Below are positions 1-64,000 of a stretch of DNA of 64,000 nucleotides, piece by piece. The DNA is taken from contig OY783195.1 of assembly GCA_963678675.1 (NCBI GenBank), positions 13,738,505-13,802,504 of the forward strand, in the 5' to 3' direction. Positions within the stretch are counted from its first letter, which is position 1; the number at the start of each line of letters is the position of its first letter. Source of the DNA: Xiphydria camelus (lineage: Eukaryota; Arthropoda; Insecta; Hymenoptera; Xiphydriidae). The notes under the pieces are model-generated. The model searched no databases, had not been told where the DNA came from, and was given only the letters and a program-made list of their open reading frames with translations. A program made the translations under genes and the position numbers.

Positions 1-1
1 T

Positions 2-752
2 ATGGACTTAAAAATGGTGAACTTTCTTCTCGGACAGCAAAGTGGCTTTACCAAATATCCGTGCTTTCTGTGCCTCTGAGATAACAGAGACAAAACACAC
101 CATTGGATTAGAAAAGAGTGGCCTAAGAAAGAAAACCTAGATGTTGGGGAAAATGTCATTAACGATCCCTTACTTGAATGAGAGAGAAATCATATTTCCT
201 CCACTCCATATTAAGCTCGGCCTAATGAAACAGTTGGTAAAGGCTCTTAATAAGACTGGATCATGCTTTGCATATATAGAGAAAAATGCCCCAGTTGAGT
301 TCAGAAAAACTTAAAGCAGGAATATTTGATGGCCCACAAATAAAGTAACTTATTAAGGACCCTGCCTTCGTAAACTCAATGAATGAGGCCGAGCGGAAAG
401 CTTGGACCTCATTTGTTGCAGTGGTCTAAAATTTTCTGAGGAAGCGCAAGGCTGACAACTATGGTGAGTGGTCAACGATATGCTTGTCAGTTTCAGATCT
501 CTTGGGTGCAATATGAGCATCAAAGTGCACTATTTGCATAGTTACTTGGACCGTTTTCCAGAAAATTTAGGCGACATCAGTGAGGATCAGGGTGAAAGAT
601 TTCACCAAGATTTAAAGACTATGAAGAACCGCTACCAAGGACGTTGGGATACAGACATGATGGTAGATTACTGCTGGAATTTAAAAAGGGACTGTTCCCA
701 AATACATTCAAGAGTTTCACGGAAACGAAGCTTTCAAAGTGTACATCAGTGA
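2..752 (+). pseudogene. Decayed copy of a conserved insect transposon-associated gene
   Basis: Three successive frames together read as one protein type that I recognise as a repeated, uncharacterised gene of many insect genomes. The last part is open at 468-752 and carries NMSIKVHYLH, DQGERFHQDLKTM and DYCWNLKRD. Upstream pieces read KYPCFLCL just before a TGA at 77-79 and, after a frame change near 180, IIFPPLHIKLGLMKQLVKAL. In-frame stops lie at 77-79, 179-181, about 312, 346-348 and 427-429, and the left end runs off the window. The gene is dead. Its biochemical role is unknown to me; the repeated occurrence in insects suggests it belongs to a mobile element. No splice sites or TIRs could be tied to it. 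Confidence 0.6.
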
Positions 753-840
753 CTGGTTATTTTATCAATGGCTTCATTCTTTATTTTTATATACATTATA
801 ACAATATTTAAAATTTTTGTATAATATATAATAATAGAAA

Positions 841-3480
841 GGGTCTAGCCGGGTAAGCACTTGAAAAATGCCTATAAAGAAAATAATACGAAATGGGCAC
901 CAAAACACTCTCTCGGATGTGAAACAATTTTAGCAATTTTACTATTAAAAAAAGTCAAGGAGCTGAGATTTTTCAAAAATATAGTTGAACATTAAAAATT
1001 TCTTGCTGCTCACGTAATGGACCAAAAAATTGGAAAAAAAATTCTGGAACATAGGGATCCTTAAAGGGAACTCAAAAAAAATATTGTGTCGCATTTGGCG
1101 CAAAATTCAAATTAAAAAAAAACAAACAATTTAAAAAAGTGCTCTCCACTATTGCTTGAAAAGGTGCTATCATAATTTTTTTTATATAAACGCATCTTCG
1201 CATCATTATTATTCTCAAATTTTTCCAGATTTTTTGATTTGGTGGCACGTGCCAAAAAAATACAAACAAACCTTATGGGAACTGGGTCCCCGTGGATTTG
1301 GCTGGGCTTCACATATGTTGTAGATCTTAATGTTCTGATCAAAAGTTATCATTGCCGCAACAACGGAAAATGGGCAGTTTTTGAGTGTTGAGACCTTAAA
1401 GTTCATATTTTTGCTTTCCGTCATACGGTCTATTGAATCGAAATAATCAAGAAAAATCAGGTTTTCTGTGAATTTTGCTAAAAATCACGTATTTTGTAGT
1501 TGGTGAGCTACCGATTCAGATATCACCCGGTCAGACAAAAAATAAGCAGTTCTGGGAGAAGGAGACTTTAAAGTTACCGCTTTTTATTCGAAACCATACG
1601 CTCTTTTTCAGCCAATTCAAGCACGCATTCAAGATCATGTGCGATCTTGTGAGCAAGTGTTTGCCTCCATATACTTATGCGCAAGTGTGTGCGTGCGCAA
1701 GTGTGTGCGTACTTCACATATATTGTAGTTTATGACCTCCTGATCAAAAGTTACCATTGCCATAGGTAAACTCAAAAAATGTACCAGAGCTAGGAGACTT
1801 TTAAGTACTACACCTTTTACTTGCGACCATACGCTCTGCTGTATTAAACTAGTCTTATGGCTCTTAGATCCTGGTGAATATATCTCACCTGCACGAATAT
1901 TACAGGTCATGATCAGCTGTTCAAATGTCACCATAAATGCAAACTCAAAAATGAAACAGGTTCGAAAATCTGAGACTTTAAAGTTGTCGTTTTTTACTTG
2001 CGATCTTACGTTCCACTTAATCAATCTCCGGTATGTATGCAACATGTTTCGAGTCGTATGGACATGTTCTTGCTTCTGCACATCCACACATGTGTGTGCA
2101 TCTGTGAATGTATCTGTCATATGTATGCGAATGTACATATGTGTATAATGTTATCCGCTCTTTGCATTGCTCAGGGTCAACGACGTGGACATATCTGAAT
2201 TAGAGTAAGATTGTTTGTATTGCTTCTGGCGCATATCTCTAGTGTGGTTACATTTTGATAAAAGCTTTCTATTCGTTATTCAGCATTTCTATTACTTCAT
2301 TGGGATTGTGTTGCGGTGGTCTGTGACCAGCATCTAAGACGGCATGCAGGAGAGACGTTGAAGGGTACTGAACATTAACGAGCTATATACATAAATATAT
2401 CGCGGTGATGCTAATTATTAAGGATCGATATTCAGAATTCCGACCATCGTTTGTGGGAAGATTGACATTTGAAAAGCTGATCGTGACCTGCAATATTCGT
2501 GCAGGTGAGACATATTCCCCAGGATTTAAGAGCCATATAACTCATTTAATACAGCAGAGCATACGGTCGCAAGTAAAAGGTGTACTACTTAAAAGTCTCC
2601 TAGCTCTGATACATTTTTTGAGTCTATGGCAATGGTAACTTTTGATCGGGAGGTCATAAACTACAATATATGTGAAGTACGCGAGGATTTCAGTACTGAA
2701 CCAGTTTCCATAAGATTTGTGCGCTAAAACAATGCAGATACACGAAAAAAATTAGAAAAAATGAGAAAAATCAGACATTAAAAAATAAGTATCTATGCGC
2801 ACGCACACACGCGCGCATAAGTATATGGAGGCAAACACGTGCTCACAAGATCGCACATGATCTTGAATGCGTGCTTGAATTGACTGAAAATGAGCATATG
2901 GTTTCGAATCAAAAACGGCAACTTTAAAGCCCCCCCCCCCCCCCAACTGCTTATTTTTTGTCTGACCGGGTGATACCTGAATCGTTAGCTCACCAACTAC
3001 AAAATACGTGATTTTTAGCAAAATTCACAGAAAACCTGATTTTACATGATTATTTCGATCCAATAGATCGTACCTATGACGGAAAGCAAAAAGTGTGAAA
3101 TTTAAGGTCTCAAAACTCAAAAACTGTCCATTTTTCGTTGTTGCGGCAATAATAACTTTTGATCAGAATGTCATGTCAAGATCTACAACATAATTCGTAC
3201 ATCCAATTCAATACCGCCACAAGTGTAAATTATATAATTTTGAATAAGAAGGAAATAAAACAATGCTAGATCGGAATTCATAGGGCCATATATGCAAATA
3301 TGGCATATTTTAAAACCTAACCACTTGTGGCTGTATTTCTTTTCAAAGTCCAATATGTTGGCACTGCAATAATCGTCATAAAATCAAAAATTAAAATTTT
3401 GCAGTTATGGCGGTATTGAACTGGATGTACGATATGTGAAGCCCAGCCAAATCCACCGGGACCAAATTCCCATAAGGTTT
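841..3480. mobile_element. Large foldback transposon (truncated right end)
   Basis: The segment is a long imperfect palindrome. The left arm (about 1270-1920) is repeated in inverse orientation in the right arm (about 2460-3190 plus 3433-3480). It begins with GGGTCTAGCCGGGTAAGC, the same terminus as the complete relative at 52041-53285, where both ends are present. The terminal 430 bases of the left arm (841-1270) have no partner on the right, so the right end has been lost near 3480. Short reading frames within it on both strands are mirror images of each other and are not genes. A run of 14-15 C lies near 2930-2945. Confidence 0.75.
3193..3432. mobile_element. Nested MITE with TA target duplication
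   Basis: A 240-bp insertion interrupts the right arm of the foldback. Its ends are inverted repeats of about 24 bp (TCGTACATCCAATTCAATAC at left, reverse complement at right with one or two changes). The uninterrupted left arm of the foldback supplies the empty site (CTACAACATATGTGAAG, read on the opposite strand), which shows that TA was duplicated (3191-3192 and 3433-3434). That is the Tc1/mariner pattern. No coding capacity. Confidence 0.75.
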
Positions 3481-3958
3481 GTGCGGGGTCCTTTTTTGTC
3501 GTCGAATTTTTGAGTCTTTTGATTTACAATAATTTTCTTTTCAAATGATGCCTTTTATTTGTTATATATAAATCTTGAACATGGCGATCTTAATTGATTT
3601 GTAATCTTTTTTGGAGAGTATTTTACGTATCAATTTTTTGGCACTGAATGAACATGCCGCCTTTTTTTTACAGAGAATCTGTTTTTGTGAGAAGATTTCA
3701 CTACTTTTTAGAATTTATTCATGAGGAGAATATGTACATGTAGGAGAATAGCTTTTTATTACCACAAAATATTAAAGTCTCACATTTTATACTGATACGA
3801 GTCAATTAATTATAACAACGTTACTTTTCATTTATTCTCGTAATATTTTGAAATGATTTTATAATTAATGTTTCGATAATATTTATATTTTCCCCAGAAC
3901 AATTCGTTCGTCAAAGGATTTCCATAAATAACTGCCGTATGTCCGCGGGCAAACCGAT
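3481..3958. other. AT-rich stretch, nothing recognised
   Basis: No open frame, inverted repeat or family motif stands out here. It may hold the remains of the lost right end of the foldback, but I could not match it to the left arm. Confidence 0.4.
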
Positions 3959-3959
3959 C

Positions 3960-4378
3960 AGTCATACCTATGGCCGATACCTTGAAATTTGATTTCGGCA
4001 GTGTTTGTCGATGGTCGAGTCTTTGATCCCGATATATTCAGCTGTCAATTCAGGAGATCGAAGCGCCTAATCTCGAAATCGTGAATTTATGAATAAATGG
4101 TGGGTAATTTGTAGAAGTGATAAAAAATAATCATTTTTCGATGAAATTCCCCAAAAGTTTAAAAACCGGACTGTCAAAGACTTCATGAAAATCTCCTAAC
4201 CTACTCGTGTAATAACACTTAAATTTTAAGTTCTAAAAATTACTTACATTATTCACAAATTTACGATTCTGTAGAGAATTCCAACTATCAAACTCGACCG
4301 TCGGCAAACACTGCCGAAGTCAAATTTCAAGGTTTCGGCCAAAGGTATCGGCACTTGCTCGAATTCTCCTGGGACGTA
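3960..4378. repeat. Degenerate foldback related to the 55052-55383 palindrome
   Basis: Left arm (about 3965-4025, with CCTTGAAATTTGATTTCGGC) is inversely repeated at about 4293-4352. The middle (GGAGATCGAAGCGCCTAATC at about 4049) matches the arm of the palindrome at 55052-55383, so both belong to one family. This copy is much more diverged and its ends are unclear. Confidence 0.55.
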
Positions 4379-4974
4379 CAGTAAATAATCCGATAGTCGA
4401 TAATATAGAGTCATGTCATTTCTTTCTTTTTTTTAATGTTACCATATGAAACGAGCAATTGAACAACGCATTTCCGATCATCGCCGAACAGTTGACGATG
4501 AAAAAGCCGGAATATATATCACACATTAAATGGCGCGCGTGTTTATTCGATCGCATCTACGTATACACATTTCCGATCACGGCCGACTATCGCCGAAGAT
4601 TGCCGGAATTTTGGTGACATTTTAACATATAGATATCGGCCGAAAAATCATAAAATTCTCGACTCTTAGGCGCGAGGGGCGTGGCTTCGCGTTGTGTGTG
4701 TTAAGGATGAATCTCTATTAATATGTAACTTTTAAAATTTATTCTGGTCTCTGTCAATAGAGAATAATCAATTTATCTGGCGTAACTAAGCATAGTTTTG
4801 GTTATAACCATATATTTATTGAGAAAATTCGATGAAAAAATTTAGTGGTGAAGGGGGGGCAGACATTTTTCCTGTAAAGATACACGGGTGCCCGTGGCGA
4901 CAGCGCTGTCGTTTCTGCCGAAACTAACTTGAACGATTATGCCGCGAGACACTACCATGTCTCTTGATACGGGG
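4379..4974. other. Gene-free stretch with a short direct repeat
   Basis: Only a weak direct repeat is visible: CATTTCCGATCATCGCCGAA near 4469 and CATTTCCGATCACGGCCGAC near 4568, each followed by a similar GCCGGAAT. No open frame of note. Confidence 0.4.
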
Positions 4975-5902
4975 CATTCCAAGTCAACTTTTAGTAGTAG
5001 AAACTTTTGGGTCTCCGATTTAGTTGTTAATTTTTTTCAAGTGTCTTTAATCAATATAAAAACTGGCCTAAATTTTCAGAACGATTCCATAAGTCGTTCG
5101 GCTGTTATTAATTTTTAATATTTTTCATTTTTTTCCCCTTCCATCGCGATTTACGGCTTAAATTAACACAATATGAAAAAAATGACCCAAATGAAAAATT
5201 TGGATTTTTTGTTCGAAAATTTTTTAAATTTTTTTCATATTGTGTTTTTTCTTGAAAATGGAAACAAAAAATATTGTATCTCAAAACCGACGTTTTTAAT
5301 TTTCATGATTTTTTTACACTAAATTTCTACATCTTTTACGGTAGTTTTGAGAGTTCTTAGAAAGTGGGGCCTCCCATAGAAATTTTGTAATGAATTTTTT
5401 AGTGATTTGAAAGAGTTAAATTTACAATTTTTTATTGTAAAATTTTATTTTACAATATTAACACATTCACTGCCGCTCTAATTTAGATACATTACATTAC
5501 ATTTAGATACAAGTTAATAATTCTAACAATAACAAAAAATATATAAAAATCGTCAAAATTCCGAACCACGTGCATGTTTACGTCAAAGTACCTTTACTCA
5601 AGGGCCAGTCTACACATACACATGTAATTGCAGTGCCGAGTTCACTAGTTGATAAAGGAGCCTGAATAGAATAGAACACTTATAAGCGACAGCGGCACCC
5701 GCCCAACTCATCCGCTGACGCTTATGGGTCATTCTCACGAAAAGCAGACTGTTTCAGTTCTAATTTCAAAAAAAAATTCATGGAAAAATTTTAGATTTTC
5801 CTTTTTCAAATCCATAAAATTAATCTTTCATCATACAGCTACATTTCTGAGATGGTAGATAATATTTAAGGACAAATTAACAAAAAAGTTAACATTGGAT
5901 TT

Positions 5903-6578
5903 CACGGAGATGAGACACTGACCAAATTATTCACTTTTGTTCGTGGAATTATCTTTTTGTTTGCTTTTTTAGTCGTTGAGCTCGTGCTTTATATTTTCTT
6001 GCTCGTCTTTCTGCTTTACGTAATTTATTTTCAAGATACTTAATTTGTAAATTTAGTTTGGCTCTGTTCTTTCTTCTAATCTTTTTGCTGCATACTACTC
6101 TACTTCTAGAGCTCGAGGAGGACCCAGCACTATTAGGAGTATCATTAAGATTAATTGCTTCGATCTGCACTGGAAAGAGTTTGGTCAGTTAAACATCTTT
6201 GAACAGAAGTATTCACGGAGGTGAGAAATTTTGATAATTTCCGTTACACAGTAAAGCATTTTGAGGTTATCAAAAGTTGCGTGGTGTTAAAGATACTTGT
6301 AGATGTGTTCTACTTATTTCCAGATCAATAAGCAAATTAAATAAATGTCTTCTTATAATGTACTAACGGAGGTGAGGAATGTGTGTGTGTGTGATCTTGA
6401 ACAAATATCTTTTCTTACCTGTTTTATGAAATTATCACAAACCATTACAAGATTTACCAATGATTTTGACATTACTGAATCGTCAATACAAATAAATTGA
6501 TACCTTCGGACGTCCTGAATAGATGGAGCAGTATTTACGAGATTTATAGTATTTTAACAAGAAAGTAACGGAGGTGAG
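5903..6578 (+). repeat. Four dispersed copies of ACGGAGGTGAG
   Basis: The motif (A/T)(C/A)ACGGAGGTGAG starts near 5903 (with GAGATGAG), 6213, 6365 and 6567, all on the + strand, spaced roughly 310, 150 and 200 bp. Repeats of this kind inside a DNA transposon could be transposase-binding sites; that is inference only. Confidence 0.55.
5949..6170 (-). CDS. Small basic coiled-coil protein of a nested transposon
   Basis: The 73-codon frame starts with ATG and has a serine-rich segment (residues 18-24, SSSSSRSR) followed by a strongly basic heptad-like helix from about residue 30 to the end (KIRRKNRAKLNLQIKYLENK and on to RAQRLKKQTKR). It would suit DNA binding and dimerisation. I associate such basic coiled coils with the N-terminal part of transposase-like proteins of Sola-type elements, but the catalytic part is absent here. 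It lies wholly within the 5726-6788 element. It may be a decayed remnant or an exon of a longer gene; expression is unknown. Confidence 0.4.
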   Translation of the reverse strand: MQIEAINLNDTPNSAGSSSSSRSRVVCSKKIRRKNRAKLNLQIKYLENKLRKAERRARKYKARAQRLKKQTKR

Positions 6579-6870
6579 ATTGTTTTGGCGGACCAGACGA
6601 GTTAGTAAAATTCTTTAATTTTCATGAAGATTGAAGAAAAATTTTTGAGTGCAATTAAACATTATTCTACTTACTTTACAAATATCCTAAAATTGATAAT
6701 TGGTTTTTAGTTTTCTATAATATATGTAACAGTGTTGAATATTCTGTATGGGCGGACAAGAAAGGTCTGCTTTTCGTGAGAATGACCCTTATAAGCGTTC
6801 TATTCCATTCAGGCTTCTAATGAAAAATTCTGATAAATCAACTAGTGAACTCGGCACTGCAATTACATAT

Positions 6871-6944
6871 CTGTACCCCAGGATAAAAGTGTATTAAGTC
6901 CAATTTTTACAAATTGGACTTAATACACTTTTATCCTGGGGTAC
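6871..6944. mobile_element. 74-bp perfect-hairpin insertion with ACATAT duplication
   Basis: The sequence is almost entirely one hairpin: a 35-base arm beginning GTACCCCAGGATAAAAGTGT and its inverse, with about 3 bases between. ACATAT is directly repeated at 6865-6870 and 6945-6950. The opposite arm of the surrounding foldback lacks the insertion, which confirms a recent event. Confidence 0.75.
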
Positions 6945-7614
6945 ACATATGTATATGTAGGCTGGCACTTGAGTAAAGGTACTTTGATGCAAACGTGCAC
7001 GTGGTTCGGAATTTTGACAATTTTTATATATTTTTTGTTATTGTTAGAATTATTAACTTGAAGTTGGGATGGGGCAAAATGTATCTAAATTAGAGCGGCA
7101 TTGAATATGTTAAGATTGTAAAATAAAATTTTACAATTAAAAAAATGGTAAATTTAACTCTTTCAAATCACTAAAAAATTCATTACAAAATTTCCATGGG
7201 AGGCCCCACTTTCTAAGTAATCTCAAAATTATCGCAAAAGATATAGAAATTTAGTGTAAAGAAATCATGAAAATTAAAAATGTCGGTTTTGAGATACATT
7301 TTTTGTTTCAATTTTCAAGAAAAAACGCATTATGAAAAAAATGAAGATTTTTTTTGAAATCCACAAAAAATACAAATTTTTCATTTGGATCATTTTTTTC
7401 ATATTGTGTTAATTTAAGCCGTAAATCGCGATGAAAGGGAAAAAATAAAAAATATAAAAATTAATAACAGCTGTACGACTTATGGAATCGTTCTGAAAAT
7501 TTAGGACAGTTTTTATATTGATTAAAGATACTTGAAAAAAAAAACAACTCAATCGGAGATCCAAAAATTTCTACTACTAAAAGTTGACATGGAACGACCT
7601 ATGTACAGCAACAA

Positions 7615-8031
7615 TTAACATGAATGGTCTATTATCAAGACGACATCTTGCAGCACAACATCAATTTTGATGTTGTAGACTTTGTACAGCGGAGTACCGC
7701 AAAGATAGTGCAGCGCGATTTTTATATTTCTTTTGTTCACGAAACCAATTAAATATCTTGATTTGTGTATCTGTTTATGTTTGATGTGCACGTTGATGCA
7801 GTAATCATCGCTAACGTCCCTTGGTAGTGCCTTTATCATAAGATCTACGACCGCAGGGACATTGATGACTTGTCTAAGAATCCCATACTGACTGCTCATA
7901 TATCGCAGTCTTCTTATTTGCATGGAGGGAATTCTCGGTGAAATAAGTATTTCAGATATTAAATCGAACGTCGTCGTTTCTACCTCTCCCTGCCGTCTCC
8001 CCACCCGACCTTTACAACAAGCATATAGCAT
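7615..8031 (-). pseudogene. Helitron polyprotein fragment (DUF6570-like region)
   Basis: The recognisable part covers about 7660-7923, reading QIRRLRYMSSQYGILRQVIN, then KALPRDVSDDYCINVHIK and LHYLCGTPLYKVYNI. I recognise this as the DUF6570-type segment that precedes the helicase domain in arthropod Helitron proteins. Neither the Rep nuclease motifs nor the helicase are present. The frame before residue 37 and after about residue 125 does not fit the family, so both ends are junctions. It abuts the right end of the 4975-7600 foldback. The piece is non-functional. Confidence 0.55.
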
Positions 8032-8290
8032 CGTACGCTACGTACCTATCTATCCTATGCCTAGATCTAACAGACAAGGGTACCGTTGCTCGTCCTTGGC
8101 CATAAAGAGTGGTCAGACTACGCCGAATGGTGAAGCGACCTTCTATAGGGCTCGTGCGCGGCGATTGAGATGTGCTCTAGTGGTGAGGGTAAGCATTAAA
8201 AGCGTTACATTTTCTACACGGTACATAGGGAAAGTTAATATTTTTAAAGATTTAGTAACAAATACTATAAATGAAAGGTTGTTTTTCATT

Positions 8291-8398
8291 ATGCTGAAGT
8301 CAAGACAACCGTGTTGCATAATGGGGTGTAAAAATCGCGTTGAAAAAGAAGAAGTATATGGCATACTTTTAAATCTACTTTATACTTTGATGCATTGA
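8291..8398 (+). pseudogene. THAP zinc-finger N-terminal scrap
   Basis: A 35-codon frame reads CCIMGCKNRVEKEE shortly after an ATG, matching the first Cys pair and following basic segment of a THAP DNA-binding domain. The remaining zinc ligands (second Cys, His) and the AVPTIF-like segment are absent before the stop. THAP domains occur in host proteins and in P-element-like transposases. Too short to assign further. Confidence 0.3.
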
Positions 8399-8399
8399 T

Positions 8400-8724
8400 A
8401 CTTGTTTGCGGCAGCACGCTGCCTGTAATTATGGAGTATTCGCCGGGTCATTGTATTTCAACAATATTACTCATATAATTCTCGTTAGATAGTTCTTTTC
8501 CCTTTTTACCTCGCGGTTTCACGAAGGAAATCTTCGTTGATTGTAATGAATCCGAAAGAAATAAGCTTTTCCATTTTTCTACAAATAATTAATTTCTTTA
8601 TTTCCCCGTGTATAAAGGCACACTTTGTTACGTACTTAATGCTGTCGACGACCACTGTAGCGCTGAATATTGCCTACTGCCGCGCAACCACTCGGGCATG
8701 CACGAGTCCTATACCTGATAAGCC
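8400..8724. other. No recognisable feature
   Basis: A 73-codon + strand frame at 8537-8758 lacks any family motif and overlaps the dispersed repeat; I do not consider it a gene. Confidence 0.4.
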
Positions 8725-9030
8725 AGGTATTAAATTTACCCGAACTGTCATCTATTGAATTCGTCATTTCTCCTCTATACCAAGTTGACTTAGTGTTCCA
8801 CATATAGCGATATCTATTAGAGTGGGTAATGTGGGAGATGGCTTGTTCCGATCGGTCCGGTAATTAACCTTCCGGGAAGGATACGGGACGGCAAGTACAT
8901 TTGCAACCTTTATTCGCTGAAACATACCGCCATCGCCATTGTCACGGTACACTTAAAACGGTATGCTCTTGCGCATCTTTCTCACGCCATGTGGGAATCG
9001 CTTTCGTATAGTAAGGGGTACATTAAGGGG

Positions 9031-9100
9031 TGTACAACTTTGCTTCCGCCGCTTTCATCATATTGAAATATGATAAAAACGGCGGATGCAAAGTTGTACA
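9031..9100. repeat. 70-bp hairpin (mini-MITE)
   Basis: TGTACAACTTTGCTTCCGCC begins an arm of about 33 bases whose inverse, with a few mismatches, ends at 9100 (GGCGGATGCAAAGTTGTACA). The loop is only a few bases. Likely a small foldback insertion; the target duplication is not clear. Confidence 0.6.
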
Positions 9101-9900
9101 TGTCTATCATTACCGGTTACTTTTTTACGTGTTTTATCCAACTATGGTAATATTAATAAAATCGGATATTTCATCTATTATTTCATAGATTTACTTACGT
9201 AAGGGCAAAGTTCATTTATAAATATATAATGTATGACTATTGTAAATGATAGATACAATTTTAAGTATCTCTGACATCAATATCACTTTCATCATGACTG
9301 CTATCAACACTGATCATTAATCTATTTACATTACAAAGTAATTCCATGTATTGTCCGTCTGAACTTGAACTTGCGAATGCGCTCAGATGATATGCAGATC
9401 GAGATGATACTGAGCGCTAGGGTAGGCGTGCCAATTATAGCTATGTAGTTTAAGGATTTTCTAAAATGTCATGCCTTGTATTTTGTAAAGAATTAACGTA
9501 TCGTTACGTTCTATGATGCTAAATGATAGATTGTATAGTTTTCTTGCAGCAATTCGTGAAAGAAAATAAAACGATCTTTCCGTAAAATGAAAAAAAATAT
9601 AAAAAAGAAAAACTACCGGTTTTCTTATTATAGCCACTTCATCACCATTAATAGCCAGGCGTATGTACCATATTTAGCCACCATGCTTAAATTCAATTGA
9701 AATTAATAAATAGGGAATTGAATTGAATTGCTAACAACTATATCAACATTAAATGAATCAAAAAAGAAGTGCAATGATTATTTATAATATATGTAGGTAT
9801 ATTTAGGTATTGGAATAGTAACACATCTGGTGTACAGAGAATAAACCTCGAGAATTTATACTTTTTCTGGCTCTGTTATTACTTCAATGATATTATCAGA
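9101..9900. other. AT-rich gene-free stretch
   Basis: No open frame or repeat of note. It includes the presumed 3' flank of the pogo-like pseudogene that lies on the opposite strand. Confidence 0.4.
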
Positions 9901-9901
9901 T

Positions 9902-10476
9902 GAATACCATATATAATATCAGCTACATCTGGCCATTTCCAGTATAGTCCACTTTTTCCATCGCTGAGCACTGTACATCATCTTTATCTGTCTGCAAAAT
10001 CTTAGCTGGATAATAGTCTTTATCATATTGGACGATAACATAAGAACCCACATCCCAGTTTTTAGCTTCATCTTTTGTCCTCGCAGTATCTTTAGTCTTA
10101 TTTTCCATATCCTTTTCCAGTTCATTTTTGGTCATGGTTTGGTATGGTTTGGTTTATTGATACTAGATCTCTGTCACGTTTAGTCTCTTTTCTACATTTA
10201 TTTTTTGTTTTTGTTTCCATCGTCTCTTTATTTGGCTTGCTTTTCTCCTTCTCTTCTTTCTTTCGTTTTCGTTCATTTTTCTCCTCTTTTTTTCGTGACA
10301 ATTCATCAGCTTTAGCCTGAGCTATCTGAATCCACTTATCGGTGGTCAAAACTGAGGGCAAATCTTCCCTTTTCCGCTTTATAGTTGATTGTTTAGGCTG
10401 GGGATATTGAAGAACATCTTGCACAGAATGTCATTCGGGTTGTTTTTAGGTTTTATAACTATATTCTGATGAACTG

Positions 10477-10534
<58 letters not shown>

Positions 10535-11975
10535 CCCGTTTGGCGTATTCTTATCATCCTTCCTAAATAGATCTAAAATAGTCTTATTAATTTGTTTTTC
10601 TATACATTTGAGGGCTATGTCACTATCAGGACTTATGTTCATTTCTGTATCTACTTCTCCTTGCACATAGGGCTGTTTTTTTTGATACATTTACTGTAAC
10701 TAACAGCATTAGAGTCAAACGGGTATAGACCTGATGTTCGAAAGCCGGAAACTATACTGTCTTTAAAACTTCGATTTTGAAGCACTTCATTTAAAGCAGC
10801 GGGAATGTCTTTTTTCTTCAAGGTCTCACCATTGTGATTATACAACCAGTTTCTTGTAATCTTTTTCCAAGCTTGCTTAAGCGGAAAAGAAATGCGACGT
10901 CTAGTGGCTGCATGATATGAGTCGAATTTGGTGGAAAGCACACTAAAACGATTCTTTTTTCTCGACAAAAATTGCTAAGTGAAAGCGACAAGTGTGATGC
11001 ATGACCATCTAGAAAAACTATAATCGGATGTTGGATATTGTTTTTTGATAGATAAGGCTCGAAAACGTTGGCAAAATATTCGAAAAACTGCCGACTCTGC
11101 ATCCATCCGCTGTCACTTTTACCAATGCTCCAGTTTATAGGCGCTGCCTCCAAAACTGATTTAGGCAAGCGATCATACTTAAAAATGGTAAGTGAAGGAG
11201 CCATTTGACCTGCGGCGTTTACGGTCATTAATGTTGTGACATTGTCTTTCTCTGACGTTGAAGTTATATCATAGGTACTTTTTCCCCTTTCTCCTAAAAT
11301 CAATGCTCCTTTCGGCGACAAAAACACTGCGGTTTCATCCATATTCCAGACTCTTTCTGCGTGGTTAAAAACTTCAATATCTTCAATTAAATTCCTAACT
11401 TCAGCAAACCAAGCTCTAATTTTCTCTTCGGTAACAGCGGCGCGGGCTCTGTTTATATATTCCGAATGTTTTTGGCTTATTCGAGGATGACGTTTGAAAA
11501 GGGATTCGAACCATTTTCTTCCTGGTTTATTGTTTTTAAAAGGAGTGTCTAGCACACTCTTCTCCAATATTCGATGAACAGAATAGATCAGTCCTTCTTT
11601 GTTTACTGGAAATCCATGGCTTGCGTTTGTCAATATCCAGTGTTCAAGTTGATCTTCAATATCCTTATCTAGATACAATATTGTTTTTTAGTTTTTAATC
11701 AGTGGTTATCTATAATTGTTCTTACCTAGAAAACACTTTTTTCCAACTTTTTCCATCTTTGTCGAAGTTTTCCCACTTAATTTATCACGCAAGGTTGTTC
11801 TAGGCACCTTATAGGTACTACTGGCCTTTGCCACCGCTATTCCATCTAGTTTGACTGCTTGAAGTGCACGCGTAAGTTGCTCCTCAGTGTATTGATGAAT
11901 AGGATCTTTCTTCCTTTGTATAGGTCTATATTCCTTTGATTTTTTTTCTTTTCTGACGGTCCCATTTTCAACAAA
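9902..11975 (-). pseudogene. pogo/Tigger-type transposase, two exons, frameshifted
   Basis: Exon 1 (about 11726-11975) encodes a Pipsqueak-like helix-turn-helix (YTEEQLTRALQAVKLDGIAV, VPRTTLRDKL) with no in-frame ATG left. A 57-bp intron (11669-11725, GT..AG) follows and the phase matches exon 2. Exon 2 continues with a CENP-B/Tc5 HTH (KWFESLFKRHPRISQKH) and a DDE_1 domain: VWNMDETAVF, FLDGHASHLS, PPNSTHIMQPLDVA. A frameshift near 10895 moves the rest into another frame (KQAWKKITRNWLYNHNGETL, GFRTSGLYPFD). The tail has a lysine-rich region (about 10170-10330) and a terminal YPAKILQ / WKWP-type segment with another shift near 9945. A (GT)n tract interrupts it. It is inactive. Confidence 0.75.
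10479..10533 (+). repeat. (GT)n microsatellite inside the pogo pseudogene
   Basis: About 27 GT units in an uninterrupted run. On the - strand it falls in frame with the transposase and would be read as His-Thr repeats. It presumably arose after the gene lost function. Confidence 0.9.
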
Positions 11976-12020
11976 ATAATAGAGCTAAAAAAATAACCTG
12001 GCTAAAATCGGCGCAACATA

Positions 12021-12735
12021 CGAGGGGGGACCCAAAAGTATCGGGAATTGGGCTGTGGCGAGGAGGAAGAGTGGGGAAATTCATTGTTCGAACAGGTGTC
12101 CGTTAGGGACACGTCTCCTGAGTTAGTGTACGAAGTTCTGTCGCTGTGAATGCATCGGTTCGTCCGTGGGAATTTTTTTAGTGAAACAACTTTTTTTCCA
12201 TTTCGCCGAAAACGTGATAGCCGATTGTCGAGAGCAACGCGCGGCTGTGAAATTTTGTTTCCTGTTGGGGAAATCGGCCGCGGAAACTATTGTAATGCTT
12301 AAGACTGCTTATGGGGATGCTGCCCTAAGTAAAATCAGAGTCTACGAGTGGTTTTCACGTTTTAAAAATGGAGAAATGTCAATTGAAGACCAATCCCGTT
12401 CAGGACGCCCCTCAACGTCAAGGAGTGACAAAAACGTTGACAAAATCAATGCTCTCGTTCGTGAAGACCGTCGCCGAACCATTGATCAACTCTGTGAGAT
12501 GTCTGGAATATCATGGAGTTCAATTCAGAGAATTTTATCCAAAGATTTGCACATGAGAAAAGTTGCAGCCAAATTTGTCCCTCGCCTTCTCACAGGCGAG
12601 CAAAGGGAGCGTCGACTTCAGGCATGTTTTGAGCTTCAAAATCAACTCAAAGAGGACCCTGAATTTTTTTCCAAGGTGATTACTGGTGATGAATCGTGGT
12701 GTTATGGATACGACCCCGAAACAAAGCAGCAGCAG
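12021..12735 (+). pseudogene. Mariner-family transposase, 3' truncated
   Basis: A mariner 5' end follows TA (12019-12020) and begins CGAGGGGGGACCCAAAAGTA. The coding part (from about 12196) shows an HTH_48-type domain (REQRAAVKFCFLLGKSAAET, VYEWFSRFKNGEMS, RSGRPSTS) and the start of the catalytic domain (VITGDESWCYGYDPETKQ), which holds the first catalytic Asp. The sequence then jumps at about 12730 into unrelated CAG-rich and GC-rich DNA, so the second and third catalytic residues and the right TIR are missing. The family's usual ATG appears as ATA just before GCC GAT; an upstream in-frame ATG at 12166 keeps the frame open. Inactive. Confidence 0.75.
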
Positions 12736-13570
12736 CAGTTTTGCCACTGTGGAGGAGGTAAAACAAAAATCGCGCCCTGTGAGCCGCTTGTGCCACGCTC
12801 GTCGCGATCCGTTTTCAGTCTGTTTTTAAGGCGATCACAAAGGGGCTCGTACTTGCAATTGCAGGATGGTCGCTGTATGCTCGCGACAACGAAAAAGCAG
12901 CGAGCATCTCGCGAGCCGCTTGGTTCGCGCTCGGCTCGCGCAATCTATACGCTGCTTTAGAAATTCGATTATCGTAATGGGTATTGTAGAGGGGCAGCTC
13001 ATTACGACTCGTCTGGTAATTACTTTTCGAGAAAGATGCGGGACTGCGAATACGTCAGCAGCACACGTTTGTCGGAACACTTTTGATATTTCAAATGAGA
13101 GTATTTATTGTGTACATAATACAAATAAGTTACACTTATAAAACTAACCTCTCAAGTCTGTAAGTCTTTTTTACATTTTAAATCACACTATTGACATGAA
13201 AATAAATTATACTTATGAAGTTAATTGTACAAATCAATAACTCTTTTCCACACGAATAAATAAATTGTAGATACTTCAAATAAAGTAGTCAAAATATGGT
13301 AGCATCAATCGTTAGCCGTTACGAAAACTGAGGAGTAGATAAACACAAGCAGGGTTACGAGAATTCAGTAGCATCACTACTGTGTTATTTCTACCTGTCT
13401 CCTGCCGTCTTCCCTTTCGACCGCTAGCGCAAGCATCGGAGTGGTGTCGCCGCTGATGCATTCTCCTCCTCTGCCGGTCCCCCCACCACGTACCTAGCTA
13501 CATTCCCCTCAAGCGATGAGAAATTTCGTTACGCTAGAAAATTGCAGCCCCCTCGACAAAGAAGTTTCAC
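12736..13570. other. Chimeric junk after the mariner break
   Basis: Includes a GC-rich piece with repeated CTCGCG-type words (12770-12950) and, around 12965-13085, a diverged relative of the dispersed repeat family (GGTAATTACTTTTCGAGAAA, GTTTGTCGGAACA). From 13090 to 13570 I see nothing further. Confidence 0.4.
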
Positions 13571-13577
13571 TTCAAAA

Positions 13578-14334
13578 CACAGCTCCACAAAAAAATCGGA
13601 AAAATGCTTCCTCTGACCAGACCAGTATATTTTTATGTTTTTGGGGTCGCTGAATCTGCATCCGGTGTTCGTTTGTCTCCATCACGTCACGTTCAAGGTC
13701 ATTTCAAGGTCAAATCCTGGGAAAATAGTCAAATCTATATAAATTATTATTCCTATATATTTTGAGGTTGCTGAATCCGAATCCGGTGTCCGTTTGTTTC
13801 CATCACGTCACATTTTTTTTAATCTCAAAAAATCATTAATAGATCATGATTTTCAAAAAGTTAATGGACTTAAACCAAATTCGCTATAGGGGTTTTTTTC
13901 GATCGCTGATGACGAATATGAAGTTATATTTACAAAAATTCAAAATTTTCGAAAATCTCGTCCTCCATATTGAATCCGTCACCTTGAATTTTTAAAATCT
14001 GACTTCAGATTCATGATCAGCGACACAAAAAAAAACCCCTATACCAAAACCCCTATAAAAAATCTCGTCCGTCATATTGGATCCGCCATCTTTAATTTTC
14101 TAAATCTGACTTCAGATTCGTGATCAGCAACCCAAAAACCCCCTATAGCGAATTTGGTTTAAGTCTATTAACTTTTTGAAAATCATGATCTATTGATGGT
14201 TTTTTGAGATTAAAAAAAATGTAATGTGATGGAGACAAACGGACACCGGATTCGGATTCAGCGACCCCAAAAACATAAAGATATACTGGTCTGGTCAGAG
14301 GAAGCATTTTTTCGATTTTTTTTGTGGAGCTGTG
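13578..14334. mobile_element. Foldback element beginning CACAGCTCCACAAA
   Basis: Arms at 13578-13925 and 14050-14334 are inverted copies (ATGCTTCCTCTGACCAGACC and ACTTAAACCAAATTCGCTAT on the left; complements on the right). The left arm has an extra internal duplication of the CCGGTGT..CATCACGTCAC block (13655 and 13775). The termini and the CATCACGTCAC motif resemble the MITE at 57114-57720, suggesting one superfamily. No coding capacity. Confidence 0.7.
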
Positions 14335-14339
14335 TAATT

Positions 14340-14955
14340 AACCGCTTCATCTGCTTCCACAACAATGTCGATGGACTTGTATGTAACTGCCTCACTTTGA
14401 ATGTGAAACTGAATAATTATTTGGGAAGGTTAGGTTCGGACACCGTTGAAACTACGACTGACTTTATTGAATATGGCTAGCGCGAGGCGAGAGCCCACAC
14501 ACATATAAACGACCACACATATTACGGTCGGCACACCGGGCTGCATGGCGACAGGCGCATACAGGATTCAGTTCGGAACATTTTCCGCCCGCCTCTTCGT
14601 GTAGCGAAGATTACTCTACTGAACATATACTATAGAGTATGGCGATACAGATTTGAATATCTCATGTTCCGACTGAATACTGTATGTTTTATATTACATC
14701 GGTATAATTATTGATTACCTATCTAATCGTTCATTGCGTACATGATTCGGTTTGCTATTTACGTTTATGTTGAGTCGGCCGCCCGCCGTAACGGCTGTAG
14801 TTAACGAGGTCTATTTGTATAAAATAATGTTGTAGTTATAAAGGTTTTCTAGTTAAATAGTTATAAATGAATATAGTGTTAAATGAACTACCGAATCATA
14901 ATATAAGTGAACAGAGAAGGCATCTGCCACTCTGTACAATAGTTAACAAATCTAA
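14340..14955. other. Gene-free region next to the BEL fragment
   Basis: Could contain the decayed LTR or 3' end of the BEL/Pao element on the - strand, but no second copy exists in the window to define an LTR. Confidence 0.3.
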
Positions 14956-16431
14956 GAGGGTAAATGCCACTCATTACAACAAGTTGACTAGCTCTTACTG
15001 GTTCTGACTGTGATAAACAGATGATTTCATCGTTGAAATGGTGCATTTGAGATACTCGGGTGAGTATTATTAACGCTCGTTGATATTCTTCGCCTGAAAG
15101 TGGCTTGATATCTGATGAACTCTGTGTCGTTGACGATTGAGTGTTGCGGCTGTTGCAAGACGACCTCGATCTTGCATTTGTTGTAAAGCGACTTATCCAG
15201 GCAACAGTGCGTATTAAGGTTGTCAATGACGAAAATCGTGTCAATAAGTCCCATTCTGGTTCTTTTGATTGAACTACGTGGATTGTTCGACGTTCTTCTT
15301 GACATTCTGTCAACTCTTCCGTAACCTGAGGCCAGTGATTCATTGATTTGGTGATCCATTCTGGGCCATGCCACCATAGTTGATAATCCTTTAATTTCTT
15401 TGGAGACATTCCACGAGTGGCTGCATCTGCTGGATTTTCATAAGTAGACTCATGTCCCCATATCTCTGGTGAGAAGGCGGATTGGATCGCTGCGACACGA
15501 TGAGCCACAAACGGTTTCCATGTTTACGGGTGTTTTTTCAACCAAGCTAGTATTACTTTGGCGTCCGTCCAGGCGTGAATCGGACAATCAAACTCTAGTC
15601 CAGTTAGTCCATCTGTAGCAATTTTGTGAGCAGTAGTGCTCCACATAGCTCGAGTCGTGGAATATTCGGTACCGCCATGCCTTTGATTGGAGCCACCTTT
15701 GATTTGCTGACTAGTAAGGTTGATGTGTGATTTTGCATATTACATATATGTATATATGACTGCGCGTATGCCCTTTCAGACGCATCTGAAAATCCGTGAA
15801 TGTGAACGACAGCTTTTTGTGATGTGCAAGCCCAACGGGGAATCGAAAGTTTTTCAAGTTTGGGCAAGTTGTCCTTAAACTTCCTCCTCTGATCTGCGAC
15901 TCTTATAATTTGTTCAACTTTGGCCGGATTCTTTCGATATTTGCACGGAATCTCATCTAGCTTCGTCGACACAGGATCATCCCAATCCAATTCAGTGATT
16001 CAAAGGTCTTGAATAATTACCTTTGCGGTGATGAGTACTGGAGCGAACCAACCTAGAGGATCGAACAGTTTCGATACGCTGGATAGTATTGTCCTTTTCG
16101 TATTCCGTTGGCACCGAGTGGTTGAGTCGTTGACTTGGATCGAGAATGCATCAGTTGATGGCGTCCAGATGAGTCCAAGTGTGTAGAGTTTCTTCCAGTT
16201 GGATTCTCCTTGGTTTAGCCTCATTATCTGGGAATAATTCCGGATAATTGGATGACCACTTTGCCAGTGGTAAGCATGCTTGATTTAGTAAGTTGATGAG
16301 CTGTTGTTTGGCAATCAAAGCATCATCAACTGTGTCAGCTCCGAAGAAGAAATCATCAACGTAACTTCCTTTGCTGACGATGTTTGCTGCGATTGGGTAT
16401 TTGGAGCCTTCATCTGCGACGAGCTGCTTAA
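14956..16431 (-). pseudogene. BEL/Pao retrotransposon pol, second half
   Basis: On the - strand, from high to low coordinates, pieces read YPIAANIVSKGSYVDDFFFG (end of the RT catalytic core, with YVDD), then the connection region (HTLGLIWTPSTDAFSIQVND, KLFDPLGWFAPVLITAKVII), RNase H (VVHIHGFSDASERAYAQ, RLELCGALLL) and the pre-integrase region (ENPADAATRGMSPKKLKDYQ, LWWHGPEWI, GEEYQRALIIL). Several frameshifts and stops separate them, and the integrase is missing past about 14960. It continues across the inserted elements into 23494-24656, so it is one retrotransposon cut in two. Confidence 0.75.
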
Positions 16432-17204
16432 TAGTACGGGATCCCTCATAAGAAAAAAAAATTGATTACCACTCCTCTGAAACTTTGTGAGCATCTTCAT
16501 TTTGCCGAGACTGCCAGCTTTTTTATCTGCGAAAAGTCTGGTTTCCGCCGGGGTTTCGAGATATTAATTAACAAACATGTCAATTTTATGAATTTTGTTT
16601 ATTGATGACCAATAGTCTGATTCTTTGCCCAAAGTAAGATAAATATTTATGAAATCAAACGGTAAAATTGTCCGACAAGTTTTCTGCCGGGTATGTCCAG
16701 TCTGACACTCTGAACATGTCATTTTTATGAATTTTGTTTATTGATGACCAACAAGCTCGTTCTTTGCCCGAAGTAAGATAAATATTTATAGAATTTGATA
16801 GTAACATTGTCCGACTAATTTTCTGCCGGGTATCTCCAGTCCGACACTATGAATATGTCATTGTTATGAAACATGTTGACATCATTACCACTTGTCGGAC
16901 AAAAATACCACATATTAGGTAAGCAAATTTTATGATGAGTAGTCACTTTGTCCGACAAAAATATTGCCGGATGTCGTTAGTCCGACAAAAAGAAGAAATA
17001 AAGGGCTCGGGATATAAGAAGGATATAAGCCTCCTACAACAGTTTCTTAAATAATTGAGTTCAAAATGTCGCATTAAAATATAAAATGTTTTTATTATAT
17101 AACGGTAAATAATTTGTTGACATATGTATCAATGCTTCAGTACATCATTTTGTGACAGAAAAAATGCGACATTTTGAACTCAACTATCTAAGAAAGCAAG
17201 GTAG

Positions 17205-17371
17205 TGTGGTGTATTCAACCACGCAAGTATTGGGTAACACCTAGATATTGGGAGAAAGGGCTCTCCGTCAGAGTTAGTTGCGTGCTGACCCCCGGCCAGC
17301 ACACTGGAGCTCCGGCCCAGCCGCAAAGTATATGCCAATAAATATTCACATGTAACACCTAAGATTTAACA
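17205..17371 (+). repeat. 5' LTR of Ty3 copy A
   Basis: Starts TGTGGTGTATTCAACCACGC and ends AAGATTTAACA. It includes AATAAA near 17338 as a likely polyadenylation signal. The LTR is short for the family. TGTGGTG..CAACCACGC at the start could form a small hairpin. Confidence 0.92.
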
Positions 17372-17373
17372 AC

Positions 17374-17386
17374 TGGCGACGAGGAT
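17374..17386 (+). promoter_or_regulatory. Primer-binding site of Ty3 copy A
   Basis: TGGCGACGAGGAT lies two bases after the LTR, where the 3' end of a tRNA would anneal to start minus-strand synthesis. TGG is the expected complement of a tRNA CCA end. Which tRNA is used I cannot say; an arginine tRNA is possible. Confidence 0.65.
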
Positions 17387-17483
17387 TACAGAACCTATGT
17401 ACGCGAGTGCGATAAATAGTGTCCCGAAAACACGTGCGTAGAGCCAAGCTCCGGGGCGTTATATATTTACACAGAAAACTCTA

Positions 17484-20400
17484 ATGGAGGAAAAGCCGAA
17501 AGGAACGGCGTGGATTCAAAAACTAAATAAACAAGAAATTATCGCAGAGTTAGAGAAAAGAGGAGAATCTATCGAACAAACAGACACCCACGATATTTTG
17601 AGAAAACAATTGAGAGATACAATTAAAAAAGAAGCTTACATGACGCCGGAAAATTCAGAAGTAGAAACTGAGTTAGACGGAGAAGACAGTATGGCCAATC
17701 AGAAATTCGAATTTCAACCAAACAACGACTGGGAACTTTTCGAGGAAAAGCTGGAGTGTTTGTTTATTGCCAAGAACATAACAGACAACAAAGTGAAAGT
17801 GGCCACGCTAGTGACAAAATTAACCTCAGAGCCACATGCGCTTCTCAAGCAGCTAATCACACCAGCAAAAATCAAGGACAGCAGGTACGAGGACTTGACG
17901 AAGGTATTATCAGAACACCTAAAACCGAAGCCATCGGAAGCCATGGAGCGATGTACTTTTCACACAGCAAAACAAGAATCGCACGAGTCAATTACTGACT
18001 TTATAGCGAGACTAAAAAAATTGTCAATTCATTGCAATTTTACAGAATTAGACAATGCCATTCGAGACCAATTAGTGTGCGGGATCAGTGATAAAGACAT
18101 CAGAATAAAGTTATTTGAAGAAAAGGAATTAACATTGAAAAAAGCGCAAGAAATAGCGATAGCGCGAGAAGCAGCAGTGAAAAACGCTACAAAATCGAAT
18201 AATACCCTGGAGAATAAAAGTGTAAGAAACGAGGTATACGTTATACAAGGTGACGAGCAGAGGACATGGCAACGCAGAGGCCAGCGAGAAAGAGGTATAC
18301 AAGGGAAGGCGGCCAGCGACTACAACAACACACAGCAGCAGCCGAGTCAACATTCCACGGGATCATCCAAACCGGGCTGTTATCGCTGCGGGAAGGTAAA
18401 TCACCCGAGTAGCGAATGTCGTTTTCGAAATTATGTATGCAATAACTGCAATAAAAAAGGGCATTTAGCGAGAGCGTGTAAAAGCGGTAAAAATGTAGCG
18501 CAAAAGTCAACCGAAATAAAAAGATTAACAGCAAACGGAGAAAGCGACGAAATCACGGACGAAGATAGCGATGAAACGCGAGATCACGAAAAGAATTTTT
18601 TTTCTATCAATCAAATAAATGTAACAGACTCGCGTAAAGATAACAACGTAGCTAGAGAAGAAATAGTTAATCACACAAGCAATAATAGCACAGGGATAGT
18701 ACCCATGTACGTAGAATTAAAAATAAACGGAAAAAATATTAAATTCGAGATTGACACAGGTACATTTGCAACTGTAATTTCTGAAAAAACGTACAATAAA
18801 TATTTCAGTAAAAATAAAATCACAGAAACAGAAAAAGACTTAAGAGCGTATGGAGGACACGCATTAGTACCAAGAGGCGAACTAACTGATTTAGAGGTCA
18901 CGTTCAATAATACGACGAGAATATTGAAATGCTTTGTTTTGCCGGGAACAGGACCAGCGCTAATGGGTCGAGAATGGCTTACACAGTTCAGAGCATGGCC
19001 TTTAACTATACCGAAATTCGATTCAAATACAGTAAATAAAATCGAAGAGACCTTGTGTGATTATCTAGCTCGACACTTCCCTACGTTGTTTAGCGACTCA
19101 CCTGGATTATATAATAAGAGTACAACTAAAATCCACATGAAAGAAAATACGAAGCCAATAGCGTTAAAATGCAGACATGCTGCATATGCATTACGACTAA
19201 TGCTCGAAAAAGAAATAGACAGGTTAGTTGAATTAGGACACTTAAAACGGGTGGATGTATCAAAGTGGGCAACGCCTATCGTGCCAGTATTGAAAGGCAA
19301 CAATGAAATACGAATTTGCGGAGATTTTAAACTGACGCTAAACCCGCACCTGCTTATAGATAAATACCCGTTGCACACTATAGACGAAATTTTCGCAAAA
19401 CTACAAGGAGGTAAATTTTTTTCCGAATTGGATCTCAAACATGCGTATATGCAATTTCCGGTTGACGATGAAAGCGCGGAATTGTTAACGATAATTACAC
19501 ATAAGGGCTTGTATAGATACACAAAAATACCCGAAGGAATCTCATCAGCACCGGCAGACATACAGCGTAAAATGGACGAGTGTTTGAGTGGGATTGACGG
19601 AGTTATTGCATATCTAGACAATATATACGTATCAGGAAAGACTGAGGAAGAGCATTTGGGAAATTTAAAAATAGTGTGTAAAAGATTGCAAGATTGCAAC
19701 TTACGGCTAAACTTAAAGAAATGTAACTTTATGAAATCGCGTATTGATGTATTAGGGTTCGTAATAGACAAAGACGGTCTGCACAAATCAAAATCAAAAA
19801 TCAACGCAATGGTAAACGCACCGCGACCGACAAACGAAAAGGAACTTGCATCGTTATTAGGGCTTGTAAATTTTTATGCCAGATTCTTGAAAAACAGATC
19901 AGTAAAGCTAAAGCCACTTTACGACTTACTAAATAAAGAGAAAGAAGAGTGGGATGATGAATGCGAAACCGCATTTAAATGGGTAAAAAATGAACTAATA
20001 AATCCGAGTTTTTTAGCTCATTACGATCCAAATGAGGAAATATTACTCGCGTGTGATGCATCGGATTACGGATTATCCGCGATTCTGTCCCACCGATATA
20101 AAGATGGTTCAGAAAGGCCAATCGCGTATGCGTCAAAGAAAATACCCAAGACCGAATTAAAACGTGCAATTATTGATAAAGAAGCAATGGCAATAGTCTT
20201 CGGATTTAAACGATTCTATCAATTTGTATTCGGTAAGGAAATTACGTTACGTACAGATAATAAACCATTAGAATTAATATTAGGACCTAGAAAAGGAATA
20301 CCGCAAACGGCAGACAACAGATTGCAACGATATGCGTATTATCTCTCTGGATACCGTTACAAAATAGAACATGTGAAATCCGAGAGAAATGCGAACGCCG

Positions 20401-21632
20401 ATGCATTGTCGCGACTACCAGTAGAGGACGATACGGATATTTCAAACTTGTACAGTAAAACTCCGTCACAGGTTTATTTCTTCGAAAATCAATCGATTGC
20501 CTTTAATAGTAAAATGCTTGCGGCAGAAAGCAAGAAAGATAAAGTTCTTAGCGACGTGATACGTCATGTAACAGGCGACTGGCCGAATTACAACGATCTC
20601 ACCGAAGAAAAAAAAATTTTCTTTAAAATTAGATTCGAACTAAGTGTAGAGAAAGAGTGCCTCTTCTGGGGAGTGCGCGCATGCATTCCAGAAAAAATGC
20701 GATTCGCAATATTGAACGAACTTCATGCAACGCATTTCGGAATTGTAAAAATGAAAATGTTCGCGCGCTCATATGTGTATTGGCCGGGTATAGACTCAGC
20801 GATAGAAGAAATCGCAAATACATGTAAAACGTGTTTAATAGACAGAAAAGTTCCGAATAAAACACCACTAACGACGTGGCCATTTCCAAGTAAAGTATGG
20901 GGCCGCATACACTGTGATTATGCGAAATTTGAAGGTGACATGTATTTAATTATAATAGATGCACACAGCAAATGGCCAGAAATAATAAACTGCAAAAAAA
21001 ATACGGATGCGCAAAGGCTCATAAAAGAATTTAAAATTCTATTCACAAGATTTGGATTACCTATTCACTGCGTGACAGACGGAGGTCCGCAGTTTAGAAG
21101 CGCAGAATTTTGCAAGTTTCTCAAGGTAAATAATATAGAGCATACCTTTTCGCCTCCGTATCACCCAGCAACGAATGGGGCTGCGGAAAATTTTATACAA
21201 ACATTCAAGCATAAGGTAGCGAAAATTGTAAAAGGGGGAGAGAAAGTGGAAAACGCAGTTAGTAAATTCGTTTTCGATTATAGAAACTACCCGCACTGTA
21301 CGACGGGTAGAAGTCCTGCAAATATAATGTACAACCGGAACCCGAGAACCCGGTTCGATTGTTTAAAACCGAATGTATCTGCGTACGTTGAAAAACAACA
21401 AAGACGACAAATCGTCTCACGACCGGGAAATCGAAAAGTAAATGTAAGCATAGGAGATAAGGTTTATATGGATGCGCACGGCGTAAGAGACGAAAAACGA
21501 ATTGAAGGTAAAATTGTAAAGCAAACTACGCCTTCCACTTATGTCGTTCAAGCGGATTCTGGAAAACCGCACAAGCGGCACATTGATCAACTAATTGTAC
21601 CCCTGCGGCGATCCCCGAGACTTTTTAAATAA
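17484..21632 (+). CDS. Gag-Pol polyprotein of Ty3 copy A
   Basis: A single 1382-codon frame starting 112 bases after the LTR. Order: Gag capsid (about residues 1-250), two CCHC zinc knuckles (CYRCGKVNHPSSEC, CNNCNKKGHLARAC, about 298-332), aspartic protease (EIDTGTFATVIS, about 425), reverse transcriptase (ELDLKHAYMQF; AYLDNIYVSG, about 710), RNase H (LLACDASDYGLSA, about 855), integrase with zinc-binding H/C segment (LHATHFGI..CKTC), catalytic Asp in HCDYAKFEG, VTDGGPQFRS and AAENFIQTF, and a C-terminal RRSPRLFK. The RT box reads YLDN rather than YxDD, and the motif before it reads PEGISSAPA where PFG is usual. Length and order fit the family. Codon use is A-rich, as in many Ty3 elements. 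Enzyme activity of this copy is doubtful because of the YLDN change. Confidence 0.93.
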   Translation: MEEKPKGTAWIQKLNKQEIIAELEKRGESIEQTDTHDILRKQLRDTIKKEAYMTPENSEVETELDGEDSMANQKFEFQPNNDWELFEEKLECLFIAKNITDNKVKVATLVTKLTSEPHALLKQLITPAKIKDSRYEDLTKVLSEHLKPKPSEAMERCTFHTAKQESHESITDFIARLKKLSIHCNFTELDNAIRDQLVCGISDKDIRIKLFEEKELTLKKAQEIAIAREAAVKNATKSNNTLENKSVRNEVYVIQGDEQRTWQRRGQRERGIQGKAASDYNNTQQQPSQHSTGSSKPGCYRCGKVNHPSSECRFRNYVCNNCNKKGHLARACKSGKNVAQKSTEIKRLTANGESDEITDEDSDETRDHEKNFFSINQINVTDSRKDNNVAREEIVNHTSNNSTGIVPMYVELKINGKNIKFEIDTGTFATVISEKTYNKYFSKNKITETEKDLRAYGGHALVPRGELTDLEVTFNNTTRILKCFVLPGTGPALMGREWLTQFRAWPLTIPKFDSNTVNKIEETLCDYLARHFPTLFSDSPGLYNKSTTKIHMKENTKPIALKCRHAAYALRLMLEKEIDRLVELGHLKRVDVSKWATPIVPVLKGNNEIRICGDFKLTLNPHLLIDKYPLHTIDEIFAKLQGGKFFSELDLKHAYMQFPVDDESAELLTIITHKGLYRYTKIPEGISSAPADIQRKMDECLSGIDGVIAYLDNIYVSGKTEEEHLGNLKIVCKRLQDCNLRLNLKKCNFMKSRIDVLGFVIDKDGLHKSKSKINAMVNAPRPTNEKELASLLGLVNFYARFLKNRSVKLKPLYDLLNKEKEEWDDECETAFKWVKNELINPSFLAHYDPNEEILLACDASDYGLSAILSHRYKDGSERPIAYASKKIPKTELKRAIIDKEAMAIVFGFKRFYQFVFGKEITLRTDNKPLELILGPRKGIPQTADNRLQRYAYYLSGYRYKIEHVKSERNANADALSRLPVEDDTDISNLYSKTPSQVYFFENQSIAFNSKMLAAESKKDKVLSDVIRHVTGDWPNYNDLTEEKKIFFKIRFELSVEKECLFWGVRACIPEKMRFAILNELHATHFGIVKMKMFARSYVYWPGIDSAIEEIANTCKTCLIDRKVPNKTPLTTWPFPSKVWGRIHCDYAKFEGDMYLIIIDAHSKWPEIINCKKNTDAQRLIKEFKILFTRFGLPIHCVTDGGPQFRSAEFCKFLKVNNIEHTFSPPYHPATNGAAENFIQTFKHKVAKIVKGGEKVENAVSKFVFDYRNYPHCTTGRSPANIMYNRNPRTRFDCLKPNVSAYVEKQQRRQIVSRPGNRKVNVSIGDKVYMDAHGVRDEKRIEGKIVKQTTPSTYVVQADSGKPHKRHIDQLIVPLRRSPRLFK

Positions 21633-21647
21633 AAAAGGGGGAGAAGT
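21631..21647 (+). promoter_or_regulatory. Polypurine tract of Ty3 copy A
   Basis: AAAAAAGGGGGAGAAGT directly precedes the 3' LTR, the expected primer for plus-strand DNA synthesis. It overlaps or follows the gag-pol stop codon. Confidence 0.8.
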
Positions 21648-21814
21648 TGTGGTGTATTCAACCACGCAAGTATTGGGTAACACCTAGATATTGGGAGAAA
21701 GGGCTCTCCGTCAGAGTTAGTTGCGTGCTGACCCCCGGCCAGCACACTGGAGCTCCGGCCCAGCCGCAAAGTATATGCCAATAAATATTCACATGTAACA
21801 CCTAAGATTTAACA
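21648..21814 (+). repeat. 3' LTR of Ty3 copy A
   Basis: Same length as the 5' LTR and no difference found by eye, followed by the GGTAG duplication. Confidence 0.92.
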
Positions 21815-21868
21815 GGTAGAATGTTGTAGGTGGCTTATATCCTTCTTATCCGGAGCCCTTGAAATAAA

Positions 21869-22915
21869 ATTTGGAATTTTTAATTTATGGACCGCGAATA
21901 ACTTTTCACATCGCTTAATACAAAAAATATGGAATTGTATTTACTAGTTACATGCATAATATTTTTCAGTCACTGTCTGATTCGTCGGTCGATGAATAAT
22001 TATTCTCATCATTGAGATCCTTGTCTTTTTCATCCGTGTTGTCTGAAGCTGTAATAACATTTCGAAAATATATTTCAGAAAACCCGAAAATAATTTGAAA
22101 GTTAGTAATTATAAAATTATAAAGTAATGAAAAAGTTGCCTTCGACATTTGAAGATATTTCTTGAAAAGAAGGGCTCTGAGGGCCGTCGAACCAATAATA
22201 TTGGTACTGTCCGTTAATGATGGTCCATCCACATTCTTCAGGTATCCATTGTGTTGGCCACCTCATATGGGCATTGCACCACACACTGGATATAGGTATA
22301 TAGTTCTTATTATTTGCTGCAATAACTCCTGCTTGGTTGGTAGCAGGCTAGATGGATCAGTTCCCATTATTTTATTTTGACTATTTCTTCATTTTCACTC
22401 TTAATTGCGATAAGTATTGCACTTCTGCGATAAGTACATAAGTCTCAAATATTTTTCAACATGTCATACAGCAATTTCATCATCACAATGTCAAAAAGAT
22501 GTATAAACAAAACGATAATAAACAAATAGTACTTAATATCACTCTATATAAAGGCGTGTATACCGAACATTGGAAAAGTTAATTTATCACAAGATCATTA
22601 CTATTTACTCAAGGTTAACCCTAAATGCACTTTTAGCAACTTTCAAACTGCTGTAACTTCGTATATAAATATGAATTTGAGTACAAAATCGTAAGAGACC
22701 TTTTCTTTTTAAAATGGCCCAGATAGTATAAATATGTACTTTTTAAAACAAAATTTATATTTCTTCAAATCTTGTTTAAACAAATGCGTTTTAAACAATA
22801 ATATATCACTCGAACGCAAAATCAATAGCGATATTCCTATTCTACGGGTGAAAATACATCAGACAAACTTTTATTTATCCTTTGCACTTCAAACCCCAAC
22901 GAGAGATCAACATGG
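21869..22915. other. Core of the TAA-flanked palindromic element
   Basis: AT-rich. Short frames on both strands (for example 21966-22232 on the - strand, with an acidic tail) show no family motif. No transposase domain can be read, so the element is likely non-autonomous. Confidence 0.45.
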
Positions 22916-23493
22916 AAAATATTCTAACGCGTTTTTTCTATTTTTTACAGATATCCGGCAATTATTTTGTCGGACAATCATTCCACTGCATTGTAAACTT
23001 AATTTCACACAAAATGAAAACAAAATTTAATGTTGGTAATGATGTCAACATGCTTCATAAAAATGGCATGTTCAGAATGTCGGACTGGACATACCCGGCA
23101 AAAACCTTGTCGGACAATATTACTATCAAATTCTATAAATATTTATCTTACTTCGGGCAAAGATCCAGCTTGTTGGTCGTCAATAAACAAAATTCATAAA
23201 AATGACATGTTCAGTGTCGGACTGGACATACCCGGCAGAAAACTTGTCAGACAATGTTACCGTTTGATTTCATAAATATTTATCTTACTTTGGGCAAAGA
23301 ATCAGACTGTTGGTCATCAATAAACAAATTTCATAAAATTGACATGTTTGTTAATTAATATCTCGAAACCCCGGCGGAAACCAGACTTTTCGCAGATAAA
23401 AAAGCTGGCAGATTCGGCAAAATGAAGATGCTCACAAAGTTTCAGAGGAGTGGTAATCAATTTTTTTTTCTTACTAGTGATCCCGTACTATAA

Positions 23494-24656
23494 TTACCCT
23501 TAATGCAAGGAATGGAGCTGCTGTGAGTCCACATAAGTGACAATATTTAATTCAAATGTTTTTATTTCCTCAGATGAATTAAATCTGAATAGTATTCGCT
23601 GGAACGGTCGATTATCTTCGTGGACGAATATTTGTCGGTACATCTTGACAATGGCTGCTGTGACTCCGACCTTGAATAGTCGCCACCTAGTGAGAATTAG
23701 CCATATGTCCGACTGCAATTTCGGTCCAGGATACATCAACGAGTTTAGTGAATGCCCTCTGCTTGTCTTTTGCGATGCATTAAACACCACCCGAATCTTC
23801 TTTTCTGGATCGTTCTTCTTCATTACTCCGTGGTGTGGAATAAAGTACGATTGCTGAGCAATTTTCGTGGGGTCACTGACTTCATGCATGTGACCTAAGG
23901 ATCTATACTTTTCCATAAAATCTTGATACTTAGATGAAAGTATAGCATTTTTTTCATTTTGAACAAGGCAAGATATTGTGCTAGCGCCTTAGAGCGCGAC
24001 TCGCCAAGTAACTCGTGGGCTTGTGGCTTGAGCGGTAGACGAACTTCGTAGCGACCATCCTTGAGCCTCTTGTGTGTTTTCACAAACTGTTCTTCACAAC
24101 CTTTTTCGTCCCGGGTTGGGATTTCAATGTTACTGAATTCTTCCACCTCCCAGAACCGTTTCAAGTTTTTGTTGAGCTCTTCCATCGTTTGTGAATGCGG
24201 TTGGATACGACACGAGAGCGTTGCGACGAGTCATGGCCATATTTCCCGTGAACTGGTCCCATGAGTAGGTACGTATCCGAATGGTGTACCATATGCCGTA
24301 GGTATCCCTGGAGGACCCTCGATGCGATCGTTGAGGAATAGCTGTCCGCAGACGTCTGCTCCTAACAAGAGATCTATTTGAGACGGAGTTGCAACTGTTG
24401 GATCAGCTAGTTTAATGCCTTTTAGGTGATGCCAACTTCTTGACGCAATCCTTTGTGATGGTAGTTCGTTAGACAGCCTGTTGACTACCAATACTGTGAG
24501 GTTGATCGAGAAATCTCGATCTATACAAGATTCTACTGACACGTTGACTGCGCTGCTTGCTTTAGCGATCCTTGTGCCATCGAAGCTTGATATTACGTAG
24601 AGTATAGAAATTGTCACCAAAACTGCACTGATGAAGCCTTCACTAATGAACTTCAA
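23494..24656 (-). pseudogene. BEL/Pao retrotransposon pol, first half
   Basis: On the - strand three frames follow one another: a peptidase region (FDGTRIAKASSAVNVSVES, IDLLLGADVCGQLFLNDRIE; DUF1758-like), a linker (FWEVEEFSNIEIPTRDEKGC, YEVRLPLKPQAHELLGESRS) and the first part of reverse transcriptase (IPHHGVMKKNDPEKKIRVVF, NASQKTSRGHSLNSL, IFVHEDNRPFQRILFRF). The frames are separated by shifts near 24240 and 23930. The reading stops at the TAA-flanked insertion and resumes at 16431. The gag part is not present above 24656. Confidence 0.75.
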
Positions 24657-24659
24657 TGA

Positions 24660-25160
24660 ATTCGTTGCCTTCGAAAGATTACTAAAAATCGTTCAAAATA
24701 TAGTTTTAAATGCAAAAATTTTTTTTATTCACGTTACCTAGATTTATTTTACTTCGAAGGATTAGTAGAAATAGTTTGAATAATAAAAAAAGTGAAAAAG
24801 TTTGAAAATTTATTGTAACATAATTGACCTTTAATAACAAAATTGACAATACTTACTTCTAGCAGTTTCTTTCTCGATTTGCGCAAAAACTACTCATCGA
24901 AAGGTACCAAAATTTGGTGTTGTTGTAAAGCATTTTTAAAGAGCTTTCCAATGCTGTATCATACATGGGGGATTGCTATTTAAGATTACAAAGTTAGGGG
25001 GGCTACCCCTAAGGAGGTTGGAGTGGGTGCGTCTCCGATTATGTCATTTTTGTTCCCCCTCTCCAATGCCGAAACCGTATTTTTTTTTAGAAAATCTCTG
25101 TAACTTTCTAAGATATTGGGGTGGCAAGTTTTCAAAATATCAACCTGTATAATTATATAT
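24660..25160. other. Gene-free stretch
   Basis: Contains a block (TTGGTGTTGTTGTAAAGC, ACAAAGTTAGGGGGGCTACC) of the low-complexity-flanked kind often repeated in insects, but no second copy is seen in this window. Confidence 0.35.
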
Positions 25161-25165
25161 AATTA

Positions 25166-25278
25166 ATCGGACATAATCAGATCCGAAAATTGGCGCGATC
25201 TAATCATATATAACCATATCTGATTATACATTATTAGATCGCACTAATTTTCGGATCTGATTATATCTGATTAGTTAT
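25166..25278. repeat. AT-rich hairpin
   Basis: GGACATAATCAGATCCGAAA pairs with TTTCGGATCTGATTATATCT around a loop of about 40-50 bases, including GATCTAAT / ATTAGATC. Likely a small foldback insertion in TATATA-type sequence. Confidence 0.6.
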
Positions 25279-25300
25279 ATATGATTACATATAATTATAT

Positions 25301-25551
25301 ATGAAGGGTCCAGTGGAAAAACGATGAGGTTCCATATTTCTAAAAGTTGAGAAACACGACATTTAAAGTTTCACAATGCACGGGAGTCCACTGTGCCGCC
25401 TATTTTCAACCACAGTTTTTAGTGGAATCTCAGTGTTCGTCCCCTGTAAGGTTTGATATGATGATACTTCATGTTACAAGCTAACAGATGTCGCTAAAAT
25501 ATCGATTTCGAAAAAAATGGACCCTCATCGTTTTTCCACTGGACCCTTCAT
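25301..25551. mobile_element. MITE with 29-bp TIRs beginning GGGTCCAGTGG
   Basis: ATGAAGGGTCCAGTGGAAAA at the left and the exact inverse at the right (ending 25551), with AACGATGAGG continuing the pairing. About 250 bp, no coding capacity. The target duplication is obscured by the surrounding TA-rich repeats. Confidence 0.7.
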
Positions 25552-25988
25552 ATGATTATATATAATCATTTTTTCCCGTGAGCCTTTTCCTAGATTCCTA
25601 TCATCGGTAATTTATAATCAAGATCTTCAACTCTGTTTCGTGCCCCTTGCCAAATCTCTAAAAAATGTAGGTATGTATATCTTATAGAATTCTCGAATTT
25701 CTTGTTACCAATAAGTTTTTCGTAAATAAAGTAGAAATTACCACAATAGTCTTCGATTTTCATATCGAGTAGCATCTAGGTTGATTTGTCTAGTGTTAAG
25801 CGATTGCAGATACATGCTATTGTGTTTCGAATTTTAATCGACCACCAACATCTTTATTTGTCATCTCCGAAATGTAACCAATTAATTGGGATTTCGGAAC
25901 AACTATTATCGTTGAGTAATCACATATAATAGCGTGTGTTTTTGATTTATTCTTATTCACGTTTTTTTCAACCTAATATACCAATCTA

Positions 25989-27199
25989 TTGGGTCTTTGC
26001 ATAATTCCGTAGCGAAAACTGAGTAAATTCAAACGCAAAATATTTAGAAAAAAAAAGCGATTTAAATGAACTAAATATGTTCCATTCTGTTCAATGACAT
26101 TCTGCCATCTCTCCACGAGCTTCATTATCCCTCTTTCATAGAAGTCCTGAGATTTTTGGGCAAAGAAGTCATCCAAGTGGTTTTTGAGGACGTTCAGGGA
26201 ACTGAAGGTTTTGTTAATCAAATTATTCTGTAGCGCCCGGAACAAGTGAAAGTCTGAAGGTGCTAGGTCTGGACTATACGGTGGTTGCACCAAAACATCC
26301 CACACAAATCGCAATAATGTTTGCCGAGTCACCAGAGAAACGTGTGGCCTAGCGTTGTCCCGGTGGAACACAGCGCCCTTTCTGTTCGCCAATTCGGGCA
26401 GCTTCTGATCAATCGCTTGCTTTAATTTAGCCAGTTGTGAGCAGTACTTGGTGGAATCAATCGTTTTGTTGGGTGGTAGCAGCTCATAATAGACGATTCC
26501 TTTAAATAATCCCACCAGATACTGAGCATGACCTTTTTCGGATGTAATCCTGGCTTTGCGACCATTTGAGGAGCCTCTCCGCGCTTCGACCATAATCTTT
26601 TTCGACTGATATTGTTGTAGACAATCCACTTTTCATCGCCAGTAATCATCTGCTTTAAAAATGGTTCATTTTGATGGCGTTTGAGCAGCGAGTCGCAAGC
26701 AGAAATTCAGACCATTAAATTCTTTTTGCTTAATTTGTGCGGCACCCAAACATCAAGCTTGTTTACCATTCTAAGCTTTCGTAAATGCCTCGAAACAGTT
26801 GATTGGTTAATGTTGCCGATCTCTGTAGTCGTGAAATGCCGGTCAGAGTCGATTAAAGCCTTCATTTGATCGACATCAGCAGTGACTGGCCGACCAGAGC
26901 GAGGAGCATCTTCGAAATCAAAATCTCCGCAACGAAATTTCGCAAACCACTTCCGACACACACTTTCACTTATGGCGAAATGCACCGAAAATACACACTT
27001 TTTCCTTCCATGTTCAAAATATACATAATTAAACTTCGTATACGTCACGGATTTCGATAAATACTTTCTTAAAATATCGGCACAAATTTCAGCTTTCATT
27101 TAATGTATGACACTTCATACTTTTGACCATGTGAGAGCGGAAAAACAACTGCGAACGACATCTGTGGGGATCTCGCTACGGAATTATGCATAGATCCAA
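25989..27199 (-). mobile_element. Complete but inactive mariner element
   Basis: TIRs of about 27 bp (TTGGGTCTTTGCATAATTCC and its near-inverse) are flanked by TA at 25987-25988 and 27200-27201. Length 1211 bp is close to the usual 1.3 kb. It carries a transposase on the - strand broken into several frames. Confidence 0.85.
26010..27099 (-). pseudogene. Mariner transposase (D,D34D type)
   Basis: The N-terminal part (26707-27099) has CRKWFAKFRCGDFDFEDAPR, SGRPVTADVDQMKALI and TTTEIGNINQSTVSRHLRKL, a paired helix-turn-helix for TIR binding; its first half is disturbed. The catalytic part follows in other frames: MITGDEKWIVYNN (first Asp), HRDNARPHVS (second) and PYSPDLAPSDFHLF (third), the last two spaced as in D34D mariners. 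Shifts near 26690 and 26560 break it. Related to Mos1/SETMAR-type elements. Inactive. Confidence 0.8.
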
Positions 27200-27307
27200 T
27201 ATACGTATATCTTGGTTTCAGATACATTTTTGAAAGCAGTACCACTTACTTATTTGGGATTAAATTGTAATATTTTCATTAATTTTTAAATATGAGTATG
27301 AGAAGCA

Positions 27308-27435
27308 TTAGGGTCCATCCATATATTACGTAAGACGTTTGAGGGTGAGGGGGGGTATGAATATTTCTTACAATGTCTTACAATAGGGCGGGGGGGGGGG
27401 GTCTAGACCTCATCTTACGTGAGAAATTCCTAGCC
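27308..27435. repeat. Repeat with G-rich core
   Basis: GGGTCCATCCATATATTACG..GTAAGAC opens a block that ends with ATCTTACGTGAGAAATTC; a run of 13-14 G lies near 27393-27406. The TTACGTAAGA / TCTTACGTGAG words are inverted, as in small foldbacks. I recognise this type of sequence as common in insect genomes but cannot name it. Confidence 0.4.
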
Positions 27436-27808
27436 AAAAATGCTATCAAATCACTCAATACAGATTGAAAGAAGCGCTGTACTTTGCATCAAATAAAGCA
27501 GTAACAATAGACAAAAGAATGTGCAAAACCCAGGATCAAGCAGAGAAGAGGCGACCTGCACGAGTGGCATTGCGTCGTGATCGGGAGCTTATGTGCATCT
27601 TCCGAAATAGTGAAACGGGAGTGGAGGACGTCGAGTGGGTTGAGGAGCAAGACGTCTCTACTAAGGATATATTTTATTAAACGAAGTTTATTTCCATAGT
27701 TTCTAACGAACCATGCTAAGAGTTTTTCAGCATAATGATTCATTGCTTTACATAACTTATGGTCGCTCAAAATCCTAATACTATATTCAGAGTTAAGAAC
27801 TGAGTATA
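27436..27808. other. Gene-free stretch
   Basis: A 71-codon frame at 27465-27680 (+) has no recognisable motif and no supporting context; treated as chance. Confidence 0.35.
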
Positions 27809-27894
27809 CATATCGTCACCCCAATATAGGTTTATTCAATGTCCCATTCATAAAAGGAGGATATTGAACAAACCTATATTGAGGTGACGATATA
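27809..27894. repeat. Hairpin of ~86 bp
   Basis: ATATCGTCACCCCAATATAG at left pairs with CTATATTGAGGTGACGATAT at right, with a loop of about 20 bases. A small foldback insertion. Confidence 0.65.
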
Positions 27895-27915
27895 TGTATG
27901 CGTGGGCGCAAGTTC

Positions 27916-28600
27916 TATTAAAGTAGTATGGTCACGAATCGATTTCCAAGATTTAAATATGAAATAATTATGTATGCAAGCTAATATCAATAGAAACCTT
28001 CTGGTGCAATTTGGAGTAGATTGACCGTTTAGTATGTCTGATAAAAATTAATTACCGAGTAAAAAATAACCCAGTCTTATGGGCAAAACACATTTCTTGG
28101 GGTTTGTATGTAAAATCCAAGATTAAAATATAAAAAATATACCAAAAAACGGGGGGAAAAAAAAACAAAAATTTACACCCATTGATGAAAATTATTGACC
28201 GTTTGATACTTTAGTTATAACTAATTTCTGCTTCTCGGTGTTTGGAAATAGCGCGTCGAGTAGATGCGGTAACGTCGCGTCAGTGGAGTGGGTTCAAGCG
28301 TGCATTTCAGATCTCGTTTTCCCCACGATACACTCAAACGTTTGAGTGTATCGTGGTTTTCTCTACTGGGCCACGAGCCCATTGATAATATGCGTTGCCA
28401 CACATAAAAAGACGCTAGTCAAAGGAGAGGCACATTATTTGAATAATAAGTGAAAAATAACCAAAATAATCGACTCATTCTTATGGTCATAAATTTTATA
28501 ATTCACAAAGAGAATTTTCAATTATAAATCATAGTTTTTTGATGACTTTTTTTACGGACACGAAACGATCACTTTGGAGAGTGACCATACTACTTTAATA
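27916..28600. mobile_element. MITE with 21-bp TIRs, TA-flanked
   Basis: TATTAAAGTAGTATGGTCAC and its exact inverse bound 685 bp; a TA duplication is possible within the termini. No coding frame. It contains the 34-bp palindrome at 28323-28356. Confidence 0.55.
28323..28356. repeat. 34-bp perfect palindrome
   Basis: CCACGATACACTCAAACG followed at once by its inverse, no loop. Would extrude as a cruciform. Confidence 0.8.
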
Positions 28601-28605
28601 CAATT

Positions 28606-28978
28606 GGGCTTGTATACAAAAAGAATTGGTGCAATTATGTCGCTTTCAGTCTAGCGATATCATTTAAACTCGGTTTCCTAGCAAATTCCCGACTAATAAA
28701 TGATGACATGGATATTAACTTTACATTAACTTTTTTTAAAAACATTGTATCGTATCGTATCGAATCGTATATTTTTTAAATCCTTTTGCTAGAATTGTAT
28801 TAAATGTTTTTTGACTCCAAAAATACTAAGTGCATTCTGTCGAGAAATATCTGTTTTATCATATCAATTTTCAGTTCTTTCAAGCGAGAGGCCTCCTCAC
28901 CTATCCACGTAACATTCAACATCCTATGTATATACCCACATAACATTTGGATATGCAATGTGTGTAGTATATATATTA
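28606..28978. other. AT-rich gene-free stretch
   Basis: Nothing recognised apart from a short CGTATCGTATCG-type repetition near 28750. Confidence 0.4.
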
Positions 28979-29602
28979 GACTGATTCAAAAAAAAGCTTT
29001 TTTAATTAATTCTTTTGGCGGGCACTTAAAACGTTAGTATTTAATGTAACTTTAAATATGTCGCCGGATGCACATTCTCATTCAATATTTAGGGGTGTCT
29101 CAATCGCTTTTTCTGATTTCCATTTGAATAACACGGTGAAATTGTTGAATCGTATGTTTAGTGCTAATTTCTTCTACGGTAAAAAAATTTCCCCGTGAAA
29201 AATTTTAAAAATTGAGTTTTAGATGTAATTGATGTAAAGAAATATTAGTTTTAATTATTAAATAAAATTAAATGATAATTATGGGGGAATAAATTGCACA
29301 ATTATCATTTAATTCTATTTAATAATTAAAAATAATATTTCTTTACGTCAATTACACCTAAAACTCAATTTTTCTAATTGTTCACGGGGAAATTTTTTAA
29401 CGTAGAAGGAAATAGCACTACACTGACGATTCAACAATTTTACCGTGTTTATCAAATGGAAATCAGAAAAAGCGATTGAGACACCCCTAAATATTGAGTG
29501 AGAATATGCACCCGGTGACATATTCAAAGTTACATTAAATACTAACGTTTTTTAAGTGCCCCCCAAGAGAATTAATTAAAAAAGATTTTTTTTAAATCAA
29601 TC
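28979..29602. mobile_element. 624-bp near-perfect palindrome, TA-flanked MITE
   Basis: The two halves (centre near 29288) are inverted copies with few mismatches over about 300 bp each. Ends are GACTGATTCAAAAAAAAGC and its inverse; TA lies at 28977-28978 and 29603-29604. A Tc1/mariner-type non-autonomous foldback with no coding capacity. Confidence 0.8.
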
Positions 29603-29999
29603 TAATGTATATGCGTTGATAGATATTGCATATGCTGTGCACATACCTAAAAGTACATTAGGTATCTAGTAAATGTGCTATAATATATATGTGAAAATGT
29701 AATCACATGTCCATTTTGAAGACATTCAGAGTATGTCCGTATGTATACGGGGTGTTCTACTCAGGATAGTCATAGCGGGTGTGGCCTAATTTGCCCATAA
29801 TTTGTACCACCTTCCAATAATGGATTGATGGCATAAGTATTGACTGACAACCAAGTTCAGACTCTCAGTCAATACTGGCGGGCGGGGGTAGAAACCCCGA
29901 ACTCGAGGACTCCTGATAAGCTATTGATGCGCTGACGGCACTGCCGTCGGCACAGATGATTATTACCCGCAGAGATCTATGGAATCGAATGTGCCATAG

Positions 30000-30585
30000 A
30001 CATGACGAAAACGCGGGTCGGCCCCGAGGAAGATCTGGTGCGTCTTAGACTTTGCTGGTGCCCCAAGAGGCCGTGCAGTTGGGACGCTCGAGTGAGCGGT
30101 GGAAACTCCCCAATCACAAGGGCAAAGTGGTGTACACTGCCACTGAGCCAAGTCTGCCCCTCCTCCAAGTGGTGCCCGCTGGATAGCCTCGATTTGGCGT
30201 GAGGTGAACTGACGGGGTTCAGGCCAGCCCGAGAGGAGTTTCCCTTCACATTAACGAGCGAACTAGACGAAGGGAATATGCGGACCGAAGCATGAGCTTT
30301 GATGCAGAATTCTGTGTCAGAGACAAATTCGGAAGGCACGGCAAGGCGCGTTTAAAGCGTTGCGCGCGTCCGAGCCGATCGATGTAACTGGTATTGATTA
30401 CAGCGATGAGATTTCCTCTCTGCTTCGTTGGTCAGTCCGAGGATGGTGCGAGGGATTCGCGCTGGAGAAAACCGATCTTTGAGCCCGGCAGCTGAGCAAA
30501 GGTAGCCAGGTGAATAAGACCCCACCGAACGAAGTTTCTCAGATACTGCCAAAAGGGCCAAGGCAGCATAGCGGCCATGGCTTTA
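30000..30585. other. GC-rich subterminal region without identified gene
   Basis: Frames of 60-120 codons occur on both strands but none shows a family motif or splice structure. It may be non-coding body of the 29744-34618 element. Confidence 0.35.
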
Positions 30586-30589
30586 ACCC

Positions 30590-30722
30590 TTTCGATACGC
30601 GCGCCGGATATATCCGGCATCCATCTGGTTACCGGTGTGGCCGAGCGCCAGATATATCCGGCATCCACATCTGATGACCAGTATGGACGAGTGCCGGATA
30701 CATCTGGCATCCATGTAACAAT
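30590..30722 (+). repeat. Short tandem repeat, ~3 units
   Basis: Units of about 50 bp built around GCCGGATATATCCGGCATCC, with a built-in palindrome GGATATATCC; starts near 30600, 30648 and 30694. Confidence 0.7.
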
Positions 30723-31100
30723 CCATGTATACAAACGATATTTACAGTTGGTAAGATTCTATTTTACCGACGTATTAGATGAGGATCATATTGGAAATAT
30801 ATTTTGTACATACGCATAAAACCTTGGACTGTTCGATTTTGAAACGATCATTTTCTGCGTTCTTATCTGCTTTGATTGATTTTTTTATAAATATCTTTTA
30901 ATATTAAAGCTACAAACAATACTTGTTGGAAAAAACATTGTGTGCTCAAGCACAGTTTTTATTTAACCCTTTAAGTTGTACTGGGAGAATCGTTTCCCAC
31001 CAGGCCTAAGTCTCCTAGCTGATGTTTTAATGGGAAACTAATACTACACAAGATAAATGTAAATTCTAATACATATGAAAAAATAATATACCTAAATAAG

Positions 31101-31359
31101 TAAGGTAAGGTGGGGTAAGAGCGTACCAAAAAATAGATGGGGCAAGCACATTATATCAACAAAAACAATAATTTAGGTTAGCTACTGCGGAAATACCTCT
31201 TAGATTAGAAAAACAGCTTAATTAACATACTCGTACGTACTCACCAAAAATTACAAATTAAAGATAGCAGCACCATTCGCTAAGAAACTTGAATAAAAAT
31301 GGATGAGGCATTTGCCTCGTCTATTTTTTTTGTACGCTCTTACTACCCACCTTACCTTA
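31101..31359. mobile_element. MITE with TAAGGTAAGGTGGGG termini
   Basis: TAAGGTAAGGTGGGGTAAGA..GCGTACCAAAAAATAGA at left pairs with TCTATTTTTTTTGTACGCTC..TTACCTTA at right (about 37 bp, a few mismatches). Related in its GGTGGGGTAA core to the ends of the 35703-42878 element. Confidence 0.7.
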
Positions 31360-31559
31360 TCTATAATTTTAAAAAATATGAAAAAAAAAAGGTGTGAGTG
31401 CCGTTGTACTCACGGAGGATGTGTAAACATCTTACAATTATCTGCGATCCGAGTTTAATTGGGGAATATGACGTCGTAGTTCGACATAAAGAAGTTTAAT
31501 TTTTTCTATAATAAAATATTTATTATTATTATATTAGATTTATAACTTACTAGCAGCCC

Positions 31560-32690
31560 GTCCCGGCTTCGCACGGGTAGATTGTGGATTGATTTTGTCC
31601 GTCCACCATTGTTTAAATACATTTTTAATACAAAACTTTTAGTATTTTTCCCGGGCTACGCAATGGTCATATTGGATTTGACCTTGACCATGACCTTCAA
31701 GGTTATATCAAGATCAAATTAATTTTTTTTCACGTTCAAATGTGTCCTTGACCATTTTTTTTCATGTTACCTTTATTGTCAGCGGAGGTCAAATTTAGGT
31801 CAAGTATAGTTCGACTTTTTGAACACCCTGTATAAGATTTACTAACTCAGAAACCTTCGCGGATATGCGTCCAACTGTTCCCCAAATTTTCATCGCAATC
31901 GGATGAACGGTTTAGGAAGGCATAATAATCATCCGTACCGGTACTTTTTGAATACCCTGTATAAGATTTACTAACTCAGAAACCTTCGCGGGCATGCGTC
32001 CAACCATTTCCCAACTTTTCATCGCAATCGGATTAACGGTTTAGGAAGGCATAATAATCATCAGTACCGGTACTTTTTGAACACCTTTTATCAGATTTAC
32101 TAACTCAGAAACCTTCGCGGGCATGCGTCCAACCATTCCCCAAAGTTTCATCGCAATCGGATGAACGGTTTAGGAAGGCATAATAATCATCCGTACCGGT
32201 ACTTTTTGAACACCCTGTATAAGATTTACTAACTCAAACCTTCGCGGATATGCGTCCAACTGTTCCCCAAATTTTCGTCGCAATCGGATGAACGGTTTAG
32301 GAAGGCATAATAATCATCCGTACCGGTACTTTTTGAACACCCTATATAAGATTTACTAAGTCAGAAACCTTCGCGGGCATGCGTCCAACCATTCCCCAAC
32401 TTTTCATCGCAATCGGATGAACGGTTTAGGAAGGCATAATAATCATCAGTACCGGTACTTTTTGAACACCCTGTATAAGATTTACTAACTCAGAAACCTT
32501 CGCGGGCATGCGTCCAGCCATTCCCCAAAGTTTCATCGCAATCTGATGAACGGTTTAGGAAGGCATTTGATATTACCTTAAAGGTCACGCGGTCAAGGTC
32601 AAATCCAATACGACCACTGGGTAGCCACGGGAAAATCCTTAAAGTTTTGTATTAAACATTTTTCTCTAAAATGTTTTCCCGTTAAGGTAA
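31560..32690. mobile_element. TIR-bounded element carrying a 129-bp tandem array
   Basis: Left arm about 31615-31715 (AATACAAAACTTTTAGTATT, GGATTTGACCTTGACCATGA) is inverted at about 32570-32665. Outside the left arm lies CCCGTCCCGGCTTCGCACGGG, which folds on itself and is a common arthropod repeat motif. The interior is almost entirely the tandem array. No coding frame. Confidence 0.6.
31805..32570 (+). repeat. Six tandem copies of a 129-bp unit
   Basis: Each unit contains AAGATTTACTAACTCAGAAA, CCTTCGCGGGCATGCGTCCA, TCGCAATCGGATGAACGGTT and CCGTACCGGTACTTTTTGAA. Equivalent positions are 31834, 31963, 32092, 32221, 32348 and 32477, so the period is 129 except one 127-bp unit with a small deletion. 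Copies are highly similar. Confidence 0.92.
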
Positions 32691-32859
32691 TCCAGCTTGC
32701 GCGAATAGTATGCGCAGTAGCGCCACACACACACTGACGCAGTCACATGTACACGGCTTACGTCTGACGCTCGATTTCCCAGGAAGGTCCCACCGTAGAG
32801 CCATAGCATAGATGTTTACACATCAACAATTTTTTCATGGCAAGAAATATTATCTTATA

Positions 32860-33764
32860 GGGGGATGTCGTCAGGGTTGGCCATAGTTTTGACTTTTGCC
32901 CATAATTTCTATGTAAAAAAGAATTCTTATAGTTACTGCGCATTCTTAGAAAGGTCCGGGAAAAAGAAAACCTTTCCGAGATATTACGAATTGCTTGAAT
33001 GAAAAATTAAAAAGTAATGTATATTTTTTTTAAATTAGAAATACTGTCAAGGTTGGCCAACCGCTGAAAATCGACGAAATATAGGCGCCAAATTATTTTG
33101 AATCGCAGTTTTGACAAATGAACTAGCTGTTCGTCATTTTCGTGCACCTGAAATGCACTTCTCTTTTGCATTCAATGCATGCAACGGAATTATTACTATT
33201 CAAGCGATGAGGCATCGCTTCCAAACAGATGAGGCAAAAGTCCTCGTCTTCATCCGAAGAGGGCTTTTTCAGCACTTTTTTGGGTGGACGACCTCGTTTT
33301 GCTGGTGTTTCTGTTGTAATAGCGTTGTTATTACCCTGAAAAGAAAAAAAATCACGGTGGCCAACCCTGACTACACAAATGGTCCAACCTTGACGACAAG
33401 CACCAGAGCCACATCGCATCACACCACAGCCAAACTGGTTATCAAATTGAATTATCCCCTTGGTTTATTCCTAAAAGATAACCATATGACACACTTATTT
33501 GCTTACCTCGACGATTGCATGTTTTAGCTTCAAGTTCTGATACCGTATTCACTGATACTAGAAAACTTTTTTCGTCTTTCCCAAGCCACTGAGTGCACAA
33601 CACGTTTTACTTCCACGCTTCAAACTCGGCGTTGCCACGAAATGTTTGCTGTTACCAATAGAAGTTTTACCACTCTTGAAAATAGTTGAAACTAGTTTTA
33701 TAAGGTGAAATATCGCAAATGGCCGACCTAGACGACAGGCCGACCCTGACGACAAGCCCCTGCA
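32860..33764. mobile_element. pogo-like derivative, TA-flanked, keeping a zinc-finger C terminus
   Basis: TIRs share TGTCGTCAGGGTTGGCC (left) and its near-inverse (right, ending TGCA); TA flanks at 32858-32859 and 33765-33766. The GTCAGGGTTGGCC word recurs several times in both orientations inside (near 32870, 33046, 33358, 33375, 33725, 33740). At 905 bp it lacks a catalytic domain but holds the zinc-binding C terminus at 33123-33422. Confidence 0.6.
33123..33422 (-). pseudogene. PHD/RING-like zinc segment from a transposase C terminus
   Basis: After a basic AT-hook-like stretch (AKRGRPPKKVLKK, about residues 40-52) and an acidic run comes DFCLICLEAMPHR and CIECKREVHFRC (about 61-95), a Cys/His pattern as in PHD- or RING-type fingers found at the end of many pogo-type transposases. 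The first 30 codons lie in repeat words shared with the element end. No catalytic domain is nearby. It could in principle be expressed as a small DNA-binding protein, but this is a fragment. Confidence 0.45.
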
Positions 33765-34639
33765 TAAAAAGAGTTCATATAATGTGTTTTAAAATGTGTC
33801 CTAGTCTTCTGTCACTTAAAGGGTTAAGGCTTAAGAAAATCTTCATACAAAAGAGGGCTGACCATGTGCTATGTGCGCATTTTTGGCACGGCACCCCGTA
33901 CAGCGGGAGTGTCACGGCGAACAGCGCGCTTATACCGAAAGGGTTAAATATGAGTGCCGACCCAGGGCAGGAGAGTGTGATTTCTAACCGGGAGATCAAA
34001 CTACGCTTTGTCGACCGACCCAACCAGGATCGGATACGCAGTACCCTGGCATCAAGTCGAACGATATAATAATGCCAGGAAAATCGAACGTTCGGAACTG
34101 GTCCTCAGTTGTGGGTGAAGCCCTTCTTCGCAATACAGTATGTATATATCAGAAAACGTTACTGTAGTCGAACGCTAAGTCTGCGGAGAGCGCTCAGAAT
34201 TGGGATGGACTCGAGGTGGCAGTGAGTGTTTCAAATAAGTGCCCCCCCCCCCCCCCCACTCTGTTTGGGGGTTACGGGGTCTCTGAGCTGGGGGATCCAT
34301 ACCAAACCCTACCAAGGGTAGGGAGTATGGCATTCGTGCTAGTATGGGCGCTAATATGGGCGAAATCTCTAATTAAATTTTATCGATGCGCTGACGGTGA
34401 AGCTGTTGTAAGCGCATTTTCAACAGTGAAGTTGGGGGAGGGGCGTATGTGCACTGCATCATGTAGCCTCTCCTTCGGCGGAACCAGACGCGCCTTGGAC
34501 TTAAGTCATAATGTCAGTCAATACTTATGCCGTCAATCTATCATTGATCGGCGGGGCAAGTATAGGCAAATTAGGCCACACCCGCCATGACTATCCTGAG
34601 CGGAATGCCCTGTATACATAGAATATTCTATGGATACGT

Positions 34640-35300
34640 CATCATCATCATAAAGTTATCAGTCCTAAGACTGGTTTGATACCATTCTCTATCTTTTCCT
34701 GTCCTCCGCTAGTCTTTTCATTTCCCTGTATTTCGAACAACCTACGTCCTTAATGATTTGCGAAATGTAGTCTAACCGCGGCCTACCTACCTCTCTCTTT
34801 TTTCCCGTTTCTGCTTCTAAGATGTCTCTTAGCAGTCCCTCATGTCTCACTATATGGCCTATCAGCTGATCCCTTCTTTTCTTTATATTTTTCCAGAGCC
34901 GCCGGTTTTCCTCTATTTTCCTCAAGACTTCTTCATTTGTGATTTTCTCGGTCCATTTTACTTTTAGCATTCTTCTATAGCACCACATTTCGAAGCTGTC
35001 TAATTTTTTCCTTTCTACCATTCCTATCGTCCAAGATTCGCACCCATACAAAGCTGTACTCCACACGTATGTTTTGAGAAATTTTTTCCTACTCTCTAGG
35101 CTGACGTTTTTTGAGCATAGTAGCTTCTTTTTCAGATTAAAAGCCTGTTTTCCTTGCGCTATTCTTTGTTTGACGTCTTTTAGGCTCTTTCCATCTGTCG
35201 TTATTTGGCTACCTAGATAGCAAAACTGCTGTACTTCTTCTACGCTTTCGTCGCCTATATTTATTCTAGTTTTACTCTTACGTTTTTAATACGTATATAT
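34640..35300 (-). pseudogene. LINE retrotransposon 3' end (5'-truncated)
   Basis: On the - strand the reverse-transcriptase C-terminal region is readable: a piece before 35070 (EVQQFCYLGSQITTDGKS, SRKKFLKTYVWSTALYGCES) and then WTIGMVERKKLDSFEMWCYR, RRMLKVKWTEKITNEEVLRK and GHIVRHEGLLRDILE. It ends in a (TGA)n tail. An 11-bp duplication TATGGATACGT at 34629-34639 and 35301-35311 brackets it, marking target-primed insertion of a truncated copy. The clade is probably RTE- or CR1-like; I cannot decide which. Catalytic RT and endonuclease are missing. Confidence 0.8.
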
Positions 35301-35311
35301 TATGGATACGT

Positions 35312-35700
35312 GTATAATGATATTTATCCGATTCATTATATTTGGAAAAATGTAATAAAAATTAAATGTAATTACTTTTAACTACTTTTTTCTGGCCTTT
35401 CTTTATGATTTATACACTTTTGCGATATTTTCATTGCTATGTTGCTTTATTTGATGAATTTAAATTTTCGTTGGATGTTGTTGAGTTTGAACTTGCTATC
35501 TTCTGGGAGTCAATCTGTCACCTTAACACTGAGCTATCTGTAACATTGATACCATACATGGAACAACTAGAATATTTGAATTACCCCGATTTTTATTATA
35601 GATACTTGAAATTAAACGGGGATTTTCTGGGATTATATTTCTGTAATCGCTTTTATAGTGCCCACATACTATCAAGAGGCAACTGTATAATTACTCGCAC
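35312..35700. other. Gene-free stretch with one unassigned frame
   Basis: A 109-codon + strand frame at 35405-35734 runs into the TIR of the next element and has no recognisable domain; the part before 35690 could be an exon but I found no convincing splice sites. Confidence 0.3.
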
Positions 35701-36085
35701 TAGGGGAATGTGGGGTAAAGTGGGGAGCGGGTAATTGTCAATAATTCGCGTGCAGAACAGCGATATCTAACAAAAACAGTATGAACTTAGTTAACAAAGT
35801 GCCCTGGTGTAGTTTTGGACGTTGCAGCTCAGTCTGACATTACATAGCGAAGTTATGGAACACAGACCTAGTTTTTTGGCCTTGATGTAAGAATCTTCTG
35901 TTATTACAACATAAGTAAGTAATGAAAGAATGTTTCTGCACCAAAATTAGATACATGGTGTTGAAGGGAATTCTTTAGAGAACAAATACAGCCTAAAATG
36001 GTATCGTAATGTTGATTTATGATCAAATAACGAACTGTGTAGGAGGGGTAAGATGTACAGAGCGCGAATAAACTAGGAACTAAGG

Positions 36086-36091
36086 TTTATT
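36086..36091 (-). promoter_or_regulatory. Polyadenylation signal in the LTR
   Basis: AATAAA on the - strand, about 50 bases before the LTR end; the same signal is at 41446-41451 in the other LTR. It would place the R/U5 border close to the LTR end. Confidence 0.55.
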
Positions 36092-36424
36092 CGTGATCTG
36101 GAATACAAAATGGTAGCGTAAGCGTGTGGAAAGGGAAGATCCCAGGAGGGATCGAGCTCGGAGAAGCGTCGGAGGGGGCTGCCGGTCGGGCAGCTCGTAG
36201 GCGGTGCGGGTCGTCCTCAGGAACGGCTGCGTCGGTCCTGGCGTGCCGGAACTGCTCGAAGGCGGTGCGGGTCGTCCTCAGGAACGGCTGCGTCGGTCCT
36301 GGCGTGCCGGGGGCTGCTCGCGTCCCGAGAATCGTCGTCAGGCCGGAGGCGAAGGTGACTCGTCCACGAAGAGGGTCGCCGGGTAGGCGAGGTGACGTGA
36401 GAACGTCGGCTGGGGCGGCGAGGA

Positions 36425-36718
36425 CGCTAGGGTGTTCGCGGAGCGAAAACTGCCGCTAGCGAACCTCAAGCTGGGACGGCGTAGGGCCGTCAGAGATCTG
36501 CGCGCGAGAGGGTGTTCGCTGAGCGAAGACTTCCCTCTCGGTTGCTCGAGAGTCGATCGGTGAACCACGAGAGCTGCGATGTTCGCTGAGCGAAAACTGT
36601 CGCCGCTCGTGTGGAGGCCGTTCGACTACTAGGGTGTTCGCTGAGCGAAAACTTCCCTAGGGCGTTCGACTGAGACTTCCGAGGGATAGTGGTGTTCGCT
36701 GAGCGAAAACTTCCACTA
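36425..36718 (-). promoter_or_regulatory. Five stem-loops with shared loop and covarying stems (3' LTR)
   Basis: On the + strand each unit has a 20-nt core close to TGTTCGCTGAGCGAAAACTT, enclosed by complementary stems whose sequence differs from unit to unit: CGCTAGGG/CCGCTAGCG (36425-36461), CGAGAGGG/CCCTCTCG (36505-36540), GAGCTGCGA/TCGCCGCTC (36571-36608), CTAGGG/CCCTAG (36629-36660) and TAGTGG/CCACTA (36687-36718). Within the core TTCGC and GCGAA form an inner 5-bp stem. Conservation of the loop with compensating stem changes indicates selection for structure. They lie just downstream of the TATA-like box in element orientation, so would be in the RNA leader and in R. Function is not known to me. 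Confidence 0.85.
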
Positions 36719-36761
36719 CCGTGACTCGAGATGGTCTGGCGGCGATGGCTCGCCGGCCGTC

Positions 36762-36768
36762 TAATATA
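36762..36768 (-). promoter_or_regulatory. TATA-like box in the LTR
   Basis: TATATTA on the - strand, about 170 bases into the LTR. Transcription would then begin near 36740, right before the stem-loop array. Also at 42122-42128 in the 5' LTR, which would drive the element. Confidence 0.5.
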
Positions 36769-36934
36769 CCCCGTTTGCGGACCTTGCCGAAAGCCCGCTG
36801 ATGACCGATGACCGTTAGGTCCTCGGATGACGCGTCCTAACTACCTGCGCGTCCCTTATGACGCGCTCGGGGCTGTCTCCAACCCTTGAATCGTCGGCAG
36901 GCTGACGCATGCCGACTCGGCTGCGATCCACGCG

Positions 36935-39900
36935 TTACAATCTCCCCCTCTGGACCTGACGGCGTCCCGACGAAGGTCCAGGATCCTGCGTGGATGGCTG
37001 CACCGCTTGCTTGCGGGGACGTCCTCTTTTCCGTAGTGGTCGTACCGGTGCAGGTGGTTCTTCTTTTTCGGAGCCGTGGTATGGTGTTAAAGCTGACGTA
37101 TGATAGAGTCCCATGCTTTGTGTAGGTGCATCAGGACTGGCTACTTCGTAACTGGTAGAACCTTTTTGTTGCAATATGATGTAAGGTCCATCTCTTCTTG
37201 GAGCCAGCTTGGCACTGACCTGGCGTTTTCCTTGGCTAAGGGTATGGGAGGTGACCCATACTCGATCTCCAGGTGTATAATGTGGTCCTGGTCGTCGATT
37301 TTTGTCGGCCTGTTGCTTGCGCCGATCTTGTTGTTGCTCATGAGTTTCGCGGGCTAGTCGTAGTGTGTTAGCGAGTCTCCGAAGTTGTGGAGTGATCTCT
37401 TCGATGAAATTTTCTGATTCTACGATGTTGCGGAGATCCCTAGTGACGTCATCGGGAGTTCGTAATTCCCTGGCGAATGTTAGGTATGCGGCCGTGTACC
37501 CGGTGCTGCTGCAGCGTGCTGTGTTCATCGCGAACCTGATGGCGGGTAGATTGGAAGCCCATTCTGCATGATTTCCTTCGGCTAGCATTGCTAACCGGGG
37601 TTTCAAGTCCCGGTTTTTTCTTTCCACCGGATTTGCCTCCGGGTGGTACACTGGTGTAAAATTCTGTTGAATTCCTAGGCAATATGTGAGGTGCTGCATG
37701 ATTGCGCTAATGAATTGAGTCCCGTTGTCTGTCAATATTCTTCGGGGCGTTCCATAGCGCAGGAACACTTCATTAAGTAGTGTGTCGGCGCATGCTTTGG
37801 CGCTGGCCTCCTGTAAGGGAAAAAGTTCTACCCATCCCGTGGCGATGTCTTCCGCGATGAGTATCCAGCGATATCCCTCTTCTGTGGTCGGTAGTGGTCC
37901 GACGAGGTCGATGGATAAAATCTCGAACCTTTGTTTTAGTGGAGATGTTTGAACCAGGCCTGCTGGTTGCTGGTTGCTGGCTTTATACCTTTGGCAGTCT
38001 ACGCAGTTTTTGACGTAATCTGCGATGTATCGATTCATGCCCGTCCAATAGTAGCGTGAGCGTATCCTATGTGTGGTTCGCTCCGCTCCGTAGTGTCCTG
38101 CGGTCGGGGCATCATGGTATTGTTCTAGTATAACTCTTCTCAGCTGGGCCGGTATTACCAACTGCGGTTCATCTGCTTCGCTATCGGGATGATGACGATG
38201 AAGTATTCCGTTTGAAAGTAGGTAACCTCTTGATGTCCATCGAACGAAGTCCTCACTGGGGTCTTCTTTCTCGAAGCAGTCGATTATCTTCTTTATTTCC
38301 TCGTCGGCTAGCTGCTGTTGTCGTATTTCTGCTGCTCCCATCCGAGGTAGATCAATTAGTAGTGCCGCGATATCATCTTTTGGTGCCGGTTCGCTATCTT
38401 GCGATATTGGTCTGGACAGCATATCGGCCAGGACATTCGTTCTTCCTGGCGTGTAGCATATCCGGATATTGTACGGCTGCAAGGATAAAGCCCATCGAGC
38501 TAATCGTCCGCTGGGTGATTTTAGGCTCATTAGCCATTTCAGCGGTTGGTGATCGGAGGCGACGGTGATCTCGCCTCCTTCAATATATCCTCTGAATTTA
38601 TTGACTGCCCATACGACCGCGAGTGCTTCTCTTTCCGTTGTGGAATAGTTCTGTTCGGCCGTGGTGAGTAGTCGGCTGGCGTATTCGACCGGGTGTTCTT
38701 CCGGTCCCTCCCCCTGGAGGAGAGCTGCCCCTATGGCCACTCCGCTGGCGTCTGACTTGATGCAATAGGGTTTCTCTGCATCTGCTTGTTGAAGAAGGGG
38801 GTCTGAAATTAATGCCTGTTTTAAGGCTCGAAAGGCGGTTACTTGTTCCTCCTTCCATATCCACTCAGCGTTCTTCTTTGTAAGGCGAGTGAGCGGTTCT
38901 GCTATTTTCGCGAAGTCCTTTATAAATCGCCGGTACCAGGAGCATGTTTGCAAGAACGAGATTAATTGCTTGCTGTTCCTTGGTGGGGGCATCTCTTCAA
39001 TGGCCGCCACTTTTTCAGGAGCCGTCCTTAATCCTTCCGGAGTGATGAGGTGGCCCAGGTATCTTACCTGTGCGCAGCAGAAATGACTCTTCTTCCGGTT
39101 GATTCTTAATTTGAAGAATTGCAACCTCTGGAAGACGGCTGTTATATCCTCCAAGTGCCGTGAGAAGGTAGCGGATAGAATGATCAGATCGTCCAAATAG
39201 GCTAGTACGACACGCTCTCCGAGTCCTCGGCGTAAATGATCCATTGTTCTCTGGAAGGTGGCTGGTGCATTTTTGAGCCCAAATGGCATTCGTTTGAAGC
39301 GGTACGTGCCGAATGGTGTTGTAAATGCAGTCTTGTCTTTGTCTTCCGTCTTCATCTGGATTTGCCAATATCCAGACTGGAGATCCAATGTCGTCATGTA
39401 CCTTGTGCTCTTGGCGGCGTGCAACAGGTCATCCATTCTAGGTAATGGATAAGCATCGGTCACTGTTACTGCGTTGAGTTGACGGAAGTCGACGCAGACT
39501 CGTATGCTGCCATCCTTTTTTGGGATAAGCACTACTGGGGCTGCCCATGGAGATTCACATTCCTCAATAATGTCATCCTGTAACATTTTGGTGAGTTCCG
39601 CCATTAATACCTTTTTCCGTTGCGGCGATAGACGGTACGGAGGAACCGCCACGGGGGCATGGTTTGCCGTGTTGATGTGGTGTTCCGCCTGGTCTGTCGG
39701 TGGGCCTGTTGGCTCGAAGAGACTGGCGTAGTCTCTCAGTACTCTGTTTATTTGACTTCTCTCTTCTTCATCTAGTTCCATAGCCTCGTCCGGTCGTAGA
39801 ATGACATCAACCGATGCCAGGTCGATCCTCTCATAGTCTCCTTGTCTGACATTGGTTGCTGTTTGGTAGCATCGATCGAAGAGTTCGTCCAGATAGTCGT

Positions 39901-41296
39901 CTGGTTCGGTCCTTTGAGGGGAGGCGGGTAAGGGGCTGAGTGCCTTTGGAATCTCTATCAGATCCGACCAAAGGTTGACTTCTTCGGCCGCCTCACTCAT
40001 TGTTGTCAACACCTCTTTAGTTTGGGACGAGGAAACTGATTTCCCGGGCGTCCTTTGGAAGTCGTGGCGTTGTTGGGGATCCGTATTGAACCACCAAGTT
40101 TGTTGCGGAATGTCAATCACGATGCCGGCATTTTCTAAGAAGTCTACTCCTAGTAGCGTGTGGTTATGCTTGGCGTCTGGCAAAACGATGAGCTTTGTAG
40201 GAATTCGTCGTCCTTGCAGCCGTATGACCACGCTGGTAATTGGTACTTCCTGGAGCTGAGGGTTCCCGTCCGCGAGGGTGATCTGCTTGACCACTTTGGA
40301 GAACTTCCGCCCTTTTTCCAGCAAAGCTTGAAAAAGACTGTAGCTGGCAACGCTCGCTCTTGCGCCTGTGTCGATGCAGGCGCTGCCGACTAATCCCTCG
40401 ATTGAAATTTGGATGGTCGGACGTTGGTGCGAAACGTCGGTGTTTATGGCGCAGAAGTCCAATTGTGCCACGTCTGCTTTGCTCGGGTTGCAGGTAGGAC
40501 ACTTACTCCTTACAACTCCCGGGCGTTTGCAGCCATAGCATTGTATTGTTGAGGGTTCCTCCTTTACTCGTGTTGCTAGTGCTTTTTTCCGGCGGCAGCT
40601 TTCTTCGGTATGACCGAAGCGATTACATATTTCGCATCGTGGTCTTACTTTCTCCGTTTTACACTTTTTGACCTCCGTATTATTTTCTTCTTGAGGTGCT
40701 GACTTCACTATATTGTTAGATAGCTCCCGATCAATCTCTTCTACTTCGCGGGCCTTGCGTAGTAGATCCTGGAACGTGGTTACTACGTCTCGAGGAACTT
40801 TTTCCCGGATCCGTCGTCGTAATAGACCGAATACTAGATCTATTTGCTGGCGTTCCGGTAGCCGATATGGTAATTCTGCCAGCATAGCTCGTGCCTTGCA
40901 GATGAAAATGTCCGTGGTTGTTTCGTTATCCTGCCTCCGTTGGAAGAGGTCCACGAAGACTTGATGCGCCAACCTTCTTGGACAAAAGGCGGTCCGAAGG
41001 AGATCCATTGCTTCTGCCCAAGTTCCTGCGTTCTCCTTGGTACCTCGCCACCACGTGGCTGCGACATCTTGCAGGAGGAGTGGCAGACCCTTTAGTGCGT
41101 CTGCATCGCTGATCTCGCTCACCTCTTTAAAAATGGTGGACGCCGTGATAAATTCTTCGACCTTGTCGCGGTTTCTGGTTCCATTGTATCTGGACGTGCA
41201 CTTGGCGAAGCTGGTTCGTCTTCTTTCCTGCTGCTGTGGTATGTTGATCCTCTCGAGCAGCATCGTGAGCTGCTCGTTTGTCATTTGGACCGCCAT
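36935..41296 (-). CDS. Gag-Pol polyprotein of Ty3 copy B
   Basis: One open frame of 1453 codons. Gag capsid (about residues 1-200, with FAKCTSRYNGTRNRDKVEEF), a CCHC knuckle and a degenerate one (CEICNRFGHTEESC, CYGCKRPGVVRSKC; about 220-270), aspartic protease (ACIDTGARASVAS, about 310), reverse transcriptase (TLDLQSGYWQI, AYLDDLIIL, about 625-700), RNase H (CIKSDASGVAIGAAL, about 840), integrase with HYGAERTTHR..CVDCQ, then LSIDLVGPLP, LTDNGTQF and NPVERKNRD as the D,D,E residues, and a proline/arginine-rich tail. All catalytic residues are present. The stop codon is formed by the first bases of the LTR (TG TAA), so the polypurine tract is translated. The start is the first ATG, about 100 bases after the primer-binding site. 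Likely functional. Confidence 0.95.
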   Translation of the reverse strand: MAVQMTNEQLTMLLERINIPQQQERRRTSFAKCTSRYNGTRNRDKVEEFITASTIFKEVSEISDADALKGLPLLLQDVAATWWRGTKENAGTWAEAMDLLRTAFCPRRLAHQVFVDLFQRRQDNETTTDIFICKARAMLAELPYRLPERQQIDLVFGLLRRRIREKVPRDVVTTFQDLLRKAREVEEIDRELSNNIVKSAPQEENNTEVKKCKTEKVRPRCEICNRFGHTEESCRRKKALATRVKEEPSTIQCYGCKRPGVVRSKCPTCNPSKADVAQLDFCAINTDVSHQRPTIQISIEGLVGSACIDTGARASVASYSLFQALLEKGRKFSKVVKQITLADGNPQLQEVPITSVVIRLQGRRIPTKLIVLPDAKHNHTLLGVDFLENAGIVIDIPQQTWWFNTDPQQRHDFQRTPGKSVSSSQTKEVLTTMSEAAEEVNLWSDLIEIPKALSPLPASPQRTEPDDYLDELFDRCYQTATNVRQGDYERIDLASVDVILRPDEAMELDEEERSQINRVLRDYASLFEPTGPPTDQAEHHINTANHAPVAVPPYRLSPQRKKVLMAELTKMLQDDIIEECESPWAAPVVLIPKKDGSIRVCVDFRQLNAVTVTDAYPLPRMDDLLHAAKSTRYMTTLDLQSGYWQIQMKTEDKDKTAFTTPFGTYRFKRMPFGLKNAPATFQRTMDHLRRGLGERVVLAYLDDLIILSATFSRHLEDITAVFQRLQFFKLRINRKKSHFCCAQVRYLGHLITPEGLRTAPEKVAAIEEMPPPRNSKQLISFLQTCSWYRRFIKDFAKIAEPLTRLTKKNAEWIWKEEQVTAFRALKQALISDPLLQQADAEKPYCIKSDASGVAIGAALLQGEGPEEHPVEYASRLLTTAEQNYSTTEREALAVVWAVNKFRGYIEGGEITVASDHQPLKWLMSLKSPSGRLARWALSLQPYNIRICYTPGRTNVLADMLSRPISQDSEPAPKDDIAALLIDLPRMGAAEIRQQQLADEEIKKIIDCFEKEDPSEDFVRWTSRGYLLSNGILHRHHPDSEADEPQLVIPAQLRRVILEQYHDAPTAGHYGAERTTHRIRSRYYWTGMNRYIADYVKNCVDCQRYKASNQQPAGLVQTSPLKQRFEILSIDLVGPLPTTEEGYRWILIAEDIATGWVELFPLQEASAKACADTLLNEVFLRYGTPRRILTDNGTQFISAIMQHLTYCLGIQQNFTPVYHPEANPVERKNRDLKPRLAMLAEGNHAEWASNLPAIRFAMNTARCSSTGYTAAYLTFARELRTPDDVTRDLRNIVESENFIEEITPQLRRLANTLRLARETHEQQQDRRKQQADKNRRPGPHYTPGDRVWVTSHTLSQGKRQVSAKLAPRRDGPYIILQQKGSTSYEVASPDAPTQSMGLYHTSALTPYHGSEKEEPPAPVRPLRKRGRPRKQAVQPSTQDPGPSSGRRQVQRGRL
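36940..36952 (-). promoter_or_regulatory. Polypurine tract of Ty3 copy B
   Basis: AGAGGGGGAGAT on the - strand, immediately before the 3' LTR and inside the last codons of gag-pol. Confidence 0.8.
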
Positions 41297-41380
41297 ACCT
41301 TCCGCTAGCCTCGCGCTTCTCCTGGGGGGGGACGTGGTGGGTTTAGGATTCTACCCGGAAGTTGGGTGAGGATTCTACCC

Positions 41381-41395
41381 GGAAGTTGGGCGCCA
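41381..41395 (-). promoter_or_regulatory. Primer-binding site of Ty3 copy B (tRNA-Lys type)
   Basis: TGGCGCCCAACTTCC on the - strand, two bases after the 5' LTR. TGGCGCCCAAC is the usual complement of a lysine tRNA 3' end. Upstream, ATTCTACCCGGAAGTTGGG is tandemly repeated (41348-41391 on the + strand). Confidence 0.75.
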
Positions 41396-41397
41396 GT

Positions 41398-42299
41398 TGT
41401 AGGAGGGGTAAGATGTACAGAGCGCGAATAAACTAGGAACTAAGGTTTATTCGTGATCTGGAATACAAAATGGTAGCGTAAGCGTGTGGAAAGGGAAGAT
41501 CCCAGGAGGGATCGAGCTCGGAGAAGCGTCGGAGGGGGCTGCCGGTCGGGCAGCTCGTAGGCGGTGCGGGTCGTCCTCAGGAACGGCTGCGTCGGTCCTG
41601 GCGTGCCGGAACTGCTCGAAGGCGGTGCGGGTCGTCCTCAGGAACGGCTGCGTCGGTCCTGGCGTGCCGGGGGCTGCTCGCGTCCCGGGAATCGTCGTCA
41701 GGCCGGAGGCGAAGGTGACTCGTCCACGAAGAGGGTCGCCGGGTAGGCGAGGTGACGTGAGAACGTCGGCTGGGGCGGCGAGGACGCTAGGGTGTTCGCG
41801 GAGCGAAAACTGCCGCTAGCGAACCTCAAGCCGGGACGGCGTAGGGCCGTCAGAGATCTGCGCGCGAGAGGGTGTTCGCTGAGCGAAGACTTCCCTCTCG
41901 GTTGCTCGAGAGTCGATCGGTGAACCACGAGAGCTGCGATGTTCGCTGAGCGAAAACTGTCGCCGCTCGTGTGGAGGCCGTTCGACTACTAGGGTGTTCG
42001 CTGAGCGAAAACTTCCCTAGGGCGTTCGACTGAGACTTCCGAGGGATAGTGGTGTTCGCTGAGCGAAAACTTCCACTACCGTGACTCGAGATGGTCTGGC
42101 GGCGATGGCTCGCCGGCCGTCTAATATACCCCGTTTGCGGACCTTGCCGAAAGCCCGCTGATGACCGATGACCGTTAGGTCCTCGGATGACGCGTCCTAA
42201 CTACCTGCGCGTCCCTTATGACGCGCTCGGGGCTGTCTCCAACCCTTGAATCGTCGGCAGGCTGACGCATGCCGACTCGGCTGCGATCCACGCGTTACA
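41398..42299 (-). repeat. 5' LTR of Ty3 copy B
   Basis: Same organisation as the 3' LTR; this copy should carry the active promoter. Confidence 0.93.
41785..42078 (-). promoter_or_regulatory. Five stem-loops with covarying stems (5' LTR)
   Basis: The same five units as in the 3' LTR, 5360 bp away (41785-41821, 41865-41900, 41931-41968, 41989-42020, 42047-42078), with no change in any stem or loop. Confidence 0.85.
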
Positions 42300-42889
42300 A
42301 CTGTGAATTAAAAATGTGCATCAGGGGCAAAGTGTGGAGGGGTAAAGCGGGGAGGTTTCTAGGTATTCTCTTACTGGTATCGAATTAATTAATTATTAAC
42401 GTGCGTGTTTCAGCATGGTCCGAAATTATTTAAAAAAGTCTTCTCAACAAAGATGGTCGGAAAAGGACATGCAAGTTGCGGATCTTAGCGTTTGGCTGGT
42501 GTATGTGACGCTCGCCTTGTTTATTCGTCTAATTTTCATTCGCTTGATTTATTCTCATTATTTTTCAATGCATAATATGTAACCTGAGTTTTTTTCTTAA
42601 ATGATTCGTGGCAATAAATCGCTTTTAATTTCATCGACTATGATTTTTTGACCGGTCCCCACTTTGCCCCGCCCTTGGGGCAAAGCGGGGAGAAAGTAGT
42701 TTTTTCGTTAACAGTATATTATATTCAGACGTTATTGAATATTACTATGTAAACATTTTTCACAAGAGCGATATCGATCAAGGAAGAGACACAAATTTTA
42801 TTTACAACTAAATTAACTTTCTTTATATATGAAAACGATTGAAATACGTTAGGGTCCCCACTTTGCCCCACATTTCCCTATATCAAGAG

Positions 42890-43021
42890 CCAACTGTATG
42901 CTTTCTTTTTCAGTTAGTAGACGTTTTCAAGGCCATTTTTAAGGTCAACATTTTTTCTCTTTAAGTGGAAAAAATAAATAAATAAAAAACCTTTTAAACA
43001 AAAGTTATTTGTTTTTACGTA
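42890..43021 (+). repeat. Dispersed repeat shared with 51250-51390
   Basis: AACTGTATGCTTT, TTAGTAGACGTTTTCAAGGC and AAGGTCAACATTTTTTCT recur with changes at 51252-51390, also next to TACAGGGTG-type foldbacks. Not coding. Confidence 0.6.
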
Positions 43022-43023
43022 TA

Positions 43024-43606
43024 CAGGGTGTTCGGAAAAAACACCGACACAGAAATAGGGGTGATAGGTTACGTCATTACAAGTATTTTGATATAAGGGA
43101 CCTATACCCGCAAGCGCGCCCCCTTCTGGAGATATCAACTTTTCAAGTTTATAACGACCGAGGTTGATCAAAGTAGAATAATATTGTATTGTAAAGTTTT
43201 TTGTCTACCTGTACAATTGAAAAACAAATGAAAACTCCTTGTATCCGCATCATCTTCGAAAAGTACAAGGACTTGAGCCAAGCGGTTATCCTTTCCGCAA
43301 GCAGTTTGCGCAGTGGCACATCTATCCAGAATCGTTTCCGATGTTGCATGGACATGAGTGGCCGTCATTTTGAGCATTTGCTGTAGTACATTGTTTTTGT
43401 ATCTCGTAAAATTAAATATTCGTTACCATCTTGATACGTTTCTAAAAATATTATTCTACTTTGATCAACCTCGGTCGTTATAAACTTGAAAAGTTGATAT
43501 CTCCAGAAGGGGGCGCTTGCGGGTATAGATCCCTTATATCAAAATACTTGTAATGACGTAACCTATCACCCCTATTTCTGTGTCGGTGTTTTTTCCGAAC
43601 ACCCTG
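43024..43606. mobile_element. MITE with ~170-bp TIRs, TA-flanked, CAGGGTGTTCGG ends
   Basis: CAGGGTGTTCGGAAAAAACA begins an arm to about 43190 that is inverted almost perfectly at 43440-43606. TA flanks (43022-43023, 43607-43608). About 583 bp. It sits about 100 bp upstream of the SAMM50 exon. Confidence 0.85.
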
Positions 43607-43711
43607 TAGATTAAAAATGTGTTTCAAAGGATATAAGCTTTCATTTAATGCTATCGTTGTATGCTATTATATATACTTGGAATAATAATTATATTTCTCA
43701 TATATTTTTAG

Positions 43712-44006
43712 ACGTTCCAACTGGGATTCCAATCGGGTCTATTAAAGGGCATAAGTAATGATATGCAAATAAGTATTGCTGATCACTTCTTTCTGGGAGG
43801 ACCGTTGAATCTGAGAGGATTTGATATGCGGGGCTGTGGGCCTCGCCATGAGGGTAATTCCATAGGTGGAGACATCTATTGGGCACTTGCACTTCATCTT
43901 TATACGCCCCTTCCGTTTACATCTGGACATAAAAGTTTTGCCGATCTCTTCAGGCTACACGGATTTATTAATGGGGGTAATTTGACAAACTTCACATTCA
44001 AATTCG
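43712..44006 (+). CDS. SAMM50: SAMM50 (Sam50) internal exon
   Basis: Sam50 is the Omp85-family beta-barrel that folds and inserts beta-barrel proteins into the mitochondrial outer membrane. The exon encodes DHFFLGGPLNLRGFDMRGCG, then GGDIYWALALHLYTPLPF and FADLFRLHGFINGGNL, which match the C-terminal part of the barrel, including the conserved LRGF motif of the loop that reaches into the barrel. The exon is preceded by a pyrimidine-rich acceptor (TATATTTTTAG) and followed by a strong donor (GGTAAGTATAAC); it is 295 nt, ending in phase 1. The first 20 codons (before ISIADHFF) are less certain. The other exons, including the final strands of the barrel, were not found in the window, so the flanking introns are long and full of transposons. 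The frame is intact, so I take it as a live host gene, though a lone duplicated exon cannot be excluded. Confidence 0.8.
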
Positions 44007-44009
44007 GTA

Positions 44010-44266
44010 AGTATAACTTAGTTTCGTTGTACCGATAGTGTTTACAAATATCTTACAGTCGTTTTCGAACTCACGTTGTGAGTAAAGAATCAAACCCAAA
44101 CATAAAGCAATTTGGCAACACCATTGTTGTATCGGTATTGTACTGTTTTACTGTCAACAAATATTTAAAATGGAGTATTAAAACGGGAATAGAGTGAGAT
44201 AGTCTGAATAGGTGGAAAATATCCTTAGACCATTCTCTGGAGCGCGTTGATATAAAATCAATCTAA
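44010..44266. other. Intron downstream of the SAMM50 exon
   Basis: Unique AT-rich sequence; no further exon seen. Confidence 0.5.
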
Positions 44267-44267
44267 G

Positions 44268-44429
44268 TATATGTGGAGGTGTTTTTCAAAAAGCGTTATT
44301 TCTATTTAGCAAATTTTGCAGGAAAGCAACAAAACTGTAGCACTACGTCATGTAGAGCGTGATGCCACCTGTACCTCAGTAGACGAAGTTTTTGGAAATA
44401 ACGCTTTTTGAAAAACACCTCCACATATA
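44268..44429. mobile_element. 162-bp MITE with ~36-bp TIRs
   Basis: TATATGTGGAGGTGTTTTTC continues into AAAAAGCGTTATTTC, and the exact inverse ends at 44429. No coding capacity; TATA-like flanks. Confidence 0.8.
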
Positions 44430-45010
44430 TCAATAATAAAAGAATATAGATAATGTAGGCTCAAGAAATATCGGTATCTTGCTGATAGTTTTGTTTAAAC
44501 AAACTCTTGTATCAATTACCTGTATATTTACGACTATGCGCACTCTTCGTTGAATAATAGTAATGTCAGAGAAATGATTGTTCAGAAGTAAAACTGTCTA
44601 CAATCAACGGCATGTAATAGGGCTTTAGCGTATCTCCCATACACGCTATTTAACGTATGAATGTGTATTGTATGTATACGGAAAGCAGTGCCACCAAACT
44701 GGATTTCTTAACGAAACTTGAATGTAAATTCTCTATAATATGTACACATGTAAATTCTCTACATGTGTAACACAAACAAACGCTACGCTTGCGGAAGTAC
44801 GCTAGAGCCCTATAGTGTTAAATGATGGTAAATACCAGAATGATTGAAACCATATTCAACCTAGTTTTCATATACCATATATAACATATATAATACTTTT
44901 ACTGTGTTAATTTAAGGCACTTCTATAACACTTAACCACTCGTACAGGCCAATGCGCTTTTCGTTCTCTTATAACGATTCCTATAAAATGCGATTCGAAG
45001 TATTATATTT
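44430..45010. other. Gene-free stretch
   Basis: Nothing recognised; ATGTAAATTCTCTA is repeated near 44720 and 44745. Confidence 0.4.
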
Positions 45011-45065
45011 ATACAGGGTGAGGCACTTAAATTGAGACACGCGTGAACATTTGTAAAGTAACACT

Positions 45066-45245
45066 TTGACGCGCGAAAGGGAAAAGGAAAAGGAAAAGGG
45101 CGCAGAGGCGCCGCGGCCGAGGGAAAGGCGCGAATGCGCCGCGGTCAAGGGGAAAAGGCGCGAAGGCGCCGCGGTCGAGGAAGGCGTGCAATGCCGCGGA
45201 AGGAAGCGGAGAAAGGCGCGGAGACGCCGCGGTCGAGGAAGGACG
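45066..45245 (+). repeat. GC-rich minisatellite
   Basis: Imperfect units around GGCGCGAAGGCGCCGCGGTC..GAGGAAA, with GGAAAAGGAAAAGG runs at the start. It follows a TACAGGGTGAGGCAC end (45013) like those of mariner-type MITEs, and is GC-rich against an AT-rich background. Confidence 0.7.
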
Positions 45246-45364
45246 AGGAGAGAGAAACCCAATGCAAGATCTTGAGCTCTCTATTCCCACTGGAGGAGTC
45301 CTGAGAAGGACTGAGGGAGGTCTTTCTTAGGCGTCTCCCTCGACGCCGAATGGAATTTTCCATT

Positions 45365-46196
45365 TTTTTTTTTTTTTTTTTTTGAAGATGGGTAAGGAAG
45401 GGAATCTTCGACAAGACACCCAAGATGGTAGTGTCGGATTTCTACCGACTAAACCCCTCCTCGTAGTTACCAATCCATAGGGTTATAAACCAAATAGAAG
45501 ACGAAAAAGGGGACCTTGCTAACACTAGCTGAGGCCACTGTACGCCGAAGCGAAGCTAGGGAGTGACAGAGTCGGATAAGAGAGCACACGGCCTACGGAT
45601 TATATCCTTGGGTTTGCTGGAATAGTTGCGCAGACCTTGGATGGAGGGGTTTACGTGAGTCTTTATGGACTTACGGAGTTTTGCTGCGTATGTGCTAACG
45701 GCTACGCGTAGAGAGGAAAGACTGGTTTCAAAGAGTAACTGGGAGTTTCTTATAAACCAGGGAGTGTTAAGGAACCGCGGAGAAGTCTCATGTAGGTTCC
45801 TTGGATAGGGGTAGCGTAAGTGCAAATGCTTCTAATTATGGCATTGAAGGTACGAACCTTGATTTGTTGGGAAATATTTTTATTGTTAAAAAAAAGGGTT
45901 TAAGAGAGACGTAGGCGCCTATCGCTTTGTTACGGACGGAGGTAATCTGTTTAGCCCAACTGAGCTTCCTATCAAATGTCACACCGAGATATTTGGCGGA
46001 ATAGCTCCAGGGGTTACGATGGTTGCATACAGAAAGTGGATCTAGGGGGATGTTTCGTCGAGAGAAGAAAACCGCCTCGAATTTGGTTTCGTTGAGGGCG
46101 AAGCCCCATTTATGGTACCAGCCGATGAGAGAGGGTAGGAATCTGTTCATAACAGTGGAGCAGGCTTTCTTAGTTTGAGAGGAGTAAAGAAGGGAG
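45365..46196 (-). pseudogene. Jockey-like LINE, 5'-truncated with internal deletion
   Basis: On the - strand: reverse-transcriptase C-terminal part (WYHKWGFALNETKFEAVFFS, SAKYLGVTFDRKLSWAKQIT, VRNKAIGAYVSLKPF; 45836-46150), then, after a deletion near 45830, the tail of the ORF (YPYPRNLHETSPRFLNTPWF, IRNSQLLFETS, NPSIQGLRNYSS). A poly(A) of about 22 (T-run at 45363-45385 on the + strand) ends it, and AATTTTCCATT is duplicated at 45354-45364 and 46197-46207. A normal, dead target-primed insertion. No catalytic YxDD is present. Confidence 0.8.
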
Positions 46197-46343
46197 AATT
46201 TTCCATTCCATGCACGCTCTTATATTCGCTCCGTGCGTTTGGTTGGAGGGGATAGCAGAAGCGACTGAAGCGCTGGGGGTGAGAGAATTCTGAAACCAGG
46301 GTGGACGTTTCTTCTATTGAACCTGTGATATTTATATTGAAAG

Positions 46344-46496
46344 AATGGGTCGTTGCTATTGTTGTGTTGCAAATTGTAAAAATAGTGAACTCAAAAGTGC
46401 GTGTAAATTTTACAAATTTCCAACTGCGGATTATAAATTGGAGCAACGAAAGAAATGGATTGCAGCTGACGATCACCGTCAATCTAAAAATATATA
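46344..46496 (+). CDS. THAP zinc-finger fragment (50 codons)
   Basis: A 50-codon frame reads MGRCYCCVANCKNSELKSAC, then KFYKFPTADYKLEQRKKWIA. The initial Met, the CxxC-type cysteines, the KFP and the KKW are diagnostic of a THAP domain, a sequence-specific DNA-binding module found in P-element-type transposases and host regulators. The distal His and AVPTIF-like segment are not encoded before the stop, but a donor site could splice on a second exon. Likely a remnant or first exon of a transposon gene. Confidence 0.5.
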
Positions 46497-46511
46497 ATTA
46501 CACTATTAATA

Positions 46512-46766
46512 TCATTCATCTGGACTTGTACATTTCATTAGATAATTTTTAAACTCACGTTCAATTTTGTACAGTATAGCTTCAATGACACTGAGCTTGT
46601 CTATCACTTGAGATTGAATAAGGTAACTTTGATTATTTCTCCGGTGCTCCACAACATCGCAGACGTGATTAGCCTCGACTAGTTTCTTTCCTTTTAGGAT
46701 GGTTTCCGGTTGAAACATAATTTCATGCGAAATTTTTTCGAAGCCAGTTTTTATTACAATTTCCAT
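46512..46766 (-). pseudogene. Possible SWIM-type protein fragment
   Basis: An 84-codon frame reads ETILKGKKLVEANHVCDVVE, HRRNNQSYLIQSQVI and ends KCTSPDE. The order (G..L..A.HV..V.E, then Y.I...VI, then a C.C-like end) resembles the region before the SWIM zinc finger in insect transposon-associated proteins. The zinc ligands are degraded. It faces the THAP scrap on the opposite strand. A weak assignment. Confidence 0.3.
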
Positions 46767-46769
46767 TTC

Positions 46770-47560
46770 TTGTAAGTAAAATATTGTAGTTGGTGCAGCT
46801 AACAGAGTGAAAATTGAAAATTTTTATTTCTTGAATTAAGTGGGCATCATAGTATAACACAATTGAGCCTTAATTTTGAATTTCTTATTCTTGACATGTA
46901 ATAGTCTATTAATAGTAATTGTTATTCATTTAGTAAGTGTTATACGTTTGTAGAATTTTTCTGCTTACCAACTTTGTTCACTATAAAATGTTTAAAAAAT
47001 GTACTGCATCCTAGGAGAACAAGCATTAGTCACTATTTGGGCGCCGTGCGATCAATGCTAGATCTCCGCGGGGTTGCAAGACGGATTTTAAGCTCTCGGC
47101 TGTTTTTGACACTGCACTCGCTATATAACTAATAATATATTCGAGTTAAAGAGGTAAATGAATTAACCATGATTTACAATTAGTTGTTGCAAATGCACTG
47201 CAGAAGACACACTACACTTACGTTTACGAGGTACAAGGGATCGATTACCTGATAATGTATGAAACTGAGATAAAGACGAACCGTCTAATTGCAAGTTAGA
47301 GCGCTTGCACACTAAATGCACTGTACACGCGGTACTCTTCATTCTATGCACTGACTAACACGCAGTTTTGGTTGCGATTTATATATCTTACATCTAAAAG
47401 TTGCAAGACGATGGAGATACCGTGGGTTGATGCGATATGCCTTGATTAGCTGGATAAGGATGACGTGGCTAACGCGATGCGCCCTAATTGGCTAGGAGAG
47501 AATGACATTAGAACAATATGGATGACGTTGGATATTTTCCGCGTCTCGGAACTAGCTGGC
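46770..47560. other. Gene-free stretch
   Basis: No motif-bearing frame. A GGAGATACCG / GATGCGATATGCC.. region at 47410-47530 repeats GGATGACGTTG-type words. Confidence 0.35.
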
Positions 47561-47796
47561 AAGGGTACCGTTGCTCGAATTTGGCCATAAAAAGGGATCG
47601 GACTACACGGAAGGTGAAGCGATCCTCCTAATAAGCCAAATATCAAATTTACCCGAATGGTCATCTATTGAGTCTGTCATAACTCCCCATTACAAAGCTG
47701 ACTTATTAATCTACTACAAGTGCATTTACCGCCTAGATTCCCGAAATATACCGTCCGCATTATGTCGAGATTGACCCTACATTACCGAGGTATATA

Positions 47797-49845
47797 CAGT
47801 GTGTCCGTAAAGTCCCGCAACTTGCAGTTATTTCGAGAACGGAATATTTTTTCAAAAAACGCCTTGACACGTCAACTTTTTTATTTTCCTAGCAATGTTT
47901 TGGCCTAGGTAGTTTTTCCAAAACTTGCCGCATGAAGGCGCCACGATCGATGTTATTTTTTTCTTAAATTGCAACACCTATTTTTTATTGCATTTCTGGG
48001 TAGCCACTGTTGTCCTAAGTACAGCGGTATGCCACGTGTGGGGGGTTACATGAGAAAATTTTTGAGAAAATGCAGGTTTATTATGACGAAGTAGGTTTTC
48101 ATGCAAACTTGAATCGCTGCGACCGCTGTAAAAGAAGGGGGAGGGCCATCTCTGCTTATTTGGAGGAGCGCGCATGCGCCGTTGGCTTTCATAAGGATTC
48201 AGTGCCTTATTGCGGTTTTGACTCGCATTGTTTTCTCAACTCTCAATGAGATTGGACTGCCTAATACCTACTCTCTCGTACTTATTGCGCTTTTTGCTTT
48301 CTGCTTTGTTCAGCTTATCGCTTTTTTTTCGAGTTTCATTGAAACTCGGTAAATCAGTCTTTTTGAAGACTCTCTGGTAGTCTTGTACTTTGTCAAACCT
48401 TTCGATATGGCTAATTTTCTCAGCGAGACTGATCGGATTCAGATTCTAATGATGGTCGGTTACGGTGATCGAAGAAGAACCTATGACCAAGTTTGCACAT
48501 TGTTTAATGAAACGCATCCTGATAGGCTAATATCAAAATCTACAGTAGGCCGGCTACTGCAAAAATTTGAGGCTTCTGGTCATGTGAAAGACTTGCCAAG
48601 ATCAGGCCGACCATCTTTGTCCGAGGATGATCAGCTGAACGTCTTACTGGCAGTTCAGGATAGCCCTCAGTCGTCATGTCGTCAAACGGGCAGGGATCTG
48701 CGCATAAGTAAAACGTCAGTGCATAAGGTTCTCCGTAAAAACAAATTTCACCCTTACAAGGTAAAATTAGTTCAGGAGTTGTCAGACGACGACTTCGATC
48801 GGCGAATTGAATTTTGCGAAATAATACAAGAACTTTGTAATAATCCACATACGAATTTTGCTGGCAACATTCTTTTTTCTGACGAGGCCTCTTTTACATT
48901 GAATGGCACGGTAAACCGACACAACTGTCGATATTGGTCGGATCAAAATCCTCACTGGGTGGAGGAAGCACATACCCAACATCCAGAAGAAGTCAATGTT
49001 TGGGCGGGCATTGTAAGAAATACAATTATAGGGCCGTTTTTTTATTGAGGGTAATCTGACTGGACAACGTTATCTTGAACTATTGCAAAATGAGGTAGTC
49101 CCTGCTCTCGTTCAAAGATTTCCAGCGCCACAGCCAGGTGGAATTGATCCTCAGATCTGGTTCCAGCAAGACGGGGCTCTACTGCACTATGCGTTGCTAG
49201 TGAGAGATTATTTAAATCAGCTGTTCCCCAATCGCTGGATAGGTCGAAGGGGTCAAATCGAATGGCCAGCGCTTTTTTTTATGGGGACATCTGAAAAGCC
49301 GCGTTTATGTAAACAGGCCTCAAAATTTGGAAGACCTGAGACATCGCATTCGAGTCGAGATCCAGACGATCACTCCAGCGGCACTAGCGAACGTACAGTG
49401 CTCGTTTGTGGAGAGAATGGCCCACTGCCAAGCAGTTCACGATGGCCACTTCGAGCAACTGCTCTAATTGGTTACTCTTATCAACTTTTCTTCATTACTT
49501 TTTTCTTTCAGCGGTCGCAGCGAGTCAAGTTTGCCAAAATACGAAAACCTACTTCGTCATAATAAACCTGCATTTTCTCAAAAATTTTCTCATGTAACCC
49601 CCCACACATGGCACACCGCTGTACTCAGGATAACAGTGGCTACCCAAAAATGCAATAAAAAATAGGTGTTGCAATTTAAGAAAAAATAACATCGATCGTG
49701 GCGCCTTCATGCGGCAAGTTTTGGAAAAACTACCTAGGCCAAAACATTGCTAGGAAAATAAAAAAGTTGACGTGTCAGGGCGTTTTTTGAAAAAGTATTC
49801 CGTTCTCGAAATAACTGCAAGTTGCGGGACTTTACGGACACACTG
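47797..49845 (+). mobile_element. DD41D-type (rosa-like) Tc1/mariner element with ~340-bp TIRs
   Basis: CAGTGTGTCCGTAAAGTCCC and its inverse bound 2049 bp, flanked by TA (47795-47796, 49846-49847). The inverted arms run for about 340 bp (to about 48140 and from about 49505), unusually long for the superfamily. It encodes the transposase at 48407-49467. Confidence 0.85.
48407..49467 (+). pseudogene. DD41D transposase, third catalytic Asp deleted
   Basis: Starts MANFLSETDRIQILMMVGYG and carries an N-terminal HTH (STVGRLLQKFEASGHVKDLP, RSGRPSLSEDDQ, KTSVHKVLRKNKFHPYKV). Catalytic residues: LFSDEASFTLNG (first Asp) and FQQDGALLHYALLVRDYLNQ (second). The WIGRRGQIEWP segment is characteristic. A one-base gain in a T-run at 49037-49043 shifts the frame, and about 25 bases are missing near 49273, removing the third Asp and shifting again; the remainder (WGHLKSRVYVNRPQNLEDL..ERMAHC) is intact to the stop at 49465-49467. 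Inferred spacing places it in the DD41D group. Inactive. Confidence 0.75.
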
Positions 49846-49910
49846 TAGATCGCGATGATACTCAGAAGTAAGGACCGATATTCAGAATTCTGACTATCGT
49901 TTGTCGGAAC

Positions 49911-50272
49911 AGTCACAATCCGCTATAAATTTTATCTTTTTGTTTCTTCTAAAACGTGTACATATATAAAGGCATTTCGTCCACTCTGGTTTCCGACTTG
50001 CGCCCGATGGGTGTCGCCAGCTCAAACGCACAGAGCGAATACCTAGTGCGGGGGACCGTTATCGGTCCTTATTGGCCGGTAACGGTCGGGTGGGGGCGAC
50101 CCGAGGCAGTCCCCTGATTGGCGCGACGCTCGGTGCTCGATGATCCGTCGCACCAATCCCCCGCGAGCAGGTCAATGTCCACTGCACGCTGCCCGGAAGC
50201 GCCAAGCGCTCTCTACTGGCTATGAAAATAACTAAATCTACGTATGTAACGCTAGGGAACTTAGTGCTAATA
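49911..50272. other. GC-rich gene-free stretch
   Basis: 50000-50215 is GC-rich with short inverted words (ACCGTTATCGGTCC, GGCCGGTAACGGTCGGG). Not coding. Confidence 0.35.
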
Positions 50273-50274
50273 TA

Positions 50275-51173
50275 CAGGGTGGACCAGGTTAAACGTCATT
50301 TTTTTATATGTGAGAACAACAACAAAAAAGTAGACTTTTATAAGAAAATTAAAAAAAAATGTTTCCTAACAAAGATACAGGGTGTCAAAGTTTCGAAAAA
50401 AAAATGGTTTTCTCATCATAACTTCTAAACTACTTGATCGATTTCCATGAAGTTTCGCACACAGGCTAATGTAGAACAGCTCTAAGCAATAATTAAATAA
50501 TTTTTAAAAATTCTCCAGTGGCGTAGATACTAGGGGCCGGTACCCCCCTTTCCCCCTCCCAATCTTCGGCGCCATTGGATATTTTGCAAAGAAAATTTAA
50601 TTATTGGATTCCCCGTTTAATTTAGAGAAAAAAATCACCCTAGCAAATTTTTGATTTATGGCTTCGTTTTTGAGATATTTATTTTAATTTATAGGGTTAC
50701 GAGCAGGCCAAAGCTATGTTGAACTCCATTAATTGTGATATGTGATAGAGCAACAAAAAAAAATAGATTCTCATGAGAAAATTTTTTTCAAAAATGTTTC
50801 CTAACAAAGATATAGGGTGTCAAAGTTTCGAAAAAAAAATGGTTCTCTCATCGTAACTTCTAAGCCACTGGATCGATTTCCATGAAATTTCGCAGGGGGA
50901 AAGGGAGTACCGGCCCCCAGTATCTACGCCACTGGAGAATTTTTTAAAATTATTTAATTATTACTTAGAGCTGTACGACATTAGCCTGTGTGCGAAATTT
51001 CATGGAAATCGATCAAGTAGTTTAGAAGTTATGATGAGAAATCCATTTTTTTTCAAAACTTTGACACCCTGTATCTTTGTTAGGAAACATTTTTGAAAAA
51101 AATTTTATGAGTCTACTTTTTTTTGTCGTTCTATCACATATAAAAAAAATGACGTTTAACCTGGTCCACCCTG
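50275..51173. mobile_element. 899-bp foldback MITE with CAGGGTGGACCAGG ends, TA-flanked
   Basis: CAGGGTGGACCAGGTTAAAC and its inverse at 51173; arms of about 310 bp (50275-50590 and 50880-51173). A further direct copy of the block ACAGGGTGTCAAAGTTTCGA occurs internally near 50815. TA at 50273-50274 and 51174-51175. Confidence 0.8.
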
Positions 51174-51175
51174 TA

Positions 51176-51680
51176 TACTATGAAAAATGACGCACAACTT
51201 TTTCGAAAAAAAATTTTTCTTATATACGTAATTTGCTTTAGAGAGGGAAAGAGAACTGTATGCTTTATTTTTTATTAAGTAGACGTTTTAAGGGCATTTT
51301 AAGATCAACATTTTTTTCTTTAAATGGAAACCTATGTTTTTTCAATAAATTCTTAATCTACATGTAAAAACAGATAACGTTTGTCTCAGGTTTTTTTATT
51401 TGACTAACAATTTTTTTTAATAATTCCTTGGGATTAAAGAAAATTCAGTCATAAACATAAAATTCATAGCAGTAGTAAGTAAATGTAATACTGAACGCTA
51501 GTTAATTAACCTTTTAGTGGCGGGGAAATTACAGTTAAAGTCGACTTCTTGTTAGACGTGAAATTTATAAATAAAATCAATGAATTTCCTATTTGGAGGC
51601 CCCAACCTGACTTCTAGTCGATGTATCGACCACCCCCGGCCGCAAAGCAAAGTCCAATGAAAAAAATTTGGCAAGAAAGA
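51176..51680. other. Gene-free stretch
   Basis: Contains the relative (51252-51390) of the repeat at 42890-43021. Confidence 0.45.
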
Positions 51681-51689
51681 TCATCGCTC

Positions 51690-53420
51690 AAAACTTATAA
51701 CTCGGGGTTTTCGGGGTCATTCATTACGATACCGATGCCCAAATCGGTCTATTCTCGAATCCAAGATGGCGGATGATGAATTACAAAAGTTTATCGAAAT
51801 TCGAAGATTAATGTCCACAATTTTTACTCGAGGTTTTCCGGGGTCGTTGATTTTTTCCGTATTCAGCGCATCAAAAAACGTGAGCATACAAACTTTGAGG
51901 CCAAAATAGTAACAACAACAAAACAGTCACTTTGGATGTGGGAATCTTGGATTTGAGAATAGACCGATTTGGATATCAGCATCGTAATGAGTGCCCCCCC
52001 AAAACCCCAGAGTAACAATTTTTGGGCAATAATCTTCAAAGGGTCTAGCCGGATAAGCTCTTGAAAAATGCCCATAAAGGAAATAACACGAAATGGGCAC
52101 CAAAACACTCTCTCGGATGTGAAAAAATTTTAGCAATATTTTACTAAAGAAAAGTTTTAGCAATTTTAGCCATAAGATTAGTTTAATACAGCAGAGCGTA
52201 CGGTCGCAAGTAAAAGGTGTACTACTTAAAAGACTCCTAGCTCTGGTACATTTTTTGAGTCTATGGCAATTTTAACTTTTGATCGGGAGGTCATAAACTA
52301 CAATATATATGAAGTACGCCTGGATTTCAGTATTGAATCAGTTTCCATAAGATTTGTGCGCTAAAACAATGCAGATACACGAAAAAAATTTTTTTAAGTT
52401 AGAAAAATCAGACATTAAAAAATAAAACTCTATGCGCACGCACACACTCGCGCATAAGTATATGGAGGCAAACACTTGCTTACAAGATCGCACATGATCT
52501 TGAATGCGTGCTTGAATTGGTTGAAAAAGAGCGTATGGTTTCGACTAAAAAAAGCGGCAACTTTAAAGTATCCCCCCCAGAACTGCTTATTTTTTGTCTG
52601 ACCGCGTGATACCTGAATCGGTAGCTCATCAACTACAAAATATGTGATTTTTAGCAAAATTCATAGAAAACCTGATTTTACATGATTATTTCGATCCGAT
52701 AGACCGTATGACGGAAAGCAAAAAGTATGAACTTTAAGGTCTCAAAACTCAAAAACTGCCCATTTTCCGTTGTTGCAGCAATGATAACTTTATCAGAACA
52801 TCAAGAACTACAAAATATTTGAAGCCCAGCCAAATCCACCGAGACCCAGTTCCCATAAGGTTTATTTGTATTTTTTGGCACGTGCCACCAAATCAAAAAA
52901 TGTGAAAAAATTTGAGAATAATAATGATGCGAGGACGCGTTTATAAAAAAAATTATGATAGCACCTTTTCAAGCAGTGATGGAGAGCACTTTTTAAAATT
53001 GTTTATTTTTTAAAAATTTGAATTTCGCGCCAAATGCGACACAATATTTTTTTCTGAGTTCCCTTTAAGGATCCCTATGTTCCAGAATTTTTTCCAATTT
53101 TTTGGTCCATTGCGTGAGCAGCAAGACATTTTTAATGGTCAACTACATTTCTCGAAAATTTTCAGCTCCGTCACTTTTTGGAATAGTAAAATTGCTAAAA
53201 TTTTTTAACATTCGAGAGAGTGTTGGTGCCCATATCGTATTATTTCCTTTATGGGCATTATTCAAGTGCTTATCCGGCTAGATCCTTCTGATGAACTTGT
53301 GGAATTCATCATCCGCCATCTTGGCTTTGAGAATAGACCGATTTGGACATCAGCATCGTAATGAGTACCCCTGAAAGCCCCAGAGTAACAAGTTTTGGGC
53401 CATTATCTACAAGTTTTGAT
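51690..53420. repeat. Compound inverted/direct repeat around a foldback
   Basis: A block including GAATAGACCGATTTGGA and CATCGTAATGAGT occurs directly at 51955 and 53330 and inverted at about 51695-51770. The foldback 52041-53285 lies between the two direct copies. AAGGGCCTAGCGGAATAAGC at 53416 looks like a third copy of the foldback's end. Confidence 0.55.
52041..53285. mobile_element. Complete relative of the 841-3480 foldback
   Basis: Termini GGGTCTAGCCGGATAAGC and GCTTATCCGGCTAGATCC; the first ~95 bases are inverted at the right end (GAGAGTGTTGGTGCCCATAT). The interior matches 2530-3070 and the inverse of 860-1300 of the first copy, confirming that both are one non-autonomous family of about 1.25-2.6 kb. 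Confidence 0.8.
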
Positions 53421-53845
53421 AAAGGGCCTAGCGGAATAAGCATGTGAAATCTGCCCCCACGCGTATCAGCACCATATTATCGATAAGCGTCTATGAGAAA
53501 CTAAATCTCCTAAATTTTTAGCTCCCTAATCGCTATAGGAAGGGAGTTATGAGGGGGGGGGGGGGGGGGGAGTTAAATCAAAAAACATTTTTTTCTCCCG
53601 AACGGCTCGACCGATTTTCATAAAAAAATATATATATTAGTGGCTCTTAAGAGCCAATTCCAAAAATAAATATTTTGAATTTTTTTTTGAAAATTCGAGA
53701 AAAAAGTGAAATTTTTAAACTATTTTTTTTAGTTTAGAATTAATTGAAACACCTACCATTTTTTGCTCATTTTTTCATTGGAGTGTTCTTTACAACATAT
53801 ATTTTTCCAATTACATCGGAAGTGTACCTTAGTGAAAAAAATTAA
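53421..53845. other. Gene-free, low-complexity stretch
   Basis: A run of about 15 G near 53556-53570 and T-rich tracts; nothing else. Confidence 0.4.
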
Positions 53846-53847
53846 CA

Positions 53848-54100
53848 AATGAGGCGGTAAAAGGCAGAGTGGTGTAAGTCATTTCAAAAAACAGAAGAAC
53901 TGAATAGAAATGTTGCCGTTTGTAGTCGTTTGTAATTTGCTGTTCGTATTTGTGCTGCCATTCTATGGACCTTTGAACAAAGTTATAACTTACATCACTA
54001 TTCTAGCTAACACATTTGATTATGTAGATAACGTTTCTCGCCATTATCTCAGAATGGCAAAAAAGTGACTTACACGACTTTGCCTTTTACAACCTCAAAT
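53848..54100. mobile_element. MITE with ~33-bp TIRs
   Basis: AATGAGGCGGTAAAAGGCAG..GTGGTGTAAGTCA and its near-inverse (TGACTTACACGACTTTGCCT..CCTCAAAT). About 250 bp, non-coding. Confidence 0.7.
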
Positions 54101-55051
54101 GTACATGGCTCATCACCTATATTCTATTATATGATATACACTGTACACTCATTACAAATGACTTTTTCCACTTTTATGGCAATTCGGCATATGATAATTG
54201 TTAATTTTTTGGAACAGGATTTCAATGATAAGATTATTTATTTACTTATTATTATTTCAATGCTTCCTTTACCATGAACGAGCTCGCGTCTTACAATACG
54301 GGGTGCCTCCTTTCTGTAAGTCTTCTGGCCTCTCACTTACAAATACTTACAAATAGTTAGAAATACTCTATGAAAAAACAATTTTAATATTCGTCACTGT
54401 TTTCGTCTACTAAGGGAACGATTCCATTTTTCATTAACATTTTACTGAGTATTTCAGCTGGTCGAATAATTTTGGATAAGTATCTTGCACATATGTTTTC
54501 AGATTACATAACATGAACAGACGATTTCAGATTACCGTGCTAGCGTAGTTACATCATTTGAGAATAACATCTTGCCAACGTATCGGCATTAAAAGTGTTA
54601 ATAGAGTCGACCTTTTGAAAAACCATACAACGGAAATCACAAAAAAGTTGTTCAACGCTGACTCCTTATTTTTAATTTGTGATGGTATCTACACTGAAAA
54701 AAATCTTTAGTTTTAACAGCAATACATTTCTGGCTGAGACTTTCTAGCCATTCCCCCCTAAAAATATTTTTATTACAGTAATTCTATTAGTTGTATTTGA
54801 GATACAGCATTGCTATGTTAGCAGTCCAAGTATTGCTAACAGATATGTTTGATGCAGCAATATGGCATCTGATTACTTAATATACTAGAAAGGTTATCCT
54901 AAGCAGATGACGTATTCTTACCCCAACTGTATGATTATACGTAATATAGGTATATAGGTATAGTTAGCTGGACTATAAAACGTATGTTTACACCAACTGT
55001 AAACTTATGTGTAGTGTGACTGAACGGTATGGCTGGGTGGACTATACTGGA

Positions 55052-55383
55052 TGCCTCGCGCAGTTTCACACAGTTGCAGGGACCCCTTCGGCCGGGCTTG
55101 GTCGGTATTCGCGCAATTTTTACCGGTAGAAGTCGAGTCGGTAGTTAGAGTTGGTGTCAATTCGGGAGATCGAAGCGTCTAATTTCGAAATCGTGGATTT
55201 GTGAATTATGGTGAGTAATTTCCATTATTCACAAATTCACGATTTCGAGATTAGACGCTTCGATCTCCCGAATTGACACCAACTCTAATTACCGACTCGA
55301 CTTCTACCGGTAAAAGTGGCTCGAATACCGACCAAGCCCGGCCGAAGAGGTCCCTGCAACTGTGCGGTTCTGTACCCGAGGCA
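55052..55383. mobile_element. 332-bp near-perfect palindrome
   Basis: Arms of about 160 bp (GGAGATCGAAGCGTCTAATT, GGCCGGGCTTGGTCGGTATT and inverses) around a centre near 55217. Ends TGCCTCG / CGAGGCA. An ACCGGTAGAAGTCGAGTCGG word from the arm is repeated again just outside at 55391. Same family as 3960-4378. Confidence 0.8.
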
Positions 55384-55508
55384 TACGAAATACCGGTAGA
55401 AGTCGAGTCGGTACCCCGATAGCAAATTAAATATTTATTTAAATATTTTTGCCGAGATATCTCAGTGTTGCATTATATAAAGGCCTGTTTTAGCTAAGAC
55501 CACTCGAA

Positions 55509-55720
55509 GAGTCGGTGGCGCAATTGGTAGAATGCGAGCATTTTCCCAGTCTCGAAGCATCTCATCTAAGGAACGCAGGTTCAAATCCCGGTGTGGGCCC
55601 CGCGACATTGCACTTTCTCGTCGCGGGATCACCCGAGCTCCACACACCTCCGGATTTCTAGCCAAACCTGGGGATGGTGCGTAAATGCATTTCCCCTTCT
55701 ATAAAAAAAAAAAAAAAAAA
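55509..55720 (+). mobile_element. tRNA-derived SINE
   Basis: The 5' end is tRNA-like, with a polymerase III A box (TGGCGCAATTGG) and B box (GGTTCAAATCC), followed by an unrelated body and an A-run of about 18 after CTTCTAT. TCGAA is repeated at 55504-55508 and 55721-55725, a short possible target duplication. An insertion in the anticodon-arm region rules out a functional tRNA. Confidence 0.75.
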
Positions 55721-55821
55721 TCGAATCCCGGAAGGGTTGGAAAAAAAACCGACACCAGTAGGCGGGTTGGCAGGCGGCAGGATAGGCGTGCGCGCCCCCT
55801 TTTTGCAAAATCCTACTTTCA

Positions 55822-56045
55822 ATTTAGCAATACAGTATAGCTGACACAGCTATACTGCTTGTCTAAACGAACCAAAATTCCCGCGCAATTTAGCAATACG
55901 GTATAGCTGACACAGCTATACTGCTTGTCTAGATGAACCAGAATTTCCGTGCAATTTAGCGATACGGTACAGCTTACGTAGGCATACTGCACGTCTAAAT
56001 CAATCAGAATAAATAACTGGCTCAACAGTACAGCGCAGCTTGACA
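55822..56045 (+). repeat. ~68-bp tandem repeat, 3+ units
   Basis: Units begin GCAATTTAGCAATACAGTAT (55820, 55887, 55952) and contain AGCTGACACAGCTATACTGC, which can fold (TATAGCTG..CAGCTATA). The first two are very similar, the third diverged, a fourth partial. Confidence 0.8.
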
Positions 56046-56320
56046 CAAACATCACGATATTGTTACTTTAAACATATTAGCTTAGCCATACTCGTCTGGC
56101 TGTCTTAAGAAAACTTCTGGCTGTGGCCACGGTGGCTAGAAATTCTGGTTGGTTCAGCCAGAATTATTGCTCAATTCCCTGAAAATTTTTTTCAGTGTAT
56201 GCACACCAAAAAAGTAGAAATAATGAATACCAAAGAATCTTTCTCTGGCCAAAAGAAAGTTCCTCTTTGCAAGCCTTTTACGATTTGTATTACTCATGAC
56301 CGAAATAACACTTTCCAGAA

Positions 56321-56470
56321 ATGACCGAAAAGGAATTGAAGATTATTTTTACTGGATCATACCAATTTTCCCAAACTGTATCGTATTTAGCCGAAATAAT
56401 AGATGAAGATGGAAAATTTGTTTTCGAATATGTGAAGGCTGAACCTGAACCAAATGTGCTCAAATTCTAG
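56321..56470 (+). pseudogene. 49-codon fragment of a transposon-associated protein
   Basis: Reads MTEKELKIIFTGSYQFSQTV and SYLAEIIDEDGKFVFEYVK to a TAG. The 'FTG.YQ...AVSYLAE' type of segment occurs in insect transposon-associated proteins with THAP or SWIM domains. A CTTTCCAG acceptor-like site directly precedes it. Cut off at both sides. Confidence 0.35.
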
Positions 56471-56910
56471 GGCGGGGCCCCCTAGTTGTGTATTATTTAT
56501 CAAATGCAATATACTTATCAAAAATTATTCGACCAGCTGAAATACTCAGTAAAATGTTCATGGAAAATAAAATCGTTCCCGTAGTAGACGAAAACAGTGA
56601 CGAGGATTAAAATAGTTTTTTCATAGAGTATTTGTAACTATTTTTTATCTATTTTTCTATTTAAAAGTATTTTTATCAAACATAATACGTCAATGAATAT
56701 ATCGCAAATGGGTTGACTAATAAAATATGCTCAAGACTACCTTTAAAACTGTATAAATAGGTGAACTGATATGAGCAATTTGCACCGATCTGTTTACCCA
56801 TTAAACTATATATGAAAAAAAAAAGATAATTTTATTGCAAACACAATGGTATAATCCTACCTGCAAAAAATCGGTCATGAATCACAGTTGTAAGGCTTTG
56901 AAATTTATCG
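56471..56910. other. Gene-free stretch
   Basis: Contains the right outer arm (56512-56645); otherwise nothing recognised. Confidence 0.4.
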
Positions 56911-57113
56911 GAGCTAGCCAAGATGCACGTACTACAGGCACGTACTACCCCGCACTATTTTAAGGTAAAATGGGTTTCATTCACGGAATCTAAAAACTAT
57001 ATCGACTTGTATGTTAGGTCATCCTGATCACAAAAATCCTTGGCATAAAAAATTCTACCGACAGGATTTCGAGACATCTGCTGATGAAGTGAAAGAGTGC
57101 CCTATCAAAATAA

Positions 57114-57720
57114 CACAGGTGTACAAAAAAAAGTCCGGACTATTTGACCGGACCATGGTATTCCGAGGTATTTTTGCGTCCTGAATCCGATCCCGAGGTC
57201 ATCTGAGCCCCATCACGTCAGAAAAATGAGATTTCAAGGTCATTTAGAGGTTAAAATGACCATTTTTTGGAACTGGATCCGGGACAATTTCTCAAGCGAC
57301 CTGTTGAGTTGGAGAGAGGGTAGCTGTTTAGGTCTTGAATACCTTCCAGACATTGGAATGGAGTCCTAAATCTCGACCGGGACTATCACAGAACCACCCC
57401 AGTGGATAAAATGTTGCCATGATCGTTGTATCTCGCGGATTACGATCTCCCTGTCAAGGCATCCAATTCCGGCGATCCATTCACTGTGACATATTGACAG
57501 TGGACCCAGCACTGACCCTAATGGCCTTAGAACCTTGGAGTCATGCTCTGGGTGCTGCTCAGGGCAGTCCCATTTCCTTATTTATTTATTTCGAAATCTC
57601 GTTTTTCTGACGTGATGGGGCTCAGATGACCTCGGGATCGGATTCAGGACGCAAAAATACCTCGGAATACCATGGTCCGGTCAAATAGTCCGGACTTTTT
57701 TTTTGTTTTGTAAACCTGTG
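57114..57720. mobile_element. 607-bp MITE with TAA duplication and a visible empty site
   Basis: CACAGGTGTACAAAAAAAAG begins an arm of about 120 bp whose inverse ends at 57720 (GTAAACCTGTG). TAA at 57111-57113 and 57721-57723. The opposite arm of the host palindrome (near 58045-58060) holds the uninterrupted site with one TAA (TTA on this strand), which fixes the borders. A 3-bp TAA target suits PIF/Harbinger-type elements. Ends and CATCACGTCA motif resemble 13578-14334. Confidence 0.8.
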
Positions 57721-57840
57721 TAATTCTTGAATATGAGTTTCGGCAACCTATAATGGCCCAGCCAGACGTGTATTAACACCCAATGACGTTCAAAAACAAT
57801 GGTTTATATGTATGCCGTATTATACATATGTATATGGACA

Positions 57841-57901
57841 TGTATATATATATATATATATATATACAGGGTGACGCAAAAGTGCGGCAACTATCCAGTA
57901 G

Positions 57902-57935
<34 letters not shown>
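57841..57935. repeat. TA-repeat palindrome centre with a TACAGGGTG insert
   Basis: (TA)n runs at about 57843-57867 and 57904-57932 flank TACAGGGTGACGCAAAAGTG..CGGCAACT. The insert resembles the end of a mariner-type element, of which only one end remains. Confidence 0.6.
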
Positions 57936-58723
57936 GTCCATATACATATGTATAATACGGCATACATATAAACCATTGTTTTTGAACGTCATTGGGTGTT
58001 AATACACGTCTGGCTAGGCCATTATAGGTTGCCGAAACTCATATTCAAGAATTATTTTGATAGGGCACTCTTTCACTTCATCGGCAGATATCTCGAAATC
58101 CTGTCGGTAGAATTTTTCATGCCAAGGATTTTTGTGATCAGGATGACCTAACATACAAGTCTGTATAGTTTTTAGATTCCGTGAATGAATCCCCCCGTGA
58201 ATGGGTGAAACCCATTTTACCTTAAAATAGTGCGGGGTCCTTTGCTATAGGACGCAACGTAGCAACTGGGCGCGGCGCGACAGTTAGATGAGAGAGAGTG
58301 CGTACATGCTGCTTCCTCGTACGATTGACAAAGATAACACTACTAAAATGCCGAGAAAAAGCGACTACGATGGAGTAGGTACTGGCAGTAAACTTTTAAT
58401 TACTTTAAATTAAATATAAAATATTAAAATGTGAGAAAGATTTTTCAAATATTTTCAATTAAATATATGGATGGGGAAATATTAATATTTCTGTCACACA
58501 GAATAATAATATGTTAGTGATAATTATTCGATAAATTTGATCTATTCTATAAAAATACCACAGCAAAAAAACAGAAAAATTACATTTTTTAGAGAGCGAT
58601 AAAAAATCATTAACAAATTGGCGGTGTAAAAAAACTTTATTATAAAACAATGAATACAATAACAATCTTTACAAATATTATAACAATATTACAACAAATA
58701 CAATATTATAGCCTTCCAAAAAC

Positions 58724-59026
58724 TTGTATGTTGCTGGAATAAGAGAGAGTGCCCAGATTTTATATAACAGTAACCTAAACAACGCAAAAACTCCAAGAAG
58801 AATTTTTCTTAACAATTTATCATTTCAACTTGTGAAATCTTACTTAGAGGAAAAGTCCAGAATTTCGTATTTACCTTCAGATATTTTTAATGCGTTACAA
58901 ACCCACCCCATGAGCCATCGCCTCGACTGTCTGTTTATCACATGTTCGGAAAAAGCTTTCACTCGAAAACCCGGTAAGAACGTTTTTCCCCTTTTTCTGT
59001 ACTTTCGAGAAAGAGCCATAAAGTAA
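58724..59026 (+). pseudogene. piggyBac transposase C-terminal fragment
   Basis: Reads YVAGIRESAQILYNSNLNNA, RRIFLNNLSFQLVKSYLEE and SYLPSDIFNALQ, like the last helical part of piggyBac-type (DDE_Tnp_1_7) transposases, then a degraded Cys-containing tail (RLDCLFITCSEKAF) where the cysteine-rich domain would be. The catalytic core is absent. It sits between the inverted arms 58253-58375 and 59215-59350. TTAA flanks were not found. Confidence 0.45.
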
Positions 59027-59382
59027 TAAATTGTCCCTTCCAGACAGGCGAAAATAAAAATGCAAAGTTAGTTGAATCTTGAACGAAAATAATTTTACCA
59101 GGGATCCAACAGTAATTGATTGAAAAAAATAACGATTGAAAAAGATAACACTACATTATATTTATGTAATAATGGAGCACGCATTTTTCCGCAAACTGAG
59201 GGATGTAAACAGCGAGTCGCTCGTAGTCGCTTTTTCTCGGCATTTTAGTAGTGTTATCTTTGTCAATCGCGTACGAGGAAGCAGCATGTACGCACTCTCT
59301 CTCATCTAACCGTCGCGTCGCGCCCACTTCCTACGTTGCGTCCTATAGCAAATTTCCCTGTAGTACGCGCATCTTGGCTATA

Positions 59383-59955
59383 GTCCAAGAGCCAGAGCCA
59401 AAAAAGGTCTCTGAATTGAATAAGCCCAGTTTTTTTATAGTTTATTACAGTGGTTGTGTAGACAAACATACTGCGGTCAGTCAAGCGAAAGCTGGGGCAT
59501 ATGTCTCAGGGACGCTATCAAAGTTGCCGTTCCTGCCGGGGTAATAATTTGAATTTAATAAGGTTGAAAATCAGTATACAACTTATATATTGCATATAAA
59601 TAAAGGTTACGAAGTCAGTCAGCTGAATGTGGGGGCGGAGCTGGTCAGTCAGCAAAAAAAGAAATGTAATTTCGCGCGCGCTCGGCGTTGCAGGCGATTT
59701 CAAATCAGAGTATAGGAAAGAGCGCAGGTATACTCGTAGGTAAAGGCGCGTCCTCTGACTGAGTCGACAGTGTCGACCGACACTGTCGATCGACACTTTC
59801 GATTAGAATTTGTCGACTGGATTTTGTCGACCGGCATGTCGACTGGTTTGTCGGTAAACATCAAAGGGTAGTCGAGTCGACGGGTCTACAAGGCCCGACC
59901 CTCCGGAGGTATGTTCCGACCCTCGGCGTAAACGGGCCCCCGGTTGGATTGGTCT
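59383..59955. other. Gene-free stretch with GTCGAC-rich end
   Basis: 59760-59860 is dense in GTCGAC/TGTCGATCGACA words (see 60380-60530). Confidence 0.45.
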
Positions 59956-59959
59956 TTCC

Positions 59960-60180
59960 GGACGGTCATCTATTGAATTCGTCATTCTCTCCTTTACAAG
60001 ACAGATTTAGTATTCCACGCATAGCGGTATCGATTAAAATTTTCGGGGAATGTGCGGGACTGTAAGCGCATTTGCCGCTTTCGCCGAAATATATCGTTTG
60101 CTAGTGAGGTATTTAGATCGCGGTGCTATCGAACGGTACGAACCGATATTCTGAATTCCGTCTATCGTGCGACGGAACGC
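59960..60180 (+). repeat. Dispersed repeat family, copy 3
   Basis: GTCATCTATTGAATTCGTCA (59967), GTATTCCACGCATAGCGGTA and the end ACCGATATTCTGAATTCCGT (60139) match copies 1 and 2 without interruption; the DD41D insertion point of copy 2 is filled only with GGTATTTAGATCGCGG here. Confidence 0.6.
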
Positions 60181-60379
60181 GAATAAAAAAATAAGCATTC
60201 ACAAGCATGAGCCAAGTAATTTAGCGTCTACACGAAGCGAAAATTTTGGGGCGGTCTTTGAGCATCGCCAAAAACCGTACGCCGTACGCCGACCGTCATC
60301 GCACCGCTGCCGAAACAACCGCTCGTCTTGCCGAACCCTCTGCGTTCGACTCGACTACCTTTGATGTTTACCGACAACT

Positions 60380-60530
60380 CGTGGAAAACCAGTCGACATG
60401 TCGATCGACAAAATATGTCGATCGACCAAGTCGACTGCCGCGTCCTGACTGAGTCGACAGTGTCGATCGACAATGTCGACTCAGTGAGGACGCGGTTTTC
60501 GATGTTCTGGTCGACAGTGTCCACGTCACA
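60380..60530. repeat. GTCGA-rich inverted repeats
   Basis: GACTGAGTCGACAGTGTCGA and overlapping inverses (TGTCGATCGACA, GTCGACTCAGT) occur here and, in another arrangement, at 59755-59860. Each can pair with the other copy and with itself. Possibly ends of a TIR element around copy 3 of the dispersed repeat (59755-60510). Confidence 0.55.
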
Positions 60531-60748
60531 AGTTACAAGTGGAGGGCTCAGTGCCATAGGTGCCTAACCCTCAAAATCTTCCAATTGTGTTTTACTTAAT
60601 GAATCTCTTCCTTTAGACGTTTTCTATTAGTGCCACAAATGCCCAACCTCAATATGCAACAGTAACGTGCTGACATCTGTTGAAAGGTTGGGCAACTAAT
60701 GAAACTATGAAGTTTTGTGTGCAACAGTTGCCTATACAACAAGCAAAC

Positions 60749-63191
60749 ATGGCGGAAAGTGATTGTGCTCCTATTTTGTGCCAAGCAAGCTCCTATTCTC
60801 AGCCCGATAATGACTTGGATGACGAAAATTATGAGCCGGATGAAGAGGAAACCAATGATGCAGGTAACAATACAACTTTTTATTCATTAGTTTTAATGTT
60901 ATCGCCCATTTCAGAGATTTCTTGAGCCTTTGAAAAAATATTGTAGGTTAGGCAAAAATGACTCAAATTAATAAATCCCCTTTTGAAAAAATGCTTTGTG
61001 ACAACAGGAATTCTCTCTGTCACAACGGAATGTTCCATTGTGGCTAAGAAAATTTCAACTGTCGCAAAGAATTTATCCCGTCCAGTAAATATTAATTAAG
61101 ATTCCTATCGTATTTGAAAGCATTTGTTCTCAAAGTCGTAGTTTTCTACATGTTTTTTGGCAGGACACTATCTCTTTTTCCCAAAAATGATAGGTATACT
61201 AATTTGGAAAAATGTAATTAACTTGCTTCACCTTATGTAAAATAGATTACATTTCTTTCTTCTTCCAACAGGCATAGCGGAAAACAACTTGAACAGCCTA
61301 GAGGAAGAACCTGAAAAGGGAAATAGATCAGAAGGCTCGGAAGGAGAGGGGTCGAAGAGAAGAGGAAAAAGGTTACGGCACCCAGAAAATCACAAGAAAA
61401 ATGTTCGTAAAGCAAAACGCCAACGAGGTGAAGAGTATTTATCAGCCAGAGGTAAAATAGTTCCAGCTAAATCTTGTAATTCAGAGAGTCCTTGTCACTG
61501 CCCCTACAAATGCTCTGCATTTATATCGAACAAACGACAAACAGAAATTTTCAATGCATATTATAAATTAAACCAGACTGAGAAGAACGCTTACATAAGT
61601 GGTCAAATTGAGGTGAAGCATGTCAAAAGAACGTACAGCAAAAACGCCATCTCACGTAAGAAACAAACTAGAGTGTATCGCCTTCGAGATTCAGTAGGGG
61701 TGGATCACATTATTTGCAAAGTATTTTTTAAATCAACACTTTCCATTTGTGATGGCACAATCACAAATATTTTAAAACGAAAGCAACAAGAAGGTATACA
61801 TCCGTTACCAAATTATACTAAACGTAAAGTTCACAATGCCACTTCGGCTGACGACAAACAATTTGTTCGCAATTTTATTGAAAGGTTTCCTCATTATGAC
61901 AGCCACTATTGCAGGAAGAGGACACGAAACTTAAATATTTGTCCCCGTATTTGACAAAAGCAAAAATGTATGATCTCTACAAAGCGGAGTGTCAAACAAA
62001 TAATTTGATACCAGTGTCAGATTTTGTATTCCGTGATATTTTTTCAAAAGATTTCAGTCATCTTTCATTCCACAAGCCACACAAAGATACGTGTGCAACT
62101 TGTGATGAAAATAAGATAAAAATTTCTTCGGCAAAGACTGCAGAGGAACGAGATCAGTTTAACTCCTTGCAAAAGACACTCATTTACAAATTGTTGAAAC
62201 AATTAAAGAAATGAAAAAAAAGGACATAGAGATTGCCAAAGCCTCCAACGGAACAAAACAAGTACTTGTTTTTGATCTCCAGAAAACACTTCCTACGCCT
62301 GTCCTAACGACAGGGATAGTATATTATAAGCGTCAGCTGTGGACTTACAACCTTGGCGTTCACGATGAAGTAACAAACATAGGCCATATGAATGTATGGC
62401 CTGAAACTGTGGCATCCCGTGGCTCCCAAGAAGTCGCATCATGTCTAATTCATTTTATTAAAAATAAGCTTCCTCCAGCTGCTAAGGAACTGACCTTCTA
62501 CAGTGACAGCTGTGGGGGCCAGAACCGCAACATCAAAATGTTACTGCTCCTGTCTCATACTCTTCAAAATCATCCGACTCTTAACGTCATTACTCAAAAA
62601 TTTTTCATCCCGGGACATAGTTTCGACAGCTGTGATCGTGACTTTGCAATTATTGAAAACGCCAAGAGTCAACATGAAGAAATTTATGTTCCGGAAAAAT
62701 GGTCGTCCATTATCGCCAATGCAAAGAAAAAGGCACCTAAATTCCAAGTTCACGATATGAAATCGGATGAATTTTTTTCTTCCAAAAATTTGGAGGAAGA
62801 AATTACCAACAGAAAAGTAACAATAGAAAAAGAAAAGGCAGAATGGCTTAAAATGAGAATAATCCAAGTACGTAAGAAAGAACCTAATAAATATTTCTTT
62901 AAAACATCTATTTTGGACGATGAAGCTCGCCTAACCTTTAAATGTGTCAGCATTGCAAAGAGGACTGGTCGAGGTCGACCATCAGAGGAATTTCGCAAAG
63001 TTATTCTACGGACTCTATACCCTAAAGGGCGGGCCATACAAAAAGAAAAGAAGAAGGATTTGCTTTCGTTACTCAACTTTATTCCACCTGTGCACCATTC
63101 ATTTTACCGAAAACTGACAGTGTCTAATCAAGTGCCTGAAGAAAATGATGAGTCTGACGATGAAGATGGCCCCATGAGAGTTGAAAGTTAA
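60749..63191 (+). pseudogene. Transposase-like protein (DUF7869-type), two exons, two frameshifts
   Basis: Exon 1 (60749-60863) encodes an acidic N terminus (MAESDCAPILCQ..DLDDENYEPDEEE). Intron 60864-61271 (GTAACA..CAACAG) joins in phase to exon 2. Exon 2: a basic region (KNVRKAKRQRGEEY), Cys-rich CHCPYKC, RLRDSVGVDHIICKVFFKST (about 61675-61740), a shift near 61918, LKYLSPYLTKAKMYDLY, HKDTCATCDENK, a shift near 62212, then the core: VLVFDLQKTLPTP, RQLWTYNLGVHD, YSDSCGGQNRNIKM and PGHSFDSCDRDFAIIE. The two Asp and the late Glu are plausible DDE residues of an RNase H fold. I recognise this core as the widespread DUF7869 type. Each break needs only one base, so inactivation is recent, or these are sequence errors. 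Confidence 0.75.
60864..61271 (+). other. Intron of the DUF7869-type gene
   Basis: Donor CAG|GTAACAAT and acceptor TTCTTCCAACAG|GC. Codon phase is kept (G + GC = Gly). 408 bp, AT-rich. Confidence 0.65.
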
Positions 63192-63659
63192 AGAGTTCTT
63201 TTAGAACAGCTTTGTAATTTTTGGTAACCTATTGTCTTCGTCTATTATTTTTTTTACTCTGTTACCTACAAACGTAAATTTAATTAAAAATAATGTATTT
63301 TTCTGAAAAATTTTGATTTAAATCATTTTGCCTAAACCATCTTGTTCTTCCTTATCCTAATTTCATGAGCGCCAAAGCTGCCAAACCTCTGCCCAACCCA
63401 CGTGTGCTCAAGTTTTTGGCATTTTTATTCAGGACCACAATTGCCTACGTCTTTGAACACTTATAACATATAATAGGTTTGCAGGCTAATTTATTTCTGG
63501 GGCAAAACCTAGTTGATAGTGATACTCTAAACGCGTTAAATTTATAGTTTTAACTCTTATGTCCACCCTGATTTTATAATCTTTGTTTAACTTTACCTCT
63601 AATTATCTCAAAATCAGGAAAATGAGGGTTAGGCACCTGTGGCACTGAGCCCTCCAAGT

Positions 63660-64000
63660 CAAAACTTAAAGATGTACGCCGGTTCTTGAAACCGGAAGTG
63701 GATACGAACAAATTATTACGTACGTTTTCTGCACCGAGTCAAACGGTAAAACTTTTGTTAAAGAAATTGTTCTGAAATCGCGCTTATTTGGGAGATATAT
63801 GTCCACGGTGGTTAGGACACCTTGTACATAGCCTCTCGAGTCTTGCAGTCGGGCGGGCGCTGCGCTTTTTTTAGTTGTTGGCGCAACCCTCAATCGAGGC
63901 TCGTGATTTTATTATATACGCATAACTTTTTCTCTACAAAAGACTTGGCGTGCCTGTACCTTACGAAATACAAAATGGGTACAAAACGAAATAATCCTTT
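63660..64000. other. Right edge, nothing recognised
   Basis: CCGGTTCTTGAAACCGG (about 63679-63695) is a short palindrome. No frame with a family motif. Confidence 0.4.

Follow-up and report, generated by a model that had tools for sequence, protein, structure and literature searches.

In the synthetic MS2 and PP7 reporter arrays one docking hairpin is repeated on diversified stems and, to our knowledge, little is known about how Ty3/Gypsy elements of animals select their own RNA. Amongst RNA viruses, MS2 and satellite tobacco necrosis virus possess dispersed packaging signals, hairpins with a common short motif through which coat protein is bound multivalently (PMC3662417, in the text available). 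In the Ty1 and Ty3 retrotransposons, a Gag protein with a CCHC knuckle must select its own RNA, and the available text of PMC4974528 describes packaging and dimerisation determinants amongst which a single module repeated in tandem on differing stems does not figure. Repeats of another kind are found in Drosophila gypsy, where the accessible part of PMC2374998 reports an insulator of 12 Su(Hw) sites clustered within 340 bp of the 5' UTR. Finally, in retroviruses whose LTRs have a long R region, conservation in R has been linked to stem-loops, with no one-module array mentioned in the available portion of that report (PMC3601003).

Here we describe five hairpins, repeated in each LTR of a Ty3/Gypsy-like element, that are best read as an array of structured RNA, placed in leader and R as these are predicted, in which one putative docking module is set on unlike stems. 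Like the signals of MS2 and satellite tobacco necrosis virus, as far as these are covered by the text cited above, the array consists of several hairpins with one putative recognition motif. In those viruses, however, the motif is short and the sites are spread genome-wide, whereas here five sites lie within ~300 nt and have ~19 nt in common, each RNA would carry the array twice should the prediction of R be right, and binding is only proposed. As with the Ty1 and Ty3 determinants described in the cited text, the Gag of this element has a CCHC knuckle, and as in the long-R retroviral LTRs of the cited report there are conserved stem-loops in an R that is, in this case, predicted. The gypsy insulator, in the account cited, is likewise made of repeats clustered in a Ty3/Gypsy leader region, but consists of DNA sites in AT-rich sequence, and the Su(Hw) motif is absent from the LTRs studied here. 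The engineered MS2 and PP7 arrays place the same hairpin on different flanks, as this array does, but this array is natural. Literature searches, mainly of papers outside subscription, found no described Ty3/Gypsy element with such an array.

Results

A complete Ty3/Gypsy-like element

The array lies in a complete Ty3/Gypsy-like LTR element of 6262 bp, at positions 36038-42299 on the minus strand of the window (the whole 64-kb stretch of DNA analysed here), which was recognised from its LTR pair with flanks and from its protein domains. Comparison of the two 902-bp LTRs (3' LTR, 36038-36939; 5' LTR, 41398-42299; both on the minus strand) revealed differences at 2 sites, which suggests a young insertion. 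The LTRs end in TGTA..TACA, of the TG..CA type, and the target-site duplication ACTG is found at both ends of the element, so that it has the paired LTRs and short duplication of Ty3/Gypsy elements (Metaviridae). An intact gag-pol open reading frame of 1453 aa (36935-41296, minus strand) codes for a Gag part with a CCHC knuckle pattern at residue 221, followed by Pfam domains for protease (residues 295-389), reverse transcriptase (RT; 591-749), RNase H (839-942) and integrase (1048-1219). The protease call depends on one of three Pfam models that passed its cut-off, with the other two slightly under. This order, gag and then protease, RT, RNase H and integrase, is that of Ty3/Gypsy (Metaviridae). 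The best four protein relatives listed have 51-59% identity across 44-99% of the reading frame, the closest named relatives being from insects, and a search of IMG/VR found no relative of the element's pol.

A candidate primer binding site, TGGCGCCCAAC (41385-41395, minus strand), is found 2 nt from the 5' LTR, and presumably matches tRNA-Lys; a candidate polypurine tract, AGAGGGGGAGA, precedes the 3' LTR. Read in the sense of the element, which is the minus strand, the LTR carries a putative TATA-like box, TATATT, at LTR position 172 (36763-36768 in the 3' LTR and 42123-42128 in the 5' LTR), followed by the hairpins at LTR positions 219-516, a putative poly(A) signal, AATAAA, at LTR position 849 (36086-36091) and the gag ATG at element position 1004. 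The initial annotation had placed the array after a TATA-like box and before AATAAA, and this order is correct in the sequence; the further placement in the 5' leader and in R, at both ends of the RNA, is a prediction from these signals. The predicted leader of 803 nt contains no ATG, and this absence was not significant (1.3 expected, P 0.23), so that depletion of ATG failed as proof of a leader.

Other repeats were noted within the element. The AATAAA lies inside an inverted repeat (36058-36100 and 41418-41460) with 16-nt arms that are 88% complementary and a folding energy of ~-14 kcal/mol, a 61-bp tandem duplication (36193-36310 and 41553-41670) is present in the part of the LTR downstream of the hairpins, and a 24-bp tandem duplication (41345-41390) adjoins and overlaps the region of the primer binding site. 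Elsewhere in the window there is a second Ty3/Gypsy-like element (17205-21814, plus strand), with identical 167-bp LTRs and a 1382-aa reading frame, in which a search with a model of the hairpins found no match at E 0.001. The window also holds a 129-bp tandem repeat in 5.9 copies (31814-32566) and a GC-rich repeat (45091-45242) with GGCGC...GCGCC palindromes at a period of ~30/58 bp. No tRNA gene was found in the window by a scan run under the bacterial code.

Five hairpins in each LTR

Each LTR possesses five hairpins, U1 to U5, and in the 3' LTR the array extends over 36424-36721 on the minus strand. The common 20-mer has ten matches in the window at 0-2 mismatches (0.00 expected), ten because the second LTR, not included in the initial annotation, holds the same five units. 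Folded alone, all units follow a common plan, in which an outer stem leads on its 5' side into the 5 nt MAGUY, then UUCGC, a triloop, GCGAA, the 2 nt CA and the returning arm of the outer stem. The tip is therefore a 5-bp stem, UUCGC/GCGAA, with a triloop (UCA, or UCC in U5 only) and an asymmetric internal loop of 5+2 nt, and is near-invariant. In contrast, the outer stems, of 8, 6, 8, 8 and 8 pairs in U1 to U5, differ in sequence. Those of the 3' LTR units, all on the minus strand, are GGUAGUGG/CCACUAUC in U1 (36684-36721; 8 pairs including one G.U), CUAGGG/CCCUAG in U2 (36626-36663), GAGC-G-GCGA/UCGC-A-GCUC in U3 (36571-36608; 8 pairs with a central G.A mismatch), CGAGAGGG/CCCUCUCG in U4 (36504-36541) and CGCUAG-C-GG/CCCUAGCG in U5 (36424-36461; with a bulged C). 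The corresponding units of the 5' LTR, also on the minus strand, are found at 42044-42081 (U1), 41986-42023 (U2), 41931-41968 (U3), 41864-41901 (U4) and 41784-41821 (U5). The outer stems of U2 and U5 are the most alike, with crossed duplex energies of -9.5 and -7.0.

This architecture bears out the earlier description of five units with a common 20-mer and with outer stems that differ while remaining complementary, since every stem named there is present, and the inner TTCGC/GCGAA stem was seen in all five units. What had been called a 20-nt loop is instead the 5-bp stem, triloop and MAGUY/CA internal loop described above. Rfam gave no match at gathering-score level in the 64-kb window, and a search of the LTR at E up to 5 gave a single weak match, outside the array; a known Rfam RNA was thus rejected as the identity of the array.

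Matched arms, covariation and predicted folds

The pairing of the arms is specific to each unit. By summed duplex energy, the native arrangement ranks first amongst the 120 permutations, the mean duplex energy being -11.2 kcal/mol for native arms, compared with -4.5 when arms are crossed and -4.8 when they are crossed after shuffling. When the arms of each unit were shuffled, their joint complementarity was reached in 0 of 20000 trials. Across the five units, 11 cells were changed on both sides of a pair against 3.9 expected, a count that none of 500 shuffles reached and for which the structure was taken from the same five units, and sliding the alignment by 1-3 columns lowered pairing from 89% to 35-47%. 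Paired changes thus exceed those of shuffles, as in a covarying structured RNA, and an origin of the array by chance is rejected by the 20-mer count, the five-unit covariation and the ranks of arm pairing. The outer stems are, on the same comparison of duplex energies, no more unlike one another than random stems.

Predicted folding depends on context. The 304-nt array has a folding z-score of -4.58 against dinucleotide shuffles (an equal-length stretch of the same LTR gives +0.52), part of which comes from cross-pairing, because the regions of U1 and U2, whose tips are both self-complementary, pair with each other in the 304-nt and longer folds. All five hairpins form, with mean outer-pair probabilities of 0.87-0.98, when 340 nt are folded (the 304 nt with 16 nt on one side and 20 nt on the other). 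As drawn, the best fold of the 304 nt contains U3 and U4 alone, and that of 702 nt contains U3 and U5 alone, with U4 at a probability of ~0.3 and U1 and U2 near 0, so that a stable set of all five hairpins in longer folds was not upheld. Folding energies alone therefore do not settle the structure drawn, and the comparative evidence has to do so.

Copies in the host genome

The exact 20-mer occurs 247 times in the 357-Mb host genome (reversed control, 0), and the 100 places listed amongst these 247 fall into 45 array loci. Six pairs of these 45 listed loci lie 2794-2796 bp apart, and none has the 5360-bp spacing of the copy in the window. Two such short derivatives (L114 and L115, with LTRs 2795 bp apart) have lost the RT part while keeping the LTRs, the leader and the gag-protease part; compared in full, they retain the first 1505 nt and the last 126-136 nt of the reading frame, with a small piece between. 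Copies were collected from the listed places of the exact 20-mer and from a DNA search in which 40 of 220 candidates were scored, a sampling by exact match and best candidates in which old, strongly diverged copies are under-represented and intact tips favoured. A search of IMG/VR with an 18-mer gave one exact match, in a 43-kb contig, which was taken as chance since only the tip fitted the hairpin model, and in bacterial and archaeal genomes a 17-mer was found in 64 stretches, with one match each.

Units have been both gained and lost, as seen in an alignment of 40 of 41 sequences (L113 being too short). In L109 U3 and U4 have been joined at the tip, with the 5' half retained from the former and the 3' half from the latter, and in L077 a 44-bp duplication adds one unit. 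The array of L107 is interrupted by an A-tailed insertion that, by eye, resembles window positions 45400-45500 in reverse.

For the array itself we aligned 75 loci and both LTRs of the window, leaving aside L079, L107, L109 and L113 as short or disrupted, which gave 73 segments, 45 of them distinct; some of the loci duplicate one another in genomic place, and the LTRs of the window themselves account for two. In this alignment three double changes preserve pairing: C-G to U-A at U3 pair 6, in 17 of the 45 rows; A-U to U-A at U4 pair 6, in L094 alone; and G-C to A-U at U5 pair 2, in L120 alone. Substitutions break none of 62 pairs in 34 of the 45 rows, when U3 pair 5, which is unpaired in all rows, and U5 inner pair 5 are left out of the count. 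The latter, which closes the inner stem of U5, reads C.A in 28 of the 45 rows and C-G in L090, L094, L117 and L120, a distribution from which we infer that the pair was probably lost in the young lineage. Gaps were also set aside, so that losses by indel (one base inserted within the U3 inner arm of L120, and two bases missing from one U5 arm of L117) are not counted as breaks.

Each of the 17 copies that carry 12 differences or more relative to the window breaks fewer hairpin pairs by substitution than the mean of random placement, and in 7 of them the deficit has P <=0.05, although their common ancestry means that the 17 tests are not independent and that the change in U3 is one event. L120 (31 differences) has 0 broken pairs against 7.6 expected and L094 (23 differences) has 0 against 5.9, each with two double changes. 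Changes shared between copies were also fewer in the hairpins, as measured in 68 copies with more than 600 aligned bases (59 distinct): 9 per 190 sites (0.047) in the hairpins, against 86 per 690 (0.125) elsewhere within LTR positions 1-880 (Fisher P 0.0015) and 16 per 114 (0.140) in the spacers between hairpins (P 0.008). In addition, in a set of 36 distinct units, taken from the window and from 10 copies picked for divergence and also used for the hairpin-model search, 74 cells are altered in both partners of a pair, compared with 22.8, a level reached in none of 500 shuffles, with the caveat that this alignment was fitted to the structure and the count leans that way; one of five measures, the number of further pair types, was not above shuffles (19 against 19.0).

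The initial annotation had proposed selection for a fold, and had held that breaks as frequent as conserved pairings in other copies would speak against it. Private changes are of this kind, with 11 pairs kept and 13 broken, and they have no strand preference (G.U 9 against A.C 8), a neutrality expected of dead copies. Shared changes, those found in at least two distinct sequences, keep 6 pairs and break 3, with 1 at an already unpaired position, numbers too few to decide, in a tally that scores the C.A of the U5 closing pair as a loss, a direction that for this pair is reversed when the majority state is taken as the start; with the U5 pair counted, there are 3 sense-only G.U and 3 antisense-only A.C. 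Selection for the fold is thus supported by the comparison of the five units and, more weakly, by the copies, through three double changes, few breaks and fewer shared changes.

Outside the hairpins, the extended stems predicted by folding the window copy had significantly few broken pairs in 0 of 14 copies, so that an overall constraint on extended basal stems was not upheld; double changes reached P <=0.05 in 2 of the 14. In an RNAalifold fold of 37 rows, for which three further disrupted copies were left out, the basal stem of U1 has one double change, in 12 of the 37.

Discussion

Our tentative preference, held at somewhat short of even confidence, is for a multivalent docking array in the RNA of the element, likely bound by its own Gag for packaging. 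The array would sit in the 5' leader and, by way of R, near both ends of the RNA, as its place between the TATA-like box and AATAAA suggests. The protein contact would be made by the conserved tip (UUCGC-UCA-GCGAA plus its MAGUY/CA internal loop), since the tip is the part that is both repeated and constrained, while the stems need only be stems. Five such contacts within ~300 nt at each end of the RNA may give avidity, through which Gag would recognise the array and select its own RNA for packaging. The identity of the binding protein is the least certain step of this explanation; likely it is Gag, the obvious partner in a retrotransposon in which one RNA serves as both message and genome. 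The CCHC knuckle pattern in Gag fits this reading, as do the trans-packaging needs of the derivatives that lack RT, although these keep their LTRs and so carry the array along whatever its role.

The same RNA-level evidence (five-unit covariation, few broken pairs and fewer shared changes) would serve for an element bound by a host protein that governs how a long structured leader is exported from the nucleus, kept stable or translated, and the predicted leader is of ~800 nt. This we consider unlikely: nothing indicates any particular host factor, and Rfam yielded neither a gathering-level match in the window nor, for the LTR at E up to 5, more than the one weak match outside the array. Alternatively, the hairpins might be dimer-initiation sites, each unit opening to pair in register with its counterpart on another genomic RNA. 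The tip is nearly palindromic, the predicted gain on homodimer formation is 9.0 kcal/mol for U1-U4 and 4.7 for U5, and amongst the ten combinations of different units only U2-U5 gains (3.6). Such a gain is, however, expected of any near-perfect hairpin, and U1 and U2 take part in other, intramolecular pairings when longer stretches are folded; we regard this role as decidedly improbable. A usual retroviral kissing loop was rejected, because the apical loop, UCA or UCC, is not self-complementary.

Two further readings dispense with a role in RNA. Conserved near-palindromes of 13 bp clustered downstream of a TATA-like box, together with changes that lack strand preference, are what one might see if the array acted as DNA, either as clustered sites for a host DNA-binding protein, in an insulator or enhancer like that of the gypsy 5' UTR (12 Su(Hw) sites in a 340-bp cluster, in the part of PMC2374998 available), or as cruciforms. 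A protein on duplex DNA, however, has no need of outer arms that are complementary and unrelated between units, and the arms are offset, by 5 against 2 nt. For the Su(Hw) motif, the one examined, none of the 20 window matches to YRYTGCATAYYY at up to one mismatch falls in either LTR, and a gypsy-type Su(Hw) insulator was rejected; altogether we hold a DNA role to be distinctly unlikely. The gain and loss of units through the tip (L077, L109) and the neutrality of private changes would suit a by-product devoid of function, in which template switching made the inverted repeats and duplication spread them, but one tip with five unrelated, matched stems is not readily produced in this way, shared changes are rarer in hairpins than in spacers and diverged copies break fewer pairs than expected, which leaves this the explanation we find very improbable.

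Returning to a docking array bound by Gag, the unlike stems may have a purpose of their own, since arms of different units would pair if the stems were identical, and long direct repeats would tend to be lost through template switching during reverse transcription; the tip deletion of L109 and the duplication of L077 indicate that repeats are lost and gained. Such a benefit against cross-pairing and repeat loss is at most plausible, given that the stems are no more unlike than random ones and that the mispairing of U1 with U2 in longer folds implies that unlike stems do not stop tips from cross-pairing in silico. A more elaborate version, to which we give doubtful standing, is a natural orthogonal array, in which a protein-docking tip present five times per LTR, and up to ten times per genomic RNA, would be carried on private, self-complementary and mutually unlike stems, so that the units would neither recombine nor cross-fold when protein-bound, and each could pair, in register, with the matching unit of a second RNA.

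If the array is a packaging signal, it would be a compact and repeated one, recognisable in sequence searches by its short motif, and the copies that have lost or gained units would be natural variants already at hand. If true, the explanation would suggest how a retroelement keeps tandem repeats despite their loss in reverse transcription, with all but the contact free to diverge, and, should the orthogonal array be real, it would be a natural counterpart of the engineered MS2 arrays.
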